Shown here in pieces: positions 1 through 64,000 of a stretch of 64,000 nucleotides of DNA (the first letter of the stretch is position 1; every line of letters begins with the position of its first letter). Source of the DNA: Pseudomonadota bacterium. Lineage in GTDB: Bacteria > Desulfobacterota > SM23-61. The DNA lies in the NCBI GenBank assembly GCA_018819135.1, contig JAHJQK010000005.1:1-64000 (forward strand), written 5' to 3'. The position numbers and the translations under genes were made by a program. Under the pieces are notes generated by a model. It was not told the origin of the DNA, made no database searches, and saw only the letters and a list, made by a program, of their open reading frames with translations.

Positions 1-135
1 AGAGGGCACAGAGATCACAGAGTTTTAAAAACGCTGATTAAGGATAAATAAAGAATACGCGTTAAGCGCCCAAAATTAATGAAGATGCTAAAAGGTGCCA
101 AAAAGGAATTTCCTATACTATCAAGTTATAAATTA

Positions 136-288
136 GCCACAGAGGGCACAGAGATCACAGAGGTTTTAAAACTAAAAAGATATTGTGCAAAAACTAAGGC
201 ATGGGGAATCCTGCTTCGAATCTCGCTCGTTTTTAGGTTTTTCATTTTCAGCAGGTATCTCTCTGTGTTCTCGGTGACCTCTGTGGCT
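136..288. repeat. Bracketed repeat unit A1 (153 bp, twin of 14380-14532)
   Basis: A left bracket (136-162, three CACAGAGNN units) and an inverted right bracket (261-288) enclose about 97 bp of AT-rich, non-coding sequence. The same 153 bp recurs without gaps at 14380-14532. I count 5 differences, only one of them in the inner part. Homology continues about 25 bp past the right bracket (AAAAGGTTT then GAAATTCCTA). Positions 1-22 are a further left bracket cut by the window edge. The short ORFs read through this region are repeat artefacts. Confidence 0.85.
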
Positions 289-321
289 AAAAGGTTTTGA
301 AATTCCTAAGCAATTAAATTA

Positions 322-576
322 GCCACCGAGGTCACCGAGAACACAGAGTTTTAGAAATTCTGAATAAGATTAAACAAAGAGTACGTCTTAACTACCTCTT
401 TTTACGCTATGCGCCCTGCGCCATGCCCTATGCTTTTCTTACTAATTTCCCATGGCCGCTTGGCCACCCGCGAACCATGAAAATCCCCCTTTGCCCTCCT
501 TTAATAAAGGGGGGTTGGGGGGATTTGAAAGCTATTTTCTAAGTAATCTCGCCGATCTCCGCGTTCTCCGCGGTGG
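322..576. repeat. Bracketed repeat unit beside the kinase 3' end
   Basis: A left bracket at 322-348 (CACCGAG/CACAGAG units) and an inverted, diverged right bracket at 548-576 (CTCCGCG units). The cargo contains a GC-rich run (about 400-440) and the palindrome at 479-527. The right bracket and the palindrome are read through by the 3' end of the sensor kinase, so the unit supplies that gene's last codons and stop. Confidence 0.7.
479..527. repeat. Palindrome AAATCCCCC...GGGGGGATTT
   Basis: An inverted repeat of about 48 bp with AAATCCCCC/GGGGGATTT arms and a CCTTTAATAAAGG centre. It lies inside the bracketed unit 322-576 and overlaps the stop of the kinase gene. It could fold as a 3' hairpin for that minus-strand transcript, but no clear U-tract follows. 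Confidence 0.6.
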
Positions 577-1823
577 AAAGAATCAAAAACAGGCAAGAGA
601 AGGGTGAAGGTCGTTCCTTGTCCTTCTTCACTTTTAACGATGATCCGGCCGCCGTAAGCCTCAATAATTCGGAGGCAGATGGCCAATCCTAAGCCTGTAC
701 CTTCCCCCGGAGGTTTGGTGGAATAAAAGGGATCAAAGATTTTGCCAAGGGCTTCTTGCGGAATTCCTGGACCCGTATCTTCTACTTCTATCTGGACCAC
801 GGAAAGGACCTCGCCCGGGAGAGCGGCCGGAGAAGGTCCTTTTGCCCGCAATAAGGAGTAATCCGCCCCCGGAGTATCCTCTTTCCTCCGTCTGGACAAA
901 GCTCCCATAAATTCTGTGGCTTCTGCTGCAGGCAGAGCCCGGGTAGCCACGCGAAGCTTTGCCTCCCCGCCCATTTGGGCGAATTTAGCAGATGTCATGG
1001 CATCTGCGGCGTTGAGGAATAGGTTGATCATCACTTGTTGCAGCTGATGCGGGTCTCCCTTCCATTTCGGCAGGTCTTCTTGAAATTCCGTGACCACGCG
1101 GACCTGCTGCCAGACCTTCTTCTGATGAGAGAGCAGGGAAAGGGCGCTGGCGATCGCGGCGTACACATCCACGAGTTCCTCTCCTCCCGGCGAGGGGCGC
1201 GAAAAATCCAGGAGTTCGCGGACGATTCGCCGGATCCGCTCGGCCTCGCTTCCTGCCCGTTTAAAAATCTCTTTTTCCTCTTCCTCCGTTAAGCCGCCGC
1301 TGGCCAGCAGGTCTAAGTAACCTAAGATGGCTCCCGTGGGGTTGCCTACTTCGTGGGCTACGCCAGCTGCCAGGCGGCCGATGGAGGCCAGTTTTTCCGA
1401 ACGAATCACTTCGTTCTGAGCCCGGCGTAATTCGCGATTGACCTGCTCTAAAGAGTTGATATAATTTTCCATTTTTGCCCGGTCCTCGCGCAGGCGGGAA
1501 GCCATACGGTTGAAAGAAGAAAACAGTTTGCCCACTTCATCCCCACCGGTGGGGTCGCTCATGGTATCTAAATTTCCTTCGGCAATCTTTTCGGACATCT
1601 GCACCAATTTTTTCAGGGGGTTGACAATCACCCGGGAGAGCAAGAAGCTTCCCACCGTGATGAGCAAAAAAGCATCGAACAGGATATAGAGAAAAATCAT
1701 GGCCTGAGAACGGGAATGAGTCTCCCGCAGGTCATCTAAGGAAATTTCTCCCCGTAGCCCTCCCCAAGTTTCTCCCCGGAGAATCAGGGGGGCGGAAAAA
1801 AAAAGAGGAGATTTTTTCATCAA
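501..1823 (-). CDS. Sensor histidine kinase, 5'-truncated
   Basis: Two-component sensor kinase of the NtrB/HAMP type. Visible in order: one membrane segment (about residues 42-62), HAMP (about 63-115), a short coiled coil, HisKA with H157 in GVAHEVGNP, an N-box (MINLFLNAADAM), and the G1 (DTGPGIP) and G2 (GTGLGLAI) boxes of the ATPase domain. The usual N-terminal periplasmic sensor domain is missing. The reading frame continues upstream of the TTG at 1823 with protein-like sequence until a TGA at 1905-1907, inside a repeat bracket. The last roughly 25 residues (FHRGERGDRRD onward) are translated repeat. The gene therefore looks cut at the 5' end and given a foreign tail at the 3' end. No response regulator is adjacent. 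It may be non-functional or a signal-blind kinase. Confidence 0.8.
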   Translation of the reverse strand: MMKKSPLFFSAPLILRGETWGGLRGEISLDDLRETHSRSQAMIFLYILFDAFLLITVGSFLLSRVIVNPLKKLVQMSEKIAEGNLDTMSDPTGGDEVGKLFSSFNRMASRLREDRAKMENYINSLEQVNRELRRAQNEVIRSEKLASIGRLAAGVAHEVGNPTGAILGYLDLLASGGLTEEEEKEIFKRAGSEAERIRRIVRELLDFSRPSPGGEELVDVYAAIASALSLLSHQKKVWQQVRVVTEFQEDLPKWKGDPHQLQQVMINLFLNAADAMTSAKFAQMGGEAKLRVATRALPAAEATEFMGALSRRRKEDTPGADYSLLRAKGPSPAALPGEVLSVVQIEVEDTGPGIPQEALGKIFDPFYSTKPPGEGTGLGLAICLRIIEAYGGRIIVKSEEGQGTTFTLLLPVFDSFHRGERGDRRDYLENSFQIPPTPLY

Positions 1824-1886
1824 AGAGAAAGATTCACCCTCTCCAACACCGTGGGCGAAAATTCCAAGCCATTTTTTATTTCTTTG

Positions 1887-2115
1887 CCACCGAGGACACC
1901 GAGATCACAGAGTTATAAAGAAATCCGCTTAATACCATCAACCAGTTTGCCTTGGCCGAAATTGATTAATAATGCCCGTTTGAGACCCGTACTCTTCAAA
2001 GCGCTTCTTCATAAATTGATTCCAGCAGGCCGGGGCCTAATATTCGATGTACTTCGATGGCTGAAGAAATTATTTTTTCAGTTAGAGAATCTGCCATTCT
2101 CTGTGCCCTCTGTAC
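1887..2115. repeat. Bracketed repeat unit carrying a deleted GxxExxY gene
   Basis: A left bracket at 1887-1912 and a decayed right bracket at about 2099-2115 flank the GxxExxY remnant 1913-2097 as directly as in the intact unit at 11938-12363. A further right-type bracket stands alone at 2231-2257, 7 bases after the pilD stop, and a partial GCAGAT-family repeat lies at 2160-2201. Nothing else is seen between 1824 and 2263. Confidence 0.8.
1913..2097 (-). pseudogene. GxxExxY protein remnant (internal deletion)
   Basis: Reading from the ATG at 2097 gives [18 protein letters not shown], continues to [10 protein letters not shown], then stops at TGA. One frame over, KSTGLKRALLINFGQ to DGIKRISL ends at TAA 1913-1915. 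Against the intact 121-residue copy at 11965-12330, about 60 codons containing the D and ExK nuclease residues are missing. The join (GCGCTTTG|AAGAGTACG) shares TTG with both expected parent sequences, so a microhomology deletion is likely. It is the same gene in the same position between brackets, so it marks a decayed second copy of the unit. Confidence 0.85.
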
Positions 2116-2263
2116 TACTAACGTTCAAATTCTGAAAATTTTGTTAAGATTTTTAAAAAAGATTTTTATCTGGATTTATTTGCGTTCATCCGTGTTCTAA
2201 GTTGTTTTTTGTTATAAATTTTTGTTATAGCTCTGTGATCTCTGTGCCCTCTGTGGCAAAAAA

Positions 2264-3040
2264 CTAAGGCTTTCCCCAGCCTAAGTACCAGTCAATCAGC
2301 TGGGGCCCGAAAAAGATGTAAGCCAGAGCGGAAAGGGCTAAAAAGGGGCCAAAAGGGATGGCGTAATATCTTCCTTCCTTCCTGATCAACATCGTTGCTC
2401 CACCGATGAAGGTTCCTGATAGAGAAGCAAAGAAAAGGCTGAATAGGACGGATTTCCACCCCAGCCAAGCCCCGATCATGGCTAAAAGCTTGACGTCCCC
2501 ACCGCCCATCCCCTCTCTCTTGGTCAGGGTTTCATAAACAAAGGCCACCACGAAGAGGGAGCCCCCTCCGGCGAGGATTCCAATTAAGGACTCCTTTACG
2601 GTTATCGAAGGTCCTAATATGGCCAGCAAGAAACCGATGGCAATACCGGGAAGCGAGATTATATCGGGGATGATGCGGTGATCCAAATCGATAAAAGTAA
2701 TCACGATCAGGGCCGCAGCAAACACCAGTAAAGAAAAAAAGGATAAGGAAAACCCGAATTTTAAAAAAAGCGCCAAGGTAATACCCCCTGTCAAAGCTTC
2801 AACCAAGGGGTAACGCCAGAAAATTTCCCCGTGGCAGTTCCGACATTTCCCTCGCAACAGCAGGTAACTCAGCAAAGGGATATTGTCATAAGCCCGGATG
2901 GGTGCCTGGCAGACAGGGCAGAAAGAGCGAGGAGAAACAATGGATAAACCTCGGGGAACACGATAAATGCAAACGTTAAGAAAACTGCCAAGACAACAGC
3001 CCACGAAACATACTAACAAGAGTTTGATCCAGAAAGGCAT
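2264..3040 (-). CDS. pilD: Prepilin peptidase / N-methyltransferase (A24 family)
   Basis: Inner-membrane aspartic peptidase that cleaves and N-methylates type IV prepilins. The 258 residues show the N-terminal methyltransferase region with paired zinc cysteines (C41/C44 in CPVC, C66/C69 in CRNC), several membrane helices, and both catalytic aspartates (FIDLDHRIIPD and the GGGDVK motif). Length is typical. Its likely substrate is the pilin encoded at 9381-9746. A repeat bracket begins 7 bases after its stop. Confidence 0.95.
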   Translation of the reverse strand: MPFWIKLLLVCFVGCCLGSFLNVCIYRVPRGLSIVSPRSFCPVCQAPIRAYDNIPLLSYLLLRGKCRNCHGEIFWRYPLVEALTGGITLALFLKFGFSLSFFSLLVFAAALIVITFIDLDHRIIPDIISLPGIAIGFLLAILGPSITVKESLIGILAGGGSLFVVAFVYETLTKREGMGGGDVKLLAMIGAWLGWKSVLFSLFFASLSGTFIGGATMLIRKEGRYYAIPFGPFLALSALAYIFFGPQLIDWYLGWGKP

Positions 3041-3156
3041 CCTGAACCCCTAATCGCGACTTGCAATGCTATAACCTTACCAGCCTAAAAGGGAATTTTC
3101 AAGATCCCCTTTATATAATCAGACATCGATAGATTTGTATTTAAGGGGGCAAGCAG

Positions 3157-3513
3157 TTACTTTGAAAAATCATCCTGGCCATCCACCTGCCCTTTAAGGA
3201 GGGTCAGCTGCTGGGCCATTTCTTTTATCTGGTGAGACAATTTGGATATCTGCATGGAATAATGCAAACTGATGAGCATCAAGAAAAGAAGACCAAAAAT
3301 AAATAAGGTGGTTGTAGGAGCGATCGCTCCGATGAGGTGAGTAATAAAAACCAGCAGGTCATACCACACGACCAAAAGGATGATGACGGCTCCCGTTAAT
3401 AACCACAACCAGGAGTATTCCTCCCGTAGCCTTCTTCGCCTGACCAGCTCCACCACGATCATCATAATCAGGATGCTGGCCACTATGGCAAAAATCTTTT
3501 GATGTAGAAACAT
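3157..3513 (-). CDS. DUF2304 membrane protein
   Basis: A 118-residue protein with three hydrophobic segments (about 8-22, 37-58, 67-85) and a C-terminal amphipathic helix. The REEYSWLWLLTG segment and length match the DUF2304 family, which commonly sits beside polyprenyl-phosphate glycosyltransferases. Here the DPM1-like transferase lies just upstream in the same direction. Function is unknown; a role with that enzyme in lipid-linked sugar handling is inferred from context. Confidence 0.75.
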   Translation of the reverse strand: MFLHQKIFAIVASILIMMIVVELVRRRRLREEYSWLWLLTGAVIILLVVWYDLLVFITHLIGAIAPTTTLFIFGLLFLMLISLHYSMQISKLSHQIKEMAQQLTLLKGQVDGQDDFSK

Positions 3514-3544
3514 GGTCTTTCTCCTTTTCTCTCCCTAAATCGTT

Positions 3545-3693
3545 CACCACAGAGCACGCCGAGAACGCAGAGCAAGATTTAATAGGACGCAGATTTACGC
3601 AGATAACCGCAGATAATTATTTTTTTAGTTTATCCTGAAAATCTGTGTTTACCCAGTTAGATAGTAAACATCTAACAGGGTGAATCTGTGTCC
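3545..3693. repeat. Repeat cluster: left bracket plus GCAGAT-family element
   Basis: An unpaired left bracket (3545-3572) is followed by a GCAGAT-family element (3585-3693). This has ACGCAGAT units at the left and inverted ATCTGTG units at the right, with TTTATCCTGAAAATCTG in the middle. The right part carries an extra hairpin (TTAGATAG/CATCTAA) shared almost exactly with the element at 53221-53332. Confidence 0.75.
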
Positions 3694-3709
3694 AATGATG
3701 TTTTTTTTG

Positions 3710-4435
3710 TCATTTTTTGCGCATCAGGTTCAGCATAATAGAAAGAAGCATTTTGTAAATATAATAAAGAGGTTTGAGGCCGCTGTGCATGGACCGTCCA
3801 TTCAAATTGGGATGCATCCCCACCGGCACTTCCCGGAACCGCAAACCCGCCCGGTGAAGCATCACCAGTACATCGGCATCCGGGTAGTCCCCCGGAAAAA
3901 CATCTCGAGTACAGAATTCTATCGCCTTCCGGTTCAAGGCCTGGTACCCGGAGGTTGGGTCGGTTATTTTTTGCCCGCTCAACCGACTGGCGATGAACCC
4001 AAAAAGCCTCATACCTACTCGTCGTAGCAGAGGAACCTGGTATTCTCCTTCCCCCAAGAACCTCGACCCAATGGCCACATCAACCCCTCCTTCTTGTACT
4101 TCCTTAAGAAGACCCTGAAGGTAGCGGGGATCATGTTGCCCGTCTCCATCCATTTGGAGCACATAATCAAATCCATATTGCAGGGCATATTTGTATCCTG
4201 TCTGCAGGGCAACCCCGTAGCCCATATTGAAAGGATGGGATAAGACTTTGGCCCCGGCAGCTAAGGCTTTTTGTTCCGTTTGATCTGTGGAGCCATCGTT
4301 CACAACTAAAACCAGGGCCTCCGGCACTTCTTTCTTCACCTGTTGCACTACATGAGCAATTTGTTCTGCCTCGTTGAGAGCGGGAATGACCACTAAAATA
4401 TTTTCTTTTTTTTCATTCCTCAAACTCTCGGGCAT
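3710..4435 (-). CDS. Glycosyltransferase family 2, dolichol-phosphate-mannose-synthase-like
   Basis: Transfers a sugar from a nucleotide donor, probably to a polyprenyl phosphate at the cytoplasmic membrane. The 241 residues open with the GT-A fold (VVIPALNEAEQI), the VVNDGSTDQT donor loop and the QMDGDGQHDP metal motif (DGDGQ), as in DPM1-like enzymes. No membrane helices follow, so it is the short soluble form. It lies between the DUF2304 gene and a methyltransferase in a minus-strand glycan/lipid cluster. Confidence 0.85.
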   Translation of the reverse strand: MPESLRNEKKENILVVIPALNEAEQIAHVVQQVKKEVPEALVLVVNDGSTDQTEQKALAAGAKVLSHPFNMGYGVALQTGYKYALQYGFDYVLQMDGDGQHDPRYLQGLLKEVQEGGVDVAIGSRFLGEGEYQVPLLRRVGMRLFGFIASRLSGQKITDPTSGYQALNRKAIEFCTRDVFPGDYPDADVLVMLHRAGLRFREVPVGMHPNLNGRSMHSGLKPLYYIYKMLLSIMLNLMRKK

Positions 4436-4445
4436 TTCTCTCCTC

Positions 4446-5054
4446 CTATTGTTTCTTCCTTGCCACTACGAGACCGTGAAGACTACACCACCAGAAATAA
4501 AAAGGAAGGCATTGTAAATCTACAATGGTGAAGCCAGTGCTCTCCACAGCTTTCCGCATCTCCCTCGGAGTCCAATGTTTGACGTGCCCCGAAGGAGTAA
4601 AAGCCTCCTGAAACTTCAAACAGGCCAGGCGAGCAATCTTGAAAGGCAAATCGTTGGGAAAAACCAATAAAAGAAGCCCTTCTTGGCGCATAATGCGATG
4701 AATCTCCCGTAAGGCTTTCAGGGGGTCCAACAGATGCTCAATGACCTCCATAAAAAGGCAGCAGTCAACAGAGGCGTCCCCGAAATCGAGCCCATAGGCA
4801 TTGCCCAACCGCGCTGGGAGTTGATGTTCTTTGCATACTTCCACATTTTCCGGGGAATAATCGATACCTGCGATCTTGCGGTCAGGAAATTTTTTAACCA
4901 GCTTCTCCAGGGTGATACCTTCGCCGCATCCCACGTCTACGATAATTTTTTCCTCGCTGATATAGGAAAGCGTCTGTCGGTCACGATAGTCCCAGTACCT
5001 CTTTCCTATCCCGCCTTTGGCGTATTGTTCCCGCTGGCGAAGGGGACCCGTCAT
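4446..5054 (-). CDS. Class I SAM-dependent methyltransferase
   Basis: Small methyltransferase with the SAM motif IIVDVGCGEGITLEKL and the downstream FMEVIEHLLDPLKAL motif of the Methyltransf_11 type. I take the ATG at 5054, which overlaps the stop of the upstream radical SAM gene (ATGA). A longer frame to 5096 adds residues out of that gene. Product about 202 residues. The substrate is unknown; tight coupling to a B12-radical SAM enzyme and glycosyltransferases suggests modification of a lipid or glycan. Confidence 0.8.
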   Translation of the reverse strand: MTGPLRQREQYAKGGIGKRYWDYRDRQTLSYISEEKIIVDVGCGEGITLEKLVKKFPDRKIAGIDYSPENVEVCKEHQLPARLGNAYGLDFGDASVDCCLFMEVIEHLLDPLKALREIHRIMRQEGLLLLVFPNDLPFKIARLACLKFQEAFTPSGHVKHWTPREMRKAVESTGFTIVDLQCLPFYFWWCSLHGLVVARKKQ

Positions 5055-6439
5055 CGCGAAGTTCCCTTCGAAAAATACCAGCGGAGGAGTCCACACCCGA
5101 TCCCCCAGAGCGACTGCATCTGTTTGAACCCCCTTATGCTGCGCAATTTCCTCAGGACATAACTGGGCCGAAAATAAAACGATCTGTGGGCCTGGCGTAG
5201 AATTTTCCTTAATCTCTCTTCCGACCAGTGTTCCGAGATCAGCACGGGGCGTTTTTGGTCTTTATCAAAGGGATTATTGGCCTCCACCTCTTGATACCAT
5301 CCCTTGGCTTTGGCTTCCTCGTAGAGTTTTGTCCCTGGGAAAGGAGAGAGGATGCTGAATTGGGCGTAATCGGGGTTTAACTCCTTGGCAAACCGGATCG
5401 TCTCCAATCCCTGGGCATAGGTTTCTACAGGAATCCCAAGAATAAAATAAGCCATGGGCTGAATTCCAGCCTGGCGGGTTAAAGCAAAAGCCCGGCGTAT
5501 TTGGGAAAGCGTAATCCCTTTTTGTAAATAATCGATGCCCACCTGGTTTCCGCTTTCTACTCCATAAGCGATCAGCGAGCATCCTGCTTTTTTCAACCAG
5601 GCAAGCATCTCCTCGTCTATACGGTCCACGCGCCCTTCGCACTTCCACCGGAATCGTAAACCCCGTTCCAAAATTCCCTGGCAGATTTCAATAACTCGCT
5701 CTTTATTCAAGGTGAACAGATCGTCATAAAGAATCATGGAATCAATGCCGAAATCCCTGACAACTTTCTCCATCTCATCCAGTACATTCCGGGGGCTTCG
5801 GGCTTGCCATCTTGAGCCAAAGATCGATTTGTCACAGAAGATACAACGGTAAGGGCATCCGCGGGAAGTGATCATCGTCGTGACTTTTTTCCCAGGCCAA
5901 AGGGCATAACGGTATAAGTGATTGGGCAAGAGGTGGCGGGCAGGAAAAGGAATATCATCCAGGTTTTTTTTAAAATTAGCGGGAGAATTGAAATTCTCTG
6001 GCCCAACCAACCCAGGAACATCCCACGGGTCCTTTCCTTCTTCTAACCGTTCAAGCAGGACTCTAAAACTCTCCTCTCCTTCACCTGCAATCCCAAAATC
6101 AAGGTCAGGACAGTCTCTAAAAAAATCCTGCTTATGGACCGAAAAATGGGGGCCGCCCGTTACAATGTATCGAGCATGAGGACGGCAGATTTTAATCGCA
6201 CGATGGGTATTATCGATAGTAGGAGTCATACCCCCGATTCCAATGAGATCCGCCTTCTCCCTTTTAACTTCCTCCTCGAATTCACTCCAACCTAATCCCA
6301 GGGCAAAAGCATCAAGAATCCTCACTTTGTGTCCGTCCAGCTCAATTGACGAGGCCAAGTAGGCCAGGCCTAAAGGCGGGATCATCACTTCTTCTCGCGT
6401 CAAATTCCTTGGTGGAGGGTTAATCAGGAAAACTTTCAT
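5051..6439 (-). CDS. B12-binding-domain radical SAM protein
   Basis: The 462 residues show an N-terminal cobalamin-binding-like domain (MKVFLINPPPRNL, PPLGLAYLASSI) and a radical SAM core with CPYRCIFC (CxxxCxxC) at about residue 195. The family carries out difficult methylations or ring rearrangements on lipids, polyketide-like molecules or sugars. The DxHxxG B12 motif is not obvious, as in many members. It overlaps the downstream methyltransferase by 4 bases and starts 4 bases after the upstream glycosyltransferase, so these three are one operon. Substrate unknown. Confidence 0.85.
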   Translation of the reverse strand: MKVFLINPPPRNLTREEVMIPPLGLAYLASSIELDGHKVRILDAFALGLGWSEFEEEVKREKADLIGIGGMTPTIDNTHRAIKICRPHARYIVTGGPHFSVHKQDFFRDCPDLDFGIAGEGEESFRVLLERLEEGKDPWDVPGLVGPENFNSPANFKKNLDDIPFPARHLLPNHLYRYALWPGKKVTTMITSRGCPYRCIFCDKSIFGSRWQARSPRNVLDEMEKVVRDFGIDSMILYDDLFTLNKERVIEICQGILERGLRFRWKCEGRVDRIDEEMLAWLKKAGCSLIAYGVESGNQVGIDYLQKGITLSQIRRAFALTRQAGIQPMAYFILGIPVETYAQGLETIRFAKELNPDYAQFSILSPFPGTKLYEEAKAKGWYQEVEANNPFDKDQKRPVLISEHWSEERLRKILRQAHRSFYFRPSYVLRKLRSIRGFKQMQSLWGIGCGLLRWYFSKGTSR

Positions 6440-6442
6440 CGT

Positions 6443-7465
6443 TTAATCTTTTAAAGAAATTTCTTGAACCGTAATGCCGAACCGGTTGAACCAGCTCAAA
6501 ATTTCTTCTAAATTTACCTTCGTCAACTTCTTTATGGCCTTTCTCTTCTTCCACATCTTCGGCAAGCCTTGGATGGCGGAGGCATAAGCTTTTAATAGGA
6601 TTCTCAAGAGATGGAAATGGGAATATTCCTGGCTGAATTTCCCGGCTGCCCCTCGCCCGGACAATGCCCCATAGCCTTGGAAAAAAAATCGCAAGAACGT
6701 GTAAAAGGGACTCGTTAAAAGAAGGAATAAAGGAAAATATTTGACCGCAATCCAGACCCGGTTTCTTTCCACGTAAAAAGCCTTCAAAGGAGAATAGGAA
6801 CTGCTCGACTGAGAATACCGATGATAAACAACAGCACCAGGAACGTAGACGCATTTCCAGCCTGCCAACCTCCCTTTTAACCCAAGGTCTGTATCATCCC
6901 CGTAGGCAAAGAAATCTTCATCAAAAAGACCGACCTCCTCTAACATTGCGCGCCTGTAGAGGGCCGCACAACCGCTGGGGAAAAGAACGTCCTCTATTGC
7001 ATCAAATTGTCCTTGGTCCAACTCCAACCTTCCCCGTCCTCGATTCAACCCGTCCCGGTACATGAGGTGTCCGACGTTATCAATGACTTTGCCGCTTCCA
7101 TGGAGATAAATTTTTGAGGCAACCATGCCCACGCGAGGATCCTCTTCCGCTACTTTTAGTAGTTCTTCCAGCCAGTGGGAGTCTGCTTGGGCATCGTTGT
7201 TCAGGAGAGCAATGTATTTCCCCTTAGCTTTTTTGATTCCCTGGTTGTTGCCCTTACCAAAACCATTATTGGAAGTGTTTGGAATGATGAGGCATTCTGG
7301 GAAGTGAGATCGGAGATATTCGACCGATCCATCTGTAGAACCGTTATCCACAACGATGATTTCAAAATCAAGAAAAGTTTGCTTACGTAAGGACTCCAGG
7401 CATTCGCCAAGGTAATTTTTTCCATTCCAATTTACCACTATGGCTGAGACGAAAGGGGATGTCAC
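6443..7465 (-). CDS. Glycosyltransferase family 2 (rhamnosyltransferase-like)
   Basis: A 340-residue transferase with a GT-A N terminus (SAIVVNWNGKNYL), the IVVDNGSTDGS donor loop, a LLNNDAQ metal-binding motif and the FFAYGDDTDLGLKGR acceptor region typical of rhamnosyl/galactofuranosyl-like GT2 enzymes. A hydrophobic stretch near residue 245 may anchor it to the membrane. It lies in the surface-glycan cluster directly upstream of the radical SAM gene. Confidence 0.85.
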   Translation of the reverse strand: MTSPFVSAIVVNWNGKNYLGECLESLRKQTFLDFEIIVVDNGSTDGSVEYLRSHFPECLIIPNTSNNGFGKGNNQGIKKAKGKYIALLNNDAQADSHWLEELLKVAEEDPRVGMVASKIYLHGSGKVIDNVGHLMYRDGLNRGRGRLELDQGQFDAIEDVLFPSGCAALYRRAMLEEVGLFDEDFFAYGDDTDLGLKGRLAGWKCVYVPGAVVYHRYSQSSSSYSPLKAFYVERNRVWIAVKYFPLFLLLTSPFYTFLRFFFQGYGALSGRGAAGKFSQEYSHFHLLRILLKAYASAIQGLPKMWKKRKAIKKLTKVNLEEILSWFNRFGITVQEISLKD

Positions 7466-7491
7466 TCCGAACTTCTCCAGGATTTTTGGCC

Positions 7492-9309
7492 TTATTTTTT
7501 AAGAGAGTTATATTTCCCGAAGGGTGTATATTTAAGAAAATTTTTATAAGAGTCCTGGCTTTTATCCCTCCACCCCTTTTTTTCATAAACCTGGCTTAAA
7601 ATCATGTGAATATGGAAAAATTCAGGCTCGATTTGGGCAGCCCTCTCTAAGTAAAAAATCGCTTGATCAATTTCTCCATTTTGTGCGTAATATTTCCCCA
7701 AATTATAGTACGGATTAGCATTATTAGGACGAGCTTCGATAGCTTTTTGAAATTCTTTGATCCCTTCCTCAATGCGCCCCTGTTTAAGGTAAGCCAACCC
7801 AAGATTATTACGACCTTCCGACCGGATATATGGGCTTAAAACCAATGCCTTTTCGTAGGCATTGATTGCCTCAGGAATTTTCCCCATCATGGCATATGTA
7901 TAGCCGAGATTCAGATAGGCCTGCCCGTGCCGTGGATTCAGCTCTATAGCTCGCGTAAATTCTTTAATCCCTTCCTCATAAAAGCCCGCTTCAGTTAGTG
8001 AAAGACCAAGATTAATATGGGGACGGGCTTTATTGGGGGACTTGGCCGCGGCATCCTCCCATAAAGTCCAACTTGATGTCCAGGTAAAGTTTCTTAAAAA
8101 GGTAGAAAAACCATAAAGTTCAATCACTAAGGCGCAAAGGAAAAAGAAGATTAATTTAACTGCCCGGGTATTCATTATTATTTTTGCCCGGGAAATCCAT
8201 TCGGCAGCAAAGGCCACGATAACTGCAAATCCAACAGAAGGGAGGTAAAGCCAGCGGTCGGTAATCACGTCTTCGAGAGGTATCACGCTGGAGGTTGGAG
8301 CAAGGTTTACCGCAAACCATAGAGCAAAGAACCCAACTGGCCGAAAAGAACTCGTTATCTTCCAGATGACCAGCACGATAGCAGTAAGAACGAATATGGA
8401 AAAAAGAACTTCTTTTTCAAGGATCGAATGTGATATGGAAAAATCATAATCTACATTTAGGTTTAAAGGAAGGACTAAAGTCCCGAGGGAATGAACCCAT
8501 GCCCTGAGTTGGGTAAGGATGTTTTCATAGAAAGGCCGAATGGGCTGGGAGGAATATTTTAAGGAGCCAAAAAAATAAATCCGGGTCATCAGGTAAACCA
8601 CAGAAAGAAGGAAGAAGGGGAAAAGGGAAAAAAGCCGCCTTTTCCAGGTTCGCCCGAGAGAGAAAAATAAATTAAAAAGAACCAAGAGTAAAATTAAAGT
8701 GATGGCTGTCTCTTTGACCAGCAAGGCACAGACAAAACTGAATGATGACAGAAAGAGATGGTGAACTTTCCCGGTAAGTCCGTATTGCCCATAAGACCAA
8801 AAGGCGGCCATGAAAAATAAAGCAGTCAATAAAGAAGAGCGGCCTGTGATGTAGGTCACGGATTCGGTCTGAACTGGGTGGACAGCAAAAATTAAGGCGG
8901 CAAAAAGACCCGTCAATTGATACCTTGTTGGATTTAATTCTTTTTCACCATAGGTGATACGCAGAAAAAAAATGGTAATGAAAAAAACCAAAATAGAGCA
9001 CAGGGCATGGAGAGAAAAATTTAATAAATGGTAGCCAAAAACATCTAACCCCCCCAAATAGTAATTCAAAGCAAACGAAGCCAGGAAAAGAGGACGGTAA
9101 CCACTCGTCTCTTTGACCAGGCCGCTGCCCATTTCTGGAGTCCAAAAAAATTTTAAAATATTTTTAAAATCTTTAATAAAATGATTTTTAACAATGACAT
9201 GCTCATCATCAAATTGAAAGGAAGCTTTGAAGGAGTTGGAATAGATTAATAATAGGAAGAGGATGATGATTAGACAAAATAGTCGGTTGTTTGAAGCAAA
9301 TTTTCTCAT
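7492..9309 (-). CDS. Polytopic membrane protein with C-terminal TPR repeats (TMTC/DUF1736-like)
   Basis: The first roughly 400 residues of 605 hold about ten membrane segments, with VHPVQTESVTYITGRSSLL near residue 145, a motif typical of TMTC/PMT-like proteins with DUF1736. Residues about 420-600 are four to five tetratricopeptide repeats (for example INLGLSLTEAGFYEEGIKEF). The eukaryotic relatives are lipid-linked mannosyltransferases; in bacteria the role is not established. Here it begins the glycan cluster just below the pilin gene, so pilin or surface-protein glycosylation is a reasonable guess only. Confidence 0.75.
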   Translation of the reverse strand: MRKFASNNRLFCLIIILFLLLIYSNSFKASFQFDDEHVIVKNHFIKDFKNILKFFWTPEMGSGLVKETSGYRPLFLASFALNYYLGGLDVFGYHLLNFSLHALCSILVFFITIFFLRITYGEKELNPTRYQLTGLFAALIFAVHPVQTESVTYITGRSSLLTALFFMAAFWSYGQYGLTGKVHHLFLSSFSFVCALLVKETAITLILLLVLFNLFFSLGRTWKRRLFSLFPFFLLSVVYLMTRIYFFGSLKYSSQPIRPFYENILTQLRAWVHSLGTLVLPLNLNVDYDFSISHSILEKEVLFSIFVLTAIVLVIWKITSSFRPVGFFALWFAVNLAPTSSVIPLEDVITDRWLYLPSVGFAVIVAFAAEWISRAKIIMNTRAVKLIFFFLCALVIELYGFSTFLRNFTWTSSWTLWEDAAAKSPNKARPHINLGLSLTEAGFYEEGIKEFTRAIELNPRHGQAYLNLGYTYAMMGKIPEAINAYEKALVLSPYIRSEGRNNLGLAYLKQGRIEEGIKEFQKAIEARPNNANPYYNLGKYYAQNGEIDQAIFYLERAAQIEPEFFHIHMILSQVYEKKGWRDKSQDSYKNFLKYTPFGKYNSLKK

Positions 9310-9315
9310 CCTTCA

Positions 9316-9355
9316 CTAAAAAAAAGGGGAAGAAGAGAACCTTCTCCCCCTTAAA
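9316..9355 (-). terminator. Rho-independent terminator after pilA
   Basis: On the minus strand a stem GGGGGAGAAGG / CTTCTTCCCC with a 4-base loop is followed by a run of eight T. It lies between the pilA stop and the next gene, so it should end the abundant pilin transcript. Confidence 0.85.
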
Positions 9356-9380
9356 AAGTTCCCAAAGGGTCACAAACCCC

Positions 9381-9746
9381 TTAAGGTGTAATGACTCCAG
9401 TTGAGACTACCGTATAAGTTTGTGTTCCACTTGTATGATTAGCGGTCATATTCAAGTTCGCTAAAGACCCGGTGACAACAACAAGACTCACTCCTGTAGA
9501 ATTATTATATCCATAAGTCGCCAAAATGGCATTAGTAACATCCCTAGCTGGACTATCACTAAAGGACGCCTGAGCGGCAGTATAGGCATTCTTCAAGTCT
9601 GATTTTGCCATTGCATGAAAACCCCTCACTCTATAAGCCGTAAACTGGGGAATGGCGATCGCTGCCAGAATGCCGATGATCGCGATGACGATCATCAGCT
9701 CGATTAATGTAAAGCCTTTTTCCTTTTTCCTAAATTTCCTTAACAT
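9381..9746 (-). CDS. pilA: Type IV major pilin (prepilin)
   Basis: The 121 residues start with a short basic leader and the class III signal [20 protein letters not shown]: cleavage after G11, with the conserved Glu at mature position 5. A hydrophobic N-terminal helix follows, then a short globular part (mature about 110 residues, small as in Geobacter/Desulfobacterota pilins but longer than the e-pilin form). An RBS (AAAGGAGG) precedes the ATG. It has its own sigma-54 promoter and terminator, so it is a monocistronic, PilR-controlled gene. Confidence 0.95.
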
Positions 9747-9874
9747 TTTTTTACCTCCTTTGGCGTTAACTTCTTGAATGGTTAAAATTCCAAACTCTTT
9801 TTATTTATCGACCCAACCCCCTCCAATTTCACCTCCCTCCTTCTCCTTCTTTCTTGGATTTTTAGTTAAATATA

Positions 9875-9892
9875 ACGCAATTCTTTTGCCAT
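9875..9892 (-). promoter_or_regulatory. Sigma-54 promoter of pilA
   Basis: The minus strand carries TGGCAAAAGAATTGCG: GG and GC with exactly ten bases between, matching the -24/-12 consensus. It lies about 130 bp upstream of the pilA start and predicts transcription from about 9865. The NtrC-family activator PilR is encoded nearby at 12380-13744. Confidence 0.85.
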
Positions 9893-9936
9893 GTCTTCTG
9901 GAAACTCTTAAAAAAAATGTCAACTCATTATATAAC

Positions 9937-9954
9937 AAGTAATATCAATTACTT
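9937..9954. promoter_or_regulatory. Candidate enhancer site upstream of pilA
   Basis: Perfect 7-bp inverted repeat AAGTAAT-ATCA-ATTACTT, centred about 60 bp upstream of the -24 element. A related half (GTTACTTG) follows at about 9971. The position suits an NtrC-type activator such as PilR, but the motif is not a known PilR consensus. Confidence 0.4.
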
Positions 9955-10006
9955 ATGATAATATTTTCCCGTTACTTGAAATATTTTTAAATTATTATTG
10001 ACGGCT

Positions 10007-10125
10007 TCGTAAAAAGTCCTTTTTGCCCCATTTTCGTCATTCCCGCGAAAGCGGGAATCCAGTTAATTCAGGCAGTTCTGGACTCCTGCTTTCGCAGGAG
10101 TGACGGCTTTTCTGACTTTTTACGA
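10007..10125. repeat. dRS3-like miniature element with 12-bp terminal inverted repeats
   Basis: Ends TCGTAAAAAGTC (10007-10018) and GACTTTTTACGA (10114-10125) are perfect inverted repeats. Inside are two hairpins: ATTCCCGCGAAAGCGGGAAT and ACTCCTGCTTTCGCAGGAGT. The layout is that of a MITE whose inner hairpins resemble the dRS3 repeats known from Neisseria. A second, more complex copy is at about 30830-31020. It lies between the pilA control region and the pilS stop. Confidence 0.75.
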
Positions 10126-10202
10126 GATCATCATTATTAAGGGGTGGATGATTGGATAGACTTTAAACTTGACAATAAACGTCATTTTGTAAACATTTTA
10201 TG

Positions 10203-11900
10203 TCATTGAACAGGGAGGTATATCGTAAAGGTTGTGCCTTTATTAGGTTGGCTTCGAACCGTGATCTTTCCTCCGTAACCTTCTACGATTTTATGTACGA
10301 TGGAAAGGCCAAGCCCAGTACCTTTTTCTTTGGTGGTGAAGAAAGGATTAAAGATCTTGTCCAGTTCTTCAGCTCCAATTCCCGTTCCTGTATCGCTGAT
10401 GGCGATTTCCACCTGGGGGGGTTCCTCTAGATCCGATGGGAAGGAACGGCGGCGTAATTCTACCCGCAGTTCTCCTCCAGTGGGCATCGCTTGGGCCGCG
10501 TTGATAATAAGATTCCAAAATACTTGTTTGATCTGTTGGGCATCCCCTGGCAGATAAATTTCATCTTGAAAATGGGGGACCAAACGGATTTCCGGGCCGT
10601 ACTCCGGGCTATGGACAAATACTTTCAGTACTTCCTCTACGATTCCATTCAGGTGGATCAATTCTTTCCCCGGGGGTGTAGGTCTGGCAAATAATAAAAA
10701 ATCAGCAATCAGGGAATTAAGACGACCCACTTCCCGGAGGATGATATCCATGAGTTGTTGGTGTTGAACAGCTCCGTCTATTTCTTCCTTCAAGATTTCA
10801 ATCGACCCGCTGATGGAAGCCAGGGGATTACGGATCTCATGGGCCATGCCCGCGGCTAAGGTCCCAATGGCTGCCAGTCGATCAGCCCGCTTCAAATCCT
10901 CTTCCATTTCCCGCAGTTTGGTCAGATCCTGAAAGATGAAAATGACCCCGATCTCATGATCTTCGGAATCCTTTAATGGAGAAGCAGAGAAGCCCAGCGT
11001 CAGCCTTGTTCCATCTTTCCTTTGAAAATTCGTCTCCCATCGAGGGAAATAGAAGTTTTTCCATTCTTTCTCGGAAACCCATCCATTTGATCGGGATAAG
11101 TTTAAGAACCCCGGGAATAAATTCCCTATCTCCTTCTGGTAGACCTCTTCCAATGTATGTCCAGTAATCTCTTCTGCCATTCGATTAAAGGAAGTGACCC
11201 GGCCTGTTCGGTCAACGGTTATTAACCCGCTGGTTACATTCTGAACAATGTGCTTGTAAAGCCTCTCCAATTCACTGTAATCGATCAGCCGTTCTCTCAG
11301 CTCCTCGTCTTTGCGGCGAACCTGTTCCGAAAGGTAAGCGCTGAGGATAGCCACTAAGTAAAAAGCAATGATATTCACGGCCATTAGGTAAAAAACGTAA
11401 CTACTCTTGTATCCCACCGGCAGAGCAAAGCGGCTTCCCAAAGGGAGAATGACCTGGTAAAATTCCAGGTCCAGCAAGGTTCCATAAAGGATGGAGCTGG
11501 CGGAAGCCACCAGCAATCCTCCCCTGCGGTAGAGGATCGCGCTGGCGCCAAAAATGGGCAGAAGGTAAACCCAGGAGAAAACAGACTCAATTCCACCGGT
11601 GAAGTAGATTAACAGGGTAACAAAGAAGACGTCGGCAAGGATTTGCCCGTAGGCAAATACCTTAAGGCGTTGAATCCGCCGCAGGAGGAAGGCGTAAATT
11701 AGCGTCAAAGCATAGGTGAAGCCGATGAAAAAATAGAGGGCGAAAGGAGAAATATGATGGAAGGTCTGGCTCTCTTTGATCTGCACAATCGCCGTGGCTC
11801 CCAGGAGCAGGGTGGCCACCACGGCTCGAAAAAACATGAGCCATTGAATCTTGGAATAAAGACTATCCCTGAATTCTCCTCCGCCTTCCTGCCCTTTCAC
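10203..11900 (-). CDS. pilS: Sensor histidine kinase PilS
   Basis: Membrane kinase that phosphorylates PilR to control pilin transcription. About five to six membrane segments fill residues 15-190. A PAS domain follows (about 215-330: GLITVDRTGRVTSFNRMAEE), then HisKA with H354 (GMAHEIRNP), the N-box (LIINAAQAM) and the ATPase G boxes (SDTGTGIG, GTGLGLSI). I choose GTG at 11900 because AGAGG lies 5 bases upstream. The frame open to 11960 only adds translated repeat (ISVPSVA). The GxxExxY unit separates it from pilR. Confidence 0.9.
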   Translation of the reverse strand: MKGQEGGGEFRDSLYSKIQWLMFFRAVVATLLLGATAIVQIKESQTFHHISPFALYFFIGFTYALTLIYAFLLRRIQRLKVFAYGQILADVFFVTLLIYFTGGIESVFSWVYLLPIFGASAILYRRGGLLVASASSILYGTLLDLEFYQVILPLGSRFALPVGYKSSYVFYLMAVNIIAFYLVAILSAYLSEQVRRKDEELRERLIDYSELERLYKHIVQNVTSGLITVDRTGRVTSFNRMAEEITGHTLEEVYQKEIGNLFPGFLNLSRSNGWVSEKEWKNFYFPRWETNFQRKDGTRLTLGFSASPLKDSEDHEIGVIFIFQDLTKLREMEEDLKRADRLAAIGTLAAGMAHEIRNPLASISGSIEILKEEIDGAVQHQQLMDIILREVGRLNSLIADFLLFARPTPPGKELIHLNGIVEEVLKVFVHSPEYGPEIRLVPHFQDEIYLPGDAQQIKQVFWNLIINAAQAMPTGGELRVELRRRSFPSDLEEPPQVEIAISDTGTGIGAEELDKIFNPFFTTKEKGTGLGLSIVHKIVEGYGGKITVRSQPNKGTTFTIYLPVQ

Positions 11901-11937
11901 AAAAACCTCTTTTAAATAAAAAGCAAAAAGTATTATT

Positions 11938-12363
11938 GCCACAGAGGGCACAGAGATCACAGAGTTATAATGAAATTCTTTTCACTCCATCAACGAGTCT
12001 TGCCTGGCCAAAATTAATTAAAAGCCCCCTCTTGATTCTGGTGCTTTTAAGATATGACAACAACTGCGCCGTGAAAATATCTTCCAATCTACGAACCGAC
12101 TTTATCTCGACAATAACCTCTCCCTGCACTATTAAGTCAAGCCTCTGCCCTTTGATAACTTTATCTTTATAGAATACTTCAACTTCTTTCTGCCGCTCGA
12201 AGGGAATCCCTCTGAGCAAAAGTTCATAACAAAGCGCCTCCTCATAGATAGATTCCAATAGACGCGGCCCTAAATGACGATGAACTTCTACGGCAGAAGA
12301 AATGATCTTTTCCGTTACACTATCTACCATATCTTTCTCTGTGATCTCTGTGCCCTCTGTGGC
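11938..12363. mobile_element. Bracketed unit with intact GxxExxY gene (putative mobile element)
   Basis: Left bracket 11938-11964 ends at the base before the TAA stop of the GxxExxY gene. Right bracket 12337-12363 begins 6 bases upstream of its ATG. The unit is therefore a single gene between inverted 9-bp-periodic repeats, 426 bp in all, inserted between pilR and pilS. No transposase and no clear target duplication are seen. Calling it mobile rests on the second, decayed copy at 1887-2115 and on the many related bracket pairs. Confidence 0.6.
11965..12330 (-). CDS. GxxExxY protein (PD-(D/E)XK nuclease-like)
   Basis: A 121-residue protein matching the GxxExxY family: the signature region [13 protein letters not shown] (G21, E26, Y29) follows an amphipathic helix. 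The core of a PD-(D/E)XK nuclease fold is visible: D65 in QRLDLIV, E75 and K77 in VEIKS, and Q89xxxY93. All would-be catalytic residues are present, so the protein could be an active nuclease. Its cellular role is not established. Its ends coincide almost exactly with repeat brackets, and a deleted paralogue sits in an equivalent unit at 1913-2097. Confidence 0.85.
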   Translation of the reverse strand: MVDSVTEKIISSAVEVHRHLGPRLLESIYEEALCYELLLRGIPFERQKEVEVFYKDKVIKGQRLDLIVQGEVIVEIKSVRRLEDIFTAQLLSYLKSTRIKRGLLINFGQARLVDGVKRISL

Positions 12364-12379
12364 AAAAAGACTTGAATTT

Positions 12380-13744
12380 TTATTCTTTAAAGTCCTTCAG
12401 GCCGTATTTCTTAATCTTCCAGCGCATGGAACGGAAACTCAGGTTCAAAAGTTCAGCCGCTTTCTTGATCACCCCGTTACTCAATTGTAACGCTTGCTGG
12501 AGGAATTCCTTTTCCAGCTCGCTGAGTTCTTTTTCTAAATCCAGGCCGGCGGAGGTGAGATGAAAAGAAGGAAGCTCTGTTTTTCGAACTTCTTTCTTGT
12601 ACTCGGAGAGGACCAGACTGTCGGGAAGAACAATGTTGGAATTCTCCAGAGCCACGCTTCGTTCAATGATGTTCTCCAATTCCCGGACGTTTCCCGGGAA
12701 GTTATACTTCATCAGGACATCCAGGGCGTAGGAGGAAATGGAGCGGATATCCTTCCCCAATTCCCGGGAATATTTTTCCAGGAAATATTGGGCCAGGAGG
12801 GGAATATCTTCCCGTCTTTCGCGCAAGGGAGGTAGGTGGATATGGACTACATTCAAGCGGTAAAAAAAGTCTTCCCGGAATCTTCCCTGAATGATTTCTT
12901 GTTCCAGGTCCTTGTTGGTTGCCGAAATCAGGCGAACATCCACGGATATGGTTTCGGTTTCCCCCACGGGTATGAATTCCCTTTCTTGAATGACTCTGAG
13001 GAGCTTCACTTGAATGAGGGGAGAAAGATCTCCGATCTCATCAAGAAATACGGTTCCCCCATGGGCAGTCTCGAACAAACCTTTTTTGTTGGTCACCGCC
13101 CCTGTGAAAGCCCCTTTCACGTAACCAAAAAGCTCGCTTTCCATCAGGTTATCTGGAATGGCGCTGCAGTTAATGGTAACAAATGGCTTCCCGTTCCTTG
13201 GGCTTATTTGGTGGATGGCTCTGGCTACTAATTCTTTACCGGTGCCGCTTTCCCCCGAGATAAGAACGTTGGTCTTGGTTGCTCCTACCTGTTTAATCAG
13301 GTTAAAAATCTTTAGCATCTTGGGGCTATGACTCACTAAATTATTGAAAATACCCGCAGGAGCTTCTCCCATGTCCTTCCCGATTGGCTTAGATAAAGCA
13401 TTGCGAATGACCGATTTTATTTCCTTCAATTTAAAAGGTTTCGTAAGGTAGTCATAGGCTCCGGCTTTCATCGCCGCAATGGCATCTTCTGGAGATCCAT
13501 AAGCTGTGATCATAACCACAGCCATGTTCGGGCGAATTTCTTTCACTTTTCTTAACAATTCCAGGCCATCCACTTTGGACATTTTGATATCCGAAACCAG
13601 CAAATCGCAAGGGTGGGCTTGAAAAAGGGTAAAGGCTTCTTCGCCATCTGCGGCACAGATGACTTCATGGCCCTCTTTGGTCAGAAGGATTTTTAAGAAC
13701 TCCCGCATGCTCAATTCATCATCGGCAACTAAGATCCTCGCCAT
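12380..13744 (-). CDS. pilR: Sigma-54-dependent response regulator PilR
   Basis: NtrC-type activator, 454 residues. Receiver domain 1-120 (acidic DD pair, phosphoacceptor D52, K in LTKPFK). AAA+ domain about 140-380 with Walker A GESGTGKE, the sigma-54 contact loop GAFTGA and the Walker B region VFLDEIGD. C-terminal Fis-type helix-turn-helix ([19 protein letters not shown]). It should act at the sigma-54 promoter upstream of pilA. It is transcribed before pilS, with the GxxExxY unit between them. Confidence 0.95.
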
Positions 13745-13824
13745 GGTCCACTGTCCACCCTTAACCTAAAAGTGCAGATTTTGAAATTCAGCTTGATGGC
13801 TGATAGCTGATTGCTGCAGGCTTT

Positions 13825-14298
13825 CTATTCACAGCTAATTTCCAAAACCTCATATTCCTTTTTCCCTGAAGGCACCACGACATTGACGACGTCCCCGATT
13901 TTATGCCCGATGAGGGCTTTGGCCACAGGGGAGTTTATCGAGATCCGCCCATTCCGGATATCTGCTTCGTCAGCGCCCACGATCTTGTACCGCACCTGAC
14001 GATCCGATTCCACATCTCCCAGGAGCACCGTGCACCCGAAGACGATACGATCCGTTGTCAAATCTTTGGTTTCGATAACTTGAGCGCGGGCCAGCTTATC
14101 TTCCAACTCTTTGATCTTTCCCTCGATGTAATCCCGCCGCTCTTTGGCCACCCGATAATCGGCGTTGTCGCTAAGGTCTCCATGGGCTGCTGCTTCATTC
14201 AAGGCTTGAATGGCTTGGGCCCGGTCTACTCGCTTTAGCCGTTCAAGCTCTTCCTGCAGTTTGGTGAAACCTTCTTTGGTCATGGGTAATTTTTCCAA
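13825..14298 (-). CDS. greA: Transcription elongation factor GreA
   Basis: 157 residues, the normal GreA length. The N-terminal coiled coil begins MTKEGFTKLQEELERLKRVDR, includes HGDLSDNADYRVAKERRDYI with the acidic tip residues, and is followed by the FKBP-like C-terminal domain (VVNVVVPSGKKEYEVLEI). It binds the secondary channel of RNA polymerase and rescues backtracked complexes. It sits upstream of pilR in the same direction but about 80 bases away. Confidence 0.95.
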   Translation of the reverse strand: MEKLPMTKEGFTKLQEELERLKRVDRAQAIQALNEAAAHGDLSDNADYRVAKERRDYIEGKIKELEDKLARAQVIETKDLTTDRIVFGCTVLLGDVESDRQVRYKIVGADEADIRNGRISINSPVAKALIGHKIGDVVNVVVPSGKKEYEVLEISCE

Positions 14299-14379
14299 CT
14301 TTCCCTCCCATTTTTTGGCAATATATCATCCGTCATCCGCACGCCTGCGTCCACAGTCAGCGGGCGATGAAATAAATTA

Positions 14380-14532
14380 GCCACAGAGAACACAGAGATC
14401 ACCGAGGTTTTAAAACTAAAAAGATATTGTGCAAAAACTAAGGCATGGGGAATCCTGCTTCGAATCTCGCTGGTTTTTAGGTTTTTCATTTTCAGCAGGT
14501 ATCTCTCTGTGTTCTCTGTGACCTCTGTGGCT
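14380..14532. repeat. Bracketed repeat unit A2 (153 bp, twin of 136-288)
   Basis: Left bracket 14380-14407, right bracket 14505-14532, same length and inner sequence as unit A1. The near identity of the non-coding core implies recent copying or a maintained function. It fills most of the greA to radical-SAM gap (14299-14583). Confidence 0.85.
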
Positions 14533-14583
14533 AAAAGGTTTCGAAATTCCTATGCAATAAATTTCTTTCGCCGACCGCCCGCG

Positions 14584-15504
14584 TTAATTTTTCTCCGGCT
14601 CCTGCATCCATCCTACCTGAAGCTGATAACGATCCAGAATTTTCAAAGCTTCTTTAAACTCCCGGGCATACAGCCGCCGCTTAAGCTCGGGGAAGTTTTT
14701 TGCCCGGTAAGCGGGGAAAAACTGGGTCATCAAACTGATAGAACACTGCCCAGAAAAGTTCTCAGCCAGAAAACGGGCTACCTTTTCCGTCCCGGCTAAT
14801 CCATTGGGCAGAAGAAGATGGCGAATGATCAAACCTCTTTTCATCATCCCTTTTTCATCATATATCGCCTTCCCAACCTGACGGTACATTTCGAGTACGG
14901 CGGCTTGGTTGACGGTTGGGTAGGCCGGGGCTTGAGAATATGTCCGGGCTGTTTTCTCGTCTGCGTATTTCATATCCGGCAGGTAGATGTCCACGACCCC
15001 ATTCAAAAGGGTCAACGTCTCCAAGTTATCATAGCCATTGGTGTTATAAACTAAGGGTAGCCGAAATCCTCTTGCTATTGCCCAGCAAAGCGCTTCCAGG
15101 ATCTGGGGAACAAAATGGGTAGGCGTTACCCAATTGATGTTGTGGCAACCCCGGTTTTGCAAGTCGAGCATCATTTTTCCCAAAAACTCCTCGCTTCTTT
15201 CCTGCCCAACGCCCATTTGGCTGATGGGGAAATTCTGGCAAAACACACAATGTAAATTGCAATGGGTCATGAAAATCGTTCCTGAACCTTGAGTTCCAGA
15301 AATGGGGGGTTCTTCTCCCTGGTGGACATTGTAGCTCGAGATCATGGGCCGTAAGCCGGCTTGGCAGAATCCCTTTTCGCCCTGGGTCCGGTCCACGCCG
15401 CACCCCCGAGGACAAAGCCGGCAAGATTTTAATATCTGTCCGGCCGCTTTGGTCCTCGATTGAAGTTCTCCCGAGGTCCATAGTTTAAGATAACTCGGGA
15501 ACAC
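14584..15504 (-). CDS. Radical SAM protein, PflX-like (COG1313)
   Basis: 306 residues. An N-terminal cysteine cluster ([12 protein letters not shown], then GFC) precedes the radical SAM motif CNLHCVFC, as in the uncharacterised PflX group related to pyruvate-formate-lyase activating enzymes. A glycyl-radical target is not encoded nearby. It overlaps the end of pyrC by 20 bases on the same strand, so co-transcription is likely. The biological substrate is unknown. Confidence 0.85.
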
Positions 15505-16819
15505 GATAGGCGATTCTCCCGGAAACGATCGTCATGATCGCAATTCCTTTCAGTTTCCACCCCTGGAAGGGGGAGTTCCGGCTTTTTGATTTAAATTGGC
15601 TCTTTTCCACGGTATGCTCACGGTCAAGATCGATCAAGGTTAAATCAGCGTCCGCATTCACTCTTAATCTGCCTTTGTCCAGGCCGAGGATGCGTGCTGG
15701 CTGCACGGTGAGTTTCTCAATCGCCTTCATCAAAGGAAGATGACCCTCATGTACAAGCTTTAAGGTCAAAGGCAAAGCCGTTTCCAAGCCGATGATCCCA
15801 TTGGCCGCATATTCAAACTCGACGTCCTTCTCAACAGCGCTTTGGGGAGCATGGTCCGTGGCAATGGCGTCCAGGGTTCCATCTTTTAACCCTTCGATAA
15901 CGGCCTTCACGTCTTTGGCCTCTCGTAAAGGGGGGTTCATCTTAGTGTTGGGATCAAATCCTTGGACAGCTTCATCGGTCAAAGAGAAATAGTGGGGAGC
16001 GGTTTCCGCCGTTACCTTTACCCCTTGACTCTTGGCCTCTCGGATGGCTCGTACGGATCCCGCCGTGCTAACGTGGGCCACGTGAAGAGGAGCACCGGTG
16101 AGTTCGGCTAAAGCAATGTCCCGAAGAACCATGACTTCTTCCGCAGCGTTGGGGATTCCTCTCAAGCCCAGAGTGGTCGCAATGAAGCCCTCGTTCATCA
16201 CTCCCTGGCCCGCCAGGTCCAGATCCTCACAGTGGGAGATGATGGTCAAACCGAGGCCACCGGCATATTCCAGAGCCCGGCGGAATAGGCACGCATTCAC
16301 CACCGGTTTTCCGTCATCGGAAAGGGCAACCACCCCGGCATCCTTCAATTCTCCCATCTCGGCCAAAGATTCCCCCTTTAACCCTTTGGTTACGGCACCG
16401 ACGGGAAAAATGTGGGTGCTGGCGCGCTCTCGGGCCTGCTGTAATATATATTCGGTGACCGCCCAGCAATCATTCACCGGAAGGGTGTTGGCCATACATA
16501 CCAGGGAAGTATATCCCCCCGCAGCCCCTGCCTTGGACCCGGATTCGATGGTCTCCTTATATTCAAATCCTGGCTCGCGAAGATGACAATGCATGTCCAA
16601 TAATCCCGGAACCAGAATCTTACTCGTACAGTCAATCACCCCACCTTGGGGAAGAAAAGGATCCTGGGATTCGCTGGCTGGCAAATTAAATTTGATTTTG
16701 GATTCCGGGATCGTTGGCCCGATTTCTACGATTTTCCCTCTTGCCACCAGGACATCCATCCGGCCATCGATGCCACTGGCTGGGTCGACAACGCGGGCAT
16801 TCTTGAATAGTAAGCTCAT
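15485..16819 (-). CDS. pyrC: Dihydroorotase
   Basis: Amidohydrolase-fold enzyme of pyrimidine synthesis (carbamoyl-aspartate to dihydroorotate). The metal ligands [10 protein letters not shown], the later histidines ([19 protein letters not shown]) and ATDHAPQS are all present. At 444 residues it is the long class I type. It overlaps pyrB by 4 bases (ATGA) and follows it, the usual pyrBC pairing. Confidence 0.95.
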
Positions 16820-17814
16820 AGAGAACTCCTGTCAGCTTCCTTTTCTCCCCCCACTAACAGATAGAGGAGGGCCATCCTTACAGCTACGCCATTGGTCACC
16901 TGGTCTAAAATGACCGAGAAGGGTCCGTCAGCTACCTCTGGAGAAATCTCTACTCCCCGATTTATCGGCCCGGGGTGCATAATTAAGACCCCTGGTTTGG
17001 CTGGTTTTAGGATATCAACATTCAGGCCGAATAATCTCGAATACTCTCGCAAGGTGGGGAAAAATCCCCCTTCTTGACGTTCCAGTTGAATCCGCAACAT
17101 CATGATCACGTCCGCTTCGGGGATCACCTCAGCCAGACTCGTGTGCCAATGAACACCCAGCCGTTCTACTGCAGCTGGTTTCATGGTTGGAGGTCCGGCC
17201 AGATGAACTTCCGCTCCCATCTTGGTGAACCCATGAATATTCGACCGGGCCACCCGGCTATGCAGAATGTCTCCCACTATGGCTACCTTCAGCCCAGCAA
17301 GTCTGCCGGCCTTCTCTCTCACCGTAAATAAATCCAGCAAAGCCTGGGTGGGGTGCTCATGGGCTCCATCCCCAGCATTGATGACCGGAACATCCATCAG
17401 ACGGGCCAGCAAATGGGGGGCTCCCGATGCGGAATGCCGGATAACAATGCAATCGGGTTTCATGGCCTCTAAGTTTTTGGCCGTGTCAATCAGCGTCTCT
17501 CCTTTGACCACGCTGCTGGAGGAGGTAGAAATGTTAATCGTGTCGGCGCTCAGCCGTTTGGCGGCAATCTCAAAAGAGGTTTTCGTCCGCGTGCTGGGCT
17601 CGAAAAAAAGGTTGATCACCGTCTTGCCCCGTAAGGTAGGAACCTTCTTGATCTCCCGGGTGGATACCTCCTTAAAGGATCCAGTTGTATCCAGGATGAA
17701 TTGAATCTCCGCAACACTCAACTCCTGGATTCCCAGAATATCCTTGCCTGCCCACCTCACGATGGGCTTCTCAGAAAGTTGCCGGGTAGAACCCCGGTCT
17801 TGATTCTCGGCCAT
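16816..17814 (-). CDS. pyrB: Aspartate carbamoyltransferase catalytic subunit
   Basis: Condenses carbamoyl phosphate and aspartate. The STRTKTSFE carbamoyl-phosphate loop, [11 protein letters not shown] and [12 protein letters not shown] motifs mark the family. 332 residues with a short N-terminal extension of about 20 residues. No pyrI regulatory chain is adjacent. It follows pyrR after a 300-bp gap filled with repeats, and precedes pyrC by overlap. Confidence 0.95.
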
Positions 17815-17876
17815 TTTTCTCCCCTTTTTTAAAAAAGACCAGAATGAACCGCAGAGACCGCAGAAAAATTAAATTA

Positions 17877-18108
17877 GCCACAGAGGGCACAGAGAACACA
17901 GAGATAAAATCAAAATCCAAATCCCGCCATGGCGGGACAAAATGCAAAACGACAAATCAAAATTTAAAATGAAAAGAAGTTTTTGATTTTGGATTATGGA
18001 TTGTAATTTTGATTTTTAATATTTGATTTTTGGATTTTATCTGTTCCACTGTGGTGAATCGCCTTTTTAGGTATATTTTTTCTCGGCGTTCTCTGCGCTC
18101 TCTGCGGT
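17877..18108. repeat. Bracketed repeat unit between pyrR and pyrB
   Basis: Left bracket 17877-17903 and right bracket 18082-18108 enclose an AT-rich palindromic cargo built of AAAATCCAAA/TTTGGATTTT-like segments plus CCCGCCATGGCGGG. A second partial left bracket is at 17846-17865. The right bracket starts within 10 bases of the pyrR stop. No promoter for pyrB stands out in the gap. Confidence 0.75.
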
Positions 18109-18114
18109 AAGAGA

Positions 18115-18663
18115 TTATGGGATCTTCTCCTGGATGACCACCCGGTCCGGGTCTCCCACTTCGTGAAAGGAAACCATCACGTCGTCTTGGGGAGCGGTAA
18201 TCACCTTTTTCCCGACGTAATCGGCTTGAATGGGTAGCTCCCGATGACCCCGATCGATGAGCACGGCCAGTTGGATGAACTTGGGGCGCCCAAAATCTAT
18301 TAAAGCGTCCATGGCCGCCCGCACAGTCCTGCCGGTGTATAACACATCGTCCACCAGAATGACTTTTTTATCCCGCAGGGAAAAAGGAATCTCTGTTTTT
18401 CCCACAAGTGGCTGGGGCAGGCCCATGGCAAAATCATCCCGATAGAGAGTAATGTCGATGATTCCGAAAGGAACCTTGACTTTTTCAATCTGTTCCATCT
18501 TAGCCCGGACACGCTCGGCCAGATAAACGCCGCCGGTGCGGATGCCAATTAAAACGAGGTCTTGCACTCCCTTGTTACGCTCGAGCATTTCATGAGTGAT
18601 GCGCACCAGAGCCCGCTCAATCTCTTCTCCATCCATGACTGTTTCTTTTTCCTTCAACCTCAT
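18115..18663 (-). CDS. pyrR: Bifunctional pyr regulatory protein / uracil phosphoribosyltransferase
   Basis: 182 residues with the PRPP loop VILVDDVLYTGRTVRAA and the GIRTGGVYLAER and YRDDF regions of PyrR. In other bacteria it binds pyr mRNA to cause attenuation and also makes UMP from uracil. I did not find a convincing anti-terminator/terminator pair here because the downstream gap is filled with repeats. It is the first gene of the pyr cluster and lies 14 bases after lepB. Confidence 0.9.
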   Translation of the reverse strand: MRLKEKETVMDGEEIERALVRITHEMLERNKGVQDLVLIGIRTGGVYLAERVRAKMEQIEKVKVPFGIIDITLYRDDFAMGLPQPLVGKTEIPFSLRDKKVILVDDVLYTGRTVRAAMDALIDFGRPKFIQLAVLIDRGHRELPIQADYVGKKVITAPQDDVMVSFHEVGDPDRVVIQEKIP

Positions 18664-18677
18664 CTCTTCCTTACCTC

Positions 18678-19307
18678 TTAATGAATCAGATGGCCGATCC
18701 GATTCCAGCGAACCGTAGTTTCATGGCTGTTCCATGACCAGTAAATAATAAAGGCTTTGCCCCGCAAATCTTCCAACGGCACAAATCCCCAAAAGCGGCT
18801 GTCCAAGCTGCGATCGCGATTATCTCCCATGACGAAAAGACTCCCGGGGGGAACGGTCACTGGGCCAAAATTGTCCCGTTTTTGCATTTCTGCCGGAAAA
18901 ACCGTATCCTCCTTATAAACGGCATAGGAATCGGCAGCTTCGGACCCATTGATGAAAAGTTTTTTATTCACGATTTTTACCGTGTCCCCTTCCACAGCCA
19001 CCACCCTTTTGATAAAATCTTTACTCGGATCCAATGGATAAATAAAAACGACCACTTCCCCTCTCTGTGGCTTGTACAGAGGAAATAGGCGGATGGAGGT
19101 GAAAGGAAATTTTATCCCGTAAATAAACTTGTTCACCAGGATATGATCCCCAATCACCAGAGTAGGTTCCATAGAGCCGGAAGGAATTTTAAACGCCTGC
19201 ACCACAAAAGTGCGGATCAATAGCGCCAATAACAAAGCGACAACGATCGCTTCGGCATACTCCCGAAAGGTTGATTTCTTTTTTATCTCTTTGCTTTTAA
19301 CCTTCAC
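18678..19307 (-). CDS. lepB: Signal peptidase I
   Basis: Membrane serine protease that removes signal peptides. One N-terminal membrane helix (about 16-36), nucleophile Ser in IPSGSMEPTL, general base Lys in FIKRVVAVEGDTV, and the GDNRDRSLDSR box. 209 residues, a common short form. Confidence 0.95.
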   Translation of the reverse strand: MKVKSKEIKKKSTFREYAEAIVVALLLALLIRTFVVQAFKIPSGSMEPTLVIGDHILVNKFIYGIKFPFTSIRLFPLYKPQRGEVVVFIYPLDPSKDFIKRVVAVEGDTVKIVNKKLFINGSEAADSYAVYKEDTVFPAEMQKRDNFGPVTVPPGSLFVMGDNRDRSLDSRFWGFVPLEDLRGKAFIIYWSWNSHETTVRWNRIGHLIH

Positions 19308-19330
19308 CCTTCCTCCCCAAAAATTTATTG

Positions 19331-19421
19331 GGACACAGATTTTCGCAGATAAACGCAGATATATATTTTCTGTGAATTTTTTTATTTTTAATATCCAGAA
19401 AATCTGTGTTCATCTGTGTCC
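19331..19421. repeat. GCAGAT-family element
   Basis: Left arm GGACACAGATTTTCGCAGAT with a second unit, AT-rich middle, inverted right arm AATCTGTGTTCATCTGTGTC. It is followed by the AAATTCCTATACAATTAAATT tail that also follows other elements of this kind. Relatives are at 3585, 21854, 33911, 47667 and 53221. Confidence 0.75.
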
Positions 19422-19455
19422 AACAAGGAAATTCCTATACAATTAAATTCTTTTA

Positions 19456-19566
19456 CCGCCGAGGACGCCAAGAACGCGGAAAACCGGTGAACGCTTAGCG
19501 CTAAGCGCATAGCGTTTTACATCTTTTTATTTTTTAAGCGCACCGTTCTCTGCGCACTCTGCGGTG
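19456..19566. repeat. Bracketed repeat unit with CGCTTAGCG palindrome (copy 1)
   Basis: Left bracket 19456-19481 (CGCCGAGGA type), right bracket 19544-19566 (CTCTGCGNN type). The cargo has the palindrome AACGCTTAGCGCTAAGCG followed by CATAGCGTTTT and an AT run. A sister unit with the same cargo stands at 20516-20615 on the other side of the epimerase gene. The right bracket encodes the last residues of that epimerase. Confidence 0.7.
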
Positions 19567-20487
19567 ATTTTTTTTGAAGTATTCCACAGTCCTCCGCAAA
19601 CCCTCTTCGAAAGAAACCTTCGCCTTCCAACCCAGGCCAGTTTGGGCCCGGGTGCAATCCAAAACGCTCCTGCGTTGCTCCCCCGGCTTGGCGGGTCCGT
19701 GAACCTCTTGGGCCGATTTCTCCATAATCTGCAATAAACACCAGAAAAGCTCATTGACATTCTTCTCCACGCCCGTACCGATATTAAAAGACCCAGAAGC
19801 TTTGGAGTGTAAGGCCAGGAGGTTGGCTTCGGCAACGTCTTCGGCGTATACGTAATCCCGGGTCTGCAACCCATCGCCATTGATTATCGGTTGTCCGTCG
19901 GCGATAAGCTTTTCGGTGAAGATGGCCACCACCCCCGCCTCTCCGAAAGGATCTTGGCGGGGGCCATAAACATTGCCATACCGCAACGCCACGTAATCCA
20001 AGCCGTGCCCAACTTTATAGTAATGGAGATACAACTCTCCCGTTGCTTTGGCTACCCCATATGGGCTGATGGGCTGAAGGGGAATTTCTTCGCTGGCCGG
20101 ACCGGCATTTTCTGGTTGATCACCGTATGTGGCTCCTCCTGATGAGGCAAAGATAAATCGGCTCACCCCGTGGCGCACCGCTTTCTCCAAGAGGTTCAGC
20201 ATGCCCAGGATGTTTACGCTGGCATCAAAAACAGGGTCCTGTACTGACTTACGGACATCAATCTGCGCCGCATGGTGATTCACCACCTCCGGCTGCTCGC
20301 GCGCAAAGATTTCTTCCATCCCTTGATCGCGGATGTCCGACTGGTAAAATCGGGCCTTGGGGTTCAGGTTCTCCATCTTTCCCGTCGTCAGGTTGTCCAC
20401 CACCACCACTTGGTGGCCAGCCGCGGTATAGCGGTCGGTCACATGCGATCCAATAAACCCTGCACCCCCCGTCACTAAAATTTTCAT
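19534..20487 (-). CDS. NAD-dependent sugar epimerase/dehydratase (UDP-glucose 4-epimerase-like)
   Basis: Extended short-chain dehydrogenase, 317 residues. GGAGFIGSHVTD binds NAD, the catalytic YGVAKATGELY (YxxxK) and the upstream ASSGGATYGD serine region are intact. It likely supplies a nucleotide sugar for the surface glycan. The C-terminal tail after about residue 303 (NHRRVRRERCA) is translated repeat bracket, so the native end has been altered. Followed by an aminotransferase gene of the same pathway type. Confidence 0.85.
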   Translation of the reverse strand: MKILVTGGAGFIGSHVTDRYTAAGHQVVVVDNLTTGKMENLNPKARFYQSDIRDQGMEEIFAREQPEVVNHHAAQIDVRKSVQDPVFDASVNILGMLNLLEKAVRHGVSRFIFASSGGATYGDQPENAGPASEEIPLQPISPYGVAKATGELYLHYYKVGHGLDYVALRYGNVYGPRQDPFGEAGVVAIFTEKLIADGQPIINGDGLQTRDYVYAEDVAEANLLALHSKASGSFNIGTGVEKNVNELFWCLLQIMEKSAQEVHGPAKPGEQRRSVLDCTRAQTGLGWKAKVSFEEGLRRTVEYFKKNHRRVRRERCA

Positions 20488-20515
20488 CTTCCCCTCTGAA
20501 AACGCTTAAATTTTT

Positions 20516-20615
20516 CCGCAGAGTTCGCCGCAATACGCTAAGCGCTTAGCGCTATGCGCATAGCGTTTTTAATTATTTTTATTTTTCCTCTGCGCTCTTG
20601 GCGTTCTCTGTGGTG
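20516..20615. repeat. Bracketed repeat unit with CGCTTAGCG palindrome (copy 2)
   Basis: Left bracket 20516-20533 (short), cargo CGCTAAGCGCTTAGCG then CTATGCGCATAGCGTTTTT, right bracket 20588-20615. It is the sister of 19456-19566, and it supplies the 3' end of the aminotransferase gene (tail SPQRTPRAQRKN). Confidence 0.7.
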
Positions 20616-21780
20616 AATAAAAGTCGGTGATGGCCTGTACCACCTTCCGCTGTTGGGCCCATGTCAGTTCGGGGTAAATAGGTATCGCCATGGTTTCCCG
20701 AGCAGCCCGCTCCGATTCTGGTAGGTCGCCCACACGATAACCCAGATTACGGTAACATTCCTGCAGGTGAAGAGGAACCGGATAGTAAACTTCACTCCCG
20801 ATCCCCTCCTGGGCCAGATGTTCTCGGAGGGCATCCCTTTTTCGGGTGCGGACGACAAACTGATTGAAAATATGATAACAATCTTTTTTTATCTCAGGAA
20901 GGGAAAGAAGGGTCGGCTGTAACCCGGCTTCGGCAAAAAGGAGGCGATACCGGTCGGCGTTTTTTCTCCGTCTGGCGGTCCATTGATTTAAATATTTTAA
21001 TTTCACGCGCAGAACAGCAGCCTGCAAAGCATCCAAGCGGCTGCAGATTCCGATCTGCCGGTGATGATATTTATATTCGGACCCATGAACCCGCAGCATT
21101 CGAATTTTTTCGGCCAGTTCCCGATCGCGGGTGACCACCATCCCTCCATCGCCAAAACCACCGAGGTTCTTGCTGGGATAGAAAGAAAAGCACCCCAGGT
21201 CCCCTACGGTTCCGGCCATCCATTCTTTTGGCCAACTTTGAACTCCACCTATTGAATTCACGCTTTGTCTGGCCCCCAGCGCTTGGGCTGCATCTTCCAC
21301 CACTCGCAATTCATACCGCCGGGCAATTTCCATGATTGCTGCCATGTCCGCCATTTGGCCGAATAAATGCACGGGAATGATCACTTTAGGCCGTTCTTTT
21401 TTCCGACGAATTTTCCGCAGGTAATCTTCAAGTTTGTTGGGATCGAGGTTGTAGGTATGCGGATCAATATCTAAATAAATCGGCATAGCTCCCAGCCTGG
21501 AGATGGAACCTCCCGTTGAGAAAAAAGTATAAGAAACCGTAACGACCCGATCCCCCGCCTTCACACCCAGAGCCATCAAAGAAAGTAGCAATGCATCCGT
21601 CCCTGAAGCTACACCGAGGGCATGGGGAACTCGCAAAAAAGAGCTTACTTCTCTTTCAAAGTTATCTACCATAGGGCCGAGGATAAAAACCTGGCTCTCC
21701 AATACCTCCCGGACTGCCTGATATACTTCGTCCCGGATCTTCCTAAACTGCTCCTTTAACTCTAAGAGGGGGACTTTCGT
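20569..21780 (-). CDS. DegT/DnrJ/EryC1 family sugar aminotransferase
   Basis: PLP enzyme that aminates a nucleotide-linked keto-sugar. SYTFFSTGGSI, the VEDAAQALGA aspartate motif and the catalytic lysine in FSFYPSKNLGGFGDGG are present. About 403 residues. Homologues begin MKVPLLELKxQ. Here that codon is ACG (21778-21780) with AGGAGG 5 bases upstream; no ATG, GTG or TTG lies in frame until a TTG at 21837 inside a repeat bracket. I therefore place the start at the ACG, tentatively. The C-terminal tail is repeat-derived. Paired with the epimerase downstream. Confidence 0.85.
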   Translation of the reverse strand, partial: TKVPLLELKEQFRKIRDEVYQAVREVLESQVFILGPMVDNFEREVSSFLRVPHALGVASGTDALLLSLMALGVKAGDRVVTVSYTFFSTGGSISRLGAMPIYLDIDPHTYNLDPNKLEDYLRKIRRKKERPKVIIPVHLFGQMADMAAIMEIARRYELRVVEDAAQALGARQSVNSIGGVQSWPKEWMAGTVGDLGCFSFYPSKNLGGFGDGGMVVTRDRELAEKIRMLRVHGSEYKYHHRQIGICSRLDALQAAVLRVKLKYLNQWTARRRKNADRYRLLFAEAGLQPTLLSLPEIKKDCYHIFNQFVVRTRKRDALREHLAQEGIGSEVYYPVPLHLQECYRNLGYRVGDLPESERAARETMAIPIYPELTWAQQRKVVQAITDFYSPQRTPRAQRKNKNN

Positions 21781-21807
21781 AGGCTCCTCCTGGGCGAAAA
21801 CCGATTC

Positions 21808-21933
21808 ACCGCAGAGTACGCAGAGATCGCCAAGCAAGAATTAAAATTAATTTGGACACCGATTTCCACAGATATTCATAGATATTTATTTTTTTGCATT
21901 GAATATCCTGAAAATCTGTGTTCATCTGTGTCC
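21808..21933. repeat. Left bracket followed by GCAGAT-family element
   Basis: Bracket at 21808-21833 overlaps the upstream frame of the aminotransferase gene. A GCAGAT-family element (GGACACCGATTTCC left, ATCTGTGTTCATCTGTGTCC right) covers 21854-21933 and is followed by the CCTATACAATGAAATT tail. Confidence 0.7.
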
Positions 21934-22028
21934 AAAAATAAATTTCCTATACAATGAAATTAAAAATCCGAATGCAAAAAGAAAGCCAGGAGATATCCTG
22001 GCTTCTTTCCAGGCTCGCCCCCAATGCT

Positions 22029-22712
22029 TCACACTTCATCCTTCAGGGCTTCCCGGCTAATCTTGCCGAAAAGATTGGCCATGGACAAGCTCAAGTAAAA
22101 GAATCCAAAAGAATAAAGAATCCAGCCGATATAAAGGAGTTGAGTTTTTAAAAAAAGAAGGGCCAAGAATAGAACCAAACCGGCCACCCATCCAGAAAAA
22201 TAATCACGTTGGACCAGCCAAATTTTTTCTACGATCCCCTTCCAACGGAAGGCCGCTGCCAAACCCTCTCCTTCCGAAGCATAAAGGGCCAGAGCCATGG
22301 GCAAAAGAAAGAACGCGACTAAGCCAATTCCCACTCCCAGGATGAGTAAAAATACTCCTACAAAGGCAGCAAATCCTCCTCCATACCAAAGATTCAGCCC
22401 TAACCAATAAAGAATCCCTGGGACGATTCCATAACCTAGGGCGATTAAAAAAACGTATAAACCACGCCGGAACAGGTCTCCCCATCCCTCCCATCCTGGC
22501 AGGGGCCCTTCCCTTCCTTCAAGATGACTACGAAAAATGGTATAAGCATAACCTAGGGGGAAAAAAGAAAAAAGAAGCCAGAAAATGACCCCCAGGTAGG
22601 GAATGAATCCCATGGCAGCACCTATAAAATTTAAAACACCGCCCAGAATGAATTTCGGTCCCCACCCTTCTTCGGCAAACGGGTATTTTAGTGCTCTCTC
22701 CAAATTCCCCAT
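22029..22712 (-). CDS. DUF4013 family membrane protein
   Basis: 227 residues with about five to six hydrophobic segments and the N-terminal ALKYPFAEEGW pattern and GYAYTIFRSHLEG region typical of DUF4013. Function is unknown in the family. It lies directly after ctpA in the same direction with a 22-base gap, so it may share its transcript. Confidence 0.75.
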   Translation of the reverse strand: MGNLERALKYPFAEEGWGPKFILGGVLNFIGAAMGFIPYLGVIFWLLFSFFPLGYAYTIFRSHLEGREGPLPGWEGWGDLFRRGLYVFLIALGYGIVPGILYWLGLNLWYGGGFAAFVGVFLLILGVGIGLVAFFLLPMALALYASEGEGLAAAFRWKGIVEKIWLVQRDYFSGWVAGLVLFLALLFLKTQLLYIGWILYSFGFFYLSLSMANLFGKISREALKDEV

Positions 22713-22734
22713 TGTTTTACCTTTCCCAGCTAAA

Positions 22735-24099
22735 TTAAGCCGCCTTTTTCTTGGCCACTTTATTGAGGATCTTCCAAGTCTTTAAAAGTTCCAGAGCCCT
22801 TTCCAGAGGAGGATCTTCCGGGGCCTCGGTGGTTAGCGCCGCTTCTCCCATCTTCTTATCGGGTACCTTTTCCAGGGATTCCTCAGGAATTTTTTCTAAA
22901 GGCTTGGCCGGTATCTCCTCCGCGCCTCGAAGATGATGCTCCAAATCTTTTTCTCTAAGGAAACGCTGAGGGAAGCCTTTGCGAGCCGCCGGGGAAAGAT
23001 CAGCCACGATAATGTCGGGAACAATTCCTTGCGCCTGAATGGAGCGTCCGTTGGGAGTATAATAACGCGCGGTTGTCAACCGGACGGCCGACCCGTCCTC
23101 CAGGGGAATAATGGTTTGTACCGAGCCTTTACCGAAGGTGGGTGTACCCAAGATGACCGCCCGCCCATGGTCTTGCAGCGCACCGGCCACGATCTCAGAA
23201 GCGCTGGCACTTCCTGCGTTAACCAGTACCATCATCGGGTACTCGCGCATCTTCACCTTTTTCTGGGCGTAAAATTTCATCTTTTGCCCTTCTACCCGCC
23301 CTTCGGTGTAAACGATCATTCCTGCTTCCAAAAATTCATCGGCTACTTTAACCGCTTGTTCTAAAAGTCCTCCCGGGTCATTGCGCAGGTCCAGGATTAA
23401 TCCCTTCAGCGTTCCTTCCTTAGATTCCAGCTTCTCTAACGCCGCCTTCATGTCCGTATGGGTTTTCTCAATGAACTGATTAATCTTTATGTAGCCATAT
23501 CCCTCTTCAAGCATTTTCGAGCGCACGCTGCGGATAGGGATGATGGCCCGAGTTAAAGAAAGATCCTTGGGTTCGGTAAAGCCATTACGCATGATGGTGA
23601 TGGTTACCTTGGTTCCTTCAGCGCCACGCATCAACCTTACCGCATCCATCAGATTCATGTCTTTGGTTGATTTTCCATCAATGCGCAAGATCCGGTCCCC
23701 GCTTTGGATCCCGGCCCGGAAAGCTGGTGTGTCTTCTATGGGAGCGACGACGGTGAGAACTTTGTCGCGAATCGTAATTTCGAAACCTACTCCGCCAAAG
23801 CTTCCTCTGGTCTCGGTCTGCATTTCTTTAAAAACATCCGGGGTCATGAAGGAACTATGCGGATCCAGGGTTTCCAACATTCCGTTGATCGCCCCGTTGA
23901 CCAAGGTATTGATTTTAACGGGTTCGACATAATTTTTCTCTACGAGCGCCAAGACATCCGCCAGGATTTTCAGCTTTTCATAGGTGGAATTGATGTCCGC
24001 ACCCACGCGGTGTACTTTGCCCCCGCCTATGAACACTCCCAGGGCAAGGAAAAGGGCTATGATGATTATGAATTGTTTCTTGGTTATCCAATTACGCAT
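22735..24099 (-). CDS. ctpA: Carboxy-terminal processing protease (S41A)
   Basis: Periplasmic serine protease, 454 residues. N-terminal signal anchor (about 9-24), PDZ domain (about 90-175, SFGGVGFEI ... GDRILRIDG), then the S41 core with catalytic Ser in NAGSASASEI and Lys in TFGKGSVQT. The proline/glutamate-rich tail after about residue 380 is variable. It lies next to envC/ftsEX, a combination commonly linked to cell-wall remodelling. Confidence 0.93.
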   Translation of the reverse strand: MRNWITKKQFIIIIALFLALGVFIGGGKVHRVGADINSTYEKLKILADVLALVEKNYVEPVKINTLVNGAINGMLETLDPHSSFMTPDVFKEMQTETRGSFGGVGFEITIRDKVLTVVAPIEDTPAFRAGIQSGDRILRIDGKSTKDMNLMDAVRLMRGAEGTKVTITIMRNGFTEPKDLSLTRAIIPIRSVRSKMLEEGYGYIKINQFIEKTHTDMKAALEKLESKEGTLKGLILDLRNDPGGLLEQAVKVADEFLEAGMIVYTEGRVEGQKMKFYAQKKVKMREYPMMVLVNAGSASASEIVAGALQDHGRAVILGTPTFGKGSVQTIIPLEDGSAVRLTTARYYTPNGRSIQAQGIVPDIIVADLSPAARKGFPQRFLREKDLEHHLRGAEEIPAKPLEKIPEESLEKVPDKKMGEAALTTEAPEDPPLERALELLKTWKILNKVAKKKAA

Positions 24100-24138
24100 T
24101 GCTTTCTCCTTTCCACCCGTAATTCCTTTTCGAGTGGA

Positions 24139-25341
24139 TCACCGAACCCTTGAATGCGCCAACCATTCCAAGGGGTCCAGAGGTTTCCCTCTCTGGCGAA
24201 TTTCAAAATAAAGACAGGGCCCTTTGAGGGAACCTGTATCTCCTACCAATGCTACGACTTCCCCCCCTCGAACTTCTTCGCCGACATTTTTCAGCAGGGC
24301 GGAAGCATGGCCAGACAAAGTATAATAGCCCTCACCATGATCGATAATCAGGATCTTCCCGTACCCTTTAAACCAGTCAGCATAGAGGACTCGCCCATCA
24401 TAGACTGCTCTGATCTCCGCTCCTATCTCAGCCTCAATTTCGATCCCCTTCTGGACAGTAAAAGTATTGAACTTAGGATTTTCATTCCTCCCGAAAGTGC
24501 TAAGGATTCGGCCTTCTACCGGAAACGTCAGTTTTCCCCGAAAGGTTCCAAACCCTTTGCCGGCTGGAATGAAAACCTCTGCTTTGGCTTTTTGCCGGAT
24601 TTCTTTCTCTAAACGATTAATCAGAGACTGCAATTGGGCGGAGGCGGTTTCTAATTCTTTGATTGCTGCCAGGTGAATACGTTTTTCGCCCCGGACGGAA
24701 TCAAGTAACCGACTCTTTTGCAGTCGATCTTTCCGAATTTCTGCTCGCTTTTTTTCTGTTTGTTCTTTCAGCGCCTGAAGCTCCCGTTCATCTTCTTTCA
24801 ATTGCTCCCGGTAGCTTCCCAATACGGTCTCCCTTTTGCGGAAATCCTCGACCCATTGGTGATCTTGACTAATGATCAATGACAAATAATGCCGGCTACT
24901 TAAGAATTCCCCGTACGAATTGGAGGAGAAAAAAAATTGGGGCATCCCCGCTTCCCCGAATTTATACAGGGCCACTAACCTTTTTTCCAGAAACACTTCG
25001 TGGGTCTTAATGGCGTGGTTCACCAGCCGCAATTCTTCGTTGGTTTTTCGTACTTTTTTAACCACGCTTTCTAATTTCCGGTTCAGAACCTTTAACTCCT
25101 TCTCCTTCTTGGAAAGGTTCCGCTCCAGCTTATTAAGCTGGGAGATAACGGATGATTCCTTCTTATGGATGGCTTTAACTCGTTTCTTTTCCTCCTGGAT
25201 CTTTTTTTTGAGGCCCCCCAGCTCCTCTTTACTCTGGGCTACACCAGTGCGTATCTTCTGCAGGTCGGTTTCGGCATCCCCTGGGCCTATCCAGAGCAGG
25301 ACCATAAAAAAGGCTAAACCCCCAAAGACTTTTAAACGCGT
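24139..25341 (-). CDS. Murein hydrolase activator, EnvC family (M23 domain)
   Basis: Long coiled coil (about residues 30-260) followed by a LytM/M23 domain (GIEIEAEIGAEIRAVYDGRV, IIDHGEGYYTLSGH, LYFEIRQRG). The normal N-terminal zinc histidine (HxxxD) is replaced, as in non-catalytic EnvC activators, where the domain switches on amidases under FtsEX control. From ATG 25305 the protein would lack a signal-peptide n-region. In frame just upstream is ACG (25341) with GGGAGG 5 bases before it, giving RLKVFGGLAFFMVLLWIG, a proper signal peptide. That ACG overlaps the ftsX stop region. I choose it, tentatively. Confidence 0.85.
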   Translation of the reverse strand, partial: TRLKVFGGLAFFMVLLWIGPGDAETDLQKIRTGVAQSKEELGGLKKKIQEEKKRVKAIHKKESSVISQLNKLERNLSKKEKELKVLNRKLESVVKKVRKTNEELRLVNHAIKTHEVFLEKRLVALYKFGEAGMPQFFFSSNSYGEFLSSRHYLSLIISQDHQWVEDFRKRETVLGSYREQLKEDERELQALKEQTEKKRAEIRKDRLQKSRLLDSVRGEKRIHLAAIKELETASAQLQSLINRLEKEIRQKAKAEVFIPAGKGFGTFRGKLTFPVEGRILSTFGRNENPKFNTFTVQKGIEIEAEIGAEIRAVYDGRVLYADWFKGYGKILIIDHGEGYYTLSGHASALLKNVGEEVRGGEVVALVGDTGSLKGPCLYFEIRQRGKPLDPLEWLAHSRVR

Positions 25342-26219
25342 AGGTACCTCCCTACAGATACTTGGGTCCCGAGAAACCCCAAAGCCACACCTCCCAGGGC
25401 CAGGGCGGCAGCTTGTTCTGCCGTGAGGAAAAATAAGGGAAAACTTCCCAACAGAGATTTCAAGGGAGTATATACCTCAGTGACGAAAAGGTGAAAAAAG
25501 ATAAAAAGGACCAATACGGCTAAGGAAGCACCTACAAACCCTTGCAGAATTCCTTCGATATAAAAAGGGGCGCGAATAAATAAGCCTGTGGCCCCTACCG
25601 AGCGCATGATTTCGATCTCTTGTCGGCGGGCGAAAATGTTCAGGCGGATGGTATTGGAAATGACAAAAATGGTAGAGGCCAGAAGAAGCCCGCCCAATGC
25701 CAGGCCCAAAACCTGCAGCAGGGCAATAAAAGCCGAAAACTTTTCCACCCATTCAGCCCCGTACTGCAAATCATCAATTTGCGGGAGGCCTCGCAGTTTC
25801 TCCACTAATCGCTGTACACCGATGGAATTTTGGTGCTGAGGTTTGAGTTGAATTTCCACTGAGGCCGGAAGAGGATTGCGGCGTAGTCCTTTAAGTAACC
25901 CCTTGCCGCTTGGTAATCTCTCTTCTAAGGTTTTGAGGGCTTCCTCCTTGGAACGGTAGCTCACTTCTTGCACTTCTCCATACCCCCGGATCTTTTCCTG
26001 AAAATGGCTTATCTGCTCCCCGCTCATGGCATCAACGAGATAGGCTGTAATCCGGATCCGGCTTCTCCATTCTTCCATCAATCCTTTGGCGTTAACGATG
26101 ATAATTAGAAAAATTCCGAGGACGAGGAACGAAAGAGCAATGGTTCCCAGGGTGATGGCATTCATCCATGGATTCTGGTTTAGGTTCTGCCAGGCCTGGC
26201 GAAAGAAATATCCCCCCAT
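25332..26219 (-). CDS. ftsX: Cell division protein FtsX
   Basis: Inner-membrane partner of FtsE, 295 residues: an N-terminal membrane helix (about 20-42), a periplasmic domain to about 165, then three helices in the FtsX/MacB-like fold (RRQEIEIMRSVGAT coupling segment). It works with FtsE and the EnvC-like activator encoded next to it to control cell-wall hydrolysis at the septum. Confidence 0.93.
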   Translation of the reverse strand: MGGYFFRQAWQNLNQNPWMNAITLGTIALSFLVLGIFLIIIVNAKGLMEEWRSRIRITAYLVDAMSGEQISHFQEKIRGYGEVQEVSYRSKEEALKTLEERLPSGKGLLKGLRRNPLPASVEIQLKPQHQNSIGVQRLVEKLRGLPQIDDLQYGAEWVEKFSAFIALLQVLGLALGGLLLASTIFVISNTIRLNIFARRQEIEIMRSVGATGLFIRAPFYIEGILQGFVGASLAVLVLFIFFHLFVTEVYTPLKSLLGSFPLFFLTAEQAAALALGGVALGFLGTQVSVGRYLRV

Positions 26220-26373
26220 CCCAATTATCCTTTCACTCCAGCGTACGCTGAGAACATGAGAAAATCAAGTTCAGTAAAAATTCGATACTTGCCAATCAAA
26301 AAATTTATTTTAATTTTTTTTGCCTTCCATGTTCAGGTTCGATCTTCCGGTTAAAACTCCATTGCGATTTTCC

Positions 26374-27096
26374 CTACGTTCGCGGCGGTGCAACATAGCG
26401 AATGCCGCTCTCTCCGATCAAAGTCGCGGGATTAGGCAATGAGCTTTCCACGATTCGCCCACCCTCCAAAACAATGCGTTCTTTAGGGAGCATCGCCGGA
26501 AGCCCATAATTATGCGTGGCCAGGACCAAGGTTGTCCCCCGCAGATTGATTTCATCAAACAAACGCAGAATTCCCTCCGTAGCCCCCAGCCCAATATTTC
26601 CCGTGGGTTCATCGGCCAGGAGCAACAAGGGATTATTGACAATGGCCCGAGCGATGGCCACGCGTTGCTGCTCACCGGCAGAAAGCTGGGAAGGAAAACA
26701 TTTTCCTTTGCGCTCGATCCCCACCAACCGTAATACCTCCGGGGTCTTTTTTAAAATTTCCCGCCTCGGCACTCCCAGTACTTCCAAAGCAAAGGCTACA
26801 TTTTCGGAGACTGTCCATCGGGGGAGAAGTTTTAAATCTTGAAAAACTACGCCCAGGCTTCTTCTCAAGTGGGGAATCTCTCGGGGTTTCAAGCGACTTA
26901 GGCGAAACCCATTGACCTGGATCTCCCCTTCTGTCGGGCGCTCAGCCGCATATAGCAATTTTAAGAAAGTGGTCTTTCCTGAACCGCTGGGGCCGGTAAG
27001 ATAAACAAATTTCCCTTTGTCCACTTTTAAAGTGATGTCCAAGAGTACTCGGGGGCTTTCATTGTAAGCCTTGCTTACATGGACCATTTCGATCAT
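26374..27096 (-). CDS. ftsE: Cell division ATP-binding protein FtsE
   Basis: ABC ATPase, 240 residues. Walker A GPSGSGKTT, signature LSAGEQQRVAIARA, Walker B LLLADEPTGN and switch His in LATHN. ftsX follows after 154 bases of AT-rich sequence, whereas these genes usually touch or overlap; no gene or clear repeat is seen in that gap. Confidence 0.93.
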   Translation of the reverse strand: MIEMVHVSKAYNESPRVLLDITLKVDKGKFVYLTGPSGSGKTTFLKLLYAAERPTEGEIQVNGFRLSRLKPREIPHLRRSLGVVFQDLKLLPRWTVSENVAFALEVLGVPRREILKKTPEVLRLVGIERKGKCFPSQLSAGEQQRVAIARAIVNNPLLLLADEPTGNIGLGATEGILRLFDEINLRGTTLVLATHNYGLPAMLPKERIVLEGGRIVESSLPNPATLIGESGIRYVAPPRT

Positions 27097-27136
27097 CGCG
27101 GGTCGGCTTGACTCCTATGATCACTCCTTTTTTCTC

Positions 27137-27209
27137 GCAGCCTAAATGGCCTGCATGGCCCTGATGATGTCTTCAGGGGTAGGTTCGAAATCCTGCAGGA
27201 AAAACTTGA
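27137..27209 (-). other. Possible gene remnant upstream of ftsE
   Basis: The minus strand reads KFFLQDFEPTPEDIIRAMQAI then TAG, a protein-like C terminus without a start (a stop lies 5 codons upstream of it). It could be the end of a lost gene. The family is not recognised. The rest of 27097-27363 shows nothing clear. Confidence 0.2.
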
Positions 27210-27363
27210 TCTTTTTAAAAATCTACGCATTTTGGCAATCTTAACACATCCCCCGGCCTATCACAAGATGGTAAGTATTATGGAAGCATTCAGCGATCTG
27301 CCTTCGTTTTTAAATTTTTCTCTTCTCTTGCTCCATCCGGGCTTGGCGGGGGTGACCGCTTGG

Positions 27364-28074
27364 TTATGGCGCCGGTACGGTGGTGATGACTGTTTTGATT
27401 TTTTCTTTTTTCTCGAACATAAGGGCAAATTGTCGCGCATCCTGCAGGGTCGGAAAGTGCCCCACTCGCACCCGGTACCACATCCCCTTGGCCGCAGCAC
27501 TCCCCGTAATCTGGTAAGCAGGATATCCTTTGCTCTGCAATTGATTCACCAACTGGGTGGCTTCTGCGGCGTTATTAAAAGCACCAACCTGCAATGTAAA
27601 GCGGGCCTTGACCGGAGCTGATTTGGCTCCGTGAGCAGGAGAGGCTATCTCTTTGGCGGGGTCTAATAACTTTTTTTCTCCAACTGTTGGTTGCGCTAGG
27701 GGCGTTGGCCTGCCTTTTTCTTCCCGTTTATCCGGCGCCTCAGAGGTCAAAGATTTTGCTTCTTTGTTCGCCGGAGAATTTTCCCTTGTAAACCCAGCCT
27801 GATTAAAAGCATCTTTTTTTTCTTCTTTTTTCTTTCCCAGCTTACTCGCCGGTGACGATTTTCCGCTGGATTGAAGATCGTTGATTGCTTTTCCCACCTG
27901 TATCCCGGAAACGAAAGCCACCAAGGCTAAAAGGAAGGTCCCGGCAATAATAAAGACCCATTTTTTGCCTCCTTCTTTTACCGGATAAGGATAAAATCTT
28001 ACCCCCTCGGGGTAAGTCCGACCCCGGCGCCTGGCCGCTGCTTTTTTCGACCTGGCTATCTCCGCTCCCTTCAC
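27364..28074 (-). CDS. SPOR domain membrane protein
   Basis: Basic N-terminal cytoplasmic part, one membrane helix (about residues 37-57), a charged low-complexity linker, and a C-terminal SPOR domain of about 75 residues (FTLQVGAFNNAAEATQLV ... WYRVRVGHF), which binds denuded glycan strands of septal peptidoglycan. I use GTG 28074, which overlaps the argS stop (GTGA). An upstream ATG at 28113 lies inside argS. It follows argS, as is common in this group of bacteria. Confidence 0.88.
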   Translation of the reverse strand: MKGAEIARSKKAAARRRGRTYPEGVRFYPYPVKEGGKKWVFIIAGTFLLALVAFVSGIQVGKAINDLQSSGKSSPASKLGKKKEEKKDAFNQAGFTRENSPANKEAKSLTSEAPDKREEKGRPTPLAQPTVGEKKLLDPAKEIASPAHGAKSAPVKARFTLQVGAFNNAAEATQLVNQLQSKGYPAYQITGSAAAKGMWYRVRVGHFPTLQDARQFALMFEKKEKIKTVITTVPAP

Positions 28075-29783
28075 ATGCGCTCCAGTGCTTCTATTCCCAG
28101 GATACGCAAACAAATAGCCAGGACTCTTTTTACTCCCTGAGTTAAAAGCACGCGTGCCTGGGTGGCCCTTTTTTCTTCCCCCAGAACACGATGCCTGGCT
28201 AAAAAACCATTGAACGTCATGGCTAACTCCAGCATATAAACAGCAATCAATGAAGGTTCATATTCTTCGGCAGCCCGCCTGAGGACTTCTGGAAGCTCTC
28301 CGAGGCGTTTGATCAAATCAAATTCTTCATCGCAGGCGAGAACGCCATAGTCGACCGTTACAGTCACTTCTCCGGGGTATTTTCTCATGATCCCACAGCA
28401 GCGTACATGAGCATTCTGGCAATACGGGCCGGTGGCACCTTCAAAGCCCAGAATTCGCTCCCAGTCGAACTCCACGTCTTTGGTCCGTTTCGTTCTTAGG
28501 TCGTTAAAGATGATGGCCCCCAGGCCTACAGCCCGGGCGATATTTTTTCTCTCTTCTGCAGCAATCTTCCCGATACGCGCTTCTTTGTCTTCCCCCCGCT
28601 CTTCGATCACCCTTTCTGCTCGTTGAACAGCTTCATCAACGACATCTTGCAAAAAAACTACTTCTCCCCTGCGGGTGCTCATCCCCAGGACATGTCCAAA
28701 ATCCACATGGACCAACCGTTTACTCCACTCATAGCCCATGAGATCCAAAACTTTGAACAACTGTTGAAAATGGAGCTTTTGGGGAACGCCCACGACATAG
28801 ATCATCTTGGCGAAATTCCATTTCTGGAATCGATATTCGGCCGCCGCTATGTCCCGGGTAAGGTAAAGGGTGGCTTCATCTTTTTTTAGAATAAGGGCCG
28901 GAGGCATTTGGTAGGTCTCCAGGGGAACAATCCAGGCCCCCTGGCTTTCTTCCAGGAGCCCAGCCCCACGCATCCGATCGATTAATGCGGGAAGCCTGTC
29001 CTGATAAAAGCTTTCCCCTTCGTAAGAATCAAAAGTGATGCCCAGCAAGCTGTAAAGGCGTTTAAATTCTTCGACGCTGATCGCACGGAATCGACCCCAA
29101 AGGGCACGAGCTTCAGAGTTTCCCTCTTCCAGTTTTTTAAACCAGGCTCTCGCCTCTTCGTGTAGAGCTTCATCGTCTTCACTCTCATGGTGAAACCGGC
29201 TGTATACTTCTAACAGATGTTTCAGGGGCTGGGTTTCCAACTGGTCCAAGTTCCCCCATCGTTTGAAGGCTGTAATCACCTCTCCAAACTGTTTTCCCCA
29301 ATCACCTAAGTGGTTAAGTCGGAGTACTTGATAACCCCGTCGTTCAAAAATCTGACAAAGAGCATTGCCCATGATGGTAGAACGGAGGTGGCCGACATGA
29401 AAAGGTTTGGCAATATTCGGAGAAGAGAATTCGATTAAAACTCTTTTTCCCTCCCCTTCCGAACTTTGACCGTAGCTGGTATCCTTAAAAAAAATTCTTT
29501 TCAGAACAACCTCCGCCCAGGCCTCCCGCTGGATGCGGAAATTGACGTAAGCTCCTGCAGCGGTACAATCGCTCAACAGCCCGACCGGCTTGAACTTCAT
29601 AGCCACTTCCCGGGCCAAATTCTGAGGAGGCCTCCTCAGAGTCTTTGCCAATAGGAAGCAGGGAAAGGCGTAATCGCCCCATTGGGAGTCTCGAGGAACC
29701 TCGACCCATCGATGCAATTCCTCAGGGGCTAGGCCTGTTTCCCGGGAGATGAAATCAGCTATGGCTTGGATCACTTCGTTCAT
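28071..29783 (-). CDS. argS: Arginyl-tRNA synthetase
   Basis: Class I synthetase, 570 residues. The HIGH-type motif is FHVGHLRST, preceded by SSPNIAKPF. The MSTRRGEVV segment stands where the KMSKS loop is degenerate, as usual for ArgRS. N-terminal Add-1 domain and C-terminal anticodon-binding DALR domain (EYEPSLIAVYMLELAMTFN) are present. Confidence 0.97.
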   Translation of the reverse strand: MNEVIQAIADFISRETGLAPEELHRWVEVPRDSQWGDYAFPCFLLAKTLRRPPQNLAREVAMKFKPVGLLSDCTAAGAYVNFRIQREAWAEVVLKRIFFKDTSYGQSSEGEGKRVLIEFSSPNIAKPFHVGHLRSTIMGNALCQIFERRGYQVLRLNHLGDWGKQFGEVITAFKRWGNLDQLETQPLKHLLEVYSRFHHESEDDEALHEEARAWFKKLEEGNSEARALWGRFRAISVEEFKRLYSLLGITFDSYEGESFYQDRLPALIDRMRGAGLLEESQGAWIVPLETYQMPPALILKKDEATLYLTRDIAAAEYRFQKWNFAKMIYVVGVPQKLHFQQLFKVLDLMGYEWSKRLVHVDFGHVLGMSTRRGEVVFLQDVVDEAVQRAERVIEERGEDKEARIGKIAAEERKNIARAVGLGAIIFNDLRTKRTKDVEFDWERILGFEGATGPYCQNAHVRCCGIMRKYPGEVTVTVDYGVLACDEEFDLIKRLGELPEVLRRAAEEYEPSLIAVYMLELAMTFNGFLARHRVLGEEKRATQARVLLTQGVKRVLAICLRILGIEALERM

Positions 29784-29867
29784 GAGTTCCTTTAAAACTT
29801 TTCATCTTTTTATTTTTCTACATTCTTATTTTTAATGCTCTGCGTTCTCTGTGGCTAAAAACCGCTT

Positions 29868-30686
29868 TCAACTAGCCAAAAGCTCCCCATAAATCTCTGG
29901 CCGCCGGTCCCGCAAGAAGGTCCACACCCGTCGAGTCCTTTCGATCTCCATGAGATCGATATCGGCCATAACCACTCCTTCTTGGCCGCCGCTGGGCTGG
30001 TCTACCAATTCTCCCTCGGGAGTGGCACAGAAACTTTTTCCGTAAAAAACTTGTTTGGCCTCTTTTCCTACTCGGTTCACCCGCAAGATATAAACCCCGC
30101 TGGTGGCGGCATTGGCACAGATCACTTTTTCCCATTTTTCCTGAGAGGCGAAAGCAGCCGCCGTGGGAGAGAAAATTATCTGGGCCCCTTTCAAGGCTAA
30201 AATTCGCGCTCCTTCCGGGAAAAAATTATCCCAACAGATTTGTACTCCCACCCGTCCGTAGCGCGTGGTTAGGACAGGAAAACCCAGGTCCCCGGGATGG
30301 AAATAAGCCTTTTCTTCCCATAAAGGAATTTGCGGAATATGGATCTTACGATATTTTCCCAAAATTTCTCCATCGGCGTCGATCACTACAGCCGTGTTGA
30401 AATAAAGACCCCGCGGGTCTTTCTCGAAAAAAGGCACAATGATGACCACCTGTGACTTCCGAGCCACTTGTTGCAGGGTCGCCGTTGTTGGGCCTGGCAC
30501 TTCTTCTGCTAACTGAAAATTCTCCGGCTTGATGTCCATCGGAAACCAGTGCGTGATGAAAAGCTCCTGGAAGCAAATAATTTTCGCTCCCTTTTCAGTG
30601 GCGATTTTGGCCAATAAATGAGCTTTTTCCAGGTTCCTTGCTTTATCTGGGGAACAGTTCATTTGAATGCCGGCGATTTTTAACAT
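29868..30686 (-). CDS. Carbon-nitrogen hydrolase (nitrilase superfamily)
   Basis: 272 residues with the catalytic triad Glu (CFQELFI), Lys (YRKIHIP) and Cys (VQICWDNFFPE). The LYFNTAVVIDADGEILG pattern is closest to N-carbamoylputrescine amidase/AguB-like members, but substrate cannot be settled from sequence. It starts with ATG after a short leader and stands alone between repeats (a two-unit right bracket at 29838-29856 lies 11 bases after its stop). Confidence 0.85.
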   Translation of the reverse strand: MLKIAGIQMNCSPDKARNLEKAHLLAKIATEKGAKIICFQELFITHWFPMDIKPENFQLAEEVPGPTTATLQQVARKSQVVIIVPFFEKDPRGLYFNTAVVIDADGEILGKYRKIHIPQIPLWEEKAYFHPGDLGFPVLTTRYGRVGVQICWDNFFPEGARILALKGAQIIFSPTAAAFASQEKWEKVICANAATSGVYILRVNRVGKEAKQVFYGKSFCATPEGELVDQPSGGQEGVVMADIDLMEIERTRRVWTFLRDRRPEIYGELLAS

Positions 30687-30760
30687 GATTGTTCAACTCC
30701 TCAGTTTTGTTAAAGTTTAGCCCCTTTCTCCCCATGGGTCAAGGAAGAAAAGGTCCACTT

Positions 30761-31110
30761 GGCCACAAAGGCCACAGAGAACGTAGAGGAAAAAAGCCCA
30801 ATCTGACATTTCTGACATTGATGATCGCGTAAAAAATCATAAAAGCCGTCACCCCTGCGAAAGCTTGTCCTCGCGAAAGCGGGGAGCAGGAGTCCAGACG
30901 CCGTCCCTGCGAAAGCAGGGAACCAGAAATATATGAATCTGGATTCCTGTTTTCACAGGAAACCCTGGATTCTCGCTTTCGCGGGAATGCCGAAAATGGG
31001 AGGAAAAGGACTTTTAAAGAATTCATCAAAATTTATCAATACCAAAATTTTTGTATTTGGCATTTTGTTTTTCAATTTTCGTCTCTTTGTTCTCTGCGCC
31101 CTCCGTGGAG
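30761..31110. repeat. Bracketed repeat unit with nested dRS3-like element
   Basis: Left bracket 30761-30788 and right bracket 31089-31110. The cargo (about 30830-31020) is a multi-hairpin relative of the element at 10007-10125: GCGTAAAAAATCA near its left end, at least four CCCGCGAAAGCGGG-like stems, and a decayed right end (GGACTTTTAAAGAATTCATC). The rest, 31020-31088, is AT-rich with no gene. This accounts for the 508-bp gap 30687-31194. Confidence 0.7.
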
Positions 31111-31117
31111 ATGAATT

Positions 31118-31153
31118 TAAAAAAAGACCCCGGAGGAACTGTCCCCCGGGGTC
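31118..31153 (-). terminator. Rho-independent terminator of the cold-shock gene
   Basis: Minus-strand stem GACCCCGG.../...CCGGGGTC with a short loop, followed by seven T. It lies 41 bases past the cold-shock stop. Confidence 0.9.
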
Positions 31154-31194
31154 ACATGCGGGTCCTTCGCTATATGATATCTTATATCTGGGAA

Positions 31195-31398
31195 TTACAC
31201 CTTCACTACTTGCGTCGCTTGAGGCCCTTTGGCGCCTTCTGTTATCTCAAATTCTACCTTCTGGCCCTCGGCCAAGGACTTGAACCCATCTCCCTGAATG
31301 GCTGTATAATGAACAAAGATATCCCTTCCACCTTCCTGTTCAATAAAGCCATACCCCTTGCTATCATTGAACCACTTCACCCGACCGATCAACTTCAT
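31195..31398 (-). CDS. Cold-shock-domain protein (CspA family)
   Basis: 67-residue single OB-fold RNA/DNA-binding protein: [20 protein letters not shown] (RNP1) and DIFVHYTAI (RNP2). I use the ATG at 31398 because AAAGGAGG lies 6 bases upstream and family members start there; the longer frame is leader sequence. The leader of about 75 bases is GC-rich, in line with structured cold-shock mRNA leaders. Confidence 0.95.
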
Positions 31399-31480
31399 TA
31401 AACGCCTCCTTTTTCTTGCCCGAACCGGTGACCCGCAAACCGGTCCGCTACCGCCGATATCGCTCGGCCTATCCGCCGTG

Positions 31481-31510
31481 CCCATACCATAATTCCTTAA
31501 ATTCTGTCAA
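31481..31510 (-). promoter_or_regulatory. Sigma-70 promoter of the cold-shock gene
   Basis: Minus strand TTGACA (31505-31510), 18-base spacer, TATGGG (31481-31486). Predicted start about 31474, giving a leader of about 75 bases. Confidence 0.6.
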
Positions 31511-31539
31511 GAATTATTTTTAATAATTTTAATAATTAG

Positions 31540-32598
31540 TTACCCTCCAAGTTCTGGGTATTTTCCCCCCAGCTGCCCACAAGCGGCCATTATGTCTGCC
31601 CCCTTGCTCAACCTTACCATGGTTGTAAAACGGTGCGCCATAAGCACTGCCCGGAACTTTTGCAGGGCATCATCATCAGGCCGCTTAAAGGGGCTTTGAG
31701 GGTGCTCGTTAAAAGGAAGCAGATTCACTTTGGCTTGAATCCCTTGCAATAATTGGGCTAAACGATGGGCATCTTCCTCCGAATCATTCACCCCCCTTAT
31801 CAGAACATATTCGAAAGTAATCTTTTCCCGGTGGGCTAAAGGAATTCTTCGGCACGCGGCCAGCAAATCTTTTAAAGGATACTTGCGGTTGATGGGCATC
31901 AATTGGCTGCGCTGCCCATGGGTCGAAGCATTCAGGGAAATTGCTAATTTGACAAAGTGCCGCCGGGAACAAAGCTCTTCCATCTCCGGAATGATTCCGG
32001 CCGTGGAAAGGGTAACCCGGCGGTGAGAAAATTGAAGCCCGCGGGGAGACCGGATAATTTCCAGCGCTCGCATTACATTCTGAAAGTTATTCAGCGGCTC
32101 CCCCATTCCCATGAGGACAAGGTTGGTAAGTTTCTCCTCCGGGGAGAGCGTGGCCTGAACTCCGATCACCTGATCGATGATCTCAGCGGATGAGAGGTTG
32201 CGGGCCAACCCCCGGCTTCCGGTGAGGCAAAATTTGCACCCCAGAGCGCACCCGGCCTGGGTAGAAAGGCAAAGCGTAAAGTGGTCTTTTTCGGGCAGGA
32301 GGACGCTTTCAATCGTTTCGCCATCAGCCAGAAGAAAGCGGTATTTTCTGGTTCGATCCGGAGAAACCTTTACCTCCAGATTTTCCAAGAAACTGATCCA
32401 GGCACTTTCTTCCAATTTTTGGCGAAATTTTTTGGCTAAGTCAGTCATCTCCCCAAAGGTTCGTGCGCGACGCACGTATAGCCATCGAGCCAATTGCTCG
32501 GCCCGAAAAGGTTTTTCGCCCAGGGAGAGCACAAAAGATTCTAATTCGGCAAGTGACAAATTTTTCAGATTCACTCGGGTGTTTTGTTCTCGCATCAT
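31540..32598 (-). CDS. rlmN: 23S rRNA (A2503-C2)/tRNA methyltransferase RlmN
   Basis: Radical SAM methyl synthase. The CxxxCxxC cluster is in AGCALGCKFCLTG, with the N-terminal helix-turn region (GEKPFRAEQLARWLY) and the MGMGEPLNNFQNVMRAL motif. About 352 residues from the ATG at 32598, which overlaps the upstream stop (TGATG); an ATG also follows immediately at 32595. The longer frame to 32628 lies in the neighbour. Confidence 0.95.
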   Translation of the reverse strand: MMREQNTRVNLKNLSLAELESFVLSLGEKPFRAEQLARWLYVRRARTFGEMTDLAKKFRQKLEESAWISFLENLEVKVSPDRTRKYRFLLADGETIESVLLPEKDHFTLCLSTQAGCALGCKFCLTGSRGLARNLSSAEIIDQVIGVQATLSPEEKLTNLVLMGMGEPLNNFQNVMRALEIIRSPRGLQFSHRRVTLSTAGIIPEMEELCSRRHFVKLAISLNASTHGQRSQLMPINRKYPLKDLLAACRRIPLAHREKITFEYVLIRGVNDSEEDAHRLAQLLQGIQAKVNLLPFNEHPQSPFKRPDDDALQKFRAVLMAHRFTTMVRLSKGADIMAACGQLGGKYPELGG

Positions 32599-33836
32599 CA
32601 AATGGCCGCGGCCTCGCCGGCAACCCATCCCGTGCTGAACGCCGCCTGCAAGTTATACCCACCTGTTTTGCCGTCCACGTCCATGATCTCTCCGCAAAAG
32701 TAAAGACCCGGAATGATCTTCGATTCCATCGTTGAGGGATGGATCTCGGGCACAGAAACGCCGCCGGCCGTGATGATGGCTTCCTCAAGAGGCCGGGGAC
32801 CCTTAATCGTCAGCCGCCAGTCCTTAAGCAAATGTAAAAGGCGCTTCCTGTCACCTGAACGCACCTCATTCCCCTTTATCGCCAGAGAGATCCCGGCTCT
32901 TTGGATGAAAACGGGGATAAACCGTCTGGGTAAAAGGTTGGGCAGGATATTGAGGATTTGTTTCCGGCTATGCTTTTGAAATTCGCGGACTAACCGGGCT
33001 TCCACCTGCTCGGGGGATAAAGCCGGTTTAAAATCGATGGATAAATCCACTCTGGCACTGGATAGCTTATCTACCGCCAATCCGCTCAGGGTAAGAATGA
33101 TTGGGCCCGATACGCCAAAATGAGTGAAAAGCATCTCACCAAATTCTTCTCCGGCTTTCCGGCCATCAGAGAGCAACGTAACCTTCACATTCTTCAATCC
33201 CAACCCTTGAAGGTCACGGACATAAGGTTCTTCAATCTCCAACGGAACCAGGGCGGGCCGAATCCGCTGGATGGTATGCCCAAGTTTTTCCGCCATTCCG
33301 AACCCGTCGCCGGAGGATCCAGTCTGGGGGTAAGACGCACCTCCGGTAGCCAGAATGACTTTGGCTGTCTTGAATATTCCTGCATCGGTCCGTACTCCGG
33401 TAATGCGGCTCTCATCAGTCAGAATTTCTTGCACCGGTGAATGAATCTGGACTGCGGCCCCCTGGGAATTGACGTAACCGCGCAGGACCCGGACCACATC
33501 CTGCGCCCGGCTGGAAGCTGGAAAGATCCGCCTTCCTCTCTCCTCAATCACTGGCAGGCCACGGGAAGTAAAAAAGGATATTAAATCATCGTTGAAGAAG
33601 CGAGAAAAAACATTGTGCAGGAATTTTCCATTGTGCCGATAGCTTTCGATAAAGGTTGGCAGGTCCCCGCCGTTGGTCAAGTTGCAACGGCCCTTGCCGG
33701 TCAAGGTCAGTTTGACTCCCACCCGGCCCATTTTTTCCAGGAGAAGAACCCTGGCCCCCAGCTCTGCGGCCCGCCCGGCAGCCATCAGACCCGAGGCCCC
33801 TCCTCCGATTACGATTACATCCGGCTTCAAATTCAA
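32598..33836 (-). CDS. HI0933-family NAD(P)/FAD-dependent oxidoreductase
   Basis: Flavoprotein of 412 residues: N-terminal FAD loop VIGGGASGLMAAGRAAE, the TGKGRCNLTNGG family signature, LATGGASYPQTGSSGDG and the C-terminal FCGEIMDVDGKTGGYNLQ. Related enzymes (BaiN type) reduce steroid or other double bonds; the natural substrate here is unknown. Overlaps rlmN, so the two are co-transcribed. Confidence 0.9.
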   Translation of the reverse strand: MNLKPDVIVIGGGASGLMAAGRAAELGARVLLLEKMGRVGVKLTLTGKGRCNLTNGGDLPTFIESYRHNGKFLHNVFSRFFNDDLISFFTSRGLPVIEERGRRIFPASSRAQDVVRVLRGYVNSQGAAVQIHSPVQEILTDESRITGVRTDAGIFKTAKVILATGGASYPQTGSSGDGFGMAEKLGHTIQRIRPALVPLEIEEPYVRDLQGLGLKNVKVTLLSDGRKAGEEFGEMLFTHFGVSGPIILTLSGLAVDKLSSARVDLSIDFKPALSPEQVEARLVREFQKHSRKQILNILPNLLPRRFIPVFIQRAGISLAIKGNEVRSGDRKRLLHLLKDWRLTIKGPRPLEEAIITAGGVSVPEIHPSTMESKIIPGLYFCGEIMDVDGKTGGYNLQAAFSTGWVAGEAAAI

Positions 33837-33843
33837 GAACCTT

Positions 33844-34097
33844 CACCGCAGAGATCGCTGAGAACGCAGAGGAGAAAACAAATTAACGGAAAAAATTGAA
33901 AAATTTAATAGGACGCGGATTTACGCAGATAACCGCAGATAATTATTTTCTTTTTAGTTTATCCTGATAATCTGTGTATATCCGTGTCCAAAAAGGAATT
34001 TTCTATACAATTAAATTATGGCATTAAATTTTTTATTTTTGCTTTTTAGCTTTTGGATTGATTTTTTTCTCGGCGGTCTCTGCGCTCTCTGTGGTGA
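33844..34097. repeat. Bracketed repeat unit with nested GCAGAT-family element
   Basis: Left bracket 33844-33872, right bracket 34069-34097. Inside at 33911-33989 lies a GCAGAT-family element, then the CTATACAATTAAATT tail. The unit fills the gap between the ndk stop and the flavoprotein start; the right bracket ends 9 bases from the ndk stop. Confidence 0.75.
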
Positions 34098-34106
34098 AAA
34101 GTATTT

Positions 34107-34523
34107 TTACCCGCAAATCTCCAGGGCGTTGAAAAAATATCCTATCTCAAAAGCCGCTGTCTCCGGCGCGTCCGAGCCGTGGACAATGTTCCGCTCGATG
34201 CTGGAGGCAAACTCGCGGCGAATCGTTCCGGGCGCGGCATCCTTGGGGTTGGTCGCCCCCATCAACTCCCGGTTTTTGGTGATGGCCTTAGGCCCTTCCA
34301 GAACCATCACCACGCAGGGCCCCGAAGACATGAAATCCGTCACGCTGTCAAAAAAATTCTTGCCCCGGTGAACCGCGTAGAACCATTCCGCTTCCTTCTT
34401 AGATATATAAATCATCTTCATGGCCACGATCTTGAGCCCGTTTTTTTCAAACCTCTTGATCACTTCCCCAATTAACCCCTTGGCCACTCCATCGGGTTTG
34501 ATAATCGACAATGTACGCTCCAT
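34107..34523 (-). CDS. ndk: Nucleoside diphosphate kinase
   Basis: 138 residues, the standard length. [19 protein letters not shown] carries the catalytic-site lysine, and the phospho-histidine is in [10 protein letters not shown]. Balances NTP pools. RBS AGGAGG precedes the ATG. Confidence 0.97.
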
Positions 34524-34644
34524 GTTTCCTCCTGGGTAAGAAGCACTAAAGCCTCAGCTTTCAGTATTAACTTTTTTAAAAGGATATAAAGACCTTCGGC
34601 TGACAGCTGAATGCTGATGGCTATTAACAAACTGTGAGTATGTG

Positions 34645-34658
34645 ATGATTTTTATCAT
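34645..34658. promoter_or_regulatory. FNR/CRP-like palindrome upstream of ndk
   Basis: ATGATTTTTATCAT, an inverted repeat of 5+4+5 bases like the FNR box (TTGAT-N4-ATCAA). The same 14 bases and a related right flank (GCAAGGGAAAATG) occur at 38730-38743 upstream of iorA. Confidence 0.4.
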
Positions 34659-34857
34659 GGAAGTGATCGTAACGCAAGGGAAAATGGCTCCCGCCGAAGG
34701 TGACCCAAAGTGGCAATCTTTGGCACCAATTAATATCTTCCTTCTGCAGGCGGCTCTCCTGCCTTGCCTTCTAAATAATTGTAGCCGGCTTCAACAAAAC
34801 CTTTCAGTGGATATTCAACTGAAGCAAGTCTCCGGTTTCTGATCCAGATTTTAATAT

Positions 34858-34887
34858 GACTATTTTTCATGCTGATGAAAAACAGTC
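34858..34887. other. Hairpin-forming inverted repeat
   Basis: GACTATTTTTCAT - GCTG - ATGAAAAACAGTC: 13-base arms with one mismatch. No gene ends beside it, so its role (terminator, protein site or element end) is open. Confidence 0.5.
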
Positions 34888-35222
34888 ATGGCCATTTTTC
34901 AGTCCCATGAAATACTGCCAACATGAAATCTTAATCCTTGTACATCCATCCTCAGCCTGCCTCCGAAAGGGTCTCGCGAAGACTGCGAACGATCTTTTTG
35001 CAGCCATAGGGTAAAGATGAAGGGAGCCGGGCCTTTCCTTTAGGAACTTGACATGTTTGCAGAAAAGATGATAATTTCAGCTTGTTCCCAACCGAGGAGG
35101 GAGGCCCGTGCCAGAGGCTAACTCCATATTAATCCCTTCGAATCAAATTGGGCGATACCCAGCGCGTATCCCTATAGTTACTCCGAAAAAAATCAGATTG
35201 TCTGCAGGAAGACCCGTACTCG

Positions 35223-35450
35223 TGCCATTTCTTCGGCATGCATTTACTCGAAGATGGATATGAAATCCGGATTATACAGGATTTGCTGGGGCACAAAGAC
35301 GCCATCACAACCATGGTCTAAACCCATTTGTTGAATCGGAGCGGTCAAAGGATTTGCAGTCCTGCCGACAGCAAATTGATCGAGCATGACTTCACGCAAG
35401 AAGAAATGCGTGACTTCACGATCAGAAAAGATTGGGATATATGGAAATGA
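35223..35450 (+). pseudogene. Integron-type tyrosine recombinase, C-terminal remnant
   Basis: The plus strand reads [20 protein letters not shown], then [12 protein letters not shown], stop, THLLNRSGQRICSPADS. This is the catalytic end of IntI/XerD-like integrases, where homologues read (F)RHSFATHLLEDGYDIRT ... TTMIYTHVLNRGG. The RHSF segment is shortened, and the codon for the nucleophilic tyrosine is TAA (35319-35321). The gene is dead at least twice over, and its N-terminal domain is not recognisable upstream. Confidence 0.8.
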
Positions 35451-35518
35451 ATTAGACAGGTGCAAAAAGAATCTGAGGCTTTCTGTATGGGTCCTGGGCG
35501 ATTTTATGCCTCTTAAAA

Positions 35519-35659
35519 ATGGTGAGAAACCCTTGGCGAAGTTTGAACTTTAATGATTTAGGCAAAGTCTCCAGGGATGCCGACTTGAACCGTATTCTAC
35601 GCGAAGTTATTCGAGAACACGCAACAGCAATCCAAGGGATAAGGAGAGCACTAAGATGA
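35519..35659 (+). CDS. Small ORF (46 aa) coupled to nucleotidyltransferase gene
   Basis: Starts ATGGTGAGAAAC and ends with TGA overlapping the ATG of the next gene (ATGA), a coupling typical of real gene pairs. Product rich in Arg and Leu (for example LNRILREVIREHATAIQGIR), likely helical, no family recognised. A stop lies upstream in frame at 35474. It could be the partner of a toxin-antitoxin-like pair, or a remnant of a longer protein. Confidence 0.45.
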   Translation: MVRNPWRSLNFNDLGKVSRDADLNRILREVIREHATAIQGIRRALR

Positions 35660-36186
35660 TAGGCAAGGAATTCTTGAATTCTGTGGCCAACGGGCAATCA
35701 GACATAGTTCAGATCCTTCTTGATATTATCGCCGAGACGGCTTCTCCGTACTGTGTTATCGGTGGCCTAGCAGTGAATGCTTACGTTGATCCGGTGGTGA
35801 GCCTTGATGTAGATATTGTGATAGCGGTGAAGGATGTGGAGGCTACCAGCCTTGCTGCTGAAAGGCAAGGATTAAAAGTTGAACAATTCGAACATAGCGT
35901 GAACATCAGCAGTTCTCAATCGGATCTTCGAATTCAACTTCAGACTGATCCTCGATACCAGGAATTTATCCCGCGTGCCGAGTTAAGGGATGTCCTGGGT
36001 TACCAGATGTATGTGGCCAGCCTCGACGATGTCTTGCGCGGAAAAGTTTGGGCGTACGCCGATCAAACCAGGAGGAGAAGCAAACGACAAAAAGATCTTG
36101 CTGATATTCTGCGTATCATTGAAACATACCCAGAGCTCGAGGCCAAGCTCCCTCCGAGCCTGCAAGAGGAATTAGATAAGAAATAG
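35656..36186 (+). CDS. Nucleotidyltransferase-fold protein (MNT/AbiEii-like)
   Basis: 176 residues. CVIGGLAVNAY (GG at 36-37) followed by SLDVDIVI (D51xD53) is the metal-binding core of the polymerase-beta-like nucleotidyltransferase superfamily. The end (RQKDLADILRII) matches the common tail of AbiEii/DUF6036-like proteins, many of which act in toxin-antitoxin or abortive-infection pairs. It is one of few plus-strand genes in the left 45 kb, beside a dead integrase, so it is probably acquired. Confidence 0.7.
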   Translation: MIGKEFLNSVANGQSDIVQILLDIIAETASPYCVIGGLAVNAYVDPVVSLDVDIVIAVKDVEATSLAAERQGLKVEQFEHSVNISSSQSDLRIQLQTDPRYQEFIPRAELRDVLGYQMYVASLDDVLRGKVWAYADQTRRRSKRQKDLADILRIIETYPELEAKLPPSLQEELDKK

Positions 36187-36222
36187 TCAGCGCAACAAAT
36201 CATTCCAGCTGATGGGTGACCA

Positions 36223-36810
36223 CTAATGGATCAGCTTAAACCCTTCTTCAAACCCCTTGACATTCGCTCCTTTGAACCGCGCAGGAGAACTGGCGGCCAC
36301 CACATCCTTCATCTTTTTGTAATCAAAGAAGGGCATAATCTTGACCAGGGCGCCGAGCATGACCACGTTGGTCATCTGAATGTTGCCCAACTTCTTGGCC
36401 AGAGCAGAGGCTTCGATAACGTAGCCGTTGGGACAGTACTTACGAGCCGCCAGCAGAATCTCTTCGTTGGCTGGATATTCATCAAGACCCATGTTGTTCA
36501 ACACGGTTTGAATTCTCATGGAATTAAAGAGATACGTACCTTTGGGGTTTAGGAGGCGGAGGTGTCTCAACATCTCAACGCACTCCATGCCTACGAGTAA
36601 GTCCGCCTGTCCCCGCGAAATCAACGGAGAATAAATCGCGCCATCGGCAATGCGGATATGCGAGACAACCGAACCTCCACGCTGCGCCGCCCCGATGGTT
36701 TCTGCTCCAAAAACATTCAGCTTTTTATTCATGGCGTATTGAGAGATTACAACCGAGGCGAAGATATTCCCCTGCCCTCCCACGCCGGAAATGACTACAT
36801 CCATCTTCAT
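36223..36810 (-). CDS. iorB: Indolepyruvate:ferredoxin oxidoreductase, beta subunit
   Basis: 195 residues of the 2-oxoacid oxidoreductase gamma-type domain (VISGVGGQGNIFAS ... GAETIGAAQRGGSVVSHIRI). With IorA it oxidises aryl pyruvates from aromatic amino acids to aryl-acetyl-CoA, reducing ferredoxin. It overlaps iorA by 4 bases. Confidence 0.93.
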   Translation of the reverse strand: MKMDVVISGVGGQGNIFASVVISQYAMNKKLNVFGAETIGAAQRGGSVVSHIRIADGAIYSPLISRGQADLLVGMECVEMLRHLRLLNPKGTYLFNSMRIQTVLNNMGLDEYPANEEILLAARKYCPNGYVIEASALAKKLGNIQMTNVVMLGALVKIMPFFDYKKMKDVVAASSPARFKGANVKGFEEGFKLIH

Positions 36811-38642
36811 GAGATTGCCCCCCTTTTACACACATCAATGCAAAGCGCACAGCCCACGCAAATCATCGGATCGATCGCCACCTTCTTTTTCTGCTTATCG
36901 AAAGATATCGCCGGACAACCGAAGTCATTGATGCAAATCATGCACCCGTTGCAGCGTTCCGGATCCAACCACACTTCTCGCGGCTCGAAAACTTTCTGCC
37001 CCCGCCGCGTAGAAAGCAAGTAACAGGGCATCGAAGACACAATCAGCGATGGGCCTTCTTCCTTTACCGCCGCCTCCAGTGCTTCCCGGCATTCCTTGAT
37101 GTCATACGGATTCACCACCCGGTAACTGATGCCCATGGATTCTGCGAGCTTGGGCACGTTTACCGGTATCGTCTTCTCCCCAGCGAGGGTCACCCCGGTT
37201 CCCGGGTGGGGTTGAAATCCGGTCATGGCGGTCACAGTATTTTCTCCCAGGATAACGTTGACGTTGATCTTGTTGGTGGCCGCGTTCATTAACCCCAGGA
37301 TGCCGTTGTGGTAAAAAGTGGAATCGCCGATAAAGGCGAAAACAGGACGATTCACCCCAGAAAGGACCATCCCGCTGGCCATGGGGATGGAAGAGCCCAT
37401 GCAGTAGATCGTGGATTGAAGTTCCATGGGCCTGAAAGATCCGGCATCATGGCAGCCGATATCGCCCGCTACAATCCCTTTATATTTGCGCACGGTTTGT
37501 TTCAAGGCGTTGAGAATTCCTCGGTAATTGCAACCGACGCATTGCGTTCGGGTACGGATGGGGATATGAATATCGACTATGGGAACCTCTGGTTGGGCGA
37601 CTTTTACCTTGGGAGCGGCTTTGGAGACGGTCTCCAGAACCATCTGCAGAGTCAATTCTCCCTCTGGAGGAACGAACCCACTTCGTCCTAAAACCTCCAC
37701 GGCAATCTTCTCTTCCTGAAAAATCTTCTTGAACAGCCCTTCTACAAAGGGTTCGGTCTCTTCAAAGATAACCACTTTTTCCAATCCCTTGACAAACTCT
37801 TTTATCTTTTTCCGGGGCAGCGGAAGGGTTCCTAACTTTAAAAGAGGGAGTTTTTGGTTCAGGTACTGTTCGGCTTCCTTGACTAAGGTATAACCCATCC
37901 CACAGCCAATCAATCCGATTTTTCCTTCCCCTTTTTCACCCCAGTTGTATGGACTCCCTTCCATAATTTCTTGAAGCAGGGGCTGCTTTTCATTCAACCA
38001 GCGGTGGCGGATTTGCGGGCGTTTCACTCCCCCAAACTTAGGCATCTCCACCGCGCTCATGATAAAGCGTTCCCGGTCGGGTTCGTAATGGGCCGCGGGC
38101 AGATTTTTGGGCAGGTCTTTAAACTCGATGATCCCCCGGGCATGGCACACCCGGGTGACCGGGCGGAGGCAGAAGACCAATTCGGTCTTTTCCGAGAGGT
38201 CGAAGGCCTCCATGACCATCATCTTGGCTTCTTGAGGCGAGCAGGGGTCAAAGATAGGCAAATGGGCATACTGGTGTACCAAAATACGGGTGTCCTCCTC
38301 ATTCTGCGAGGAGAGCCCCCCGGGATCATCCGCCGAGATCAAGACCAACCCTCCCCGGATCCCCGTGAAGTTGACATGCATTAAAAAGTCCGTGACGAAG
38401 TTCGTGCCGTTGTGCTTCATAACAGGCATAGCCCGCACATGGCAAAGCGAGGCGCCAGTGCAAAGCTCAAAGGCCACTTTTTCGTTGTTGGCCCACTCCA
38501 CGTGGACGCCTGGAACTCCCAGGCATTCATCGACGATTTCGGTGGCCGGGGTGCCTGGATATCCAGCCACCACCCGGACTCCGGCCTCGAGCGCCCCGCG
38601 GGCAATGGCCGCATCCCCCATGACATAACGTTTCTCTCTCAT
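36807..38642 (-). CDS. iorA: Indolepyruvate:ferredoxin oxidoreductase, alpha subunit
   Basis: 611 residues: pyrimidine-binding half at the N terminus (GVRVVAGYPGTPATEI), TPP-binding half with GDIGCHDAG and FIGDSTFYHNG, and two C-terminal ferredoxin motifs (CNGCMICINDFGC and CVGCALCIDVC). All parts of an anaerobic IorA are intact. RBS AGGAG before ATG 38642. An FNR-like palindrome lies about 90 bases upstream. Confidence 0.95.
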   Translation of the reverse strand: MREKRYVMGDAAIARGALEAGVRVVAGYPGTPATEIVDECLGVPGVHVEWANNEKVAFELCTGASLCHVRAMPVMKHNGTNFVTDFLMHVNFTGIRGGLVLISADDPGGLSSQNEEDTRILVHQYAHLPIFDPCSPQEAKMMVMEAFDLSEKTELVFCLRPVTRVCHARGIIEFKDLPKNLPAAHYEPDRERFIMSAVEMPKFGGVKRPQIRHRWLNEKQPLLQEIMEGSPYNWGEKGEGKIGLIGCGMGYTLVKEAEQYLNQKLPLLKLGTLPLPRKKIKEFVKGLEKVVIFEETEPFVEGLFKKIFQEEKIAVEVLGRSGFVPPEGELTLQMVLETVSKAAPKVKVAQPEVPIVDIHIPIRTRTQCVGCNYRGILNALKQTVRKYKGIVAGDIGCHDAGSFRPMELQSTIYCMGSSIPMASGMVLSGVNRPVFAFIGDSTFYHNGILGLMNAATNKINVNVILGENTVTAMTGFQPHPGTGVTLAGEKTIPVNVPKLAESMGISYRVVNPYDIKECREALEAAVKEEGPSLIVSSMPCYLLSTRRGQKVFEPREVWLDPERCNGCMICINDFGCPAISFDKQKKKVAIDPMICVGCALCIDVCKRGAIS

Positions 38643-38941
38643 CTTTACATCTCTCCTGATTCAGGTCGAATTTTTAAAAAAGAAACTTGCTATGAATCAT
38701 TTCCATAATTTATTTTTCTCGGGCCAATGATGATTTTTATCATGGAGAAAATGGTTAAGCAAGGGAAAATGAGCAAGGGAAAATGATGTCCATAAATTGC
38801 GGATTGCGAATTTCGGATTTAAAATCCGAATTTGATTTCAATAATCTTGGATGGGGAGAGGCCAAGGCCCAGGTGAAGGTTGAAATGGAGGCCATTCCAT
38901 GCCATATTGATGCTTAGAAAAAATTTCTGCGAGGTTGAACG
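38643..38941. other. Divergent intergenic region iorA / thyA-like
   Basis: Contains the FNR-like palindrome (38730-38743) and AT-rich repeats of the GGATTT/AAATCC kind (about 38810-38835). No ORF of note. Confidence 0.5.
38730..38743. promoter_or_regulatory. FNR/CRP-like palindrome upstream of iorA
   Basis: ATGATTTTTATCAT. A -10-like TATGGA lies at 38702-38707 on the minus strand, which would put the transcription start near 38695 and the palindrome centre at about -41.5, the class II activator position. The regulator is not in the window. Confidence 0.45.
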
Positions 38942-39628
38942 ATGAAAATTGAATTCATTGAGGCTCGAGATCTACCCGACGCCTGGTTCCAGTGCGTATA
39001 CCGTATCCTCGATTCCGGGCATGTGTACGAGATCGATAAAGGGAGCTTCGAAGGGCAGCAACGCCGGGAATTTGATTTTGTGGTCGTGCAGATCCATTAT
39101 CCCGGGACCCGGCCCCTGATTCCGGACATTCCCCCGGGGCTCGGAATTCCTGCCCCCACAACCATGGAATACGTGAATCAGTATATGCGCTATTGGATCA
39201 CTGACGAGCGTGAAAAAGAAGAAACTTACACCTATGGCGAACGCTTGACGAACCCAAAAATTAATGGGGTTCCCTTAGGAGTAAACCCCGTTGAGGAAGT
39301 GGTCAAGATGTATCAAACCGCGGGTTCGGGAACCAACCAGGCTACCATGGAAGTGGGCATGCCCCAGGACATCATCAACTCCGATCCCCCCTGTCTGCGT
39401 TTGATCGACACCCGCGTCCGTTATGGAAAACTTCATTTTGTAGTTTATTTCCGCTCCTGGGACCTCTGGGCGGGTTTCCCGGCCAACCTGGCGGGAATTC
39501 AACTCCTGAAGGAATACATGGGCCAGCAGATCGGGGTTGAGGACGGGGAGATCATTGCCGTCTCCAAAGGATTGCACCTTTACGAATACACCTGGGACTT
39601 GGCCAAACTCCGTACCTACCGTTCCTGA
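38942..39628 (+). CDS. Thymidylate synthase homologue (archaeal-like ThyA)
   Basis: 228 residues. The C-terminal half has C151 (DPPCLR), R171-S-x-D174 (FRSWDLW), N182 (GFPANLAG) and H212xY214 (LHLYEY). These match the E. coli ThyA residues C146, R166, D169, N177, H207 and Y209, all with the same spacing. The N-terminal half is divergent and short, as in the methanogen-type enzymes. A dTMP- or hydroxymethyl-dCMP-type methylation is therefore likely, but the exact nucleotide is not settled. It has a GAGG RBS and stands alone on the plus strand. Confidence 0.75.
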   Translation: MKIEFIEARDLPDAWFQCVYRILDSGHVYEIDKGSFEGQQRREFDFVVVQIHYPGTRPLIPDIPPGLGIPAPTTMEYVNQYMRYWITDEREKEETYTYGERLTNPKINGVPLGVNPVEEVVKMYQTAGSGTNQATMEVGMPQDIINSDPPCLRLIDTRVRYGKLHFVVYFRSWDLWAGFPANLAGIQLLKEYMGQQIGVEDGEIIAVSKGLHLYEYTWDLAKLRTYRS

Positions 39629-39642
39629 TTAAAAAAATTTTT

Positions 39643-39818
39643 GCCACAGAGGCCACAGAGATCACAGAGTTGGAACCTATAGATTTAAGGACAAAACAGA
39701 CTATGCACGTTTATTCTCCCTTAAGCCATAATAATTACGCAACGAATTAAGAGAAAACAGAAGGAAAAAAGCATAAAAATTTTTTTTAAAACTCTGTGCT
39801 CTCTGGGTCCTCTGTGGT
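39643..39818. repeat. Bracketed repeat unit before the Nudix gene
   Basis: Left bracket 39643-39669 and right bracket 39792-39818 with an AT-rich cargo not seen elsewhere in the window. The right bracket ends 11 bases before the Nudix ATG. Confidence 0.8.
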
Positions 39819-39828
39819 TAATTATAAA

Positions 39829-40398
39829 ATGGAAAGAAAGATCAAGGAAATCTTAGCTTCCCGGATTAAAAATTGCTTCCAAGAAAAGCGGCTGAAGCGC
39901 GCGGCGGTTCTTATTCCGCTTTTCACGAAAGACGGCGAGTATCATATTCTTCTCACCAAGCGGACCGACAAAGTAGAACACCACAAAGGACAGATATCTT
40001 TTCCCGGCGGGCGTCAAGACAAAAAAGACAAAAACCTCCTGGCTACCGCTCTGCGCAAGGCCCAAGAAGAGATGGGGATTGCCCCCCGGGACGTAAAGAT
40101 TTTGGGAGAGTTAGACGACTTCTGTACAGCCACAACGGATTTTTGCGTCTCCCCTTTCGTCGCCCTTATCTCCTATCCCTACCCATTCAAAGTGAACCCT
40201 CACGAAATTACTGAAGTGATTGAAGCTCCCTTGTCTGCCTTGCGGAAGGAAAGCCATTTACGCCAGGAAATGTGGATGAAGGATGGCAAGCCATTCCCCG
40301 TTTATTTTTACCAATACCAAAACCATACGATCTGGGGTGCCACAGCCAGGATCTTGAAGCAGTTATTGGATTTGCTTACTCCTTTGCTTCTATCTTGA
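39829..40398 (+). CDS. Nudix hydrolase, CoA-pyrophosphatase-like
   Basis: 189 residues from ATG 39829; the frame upstream to 39796 is translated repeat. HHKGQISFPGGRQD is the NuCoA region and the Nudix box runs FPGGRQDKKDK ... ALRKAQEEMGI. The canonical REUxEE reads RKAQEE, so the first Glu is Lys, while the EE pair is kept. Activity may be weakened. Convergent with, and overlapping by 23 bases, the next gene. Confidence 0.85.
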   Translation: MERKIKEILASRIKNCFQEKRLKRAAVLIPLFTKDGEYHILLTKRTDKVEHHKGQISFPGGRQDKKDKNLLATALRKAQEEMGIAPRDVKILGELDDFCTATTDFCVSPFVALISYPYPFKVNPHEITEVIEAPLSALRKESHLRQEMWMKDGKPFPVYFYQYQNHTIWGATARILKQLLDLLTPLLLS

Positions 40399-40687
40399 CC
40401 TCAAATGTCTTTTTATTGAACCATCCTTCGTATAGAATCAATTCCGGATGCTCGCTGAGTGAAGCGTAGTCCTGCACCCTAATTTTTTGGGATGCTGCTT
40501 TGGACTGATCAAAAACTCTAACCTGGAAGACATCTTTGTCTTTATCATTATTCCGCAGTGTTGCTTTAAGGTTCCAAACCCAATCCGGGTTTTTACCCAG
40601 CCCGACGACCAGATACCGCCCCACGGCTTCCGGAATATTTTTGGGGGGTGATAACTTTTCTCCACCAGAATTTTTTTTCCAAAACAT
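40376..40687 (-). CDS. Hypothetical protein (103 aa)
   Basis: Not recognised. Charged, no membrane segment; an N-terminal proline-containing part then a predicted beta-rich core (RYLVVGLGKNPDWVWNLKAT, ILYEGWFNKKTFEVKIE). RBS AAGGAGG lies 6 bases before the ATG, supporting a real gene. It ends inside the convergent Nudix gene. Confidence 0.65.
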   Translation of the reverse strand: MFWKKNSGGEKLSPPKNIPEAVGRYLVVGLGKNPDWVWNLKATLRNNDKDKDVFQVRVFDQSKAASQKIRVQDYASLSEHPELILYEGWFNKKTFEVKIEAKE

Positions 40688-40907
40688 GGCGCTCCTCCTT
40701 TCTGAAGCTTTTTAATTTGTTAATGATTTGCCCGACCTTTTACAAATTTTTCCAGTCATTTTCGAAAATCTTAATGCAGCAGAAATGTCTTGTGTTTTTG
40801 GGAGATTTTGATATCCTGGCATAAAAGATTGTCTAATGGTGAATATTTTTTCATGATTAGGGTTGTTTGTCAAGAAAAATTTTTACTTCTTCTTAAGGAT
40901 TTTTAAA

Positions 40908-41177
40908 ATGGCAGGATGGACTTTTCTAACCAATCATGCTTTAGTTCTCAGTTTTTTAACCAAACATTCTTTAATCACCGCCCGTGATCTGGCGATGGAG
41001 ATCGGCATTACCGAGAGGGCCGTTCGGAAAATTATCGCCGACCTCGATAACCATGGTTACATCAATAAGGTTAAAGAAGGGAGGCGGGTCCGCTACACCA
41101 TCAATCCGCATATCCCCTTACGTCATAAGACGCAACGCGATAAAGCAGTGGGTGCTCTCTTGAAAATCTTAGGCTGA
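40908..41177 (+). CDS. Winged helix-turn-helix DNA-binding protein
   Basis: 89 residues. LSFLTKHSLITARDLAMEIG then ITERAVRKIIADL forms a MarR/ArsR-like winged HTH, and EGRRVRYTIN is the wing. ATG 40908 preceded by AAGGA; the frame open to 40863 adds implausible AT-rich codons. Its target is unknown; iorBA and kor operons are near. Confidence 0.8.
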   Translation: MAGWTFLTNHALVLSFLTKHSLITARDLAMEIGITERAVRKIIADLDNHGYINKVKEGRRVRYTINPHIPLRHKTQRDKAVGALLKILG

Positions 41178-41435
41178 CAGGAAAAAGGAAAAGTAAAAAA
41201 ACCTCCGCAGGTCTCATCTTGACCTGTTTGCTCATTTCTTAAAAAGTTCCTCTGTCCATTTTTCCAGATATTCAATCGCCGCCTATGGCAATAGATTTGA
41301 ATACGAGCCAATTCCTTGGTTTATAAGGGAAAGCCAGCTTTTAGATTCGCTGGCAGGGGAAGACAAAGGGAGGTTTTTAAAAAGATTGATTTAGCAAAAT
41401 AATCCTGGGTTCTATCGCCTGGCTCCTGAATTCTT

Positions 41436-42041
41436 TCAAATCTGGTCGCTGTCTGCGGAGGGTTCTTCAAAGATGAGGGTTTTCTGGATTTCGGCGGCGG
41501 CCTTGACTCCTTCTTCGAAGGCCAGTTTATTTAGTTTCTCGGTTCCTGAAGGGATTCGCGCCATGACCGCAACTTCCATGGATTTCTGCGAAACGAGCCC
41601 GGCACCACCAGGCATACTGGGAATGAATTGACTCAGGGCCCCCAAGGCCACAATATTGGCCATCTGTTCCCGCCCGCATTTTTCTTTGGCGATCTGAGTG
41701 AAAGGAATTTTAACCACCCGAGGATTAACAACCTGCGTAACCAGTTGAGAATCCACGACCAAAACTCCCTTGGGTTTCAGCTCAGAAGCGGATTCATCGG
41801 AGGCCATCTGGTTCATCGCCAGAAGAAGGTCCAATCCCATGGCCTTGGGATAATCAATCTCACCTTCACTGATCACGACATCGGCACGGCTCGTCCCCCC
41901 GCGGGCTGCCGGCCCATAGCTGACCGTTTGTACGACGTGCTTCCCTTCATAAATACCCGCAGCTTCAGCAAGAATAATCCCGGCCAGTACCAGCCCTTGC
42001 CCGCCTGTCCCGCTCAGCCGAATTTCAAATCGATCCAACAT
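41436..42041 (-). CDS. korC: 2-oxoacid:ferredoxin oxidoreductase gamma subunit (kor operon 1)
   Basis: 201 residues, LSGTGGQGLVLAGIILAEAAG and YGPAARGGTSRADVVIS motifs. Last gene of the minus-strand operon sucD-korD-korA-korB-korC. The complex converts 2-oxoglutarate + CoA to succinyl-CoA + CO2 with ferredoxin, or the reverse. Confidence 0.9.
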   Translation of the reverse strand: MLDRFEIRLSGTGGQGLVLAGIILAEAAGIYEGKHVVQTVSYGPAARGGTSRADVVISEGEIDYPKAMGLDLLLAMNQMASDESASELKPKGVLVVDSQLVTQVVNPRVVKIPFTQIAKEKCGREQMANIVALGALSQFIPSMPGGAGLVSQKSMEVAVMARIPSGTEKLNKLAFEEGVKAAAEIQKTLIFEEPSADSDQI

Positions 42042-42108
42042 AATGACTCTCTCATGGGCTTAAAGTGAAATTTATTTTTTTACTTCGAACTCCGCACTTC
42101 GAACCGGA

Positions 42109-43002
42109 TTATTGTTTATCTGAAGCTTCTCGGCACTCACTTTCCTCTCTTTCTTCTTTAGATAACTGCAGGGAAAGGGCTTCCTTGGCCTTCTGCCGGA
42201 CTTTATTGTATTCTTCCAGGTAACTGGGTGCATCCCGGTCCACCAGGATGCCAATCTCAAATTTTCCTTCCATTTCCTCCGGACTCATCTTTCTGGCCTT
42301 CTCCACGGGGACGGCATTATCCCGTTGCCACTTCATCATCTCGATTTGGTTTCCCAGTTTGTTCAACCGTCCGTAATGAGTATGGCACTGGCTATTCACT
42401 TCAACCACGCTGAAACCATTTTTAAGCAATGCTTTTTCGATGAGCCCATCCAATTGCCGTACATGATAAACAGTTCCTCGGGCGGCAAAGACGGCTCCGG
42501 CACAAACGGCCAGTTGGGCGATGTTGAAGGAATGTTCCACCGAACCGTAAACGGCTGTGGTAGCTCGCTGGCCGTATGGGGTAGTGGGAGAGTACTGGCC
42601 GCCGGTCATGCCATAGATATTGTTATTCACAATCACCGCAGTCAGTTCTAAATTCCTCCGGGCCGCATGGATGAAATGGTTGCCGCCGATGGCTGTGGCG
42701 TCCCCGTCTCCCATGATGACGATGACCTTCAGTTCAGGTTTGGCCAATTTAACTCCCGTGGCAAAGGTCAAAGCCCGGCCATGGGTCGTGTGCAAAGTGT
42801 TGAAGTCCACGTAAACTGGAAGCCTTCCCGAACATCCGATGCCGGATACCAGGACCACTTCGTCCTTCGTATAGCCGATATGATCGATGGCCCGAATCAA
42901 TGATCCCAATAAGATACCGATCCCGCACCCCCCGCACCAAACGTGAGGAAATTTTTTGTCGTGGCGAAGGTACTTATAAATCAGGGGTCGATCTTCAATC
43001 AT
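42109..43002 (-). CDS. korB: 2-oxoglutarate:ferredoxin oxidoreductase beta subunit (kor operon 1)
   Basis: 297 residues, TPP-binding subunit: VWCGGCGIGI, GIGCSGRLP, the metal motif MGDGDATAIGGNH and NNNIYGMTGGQYSPTTP. A charged tail of about 30 residues (KEALSLQLSKEEREESE) extends past the length of the copy in operon 2 (255 residues). Overlaps korA by 4 bases. Confidence 0.92.
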   Translation of the reverse strand: MIEDRPLIYKYLRHDKKFPHVWCGGCGIGILLGSLIRAIDHIGYTKDEVVLVSGIGCSGRLPVYVDFNTLHTTHGRALTFATGVKLAKPELKVIVIMGDGDATAIGGNHFIHAARRNLELTAVIVNNNIYGMTGGQYSPTTPYGQRATTAVYGSVEHSFNIAQLAVCAGAVFAARGTVYHVRQLDGLIEKALLKNGFSVVEVNSQCHTHYGRLNKLGNQIEMMKWQRDNAVPVEKARKMSPEEMEGKFEIGILVDRDAPSYLEEYNKVRQKAKEALSLQLSKEEREESECREASDKQ

Positions 43003-44153
43003 TTCCTCACCTCCTCGATCTTTTCCAAGATCTCCTGAGGGGTAATCATTGTGCCATCAATCTTGTTCACGGTAATTACCTCGGTCATCCCCTGGTTGAC
43101 CCTTTTGACTTCGCGGGAAATCTGTCCCATGTTCATTTCTGGAACGAGCAGGGTCTTGCCCGCCTGGGTCAGGGGTTCTACGAACCTGCGGGGGAAAGGC
43201 CAGAGGGTGATCAGCTTTAATAACCCCACTTTCATTCCCCGGGCCCGAGCTTCCACCATGGCTCGGTGAGCGGATCGCGCCGTGCATCCAAAGGCTACGA
43301 TGACCAGGTCTGCATCTTCAATATAAAATTTCTCAAACAGCTGAATGTCGTTGAAGTGGGTCGAGATTTTGCGGAAAAGGCGGAGTAAGAACGGCTCAAT
43401 CTCATCTTGACGCAGAGTGGGGAACCCCCGAATGTCGTGGACCAATCCAGTAACGTGGTAACGATACCCTTCACCAAAAATACCCATAGGCGGTACGCCG
43501 AAACTGGTATCTTCGTAAGGAAGGTACCACTCGGGGGGAACTGAAGGCTTAACCCGGTCGATGACCTCCACTTCACTGGAATCAGGCAAGACCACTTTTT
43601 CCCGCATGTGGGCGACCACTTCATCCATCAAGAGGATTACCGGAGTGCGGTACTTCTCTGAATAATAGAAAGCTTTTACCGTGAGGGAAAAGCTTTCCAT
43701 AACCGAAGTGGGGGAGAGCACGATGATCGGGTGATCCCCATGGGTGCCCCAGCGGGCTTGCATCACGTCTCCTTGCGAAGGGTTGGTGGGCAAACCCGTG
43801 CTCGGCCCACCCCGCATCACATTCACCACCACGCAAGGGACCTCGGCCATACAGGCAAACCCCAGATTCTCCTGCATGAGCGAAAAGCCAGGCCCGGAGG
43901 TGGCGGTCATGGATTTCACCCCCGCCAGCGAAGCACCGATTACCGCACCCATACTGGCAATTTCATCCTCCATCTGGATAAAGGTCCCGTCCACCTGGGG
44001 GAGCCGGGAGGAGAGGCGTTCGGCTATCTCGGAAGCCGGGGTAATCGGATAACCGGCGAAAAACCGGCATCCCGCCCTCAAGGCCCCTTCGGCACAGGCT
44101 TCATTCCCCTGCATAAGCTGCGCCTTGGGTTCAGGTTTTTTCTGATTATTCAT
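42999..44153 (-). CDS. korA: 2-oxoglutarate:ferredoxin oxidoreductase alpha subunit (kor operon 1)
   Basis: 384 residues: MQGNEACAEGALRAGC, FAGYPITPASEI, QMEDEIASMGAVIGAS and TSGPGFSLM define the pyrimidine-binding subunit. It overlaps korD by 8 bases and korB by 4. A sister subunit is encoded at 45743-46888 on the other strand. Confidence 0.93.
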   Translation of the reverse strand: MNNQKKPEPKAQLMQGNEACAEGALRAGCRFFAGYPITPASEIAERLSSRLPQVDGTFIQMEDEIASMGAVIGASLAGVKSMTATSGPGFSLMQENLGFACMAEVPCVVVNVMRGGPSTGLPTNPSQGDVMQARWGTHGDHPIIVLSPTSVMESFSLTVKAFYYSEKYRTPVILLMDEVVAHMREKVVLPDSSEVEVIDRVKPSVPPEWYLPYEDTSFGVPPMGIFGEGYRYHVTGLVHDIRGFPTLRQDEIEPFLLRLFRKISTHFNDIQLFEKFYIEDADLVIVAFGCTARSAHRAMVEARARGMKVGLLKLITLWPFPRRFVEPLTQAGKTLLVPEMNMGQISREVKRVNQGMTEVITVNKIDGTMITPQEILEKIEEVRK

Positions 44154-44403
44154 TCGCTACTTCCTCAACCTTATCGGCACTTTTTTTCCCTTCCTTTTTT
44201 TTGGGCGAACGGACATTGATGGCGAAATCAGGACAGCGCAATTGGCATAACTGGCACCCGGTACAGCGTTCCGGATCTTCCACATAAGGGGCCCCCGATT
44301 CATCCTGGGCCAAGACCCCGGCCGGACAGAAAGCCGCACATATCCCGCACCGCTTGCACCAACTTTTATAAATTTCTATGGAATATTTCCCCTTTTTAGC
44401 CAT
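44146..44403 (-). CDS. korD: 4Fe-4S ferredoxin-type delta subunit (kor operon 1)
   Basis: 85 residues with two clusters: CKRCGICAAFCP and CTGCQLCQLRCP. It passes electrons from the TPP subunit to free ferredoxin. It starts 4 bases after the sucD stop. Confidence 0.9.
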   Translation of the reverse strand: MAKKGKYSIEIYKSWCKRCGICAAFCPAGVLAQDESGAPYVEDPERCTGCQLCQLRCPDFAINVRSPKKKEGKKSADKVEEVANE

Positions 44404-44407
44404 TGGT

Positions 44408-45295
44408 TTATGATCCTTTTGTTTTCTCTAAAACCTGTTTAAGCGTCCAGGCCATAACCGCCGGATTTTCCACCACGGTAGCTCCCGCCGCCTGCAGGGC
44501 CTCCATTTTCCCTTTTGCTGAACCTCCTCCCCCGGAGATAACCGCTCCGGCGTGCCCCATGCGCCGGCCGGGAGGAGCGTTCTGCCCGGCGATAAAAGCT
44601 ACAACCGGTTTGGGAAAATGACTGGAACGAATATACTCGGCAGCCTCTTCTTCGGTCTCCCCGCCGATTTCGCCGAGCAGCATGACCGCCTCGGTTTGGG
44701 CATCTTCTGCAAAAAGCTTTAGGACATCGACGAAAGTCAATCCAATCACCGGATCCCCGCCGATGCCTACGCAGGTGGACTGGCCCAGGTCCAAGCGGGT
44801 CAGTTGGTCAACAACCTCATAGGTTAACGTCCCACTGCGGGAGATCACCCCGATGGTTCCAGGTTTATGTATGTATCCCGGAATGATGCCGATCTTACAT
44901 TTACCGGGGGTGGTTATTCCCGGACAATTAGGACCGAGCAGGCGGCTCTTTTTCCCTGCCAGGTATCCTTTGGCCATCACCATATCCAGGACAGGAATCC
45001 CTTCCGTAATACAGACGATGAGTTCCAGTCCTGCATCCGCCGCCTCCATGATGGCATCGGCCGCATAAGGAGGGGGTACGAAAAGGACCGACGCGTTCGC
45101 CCCTTTTTCCCGGACTGCTTCGGCCACCGTATTAAAAATGGGTAGGTCATCCATCTTTTCCCCACCCTTTCCAGGCGTCACTCCGCCGACCATCTTCGTC
45201 CCATAACCCACTGCCTGACGGGTGTGAAACATCCCCTGTTTCCCGGTAATCCCCTGGCAGATTACCTTTGTTTTTTCATCCACCAAGATGCTCAT
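44408..45295 (-). CDS. sucD: Succinyl-CoA synthetase alpha subunit
   Basis: 295 residues from ATG 45295 (AAAGG upstream): CoA-binding Rossmann part ([20 protein letters not shown]) and the phospho-histidine loop [16 protein letters not shown]. Linked to the kor genes that make its substrate. Its beta partner sucC is encoded 7 kb away at 52036-53199, an unusual split. Confidence 0.95.
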
Positions 45296-45331
45296 GGAAA
45301 TTTTTCCTTTTTTGAACAAAAACTTGCTTTC

Positions 45332-45360
45332 ATCTTATTAATTTGGCCCTCTCTCGTCAA
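45332..45360 (-). promoter_or_regulatory. Sigma-70 promoter of sucD-kor operon 1
   Basis: Minus strand TTGACG (45355-45360), 17-base spacer, TAAGAT (45332-45337). Predicted start about 45325, 30 bases before the sucD ATG. Confidence 0.65.
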
Positions 45361-45404
45361 GAGAAAAAGGGTAGTATTTCAATTCCCAAGGGCTAAGAAA
45401 AATC

Positions 45405-45434
45405 TTGACTCCATCTCTATTTTCAAGCGATATT
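45405..45434 (+). promoter_or_regulatory. Candidate promoter of kor operon 2
   Basis: TTGACT at 45405-45410 with GATATT 18 bases on. The -10 match is weak, but it lies at a fitting distance (about 60 bases) from the first gene of the operon. Confidence 0.35.
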
Positions 45435-45496
45435 ATTTTTATCTGCGAAAGGCATGTTTTGGTCCTTGTCGAAATAAAGTGAAGGGAGAAACCGGC

Positions 45497-45733
45497 TTGC
45501 CAGTTAAAGAAAAGAAAAAAAAGCCCACGCGTATCCATATTAACCAAAAATGGTGCAAAGGATGCTACATCTGCCTCGAAGCCTGCCCCAAGAAAGTTTT
45601 CGAGAAATCTCCGGAAGTCGCGGAGAAAGGGTTTAACCCCGTGGTCGTCGCCCATTCTGAGCAATGCACCCATTGTTGGCAATGTGAGATGCTTTGCCCG
45701 GATTTAGCCATTCACGTGGCCAAGGAAAGTTGA
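45497..45733 (+). CDS. korD: 4Fe-4S ferredoxin-type delta subunit (kor operon 2)
   Basis: 78-residue protein with clusters CKGCYICLEACP and CTHCWQCEMLCP. TTG 45497 is chosen because GGGAG lies 8 bases before it; a much longer open frame from 45224 overlaps sucD and the promoter region and is not protein-like. First gene of korDABC on the plus strand. Confidence 0.85.
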   Translation: MPVKEKKKKPTRIHINQKWCKGCYICLEACPKKVFEKSPEVAEKGFNPVVVAHSEQCTHCWQCEMLCPDLAIHVAKES

Positions 45734-45742
45734 GGGTCCCCC

Positions 45743-46888
45743 ATGCAACTGAAAAAAGTTAAAAGTTCCCTTAAACCCGGCTGGTACTTCATGCAAGGGG
45801 ATGAAGCATGCGCCGAAGGAGCTATCGCTGTCGGTTGTCGTTATTATGCCGGTTATCCCATTACTCCGGCCAGCGAAATCATGATCCGCATGGTCCATCG
45901 CCTTCCCGAGGTTGGGGGAGCCTTTATCCAAATGGAAGATGAAATTGCCTCAATCGCTTCGGTCATCGGAGCTTCTTGGGCCGGAGCCAAGGCCTTGACT
46001 GCCACCTCCGGTCCGGGTATCAGCCTGATGATCGAAGCCATCGGCTATGCCACAATCACCGAGACTCCTTGCGTGATCGTGGATGTCCAGCGAGCCGGTC
46101 CGAGCACAGGGCAAGCTACCCGCCCCGCGCAAGGGGACATCATGCAGGTTAAGTGGGGCCCCCATGGGGATAATGAAATCATCGCTCTATCTCCCTGGTC
46201 CGTACAGGAAATGTATGACCTAACCATCAAGGCTTTCAACCTTGCCGAGCGTTTCCGTGTCCCAACTTTCATCCTTGCCGACGAAGCCGTAGGCCACCTG
46301 CGGGAGACGCTGGTGGTAAAAGAAGAATTGGAAGTGTACGATCGTTACAAGGCTCCGGGCCTCCCTCCTTTCGGAACCGAAGAGCCAAACGGTGTCCCCC
46401 CCATGCCTTCCTTTGGAGAAGGGGCCAACCTTTTAGTCACCGGCTCCACTCATGATTCCTGGGGTTTTCGGAAGACGGCCGATTCCGCGGTTCAGGCCCG
46501 CCTGACCGAACGGCTGGTTCGTAAGGTTAAGGATTTTAAATCGGAAATCGTCGCGACTGAAAACCACTTTCTTGATGATGCCGTAGTAGGCGTTGTAGCC
46601 TATGGATTTACCGCCCGGGCTGCCTTTCGTGCTGTTAAGACTCTCCGGAGCCAAGGGATCAAGGCAGGTTTACTCCGTCTCATTTCGATTTGGCCTTTTG
46701 CCGAAGAGGCCATTGCTGAGTTGGGAAAGCAATGCGGCGTTATCTTTGTTCCGGAAATGAACCGGGGCCAGGTTGCCGGTGAACTTAAGAAATATACCTC
46801 CACCCCGGTCATATCCTTACCCAAGACCAACGGCGAAGTCATTGAACCTGGAGAGATCGTTGCCGGAATAAGGAGAAACATGGCATGA
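45743..46888 (+). CDS. korA: 2-oxoacid:ferredoxin oxidoreductase alpha subunit (kor operon 2)
   Basis: 381 residues, clearly homologous to the operon 1 subunit along its length (MQGDEACAEGAIAVGCRYY, AGYPITPASEIMIRM, TSGPGISLMIEA) but well diverged in the second half. Which 2-oxoacid each isoenzyme takes cannot be read from sequence. Confidence 0.92.
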   Translation: MQLKKVKSSLKPGWYFMQGDEACAEGAIAVGCRYYAGYPITPASEIMIRMVHRLPEVGGAFIQMEDEIASIASVIGASWAGAKALTATSGPGISLMIEAIGYATITETPCVIVDVQRAGPSTGQATRPAQGDIMQVKWGPHGDNEIIALSPWSVQEMYDLTIKAFNLAERFRVPTFILADEAVGHLRETLVVKEELEVYDRYKAPGLPPFGTEEPNGVPPMPSFGEGANLLVTGSTHDSWGFRKTADSAVQARLTERLVRKVKDFKSEIVATENHFLDDAVVGVVAYGFTARAAFRAVKTLRSQGIKAGLLRLISIWPFAEEAIAELGKQCGVIFVPEMNRGQVAGELKKYTSTPVISLPKTNGEVIEPGEIVAGIRRNMA

Positions 46889-47652
46889 ACGAAAAAATTT
46901 TTCAGATGATCAACCAGGAGGCTTTTCCGACTCCTTTCTGCCCGGGATGTGGCCATGGCATTCTGATGGGTGCTATTCTGCGGGCCATTGCCGAACTTGA
47001 ATATGACCTGAAGCAAATGCTCTTTGTTTCAGGGATCGGCTGTGCGGCTTGGATTCCCAGCCCCCACTTTAAGGCTGATACTTTACATACCCTCCATGGC
47101 CGGGCAATCGCTTACGCCACCGGGGCCAAGCTTTATAATCCCAAGTTGAAGGTTGTGGTCATCAGCGGGGATGGCGACTTGAGTTCCATCGGGGGCAACC
47201 ATCTCATTCATGCTGCCCGGAGAAATATGGATATGACCGTCATTTGTGCCAACAACTCTATATACGGCATGACCGGCGGGCAGATGGCCTCTACCACTCC
47301 TCTCGGCTCCCTGACCGCCACCACCCCGAAAGGAAACCAGGAGCCTCCCTTTGACCTATGTAAGCTTGCTGAAGCTGCCGGAGCTACCTATGTAGCCCGA
47401 CATCCCGTCGCTACTCCCATCCCCCTAATCCGAACTTTGAAGAAGGCCATGGCTCATCAGGGCTTTGCTTTCGTGGAAGTCCTTTCCCCATGTCCCACTC
47501 AATTCGGACGGCGCAATGCTTTCCCGACGGCCTTCGCCATGATCAAAGCCTTGAAAAGCAGTTGCCTATCAGTTGAAAAAGCCAAAAACCTGAGCCAAGA
47601 AGACCTCCTGGGGAAAGTAATCGTGGGAGAATTGGTGAATGCCAACATATAG
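46885..47652 (+). CDS. korB: 2-oxoacid:ferredoxin oxidoreductase beta subunit (kor operon 2)
   Basis: 255 residues: FCPGCGHGILMGAI, the TPP metal motif SGDGDLSSIGGNH and NNSIYGMTGGQMASTTP. It overlaps korA by 4 bases (ATGA). Confidence 0.92.
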   Translation: MNEKIFQMINQEAFPTPFCPGCGHGILMGAILRAIAELEYDLKQMLFVSGIGCAAWIPSPHFKADTLHTLHGRAIAYATGAKLYNPKLKVVVISGDGDLSSIGGNHLIHAARRNMDMTVICANNSIYGMTGGQMASTTPLGSLTATTPKGNQEPPFDLCKLAEAAGATYVARHPVATPIPLIRTLKKAMAHQGFAFVEVLSPCPTQFGRRNAFPTAFAMIKALKSSCLSVEKAKNLSQEDLLGKVIVGELVNANI

Positions 47653-47666
47653 AAATTTATTATAGC

Positions 47667-47819
47667 GGACGCAGATGAAGGCAGAAGGTGCAGATAAAAA
47701 ACCCGTAAAGCGTGAGAGCGCCAGGCGCAAGTGGAATGAAAAATATTTAAATCGCCCTCGCGTCTAACGCCTTGCGACTTACGGTTTTTATCTGCGTGTA
47801 TCTGCGAAAATCTGCGTCC
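47667..47819. repeat. GCAGAT-family element inside kor operon 2
   Basis: GGACGCAGATGAAGGCAGA left arm and inverted TCTGCGTGTATCTGCG right arm. Between them is a second inverted pair (CGTAAAGCG/CGACTTACG and CCAGGCGCAAG/AACGCCTTGCG). It separates korB from korC by about 200 bases, where operon 1 has 68. Confidence 0.7.
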
Positions 47820-47849
47820 CATTATTGAAGAAAAAGATTGGAGCCGATC

Positions 47850-48389
47850 ATGATTCAGGTTCGTTTTGCAGGATTGGGAGGTCAGGGCATCATCTTGATG
47901 GGAGAGATTTTAGGCGAAGCCGCCGTCATCGAAAAAAAATACGTGGGCCAAACTTCTTCTTATGGCTCAGAAGCCAGGGGTTCGGCCTGTAAGGCAGATG
48001 TGGTCATCTCCGATTCGTGGATCGACTACCCCGAGGTCACCGAAGCCGATGTTTTGGCCTGTATGTCCCAAGGAACCTACGAGCAGCATAAAACCAAAGT
48101 CAATCCCTTGACCGGCATCATTTTCTTCGATTCCCCTATGGTGAAGCCCGACCCTTCATCCCCTTTCCGACACATTCCGGTTCCAGCTACTGAAAAGGCC
48201 TTAAAAGAATTCGGCAATCGGATGGTGGCCAACATGCTCCTATTAGGAGCAGTAATCAAGACCCTTGGTTTAATTCGGGAAGAATCTCTTCTGCAGGCGG
48301 TAACCAGCCGGGTCCCTTCCTCTTTTTTGGAATTGAATAAAAAAGCCCTTGCTTTGGGATTCGCATTAGGTTCAATAGAACCACTTTAA
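47850..48389 (+). CDS. korC: 2-oxoacid:ferredoxin oxidoreductase gamma subunit (kor operon 2)
   Basis: 179 residues from ATG 47850 (RBS GGAG): RFAGLGGQGIILMGEILGEAA and YGSEARGSACKADVVIS. Last gene of operon 2. Confidence 0.9.
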   Translation: MIQVRFAGLGGQGIILMGEILGEAAVIEKKYVGQTSSYGSEARGSACKADVVISDSWIDYPEVTEADVLACMSQGTYEQHKTKVNPLTGIIFFDSPMVKPDPSSPFRHIPVPATEKALKEFGNRMVANMLLLGAVIKTLGLIREESLLQAVTSRVPSSFLELNKKALALGFALGSIEPL

Positions 48390-48771
48390 ACCAAAGAATA
48401 GTTCTTTTATAAACAATTTCATGAAGAGGAAAGAGCTAAAAAGGCTTTTCCTTCTCCGTTGTTCCCTTGCCCGCCTGAGCTACAATAAACGCGGATAAAA
48501 ATAAGCGAGGGTCAGGTGGCATAGCTGGCCCACTTCTAGTTTTTGCGCAGGTAACCCCGGGAACCTGGGTCAATGCCTTGCTCGCCATGATTCCTCGATC
48601 ATGACCCTCCAATCCGGGCGAAAACCTAAAACTGGGGGTGGGCAAGGGGCGGAATAGGCATTGACGATTAATCCAAAAATCGTTATTATGCCAGGTGAAG
48701 AGGCTAAGGGGGAGTTTTTTGCCAACCTGTTTGGTTTACAGCATAACCTATCGAAAAGGAGGGTGGAGCCA
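48390..48771. other. Intergenic region before the TRAP operon
   Basis: A weak imperfect hairpin (AGGAAAGAGC/GGCTTTTCCT, 48430-48455) may end the kor transcript. On the minus strand an open frame of about 50 codons (MASKALTQVPGVTCAKTR onward, ending near 48436) has no recognised family. The TRAP promoter lies at the end of the region. Confidence 0.4.
48661..48689 (+). promoter_or_regulatory. Sigma-70 promoter of the TRAP operon
   Basis: TTGACG (48661-48666), 17-base spacer, TATTAT (48684-48689). Predicted start about 48696, 76 bases before dctP. Confidence 0.65.
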
Positions 48772-49761
48772 ATGCAAATCACGAAGAAGAGGATTACAGG
48801 CATCATGATCGGCCTACTGGCATTTGGCTTGATGGCCGGTGCCACCTGGGCCCAGACCAAGTGGGATATGCCCATGGCTTATCCCGTGAACAACTTCCAC
48901 AGCGTCAACGGGCAGAAGTTCGCTGACGCGGTGAAGCAGCGTTCCCAGGGCAAGCTGGAGATCGTCGTCCACGCCGGAGCATCGCTGTTTAAGGCACCGG
49001 AGATAAAGCGCGCCGTGCAGACCGGCCAGGCACAGATCGGCGAAGCGCTGATGGTGCTGCTGGCCAATGAGAACCCCCTCTATGAAGCGGATGGCGTACC
49101 TTTTCTTGCCACCGGCTTCGACCAAGTCTGGAAGCTCTACCAAGCGCAAAAGCCCTTCGTTAATAAGCACCTGGAAGCGCAGGGCATGAAGCTCCTCTAT
49201 GCGGTGCCTTGGCCGCCGCAGGGCCTTTATTCCAACCGCGAGATCAAGACGGTGAAGGATTTGGAGGGCTTGGCTTGGCGGGCTTACAGCCCGGCGACGA
49301 TGCGGATTGCTGAGCTGGTCAAGGCGCAACCAGTCACCGTTCAGGCTGCTGAACTCAGCCAGGCGCTGGCCACCGGCAAGGTTAATGCCATGATGACCTC
49401 AGGAGCCACCGGGGTAGACAGCAAGGTTTGGGAACAGGTCAAATACTTCAATGACACCCAAGCCTGGCAACCCAAGAACATGGTAATTGTGAATAAAGCC
49501 AGCTTCAACAAACTGGACAAGGCGACCCAAAAGATCCTCCTGGAGGAGGCCAAGAACGCCGAGGCCGCCGGCTGGGAAGCCAGTAAGAAGGTCACCGCCG
49601 TCTCCATCGAGACCTTAAAGAAAAACGCGATGGTTGTGCAACCGCCCAGCCCAGAGCTGCAGCAGGGCCTGGCCAAGGTCGGCAAGGTTATGGCCGAGGA
49701 ATGGCTCAAGAAGGCGGGGGCCGACGGGAAGAAGTTACTGGAAGAGTACCGGAAGAAGTAG
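48772..49761 (+). CDS. dctP: TRAP transporter substrate-binding protein (DctP family)
   Basis: 329 residues from ATG 48772, which has AAAGGAGG upstream; the longer frame from 48661 starts inside the promoter. Signal peptide to about residue 27 (LLAFGLMAGATWAQ|T). DctP features include the GLYSNREIKTVKDLEGLAWR strand with the carboxylate-binding arginine. Ligand unknown. GC content of the three TRAP genes looks higher than that of neighbours. Confidence 0.92.
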   Translation: MQITKKRITGIMIGLLAFGLMAGATWAQTKWDMPMAYPVNNFHSVNGQKFADAVKQRSQGKLEIVVHAGASLFKAPEIKRAVQTGQAQIGEALMVLLANENPLYEADGVPFLATGFDQVWKLYQAQKPFVNKHLEAQGMKLLYAVPWPPQGLYSNREIKTVKDLEGLAWRAYSPATMRIAELVKAQPVTVQAAELSQALATGKVNAMMTSGATGVDSKVWEQVKYFNDTQAWQPKNMVIVNKASFNKLDKATQKILLEEAKNAEAAGWEASKKVTAVSIETLKKNAMVVQPPSPELQQGLAKVGKVMAEEWLKKAGADGKKLLEEYRKK

Positions 49762-49788
49762 ATCTGGCCGCCTGAACGGGAGAATTTT

Positions 49789-50298
49789 TTGCGCAAAGTG
49801 TTAGACAGGCTATATTGGAGCTGCGGCGTGTTGGCCGGGATTTTTATGGTCGGCATTGCTGGGTTCATTTTGATCGCGCTGGCCGGTGCGCTTTTCGGAT
49901 TCGTCACCCGCAGCATGGACGAATTTGCTGGCTATTCCATGGCCGCATCGGCCTTCTTGGGTTTGTCCTACACTTTCCACTCCAATGAGCACATCCGCGT
50001 CACTCTCTTTATTCACCGTTTCCAAGGGCGCCCGCGTAACCGCCTGGAGATTTGGTGCCACCTCCTGGGGATGGTGCTGGCTGGCTTCTTTGCTTGGTAT
50101 AGCGTCAAGATGACGATCGTCTCCTGGCAGATAAATGACCTGAGCCAAGGGCTCATTCCTGTGCCCCTTTGGATTCCCCAACTAGGCATGGCCATCGGTA
50201 CCGTCGTCCTGACCATCGCCATGATCGACCGGCTGTTGAGTCTCACCACCGGCAGGGCGCTGTTGGACCAGGACCAGCAAAGCCTGGCAGGACATTAA
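49789..50298 (+). CDS. dctQ: TRAP transporter small permease (DctQ family)
   Basis: 169 residues with four membrane segments and FGFVTRSMDEFAGYSM, typical of DctQ. TTG start at 49789 with GGGAG upstream. Sits between dctP and dctM. Confidence 0.85.
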   Translation: MRKVLDRLYWSCGVLAGIFMVGIAGFILIALAGALFGFVTRSMDEFAGYSMAASAFLGLSYTFHSNEHIRVTLFIHRFQGRPRNRLEIWCHLLGMVLAGFFAWYSVKMTIVSWQINDLSQGLIPVPLWIPQLGMAIGTVVLTIAMIDRLLSLTTGRALLDQDQQSLAGH

Positions 50299-50301
50299 AG
50301 T

Positions 50302-51612
50302 ATGTCTGAAACTACGCTGATCTTGGTTTTCCTCGTTTCCCTATTTGTCCTGCTAGGCTCGGGCGTGTGGGTGGGATTGTCGCTCATGGGCGTCGCCTGG
50401 ATCGCCATGGAGTTCTTCACCACGCGGCCTGCCGGCGATGCCATGGCGACAACAGTGTGGGGATCGCTGTCGAGTTGGACTCTAACCGCGTTGCCGCTTT
50501 TCATCTGGATGGGTGAGATTCTGTTTCGCTCGCGCCTGTCCGAAGACCTGTTCAGTGGGCTCGCCCCATGGATGGGCAATCTCCCAGGGCGCCTGATGCA
50601 TATCAATGTGGTCGGCTGCGCGATCTTTGCGGCTATTTCGGGGTCATCTGCCGCAACCTGCGCTACGATCGGCAAAATGTCGATCCCCGAACTCCGCAGC
50701 CGCAAATATCCGGAAACCATGGTGGTCGGCAGCCTTGCCGGATCGGGGACGCTTGGCCTGCTCATTCCTCCTTCGATTATCCTAATCGTCTATGGGGTAG
50801 CGACTGAGGTATCCATCGCCCAACTCTTCATCGCCGGTGTGTTGCCGGGGCTTATGCTTGCAGCTCTTTTCATGGGGTATCTCGGCATCTGGTCGCTGCT
50901 CAATGCCGATAAAGTCCCGCCCAATGATATCCGGATGACCTTCCTCCAGAAAATCAAAGCATCCCGTGGGCTGATCCCCGTATTGCTGCTAATCATCTCT
51001 GTTTTGGGGTCGATCTATGGCGGTTATGCAACGGCAACAGAAGCGGCGGCAATCGGCGTCGTAGGAGCGCTGCTGCTCTCCTGGTGGCAGGGGGTCATGA
51101 ATTGGAGCACGTTCGTCACCAGCCTCCTCGGCGCTACCCGTACTTCCACGATGATCATGCTGATTCTGGCGGGCTCATCCTTCCTGTCCCTGGCCATGGG
51201 GTTTACCGGCCTGCCGCGCAACCTCGCCCAGTGGATTGGCAATCTGCAGCTTTCGCCCTTACAGCTTATCTTCGCGCTGATGGTTTTCTTTATCATCCTT
51301 GGCTGCTTCCTTGACGGTATCTCGATGGTGGTGCTGACCATGGCGGTACTGTTGCCGATGGTCCAGGAGGCGAAGTTCGACCTCATCTGGTTTGGCATCT
51401 TCATCGTCATTGTGGTGGAGATGGCGCAGATTACTCCTCCCGTGGGCTTCAACCTGTTCGTCCTACAGGGGCTTACGGGCCATTCGATCTTTTTCGTCAG
51501 CCGGACAGCATTTCCCTATTTTATTCTGATGGTGGTAGCGGTGGCGCTGATTGTCGCCTTCCCGGAGATTGCGACTTATCTTCCAAGCCAAATGCGTCCG
51601 GTGCCCCGCTGA
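50302..51612 (+). CDS. dctM: TRAP transporter large permease (DctM family)
   Basis: 436 residues, about 12 hydrophobic segments, with SGSSAATCATIGKMSIPEL and GTLGLLIPPSIILIVYG, the DctM signatures. Forms the sodium-driven import channel with DctQ. A 60-base sample (50401-50460) is 38/60 G+C against 29/60 in korA at 46201-46260. Confidence 0.92.
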   Translation: MSETTLILVFLVSLFVLLGSGVWVGLSLMGVAWIAMEFFTTRPAGDAMATTVWGSLSSWTLTALPLFIWMGEILFRSRLSEDLFSGLAPWMGNLPGRLMHINVVGCAIFAAISGSSAATCATIGKMSIPELRSRKYPETMVVGSLAGSGTLGLLIPPSIILIVYGVATEVSIAQLFIAGVLPGLMLAALFMGYLGIWSLLNADKVPPNDIRMTFLQKIKASRGLIPVLLLIISVLGSIYGGYATATEAAAIGVVGALLLSWWQGVMNWSTFVTSLLGATRTSTMIMLILAGSSFLSLAMGFTGLPRNLAQWIGNLQLSPLQLIFALMVFFIILGCFLDGISMVVLTMAVLLPMVQEAKFDLIWFGIFIVIVVEMAQITPPVGFNLFVLQGLTGHSIFFVSRTAFPYFILMVVAVALIVAFPEIATYLPSQMRPVPR

Positions 51613-51825
51613 AGTGAAGGTTGGCCTTTATAGATCAGCCTCTGGCCTCTCCGGGGAGCTAATTCGCGGCAATCAAGGAGTTTTTACCAGAAGGAAAGTT
51701 TTTCCCCCGATCTAAACCGCTTGATAAAAAAGGGGAAATTTATAGTTTTATGGACCCCCCTTTTCTGCCCTTCTCTGCTACATTCCTAACTGAGATCTTG
51801 GAGAAAATACAAAGGAGGACCAAGG

Positions 51826-51924
51826 ATGCCACTCTATAATGCTTCCAAAGATGTTAGGGTAAAAAACAGAGAAGGGGTAGCTACAATCACATTGAACCGC
51901 CCGGACCGGCTTAACGCGATCTCC
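51826..51924 (+). pseudogene. Enoyl-CoA hydratase/isomerase, N-terminal fragment
   Basis: AGGAGG plus ATG, then MPLYNASKDVRV, GVATITLNRPDRLNAIS: a crotonase N terminus of 33 residues. It breaks off at about 51924 and runs into unrelated frame. The intact RBS shows that a full gene once stood here. An upstream region of about 210 bases (51613-51825) has no other gene. Confidence 0.75.
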
Positions 51925-51935
51925 GATTTCTCTTA

Positions 51936-52032
51936 CTGCAGCAGAATGGGCAGAGGGATTTGGATTTGGCAGATGATGTTTATGTTCTGCAGACCGGGCG
52001 GGTTATCAGGGAAGGGAACCCTGCCGAATTAC
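51936..52032 (+). pseudogene. Branched-chain amino-acid ABC ATPase (LivF), C-terminal fragment
   Basis: In another frame the sequence reads QQNGQRDLDLADDVYVLQ, TGRVIREGNPAELL, matching the LivF C terminus (VEQN ... LADRGYVLQTGRV ... ELL). Its frame then runs into the 3' end of convergent sucC. Together with the crotonase fragment it is a deletion or rearrangement scar. Confidence 0.7.
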
Positions 52033-52035
52033 TCA

Positions 52036-53199
52036 CTATTTATTTACCAGTTCGATGATTTTCTGGGCCGCTTCGCGCATGCTCTTGTAGGTGACAATAT
52101 CCAGGCCCGATTCCTCCAGAATCTTCCGGCCCAATTCCACGTTGGTTCCCTCCATCCGGACCACGAGGGGGATGGTCAAAGGCCTCTCCCGGAGCGCATC
52201 TACGATTCCCTGGGCATAGCTGTCGCAGCGGGTAATTCCTCCGAACATGTTGATAAAAATTCCTTTGACCTTGGGGTCCGAACGAAGGAGGCCGAAGGCG
52301 TTCCGGATTACGTCCTTGGTCGCCCCGGCCCCGGCATCCAGAAAGTTAGCCGGGGCACCTCCATAATATTTCAGAAGGTCCAGCGTAGCCATCCCCAGCC
52401 CGGCCCCGTTAACAATGCAACCGATATTTCCGGAGAGGTTGATAAAATTCAAATTCAAGCGGGACGCCTCCACATCCCGGGGATCTTCCTGTTCAATATC
52501 CCGCAGGGCCAGGAGCTCAGGATGGCGGTAGAGGGCATCGTCATCGATGCTTATCTTGGCATCCAGAGCAACCAGATCCCCCCGCACAGTCAGAACCAGG
52601 GGGTTGATCTCCGTTAGGGAACAATCGCAATCCAGGAATGTCCGACACAGGGCGAAGGCGACGGCCGCACCCTTCCCGATCATGCCTCCCTGCAACCCCG
52701 TGTCGATGGCCAGCTTTCGGCCCTGGAAATAGGTAAACCCGCACCCCGAATCCACCGCCACCTTCTGGATCTTTTCCGGAGACCTGGCTCGGACCTCTTC
52801 AATCTCTATCCCGCCTTCGGAGCATCCCATCACCACTACTTTCCCCTGCTTGCGGTCGATGGTCACTCCCAGATAAAGCTCCTGCATGATGGGAAGAAAC
52901 TCTTCTACCAGAACCCGGCTGACTGGTTTTCCCTGTGGCCCGGTCTGGGGAGTTACCAGTCTCATTCCAAACATGGTCCGGGCAATCTCCCGGACTTCCG
53001 TGGGATTCTTGGCTTTCCGGATTCCTCCCGCTTTCCCCCTCCCGCCGGCATGGACCTGAGCCTTCACCACAAAGGGCCCTGGGCCAATCCCCTGAGCTGC
53101 CGCCTCGGCGTCGCGGAGGTCGAAGGCCACTTGGCCTTTGGGAATATTGATCCCGTGGCGAGCGAGAATCTCTTTGGCCTGGTATTCGTGAATGTTCAT
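52036..53199 (-). CDS. sucC: Succinyl-CoA synthetase beta subunit
   Basis: 387 residues: MNIHEYQAKEILARHGI, ATP-grasp domain with KAQVHAGGRGKAGG, and the C-terminal GAGLGMATLDLLKYYGG and INMFGGITRCD. Pairs with SucD (44408-45295). It is the last gene of the minus-strand methylmalonyl/succinate block, separated from sdhB by a repeat element. Confidence 0.95.
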   Translation of the reverse strand: MNIHEYQAKEILARHGINIPKGQVAFDLRDAEAAAQGIGPGPFVVKAQVHAGGRGKAGGIRKAKNPTEVREIARTMFGMRLVTPQTGPQGKPVSRVLVEEFLPIMQELYLGVTIDRKQGKVVVMGCSEGGIEIEEVRARSPEKIQKVAVDSGCGFTYFQGRKLAIDTGLQGGMIGKGAAVAFALCRTFLDCDCSLTEINPLVLTVRGDLVALDAKISIDDDALYRHPELLALRDIEQEDPRDVEASRLNLNFINLSGNIGCIVNGAGLGMATLDLLKYYGGAPANFLDAGAGATKDVIRNAFGLLRSDPKVKGIFINMFGGITRCDSYAQGIVDALRERPLTIPLVVRMEGTNVELGRKILEESGLDIVTYKSMREAAQKIIELVNK

Positions 53200-53220
53200 G
53201 GTCTTCCCGCTTTATTATTC

Positions 53221-53332
53221 GGACACAGATTTTCGCAGATAAACACTGGTAAATATTTTCTTTTATATTTAACCTGGAAATCTGCGTTTACCCTATTAGA
53301 TAGCAAACATCTAACAGGGTGAATCTGTGTCC
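53221..53332. repeat. GCAGAT-family element between sdhB and sucC
   Basis: Left arm GGACACAGATTTTCGCAGAT, right arm ATCTGTGTCC, with the extra hairpin TTAGATAGCAAACATCTAA shared with 3585-3693 but not with the other members. Confidence 0.75.
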
Positions 53333-53358
53333 AATAAGGAAATTCCAATACAAGCCAA

Positions 53359-54057
53359 TTAATATCTTTCGCTAATGACCTTTTTCTTCAGCTCGCCGAT
53401 GGCCCATGTAGGGTTCAGGGACTTGGGACAGATGGTGCAATTAAAAATGGTATGGCAGCGCCAGAGCCCATGGCGGCTATTCAAAATCGGCAGACGTTCA
53501 TCCAGCCCTTCATCACGGGAGTCGAAAGTAAACCGGTAAGCTTTGAGCAGAGCCGCCGGTCCCAAAAAGTTGGGATTGGCCCAGTACGACGGGCAGGACG
53601 AAGTACAAGCTCCGCAGAGAATGCACTCGTACGAGCCATCAATTCTTTTGCGGTCTTCGACGCTTTGATAACGCTCCTTGTCCGTTGGCGGGGTACCGGC
53701 GATGAAATAGGGCTTGACCGCTTCATATTTCTTGTAGAAATCCTCCATGTCCACGGCCAGGTCTTTAATCACCGGATAGTGTCTCAGGGGTTCTACTTCT
53801 ACGGTCCCCCCCCCGAGAGCTTTTACCTGCGTTTCACAGGCCAGGCGGTTTAACCCGTTGATCGTCATGGCGCAGGACCCGCAGATCCCGTGGCGGCAGG
53901 AGCGGCGAAAGGTCAGGCTGCCGTCTTGCTTCCATTTGATCTCGTTCAAAACATCCAGGACGGTCACCCCTTCCTGCACGTTAACCTGGTAGGTTTTATA
54001 ATAAGGCTTTTTATCCTCGTCAGGGTTGTACCGGAAAATTTTAAAGGTCTGCATCAT
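53359..54057 (-). CDS. sdhB: Succinate dehydrogenase/fumarate reductase iron-sulfur subunit
   Basis: 232 residues. 2Fe-2S: CRHGICGSC plus the later LACET cysteine; 4Fe-4S: CILCGACTSSCP; 3Fe-4S: CHTIFNCTICPKSLNP. RBS AAGGAG before the ATG. It follows sdhA by 11 bases. Confidence 0.95.
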   Translation of the reverse strand: MMQTFKIFRYNPDEDKKPYYKTYQVNVQEGVTVLDVLNEIKWKQDGSLTFRRSCRHGICGSCAMTINGLNRLACETQVKALGGGTVEVEPLRHYPVIKDLAVDMEDFYKKYEAVKPYFIAGTPPTDKERYQSVEDRKRIDGSYECILCGACTSSCPSYWANPNFLGPAALLKAYRFTFDSRDEGLDERLPILNSRHGLWRCHTIFNCTICPKSLNPTWAIGELKKKVISERY

Positions 54058-54068
54058 TTTTTCGCTCC

Positions 54069-55799
54069 TTAGAATTTTCTTTCCTGCGGCTGGAAGCGTG
54101 TCACCACCACCGGTTTATAATCCAGTCTTATCCCGGAGTCTGTCTTCCAGGCGAGGGTATGCTTCATCCAGTTGCCATCATCCCGTTTGGGAAAGTCCGT
54201 CCGGTAATGGGCTCCCCGACTCTCGGTCCGGGCCAGTCCACCAACAACAATAGTTTCGACGAAGTCAAGCATGTTGCCGAGTTCGATAACATCGAGAAGC
54301 TCGGTATTGAACCTCTGCCCTTTGTAACCCACCTCGACCTCTTTGTACCGTCCCTGCAGGGATTTAATGATCTCCAGCTGCTTCTGCAGAAGTTTCTCCT
54401 CGCGGAAGACCCCGCAATTGACCATCATGGTCTGCTGCAGTTCGTCCCGGATGGCTGCCGGGCTTTCTTTCCCCTTCGCTGCCAGCACGCTTTCCACTTT
54501 GACTCTTCCTCTTTCCATGGCGTCCTTAGGAAGGGTGGTTTTTTCGGCGCCCTCGCCGATGAACTTAGCCATGGCCCGACCCGTCCTTCTTCCGTAAACC
54601 GCACAGTCCATGGTGGAGTTACAGCCCAGGCGATTTGCTCCATGGACCGAAACACAGGCACATTCCCCGGCCGCATAGAAACCAGTTGCCGGCGTGTTCT
54701 TCGCGTCCATCACCACGCGTCCATTCACGTCAGTGGGGATTCCGCCCATGGCGTAATGGGAAGTGGGCAGAATGGGGACAAAATCGGTTACGGCGTCAAT
54801 GCCGGAGAATTTCAGGATGAGCTCATGAATCTGGGGAAGTTTCTCCATGATGGCCTGCCGTCCCAGGTGCCGCAGGTCCAGGTGGACGTACCCTTTTCCC
54901 CCGATTCCCCGTCCTTCATTGATCTCCGTCTGAATCGACCGGGAGACTACATCCCGGGGAGAAAGCTCCATTTTCGCCGGCGCATATTTCTCCATGAAGC
55001 GCTTGCCTTCGTGATTGACCAGATATCCCCCTTCTCCCCGAGCTCCCTCCGTGACCAAAACTCCGGAAGGATATAGGCCGGTGGGGTGAAACTGAACGAA
55101 CTCCATGTCCTCCAGCGGAAGCCCCGCCTGCAGGACCAACGACATTCCATCTCCCGTGTTGGAGAGGGCATTCGTGTTCACCTTCCAGGCCCGCGCATAT
55201 CCTCCGGTGGCAAACATCACGGTTTTGGCGTGGAACACATGAAACTCGCCATCTCTCATATCCCAGGCCACCACACCGGAACATACGTTATTGTCCATCA
55301 GGAGGGCAAGGACAAAGTATTCGGTATAGAAACGCACATCATTCTTCACGCATTGTTCATAGAGGGTATGGAGCATGGCATGGCCGGTGCGGTCTGCTGC
55401 ATAGCAGGCTCGGCGGATGGGCCCTTTGCCGAGATTGCTGTAATGCCCACCGAATTCCCTTTGGGCAATCTTTCCTTCCCCGGTTCGACTAAAAGGACAG
55501 CCCATATGTTCCAGCTCATAGGCCACTTCCACGGCTTCCCGGACTAAAATTTCCTGGGCATCCTGGTCGCCGAGATAATCCCCCCCCCTTACCGTGTCAT
55601 ATAGGTGCCATTCCCAACTATCTTCTTCCATATTTCCCAGAGGAGCTGCCGTTCCTCCCTGAGCAGAGATAGAATGAGAGCGGGTTGGAAAAACCTTGGA
55701 TAGAACCGCCGTATCTATAGACCGGCTGGTTTCCAAAGCAGCGTAGAGGCCGGCAATCCCCGCCCCGACGATCACGACATCATGTTGATGAATTTCCAT
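54069..55799 (-). CDS. sdhA: Succinate dehydrogenase/fumarate reductase flavoprotein subunit
   Basis: 576 residues. [12 protein letters not shown] binds FAD, the covalent-FAD histidine is in [14 protein letters not shown], and the active-site region [11 protein letters not shown] and [10 protein letters not shown] are intact. Direction of catalysis cannot be told from sequence. RBS GGGAGG precedes the ATG. Confidence 0.96.
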
Positions 55800-55985
55800 T
55801 CTTCCTCCCTGTTGAAGTCACCGGTGTGCCAAAAAATCTTGCCGGCGGTGATACTACCACTTCCTCTCTGCTTATCAACTTGGGCAAGATTTTAGCAATT
55901 TTTCCAACCCTTCCCCGCTTAGGATGGAACTCGTTTTGTTGGTTTTAAAATCATCTCCTCGAAACCCTTAAATTCATTGGCTCCT

Positions 55986-56327
55986 TTAGAGTTTGGGCTG
56001 GAAGGCCAAGATGGTTAAGGTCCCCAAGGCCAAGAGAGCTAAGCCCCCAATCAGTAATACACTGAAAAGGGTCACCCGGGACCATCCTTTTTCCAGGTAA
56101 TCCTCTAAGATCGATAAGCCCCCATTCAACCCGTGATAAAGGCAGAGAACTAGAAAAGTTAAATTCAAAAATTTCCAAAACGGTTGCGAAAGGCGCAGAA
56201 CTACCTTCTGGTAGGTGACATCCCCTCCGGGGAAATAATGGGTTACCCCAAAGTGAACCAGCAAAACAACTAAAAGGGCAATCCCTGAAATCCTCTGCAA
56301 AAGCCATCTTAGGGCTCCCGAATTCAT
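55986..56327 (-). CDS. sdhD: Succinate dehydrogenase membrane anchor (SdhD-like)
   Basis: 113 residues, three membrane helices. LLQRISGIALL at the start and LYHGLNGGLSILEDY are the anchor signatures, with histidines in helices 1 and 2 as candidate haem/quinone ligands. A 186-base gap with no gene separates it from sdhA. Confidence 0.88.
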   Translation of the reverse strand: MNSGALRWLLQRISGIALLVVLLVHFGVTHYFPGGDVTYQKVVLRLSQPFWKFLNLTFLVLCLYHGLNGGLSILEDYLEKGWSRVTLFSVLLIGGLALLALGTLTILAFQPKL

Positions 56328-56348
56328 ATCTCTTCTCCTCGTTTAGGG

Positions 56349-56693
56349 TTAAAAGATTTTCAAAATAGGGATGGCCCCTAAAATGAAGGCCACCACCCCA
56401 ATCGAGACCGTCGCCCAAAACCAGGGTTGATGATTTTTGGCCCCGGAACCAAAATCAATCCACAGAATTCGCACGCCGTTTAAGGCGTGGTAAAGGACCG
56501 CCCCCAGAAGTGCCACTTCGAGGACTTTAAACAATGGGCTTTGAATGGTTTGCATTAGTTCATCGAAAGCGGCAGGCCCATCCAGCAAATGATGCAATAC
56601 GTAGATATGCAAAATTAAATACAAGGTAAGGGCCACCCCTGAAATCCGCATCAGAAGGAAAGCCCAGAACCCCAGCTGCCACCGATATCGCAT
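56349..56693 (-). CDS. sdhC: Succinate dehydrogenase cytochrome b subunit (SdhC-like)
   Basis: 114 residues, three helices. FLLMRISGVALTLYLILHIY and LYHALNGVRILWIDFG carry the conserved haem-ligand-type histidines. First of the four sdh genes. Confidence 0.88.
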   Translation of the reverse strand: MRYRWQLGFWAFLLMRISGVALTLYLILHIYVLHHLLDGPAAFDELMQTIQSPLFKVLEVALLGAVLYHALNGVRILWIDFGSGAKNHQPWFWATVSIGVVAFILGAIPILKIF

Positions 56694-56716
56694 CTTTTTT
56701 CTCCTTTATTTTTTTT

Positions 56717-56754
56717 ATCGCCGAGAGCGCAGAGATCGTAGCGCTCTCGGCGAT
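56717..56754. other. Perfect 14-bp hairpin between fumarase and sdhC
   Basis: ATCGCCGAGAGCGC - 10-base loop - GCGCTCTCGGCGAT. The left arm and loop are made of CGCCGAGAG/CGCAGAGAT units, so it is a bracket repeat turned into a hairpin. A T-run follows only on the plus strand. On the minus strand (gene direction) it would be an RNA stem within the operon, perhaps a processing or stability element. Confidence 0.65.
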
Positions 56755-56764
56755 AATTTTTTTA

Positions 56765-57319
56765 TTACCTCGCGTACTGCTGCATGCCCTGCTGGTACAA
56801 GTCATTTCCTTGGGTATCGTTGACCACGATCACCGGGAAATCTACAACTTCCAGGCGGCTGATGGCTTCTGGGCCGAGATCCTCGTAGGCTACCACTTCT
56901 GCCTTTTTGATCGCTTTGGCCAGAAGGGCTCCGGCCCCGCCCGTGGCTGCTAAGTACACAGCTTTGTACTTCTTCATGGCCTCCACAACCTCTTTCTTAC
57001 GCATACCTTTGCCGATCATCCCTTTCAAACCGATCTCCATCAGCTTGGGCGAAAAGGCATCCATGCGACCGCTGGTTGTCGGACCGGCCGAACCAATGGC
57101 CTGACCGGGTTTTGCAGGTGCTGGACCTACGTAATAAATGATCTGCCCTTTCAGATCAACGGGAAGGGGTTTCCCTTCCTTGAGGAGATCGAACAACCTC
57201 TTGTGAGCGGCGTCTCTCCCGGTATAGATCACCCCAGTGAGCAGGACCTTGTCTCCGGCTTGCAATTTTTCTACGTCTGCGTCGGCCAGGGGAGTTTTTA
57301 ATCGAATCGGTTGGCTCAT
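56765..57319 (-). CDS. Fumarate hydratase class I, C-terminal (beta) subunit
   Basis: 184 residues, the Fe-S hydro-lyase beta domain: GDKVLLTGVIYTGRDAAHKR, VGPAPAKPGQAIGSAGPTTS and the GKGMRKKEVVEAMKKYKAVY segment. Works with the alpha subunit encoded just upstream (16-base gap). The enzyme is oxygen-sensitive, suiting an anaerobe. Confidence 0.93.
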   Translation of the reverse strand: MSQPIRLKTPLADADVEKLQAGDKVLLTGVIYTGRDAAHKRLFDLLKEGKPLPVDLKGQIIYYVGPAPAKPGQAIGSAGPTTSGRMDAFSPKLMEIGLKGMIGKGMRKKEVVEAMKKYKAVYLAATGGAGALLAKAIKKAEVVAYEDLGPEAISRLEVVDFPVIVVNDTQGNDLYQQGMQQYAR

Positions 57320-57335
57320 TCTTCCACCTCCTCCT

Positions 57336-58175
57336 TCAAATTACGGCTTCTTTATGCCGGTGGGCATGGCAGTTAATGTTTACGGCCATGGGGAAGCTGG
57401 CGATGTGGCAGGGGATCATTTCCACGTGCACCGCCAGGGCAGTGATCCTTCCTCCTAAGCCCTGTGGCCCAATTCCCAGGTTATTGATCCGGGTCAGAAG
57501 CTCTTCTTCCATCGCCGCCAGCTGCGGATCAGGATTCTTCTGCCCCAAAGGCCGGAGAAGGGCCTTCTTAGCGGTCAGAGCACACTCTTCAAAGGTTCCC
57601 CCCACGCCCACGCCCACGACCACTGGAGGGCAGGGGTTGGAGCCAGCCTGTTTGACCCACTCGACTACCCGGTTCTTGACGCCCTCAATTCCCTCCGAGG
57701 GGCTGAGCATGTTCACCATGGACATATTCTCGCTTCCTCCCCCTTTGGGAGCCACGGTGATTTTTATCTTATCTCCCGAAACCATTTCCAGGTGGATAAT
57801 CGCCGGAGTGTTGTCTTTGGTGTTGGCCCGGCTGAAGCAGTGACAAGAAGACTTCCGGAGATACCCTTCTTTATATCCCTGTCTGACCCCTTCGTTGATG
57901 GCCGCGTTAAAATCTCCTCCGGTGATGTGCACTTCCTGGCCAAGTTCCACGAAAACGACGGCCAGGCCCGTATCCTGACACATGGCCACCTTCTCTTCCC
58001 GGGCGATGCGGGCATTCTCTTTGAGCTGCGCGAAGACCTCTTTTCCCACGGGGGATTCTTCCATCTTCTCGCCCCGGTCGAAGGCCTGCAGCACATCTTC
58101 TCCCAGGTAAAAATTGGCGTCTATGCAGAGTTTTTTCACTACCTCGGTAATCTGCTTGGCGTTGATCTCTCTCAT
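57336..58175 (-). CDS. Fumarate hydratase class I, N-terminal (alpha) subunit
   Basis: 279 residues with the cluster-binding cysteines in AMCQDTGLAV, SSCHCFSRANTKDNTPA and SNPCPPVVVGVGVGGTFE. I use ATG 58175 because AAGGAGGATCTG lies directly before it; the TTG at 58190 overlaps that RBS. Confidence 0.93.
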   Translation of the reverse strand: MREINAKQITEVVKKLCIDANFYLGEDVLQAFDRGEKMEESPVGKEVFAQLKENARIAREEKVAMCQDTGLAVVFVELGQEVHITGGDFNAAINEGVRQGYKEGYLRKSSCHCFSRANTKDNTPAIIHLEMVSGDKIKITVAPKGGGSENMSMVNMLSPSEGIEGVKNRVVEWVKQAGSNPCPPVVVGVGVGGTFEECALTAKKALLRPLGQKNPDPQLAAMEEELLTRINNLGIGPQGLGGRITALAVHVEMIPCHIASFPMAVNINCHAHRHKEAVI

Positions 58176-58264
58176 CAGATCCTCCTTCAAAAATCGCCAG
58201 AAAGGCTCCGGGGACTCGACCCGATCCGAATCCCTTGGGTCAGGTCCCCGGCCGTTGTTTTTCC

Positions 58265-59599
58265 TTATTCTTTATACGCGGGAATGACCCCCTTTTCCAT
58301 CAGGACTTGGGTCTCCAGGCGGGCCCGCCGAATCGTGTCCGAGGCCTTCTGGTAGAGCTGCTCTTTGCTCAGTTTGACCCGGGCCACTTTCTGCTCGATG
58401 GCCTTGAGCGCCACGGCCACGGCCTGCCGGGGGAAGACTTCCCACTCATCCATGGTGGGGAGCAAATAATCTTCCTTGAGGCCTTTGTCTTCGGCGCACC
58501 GGGCGAGTTCCCGGGCTGACTCGATGCACATCTCATCAGTGATGGTCGTAGCCATGACGTCCAGGGTGCCCCGGAAAATGGCCGGGAAGCACAGGGAATT
58601 GTTCACCTGGTTGGGGAAATCGGATCGTCCAGTGGCAATCACTTTGGCTCCCCCCTCCTCCGCCTCCCAGGGGTAGATCTCGGGGATGGGGTTCGCGCAG
58701 GCAAAGACGATGGCATCTTTGGCCATTTTCTTTACCCATTCCTTCTTGATTACATCTGGGCCGGGTTTGGCCAGACCCACGACGGCGTCGGCACCCTCCA
58801 TAGCCTCGGCAATACTCCCCTTACGCTGTTCCTCATTGGTGATCTGGCAGAAACGCATTTTTTCCTTGTAATCCTCCGTTATATCCGTTCTTCCCTTGTG
58901 CAGCGTCCCTTTTGAATCTACCATAATAAGCTTGGCAGGGTCGACGCCGTAGGCGAGCATGACTCGCGCAGTGGCGATGTTCGCCGCTCCGGAACCGATC
59001 AGGGCAATGCGTGCTTTTTTGAAATTTTTGCCTACGATTTTAAAGGCATTGATCAAACCAGCGAGGGTCACGGCCGCCGTCCCCTGCTGGTCATCGTGCC
59101 AGACGGGTATTTTGGATTCCTTGCGCAAGGTATCGAGGATGTAAAAACATTTGGGCTGGGACAAATCTTCCAGGTTGATCCCCCCGAAGCAGGGAGAAAT
59201 CAATTTGACCGTTTTTATGATCTCATCAGCGTCTTTAGTGTCCAGGCAGATGGGCCAGGCATCGACTCCGCCGAGGTATTTGAACAGGATGGACTTCCCC
59301 TCCATAACGGGAATGGCCGCTTCCGGACCGATATCTCCTAATCCTAATACCCGCGTTCCATCGGAAACTACCGCCACCATGTTCGCTTTGTTGGTATGCT
59401 CGAAGACCTTCTCCGGATGAGCCTCGATGTCCCGACAGGCTGCCGCCACCCCGGGGGTGTACCAGATGGCAAAATCGTCGAAGGTGCGCACCGCGCATTT
59501 CAAGGTTGAGGCAATTTTCCCCTTAAAAAAAGGATGCATTTTCAAAGCATCCGCCGATGGCTTCTTGGACTTTTCTAACAGTTGTTCCTTCGTCAGCAT
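58265..59599 (-). CDS. NAD(P)-dependent malic enzyme
   Basis: 444 residues: YTPGVAAACRDIEAHP, SDGTRVLGLGDIGPEAAIPV, metal-binding VWHDDQQGTAAV, and the Rossmann loop IGSGAANIATARVML. Short bacterial type without a phosphotransacetylase domain. Converts malate to pyruvate and CO2 and so links the C4 steps to pyruvate. Confidence 0.94.
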   Translation of the reverse strand: MLTKEQLLEKSKKPSADALKMHPFFKGKIASTLKCAVRTFDDFAIWYTPGVAAACRDIEAHPEKVFEHTNKANMVAVVSDGTRVLGLGDIGPEAAIPVMEGKSILFKYLGGVDAWPICLDTKDADEIIKTVKLISPCFGGINLEDLSQPKCFYILDTLRKESKIPVWHDDQQGTAAVTLAGLINAFKIVGKNFKKARIALIGSGAANIATARVMLAYGVDPAKLIMVDSKGTLHKGRTDITEDYKEKMRFCQITNEEQRKGSIAEAMEGADAVVGLAKPGPDVIKKEWVKKMAKDAIVFACANPIPEIYPWEAEEGGAKVIATGRSDFPNQVNNSLCFPAIFRGTLDVMATTITDEMCIESARELARCAEDKGLKEDYLLPTMDEWEVFPRQAVAVALKAIEQKVARVKLSKEQLYQKASDTIRRARLETQVLMEKGVIPAYKE

Positions 59600-59675
59600 T
59601 TTTTCCTCCTCCTTTTCTTACTGCAAGTTGATGTTGATTGTTGTTCTTTTTGCCTTTGCATTTTTATTTTTCTTT

Positions 59676-60077
59676 TTACCGCTCACTCAACTCCAATAGA
59701 ACACCATTGGTGGCCTTGGGATGGATGAAGGCGATTTTTGCTCCCCCCGCTCCTTGCCGGGGCTTTTCGTCAATCAATCTTACTCCCTTTTCTTTCAGTT
59801 CTTTCAAGGCTTCTTCGATATTATCCACTCGCAAAGCAATATGCTGAATTCCTTCGCCGCGGCTCTCGATAAACTTGGCAATCGCACCCTCGGAGCTTGT
59901 GGATTCAAGAATCTCCAACTCACTCTCCCCCACCGGCAAAAAAGCGGTGGTAGCTTTTTGTTCTTCCACCGTTTCCCTTCCGCCTATCGGCAACCCCAGA
60001 ATGGAGTTCCAGAAAGGAGCGACCTGATCGATGGACTTGGCCGCAATTCCAATATGATCGATCTTCAATATTTTCAT
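59676..60077 (-). CDS. mce: Methylmalonyl-CoA epimerase
   Basis: 133 residues, glyoxalase/VOC fold: KIDHIGIAAKSID, the glutamate in ESELEILES, and HIALRVDNIEEAL (metal ligands H, E, H). Interconverts the S and R forms so that the mutase can act. Confidence 0.93.
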   Translation of the reverse strand: MKILKIDHIGIAAKSIDQVAPFWNSILGLPIGGRETVEEQKATTAFLPVGESELEILESTSSEGAIAKFIESRGEGIQHIALRVDNIEEALKELKEKGVRLIDEKPRQGAGGAKIAFIHPKATNGVLLELSER

Positions 60078-60117
60078 CCCTTTTTTCCTCCCGATCTAAG
60101 GCTCAAGGCACATCGCC

Positions 60118-60516
60118 TTACCTCTTCACATTCTCCTGGACAAACTTCACAATCGCCTCTGTAGGTGTTCCCGGGCCGAAGATCTCGGCAATGCCCAGGG
60201 CCTTTAAAGTCGGCACATCTTCCTCTGGAATGACTCCGCCTCCCAAAACCAATAAATCTTGTGTCCCCTGCTCCTTTAATAGCTCCATGACCCGGGGGAA
60301 CAGATAATCATGGGCCCCGGATAAAATACTCATCAGGAGCGCATCCACATCTTCCTGCACGACCGCGGCAACAATCCGCTCCGGTGTCTGCCGTAAACCG
60401 GTATAAATCACTTCCATTCCTGCATCCCGGAGTGCCCGGGCAATCACTTTGGCCCCGCGATCATGCCCATCCAGCCCCGGTTTAGCCACCAAAACTCTCA
60501 ACTTCCTCTCCGCCAT
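60118..60516 (-). CDS. Methylmalonyl-CoA mutase, B12-binding (small) subunit
   Basis: 132 residues from ATG 60516 (GGGAGG upstream). Cobalamin motif DGHDRG (DxHxxG), then [11 protein letters not shown] and [12 protein letters not shown]. Separately encoded as in archaeal and many anaerobic bacterial mutases. Confidence 0.93.
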
Positions 60517-60587
60517 CCACCACCTCCCGGAAAAGAGTGTCAGTGTCAGCTTTTCTTTTACTGACACTCACACTGACCCTCCCACTT

Positions 60588-62264
60588 TTAGACTTTCACC
60601 ATCGGTTCATACTCTCCGAAGACTTCCCGCAAAACATTGCAAATTTCCCCTAGGGTGCAATAAGCGCGAACACAGTTTAAGATCGAGAATATCAAATTGC
60701 CGTCCCCCCGCGCAACATTCTTCAATTCATTTAGAGAGGCTTTCACTGGTTGGGGATCCCTTGAGGTTCGAAGTTCGGCAAGTCGTTGCACCTGCACTTC
60801 CCGGACTTGGGGATCTACTTTCAATAAACCTTTGGGCGGCGGTTCTTTAGATTGAAATTTATTCACCCCTACGATCACCCGGTCGCCACCCTCGATTTCT
60901 TTTTGATACCGGTAGGCGCTTTCCTGGATTTCCTGCTGAATGTATCCTTTCTCCACGGCGGCCACGGATCCGCCCATCTGGTCAATTTTGGCAATGTACT
61001 CGCTGGCCCTTTTTTCGATCTCGTCGGTCAGTTTCTCGACATAGAAGGAACCGCCGAGGGGATCGGCCGTGTCGGCAGCCCCTGACTCGTAAGCGATCAA
61101 TTGTTGGGTGCGCAAGGCAATTTGCACGGACTGCTCGGAGGGCAGAGCTAAGGCTTCATCCATTGAGTTGGTGTGTAAAGATTGAGTTCCTCCCAGAACT
61201 GCGGCCAGCGCCTGCCAGGCGACGCGGATGATGTTGTTGTGAGGCTGCTGAGCGGTCAAGGTACACCCGGCCGTCTGGGTATGGAAGCGCAGCATCCAGG
61301 AACGCGGGGTTTTCGCCTGAAAGCGGTCTTTCATGATCTTGGCCCAGAGCCGGCGAGCGGCCCGATACTTGGCCACTTCCTCCAGAAAATCCAGGTGGGC
61401 GTTGAAAAAGAAAGAGATCCTCGGCCCGAAAACATCCACATCCAATCCGGCCCGGATGGCCGCCTCCACATAAGCAATACCATTGGCTAAAGTAAAAGCC
61501 ACCTCCTGCACGGCCGTACAACCTGCCTCCCGCATATGGTATCCGCTGATGCTGATGGTATTCCAGTTGGGAACTTCCTTGGCGCAATACTCGAACGTGT
61601 TGGTAATGATGCGCATCGATGGCTGCGGAGGAAAGATATACGTGCCGCGGGAAGAATATTCTTTGAGGATATCGTTCTGAATGGTTCCGTTGAGTTTTTC
61701 CGGTGTAATCCCCTGTTTTCCGGCCACCACGATGTACATGGCCAGAAGGATGGCCGCCGGAGAGTTGATGGTCATTGAAGTGGATACCCTATCTAAGGGG
61801 ATCTGGTGGAAAAGAACTTCCATGTCTTGCACCGAATCGATGGCTACTCCCACTTTGCCCACCTCTCCTTGCGCCAGAGGATGATCGGAATCATAGCCGA
61901 TCTGGGTGGGTAGATCAAAAGCTACGGAAAGCCCAGTCTGACCATGTTCCAAAAGGTAGCGGTAACGCTGGTTCGTATCTTCGGCAGTGCCAAATCCAGC
62001 ATATTGACGCATCGTCCAAAATCTACCCCGGTACATTGTAGGTTGGACGCCGCGGGTATAGGGATATTCTCCCGGAAGGTTAAGGGCCTGTTGGTAATCC
62101 TGTTCGGCGACATCCTCCGGGGAAAAAACCCTTTTTACGGGAATTCCGGAAGTGGTTTGGAAATCTTTCTTCCTTTCGGGGTTTTTGTCCAAGGACTTCT
62201 CCACCCGGTCATTCCACTTTTTGGCTTTATTCTTTATATCCTCAACCTTCTTCGGGTCAAACAT
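60588..62264 (-). CDS. Methylmalonyl-CoA mutase, catalytic (large) subunit
   Basis: 558 residues from ATG 62264 (AAAGGAG upstream). Substrate-binding TIM barrel: [39 protein letters not shown] and [14 protein letters not shown]. Lacks the B12 domain, which is the next gene. Reversible succinyl-CoA/methylmalonyl-CoA rearrangement. Confidence 0.95.
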
Positions 62265-62360
62265 GATCTTCACTCCTTTTAAAGAGAGGTGCCAGGTGCG
62301 GGGCGTAAGGTTCAAGGCCTAAAAATAGTAAATTTTTTATCCTCGCCTTGCGCCTTGGGT

Positions 62361-63008
62361 TTAGCCCCTTGCGCCTTGTTCCCCAGGGGAAGATATTCTT
62401 TCTTCTTTGAATATTCTCTGAATGACTTCGCGGATCTGGGTCTGGACTAAAAATTCAATGATCTCCTTCTGGCTGTAATTCGGCTTCAAAATCCAGCGCC
62501 GCAAAACCCCGAAGACTCCACTGAAAACGAGAAAGTTGGCTTCCAGATAAGAACCGAACGGACCCTCCCCTAATTCGCTTAAAATCTTCCGGAAATGTTC
62601 GACGATCTCCGACTCTTTGCGCAAAATGATTTTAAGATAATTCTTCTTCACGTACCGGGCCTGGGTATAAGAAAGCATCACCTGATCTTCCAGCTCCATG
62701 GCTGCTTCCACAAAAGCCCGGAAGGTAACCTCCAGCCGTAAAAGGGGATCGGAAATTTGGGAAGCTTGCGACCTTACCTTTTCGAAGAAGGTCGTAACGT
62801 AATTTTCAAAAAAAAGGTAGAGAATATCATCCTTGGAGTTGACGTAATCGTAAATGCTCCCCAGGCCGATTTGGGCTTCCTTGGCAATCTCCCGTACCGT
62901 GGCCTTGTGATATCCTTTTTTCTTAAAGACTTTAATGGCCCCTTCGATGATCTGCTTGCGTTTCTCATCGATTAAATTTTTATCCTTGACGCGGGCCTTG
63001 ACCTCCAT
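62361..63008 (-). CDS. TetR-family transcriptional regulator
   Basis: 215 residues from ATG 63008, which has AAAGG 6 bases upstream; the ATG at 63014 lies too close to it. N-terminal HTH: IIEGAIKVFKKKGYHKATVR, EIAKEAQIGLGSIYDYV. The C-terminal domain resembles acyl-CoA-responsive members such as FadR of Bacillus. First gene before the mutase block; probably autoregulated through 63053-63064. Confidence 0.9.
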   Translation of the reverse strand: MEVKARVKDKNLIDEKRKQIIEGAIKVFKKKGYHKATVREIAKEAQIGLGSIYDYVNSKDDILYLFFENYVTTFFEKVRSQASQISDPLLRLEVTFRAFVEAAMELEDQVMLSYTQARYVKKNYLKIILRKESEIVEHFRKILSELGEGPFGSYLEANFLVFSGVFGVLRRWILKPNYSQKEIIEFLVQTQIREVIQRIFKEERISSPGEQGARG

Positions 63009-63052
63009 GGGCATCCTTTATATGGCGGGAATCCGAAGTAGTTTTTCCGAAC

Positions 63053-63064
63053 GAATGTTCATTC
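63053..63064. promoter_or_regulatory. Candidate TetR operator at the transcription start
   Basis: GAATGTTCATTC: arms GAATG/CATTC with a 2-base centre. It lies directly downstream of the -10 box and covers the predicted start site. TGAATG/CATTCA arms are typical of TetR regulators of acyl-CoA metabolism. Confidence 0.6.
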
Positions 63065-63092
63065 ATTATAAATTTTTAAAAATTTATGTCAA
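63065..63092 (-). promoter_or_regulatory. Consensus sigma-70 promoter of the TetR/methylmalonyl-CoA block
   Basis: Minus strand TTGACA (63087-63092), 16-base spacer, TATAAT (63065-63070): both hexamers match the consensus exactly. Predicted start about 63058, inside the operator. Confidence 0.85.
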
Positions 63093-63232
63093 GCCTTTTT
63101 CCTGCTTTTTTTGTGCCCAGTGCCTTCCTGCACTTTTTAATTTCCCTTGTATTTTTGAGCCCAGGGAGCCAGGGAGAGGGTGAAAATTCAACTTTAGTTG
63201 CGGGATGAAGTTGGATGTGATAGTGTGGCAAC

Positions 63233-64000
63233 ATGGAATATATCAGTACGCGGGGTTCCGCACCATCGATTGCTTCGAAAAAAGCCATTATCAAAGGGAT
63301 GGCGGAGGATAAGGGCCTATATGTTCCATCCGCCTTTCCTTTTTTGGGCCCGAACCCATTTGCCGGTATCGGGGAGGATTCTTATGCGACCAGAGCGGTT
63401 AGAATCCTGGAGAGCTTCCTCCCTGATTATACCCCAGCCGAACTTTTAAAGGCGTGCCAAACAGCCTATGCTGAAAACTTCGACGCACCGGCGATTGCCC
63501 CGGTCCGCTTCCTGGGAGACGGCACGGCCATCCTTGAACTCTGGCATGGACCCACTTTAGCCTTTAAAGACATGGCCCTGCAGTTGATGCCGCATTTGCT
63601 CTCCACCGCCCTGCAAAGCGAAACCGAAAGGTATGAAGTGGTAATTCTGGTGGCTACCTCCGGGGACACGGGCAAGGCGGCCCTGGAAGGGTTTTCCGGC
63701 GCGTCAGGCGTGCGCATTTTCGTTTTTTATCCTCATGAAGGAGTAAGTACCATCCAACGGTTACAAATGGTGACCCAACGAGGGAGAAACGTCGGGGCTT
63801 GCGCGGTGCAAGGAAATTTTGATGACGCCCAAACCGGAGTCAAACAAATATTTTCTGACCCGGCCATCAATGGAAAACTGGCTGCCTTTAACTTCCGGCT
63901 CTCTTCGGCCAATTCCATCAACTGGGGGCGGCTGGCTCCCCAAATCGCTTATTACTTTACAGGTTATGATGATATGGTGACGGCCGGGAAGATTCAGCGC
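63233..64000 (+). CDS. thrC: Threonine synthase (partial, runs off the window)
   Basis: The open frame from ATG 63233 reads MEYISTRGSAPSIASKKAII, KGMAEDKGLYVPSAFP ... WHGPTLAFKDMALQL (PLP lysine in FKD), then ATSGDTGKAALEGF and NFDDAQTGVKQIF. This is the N-terminal half of a PLP threonine synthase. The RBS is weak. The 3' end lies beyond position 64000. Confidence 0.93.
   Translation, partial: MEYISTRGSAPSIASKKAIIKGMAEDKGLYVPSAFPFLGPNPFAGIGEDSYATRAVRILESFLPDYTPAELLKACQTAYAENFDAPAIAPVRFLGDGTAILELWHGPTLAFKDMALQLMPHLLSTALQSETERYEVVILVATSGDTGKAALEGFSGASGVRIFVFYPHEGVSTIQRLQMVTQRGRNVGACAVQGNFDDAQTGVKQIFSDPAINGKLAAFNFRLSSANSINWGRLAPQIAYYFTGYDDMVTAGKIQR

Follow-up and report, generated by a model that had tools for sequence, protein, structure and literature searches.

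GxxExxY genes and their inverted heptamer arms: a probable minimal mobile element that reads its own ends

We argue that GxxExxY genes and the short inverted repeats that frame them belong together. Recognition of the repeat unit by the protein and movement of the gene plus its arms are both well supported by computation. The reading we favour, and hold to be probable, is a widespread minimal mobile element. The GxxExxY nuclease would recognise its own arms and spread by break-and-copy, with the gene-less arm pairs as non-autonomous copies; the cutting is the step we infer. A broader claim seems to us evenly poised. It is that these elements are a new phylum-spanning class of autonomous mobile element, in which a single RecB/Cas4-like nuclease of 120 aa would read three spaced 7-bp units on either side of its gene, with a Thr6-G5 code, dozens of unit specificities and large gene-less intergenic families.

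The element lies in the window, by which we mean the whole stretch of 64,000 nucleotides that was analysed. By pattern match its left arm is at 11938-11964 on the forward strand and its right arm at 12337-12363 on the reverse strand. They are perfect inverted copies and read GC-CACAGAG-GG-CACAGAG-AT-CACAGAG. Between them, on the reverse strand at 11965-12330, is a GxxExxY gene of 121 aa. Only 6 bp separate its ATG at 12330 from the right arm, and the stop codon (11965-11967) adjoins the left arm. The original prediction had the gene exactly framed by inverted three-unit brackets, and this is confirmed, both contacts included. The whole element is about 430 bp, and the GxxExxY gene (PDDEXK_3) is its only ORF. 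The neighbours are two protein genes that look like those of a response regulator and a sensor kinase, and no CRISPR or recombination gene adjoins the GxxExxY gene within the window.

Profile search places the protein in TIGR04256 (GxxExxY) at 135 bits against a cut-off of 35, and it also matches PF13366 (PDDEXK_3) above the cut-off of 22. The first G of the motif is replaced by R23 (codon 23, 12262-12264) where the other 136 of 137 proteins have G; E26 and Y29 are kept. This replacement appears to affect the name-giving residue only, and the GxxExxY profile match is clear. D65, E75, K77 and Q89, the D-ExK-Q residues that had been predicted to be kept, are all present (as D65, E75-x-K77 and Q89-x-x-x-Y93). 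Across the 137 proteins D65 is conserved in 136, E75 in 135 and K77 in every one. The D-ExK-QxxxY pattern is typical of RecB-type nucleases. An AlphaFold model of the window protein has a pLDDT of 94. Its best structural match in Foldseek is Cas4 SSO0001 (4ic1, E 5.7e-4), followed by MGME1 and lambda exonuclease; similarity to I-Bth0305I is weak (E 0.52). A sequence search for solved-structure relatives returned none. The modelled protein has the PD-(D/E)XK fold and the D...ExK residues, and metal-dependent cleavage is predicted. GxxExxY proteins are under purifying selection (dN/dS 0.03-0.44).

Cas4 proper was considered and ruled out, because conserved cysteines are lacking. None is found among the conserved columns of the GxxExxY alignment, so the iron-sulphur cluster cysteines are missing, and the Cas4 profile matches the window protein at only E 0.003. 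Defence-system profiles gave no match beyond this weak one.

The association of gene and arms extends across the family. About 300 genomes of the phylum yielded the main sample, 137 full GxxExxY genes, and the array detector scored three-unit arrays in each flank while prescribing no unit sequence. The original prediction proposed asking whether brackets are commoner at GxxExxY genes than at other genes, and they are. An array was found in either flank of 79% and in both flanks of 49%, compared with 7% and 0% for UPF0102/YraN, a control of the same size that is likewise PD-(D/E)XK, and 14% and 0% for PIN/VapC. About a fifth of the GxxExxY loci have no array by these criteria, which we count against the mobile nuclease. 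An inverted-repeat score of at least 14 was reached by 61% of GxxExxY loci and by 3% when flanks were swapped. The result was repeated (71% against 6%) in 80 named loci from Nitrospirae, Planctomycetes, Bacteroidota, Chloroflexi, Spirochaetes, Proteobacteria, Cyanobacteria and one archaeon. Together with the copies that carry their arms, these surveys strongly support the earlier proposal that gene and ends are one unit. There was only one viral GxxExxY locus, and there were eight plasmid matches.

The arms follow a simple grammar. A typical arm has three 7-bp units spaced 8-10 bp apart (9-9, 8-9, 8-8 or 10-10); where the two spacings differ, the shorter one is almost always the outer. The unit varies by locus: CACAGAG, CGCAAAG, CACGAAG, CACCAAG, CGCAGAT, CACGGAT, CGCAGAC, ACAGGAT and others. 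It is nevertheless identical between both arms in 38 of 42 loci, compared with 6% expected. The consensus of 46 CACAGAG arms from the window's genome is TT[AT]GC-CACAGAG-GN-CACAGAG-AN-CACAGAG; the unit positions were used for selection and are conserved partly by construction, while the outer TT and GC were not so used.

Does the protein read the repeat? On the tree of 137 proteins the unit type changes 27 times compared with 53-64 times when shuffled, and the arm spacing 25 times compared with 47-61. The eight closest relatives of the window protein (59-74% identity, several phyla) all have CACAGAG-type arms, one of them (L237) as CACGGAG-CACAGAG. Agreement between clade and unit is not by itself proof of recognition. 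The arms are linked to the gene, so this agreement could be co-inheritance, and a sharper test was therefore run on the covariation of residues and bases, which is the stronger evidence. Where unit base 5 is G, 64 of 80 loci have Thr6, at the start of helix 1; where it is A, 1 of 62 does. Put the other way, 64 of the 65 Thr6 loci have G there. In Pagel's test of correlated evolution residue 6 and base 5 gave an LRT of 59.7 (4 df), the top of 165 tests with a median of 6.1. The second-ranked residue, 101, gave 31.6. Nine loci with GGAT/GGAA-type units were excluded from the fit, and all nine have Thr6.

The link was replicated in 58 typed loci from newly searched genomes. All 25 Thr6 proteins went with G (Fisher 3e-9), though many proteins of this set are close to the first. 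The remaining loci had A in 24 cases and G in 9, of which 8 had Ser. Among the 13 replication proteins below 75% identity there were 7 of Thr with G, none of Thr with A, 1 of another residue with G and 5 of another residue with A. Base 4 has no notable covarying residue, and base 2 covaries moderately, at residue 121 only. In raw counts, taken without regard to the tree, residues 111-115 are strongly associated with base 7; we do not claim this link, as base 7 changes only 7 times on the tree. An independent-pairs test on residue 7 had too few pairs. From the residue 6-base 5 covariation, it is very probable that the protein recognises its own brackets. The original prediction had the nuclease possibly acting on the bracket repeats. 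The subfamily-specific units and the tree-aware covariation lend this support, but the homing or repair-templated copying proposed with it stays conditional, because no clean empty site was found.

The mobility of gene plus arms is well supported by the copies themselves. One genome (G155) has three copies about 97% identical within 3 kb, and their homology reaches about 14 bp beyond the first unit on one side and about 30 bp beyond the last unit on the other. Among gene pairs of at least 78% nucleotide identity, the sampled outer flanks, some of them short, show no similarity in 85 of 108. In several pairs homology begins at the arm, as in L310/L336 (two copies in one genome, 97%) and L383/L386; in other near-identical pairs it passes the arm by some bp or stops short. 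At L178 (G155:C3) two of the three near-identical elements adjoin C-terminal fragments of a VapC-like PIN gene. In seven loci (L012, L216, L378, L381, L382, L385 and L388) two GxxExxY clades share the outer ends AACTATTCAG...CTGAGTAGTT, with variants, beyond their arms. Going by these sequences, it is as if elements had inserted in a common outer hairpin.

Orthologous sites also hold different occupants. At the window locus, the GxxExxY gene of G003, a genome from the same genus, belongs to another clade and lies between CACAGAT arms, with the orientation unchanged; in G004 the CACAGAG arms enclose unrelated cargo. At 17864-18086 the window has a CACAGAG arm (17879-17903) with a degenerate partner, nested within an outer CGCAGAG hairpin. 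Here G004 has only a nearly loopless outer hairpin, G000 and G003 have nested CACAGAG brackets, and G001 has a CACAGAT bracket. The original prediction looked to sister strains for empty sites. No clean one was found in the sister genomes, but different occupants at orthologous sites were; at window positions 14305-14600 G004 lacks the bracket but has another repeat. No target-site duplication was found. For homing-type copying into an unoccupied cognate site, then, there are orthologous sites with different occupants and copies in unrelated DNA, with no clean empty site.

The element is one of many brackets. The two-unit bracket pattern has 27 matches in the window compared with 0.01 expected by chance, and 228 in the 4.4-Mb genome compared with none for the reversed control pattern. 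Two GxxExxY genes, one intact and the other a remnant, are present in the host genome, and each is bracketed. The remnant, on the reverse strand at 1996-2094, is the N-terminal 32 codons followed by a stop, and it retains the motif Gly that the intact copy has replaced. A deleted paralogue in brackets had been predicted at 1887-2115. The remnant is real and the element starts in a forward-strand arm at 1888-1912 (CACCGAG GA CACCGAG AT CACAGAG), but its right end lies elsewhere. The right arm (2099-2255, reverse strand) is apparently split: another repeat, with the ending GTAGTACAGAG, breaks into the stretch at 2099-2114, so the true right arm is probably at 2231-2255, where three units are intact. 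Within unit 2 of CACAGAG arms (window 2099-2230, L038, and G001:C312 near 380-500) there is a second repeat, which ends GAACGTTAGTAGTACAGAG and in places begins CACAG-C..GCAG..GCCGCAACC. Given this position, the CACAGAG arms themselves appear to be insertion targets.

About nine further bracket pairs with other cargo had been proposed in the window, which is too many. There are three further strict pairs, all gene-less: 138-285, a candidate non-autonomous copy; 14382-14529, where the sister genome G001 has about 118 extra bp in the left arm; and 39645-39816. The rest are degenerate or single arms, and the contents are short AT-rich DNA rather than genes.

The reading that we hold to be probable runs as follows. 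The protein would bind the arm units, most likely as DNA, and would cut at or between arms in its own element or in gene-less pairs. The break would be repaired by copying another element with matching arms, which would spread the gene and swap cargo between brackets. Gene-less pairs would remain as targets and non-autonomous derivatives. Arm cutting and repair copying are suggested by the fold, the exchange of cargo at orthologous sites and the gene-less pairs.

Two further observations count against the mobile nuclease. There are only 2 GxxExxY genes for about 228 matches in the window's genome, a ratio that looked like chance in the single-genome view until other genomes were examined. The 99% complete genome G001, from the same genus, lacks a GxxExxY gene yet has 164 CACAGAG matches; the gene may have been lost or missed by the assembly, or the arms may be otherwise maintained. 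The original prediction had named brackets that are abundant without the gene and never polymorphic as evidence against itself. G001 has the abundance, but its brackets are polymorphic relative to the window's genome. Genomes with a gene of one unit type do have the matching arms. CACGAAG arms occur in 48 of 297 genomes including 6 of 6 carriers of a CACGAAG-type gene (Fisher 1.4e-5), and CGCAGAC arms in 19 of 297 including 7 of 7 carriers of a CGCAGAC-type gene (Fisher 1.3e-9). Both counts are inflated, because they include the arms that flank the carrier's gene itself. Judged by the listed places, further arms lie elsewhere in most carriers, though not in G135 (CGCAGAC).

Four-helix-bundle (S23-type) genes, which are not nucleases, are framed by inverted repeats likewise. 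A nuclease is therefore not needed for the layout, and it is mainly for this reason that rival explanations are kept. Another enzyme acting in trans, such as a Y1/HUH or DDE transposase or a reverse transcriptase, could move the element, with the role of GxxExxY limited to binding the arms, as an accessory factor or copy-number regulator. We think this unlikely but worth keeping in view. It would suit the shared layout and the abundance of gene-less arms in G001, and we know of no strand-transfer chemistry for the PD-(D/E)XK fold alone. However, GxxExxY is the sole gene in the unit, D-ExK-Q is intact in essentially all copies, and arm type tracks GxxExxY subfamily.

It is more doubtful still that the element works as RNA, with arms forming a stem excised by RNase III and a protein that recognises RNA repeats. 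There is a precedent in 23S rRNA. The Coxiella intervening sequence (IVS) of 428 nt has an S23p ORF preceded by tandem heptamers, is excised by RNase III and is thought to be selfish, according to the relevant part of PMC4990558. The S23-type genes found here also have inverted arms, mostly of 7-bp period. Against this, the spacer bases of 19 arm pairs from gene-less brackets match in 7 of 38 cases, compared with 7.8 expected. The spacers pair no better than chance, which argues against pairing as the sole constraint. By fold the protein is closest to DNA exonucleases and Cas4, and the elements lie between ordinary genes rather than in rRNA.

Autoregulation, in which the arms would serve as operators for the gene and for scattered targets, is improbable. 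One arm is directly upstream of the start codon as it would require, but arms come in inverted pairs, occur downstream of the gene and between tandem genes far away, and move together with the copies. Least credible is that ordinary intergenic repeats gathered small, functionally unlinked orphan ORFs, as the mere 2 brackets with a gene among the genome's many might suggest, since like-sized controls lack arms, repeat type follows protein, the residue-base link was replicated in new genomes and dN/dS is low.

If the break-and-copy nuclease is correct, a common protein family to which no role has been assigned would gain a function, and a large body of short inverted repeats in bacterial intergenic DNA would be accounted for. 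The family would also offer small nucleases with a wide range of natural specificities, whose code could be read from sequence alone. It also makes testable why S23-type genes and rRNA intervening sequences bear heptamer repeats.

How does the element compare with known systems? A full-text search of open-licence papers found no description of the gene-arm association. We consider it new in kind because of this and because it falls outside Cas4, REPIN-RAYT and the rRNA intervening sequences. Cas4, lambda exonuclease and the RecB nucleases are the closest solved folds and share D-ExK-QxxxY, here in 121 aa. Free-standing homing endonuclease genes, including PD-(D/E)XK types (I-SspI and the EDxHD-type I-Bth0305I), are likewise small nuclease genes that could spread by cutting and repair copying. 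However, homing enzymes cut a site outside their element, whereas here the covarying repeats are the element's own ends.

In REPIN-RAYT systems short repeats in inverted orientation flank a gene, numerous inverted pairs of about 100 bp that lack the gene are scattered through intergenic DNA, and each type of repeat accompanies its own type of protein. The RAYT protein is a Y1/HUH transposase, and REPs are palindromes. The many genome-wide inverted pairs with a cognate protein are found here too, but the only ORF of the window unit is PDDEXK_3 with no Y1/HUH transposase, and the arm is three spaced 7-bp units. The Coxiella IVS is similar in size and also has a single small ORF adjoined by heptameric direct repeats; the part of PMC4990558 that describes it reports no correspondence of protein and repeat. 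The window element differs in lying outside rRNA and in having a nuclease-like protein instead of the S23p four-helix bundle. The TIGR02436 (S23-type) loci L052-L081 also lie outside rRNA, and their inverted arms have mostly a 7-bp period like the Coxiella S23p heptamers. REPIN-RAYT and the heptamer-bearing rRNA IVS are the closest architectural analogues, and the window element lacks one defining feature of each. If shared architecture is weighed above the enzyme, it could count as REPIN-RAYT-like or IVS-like.
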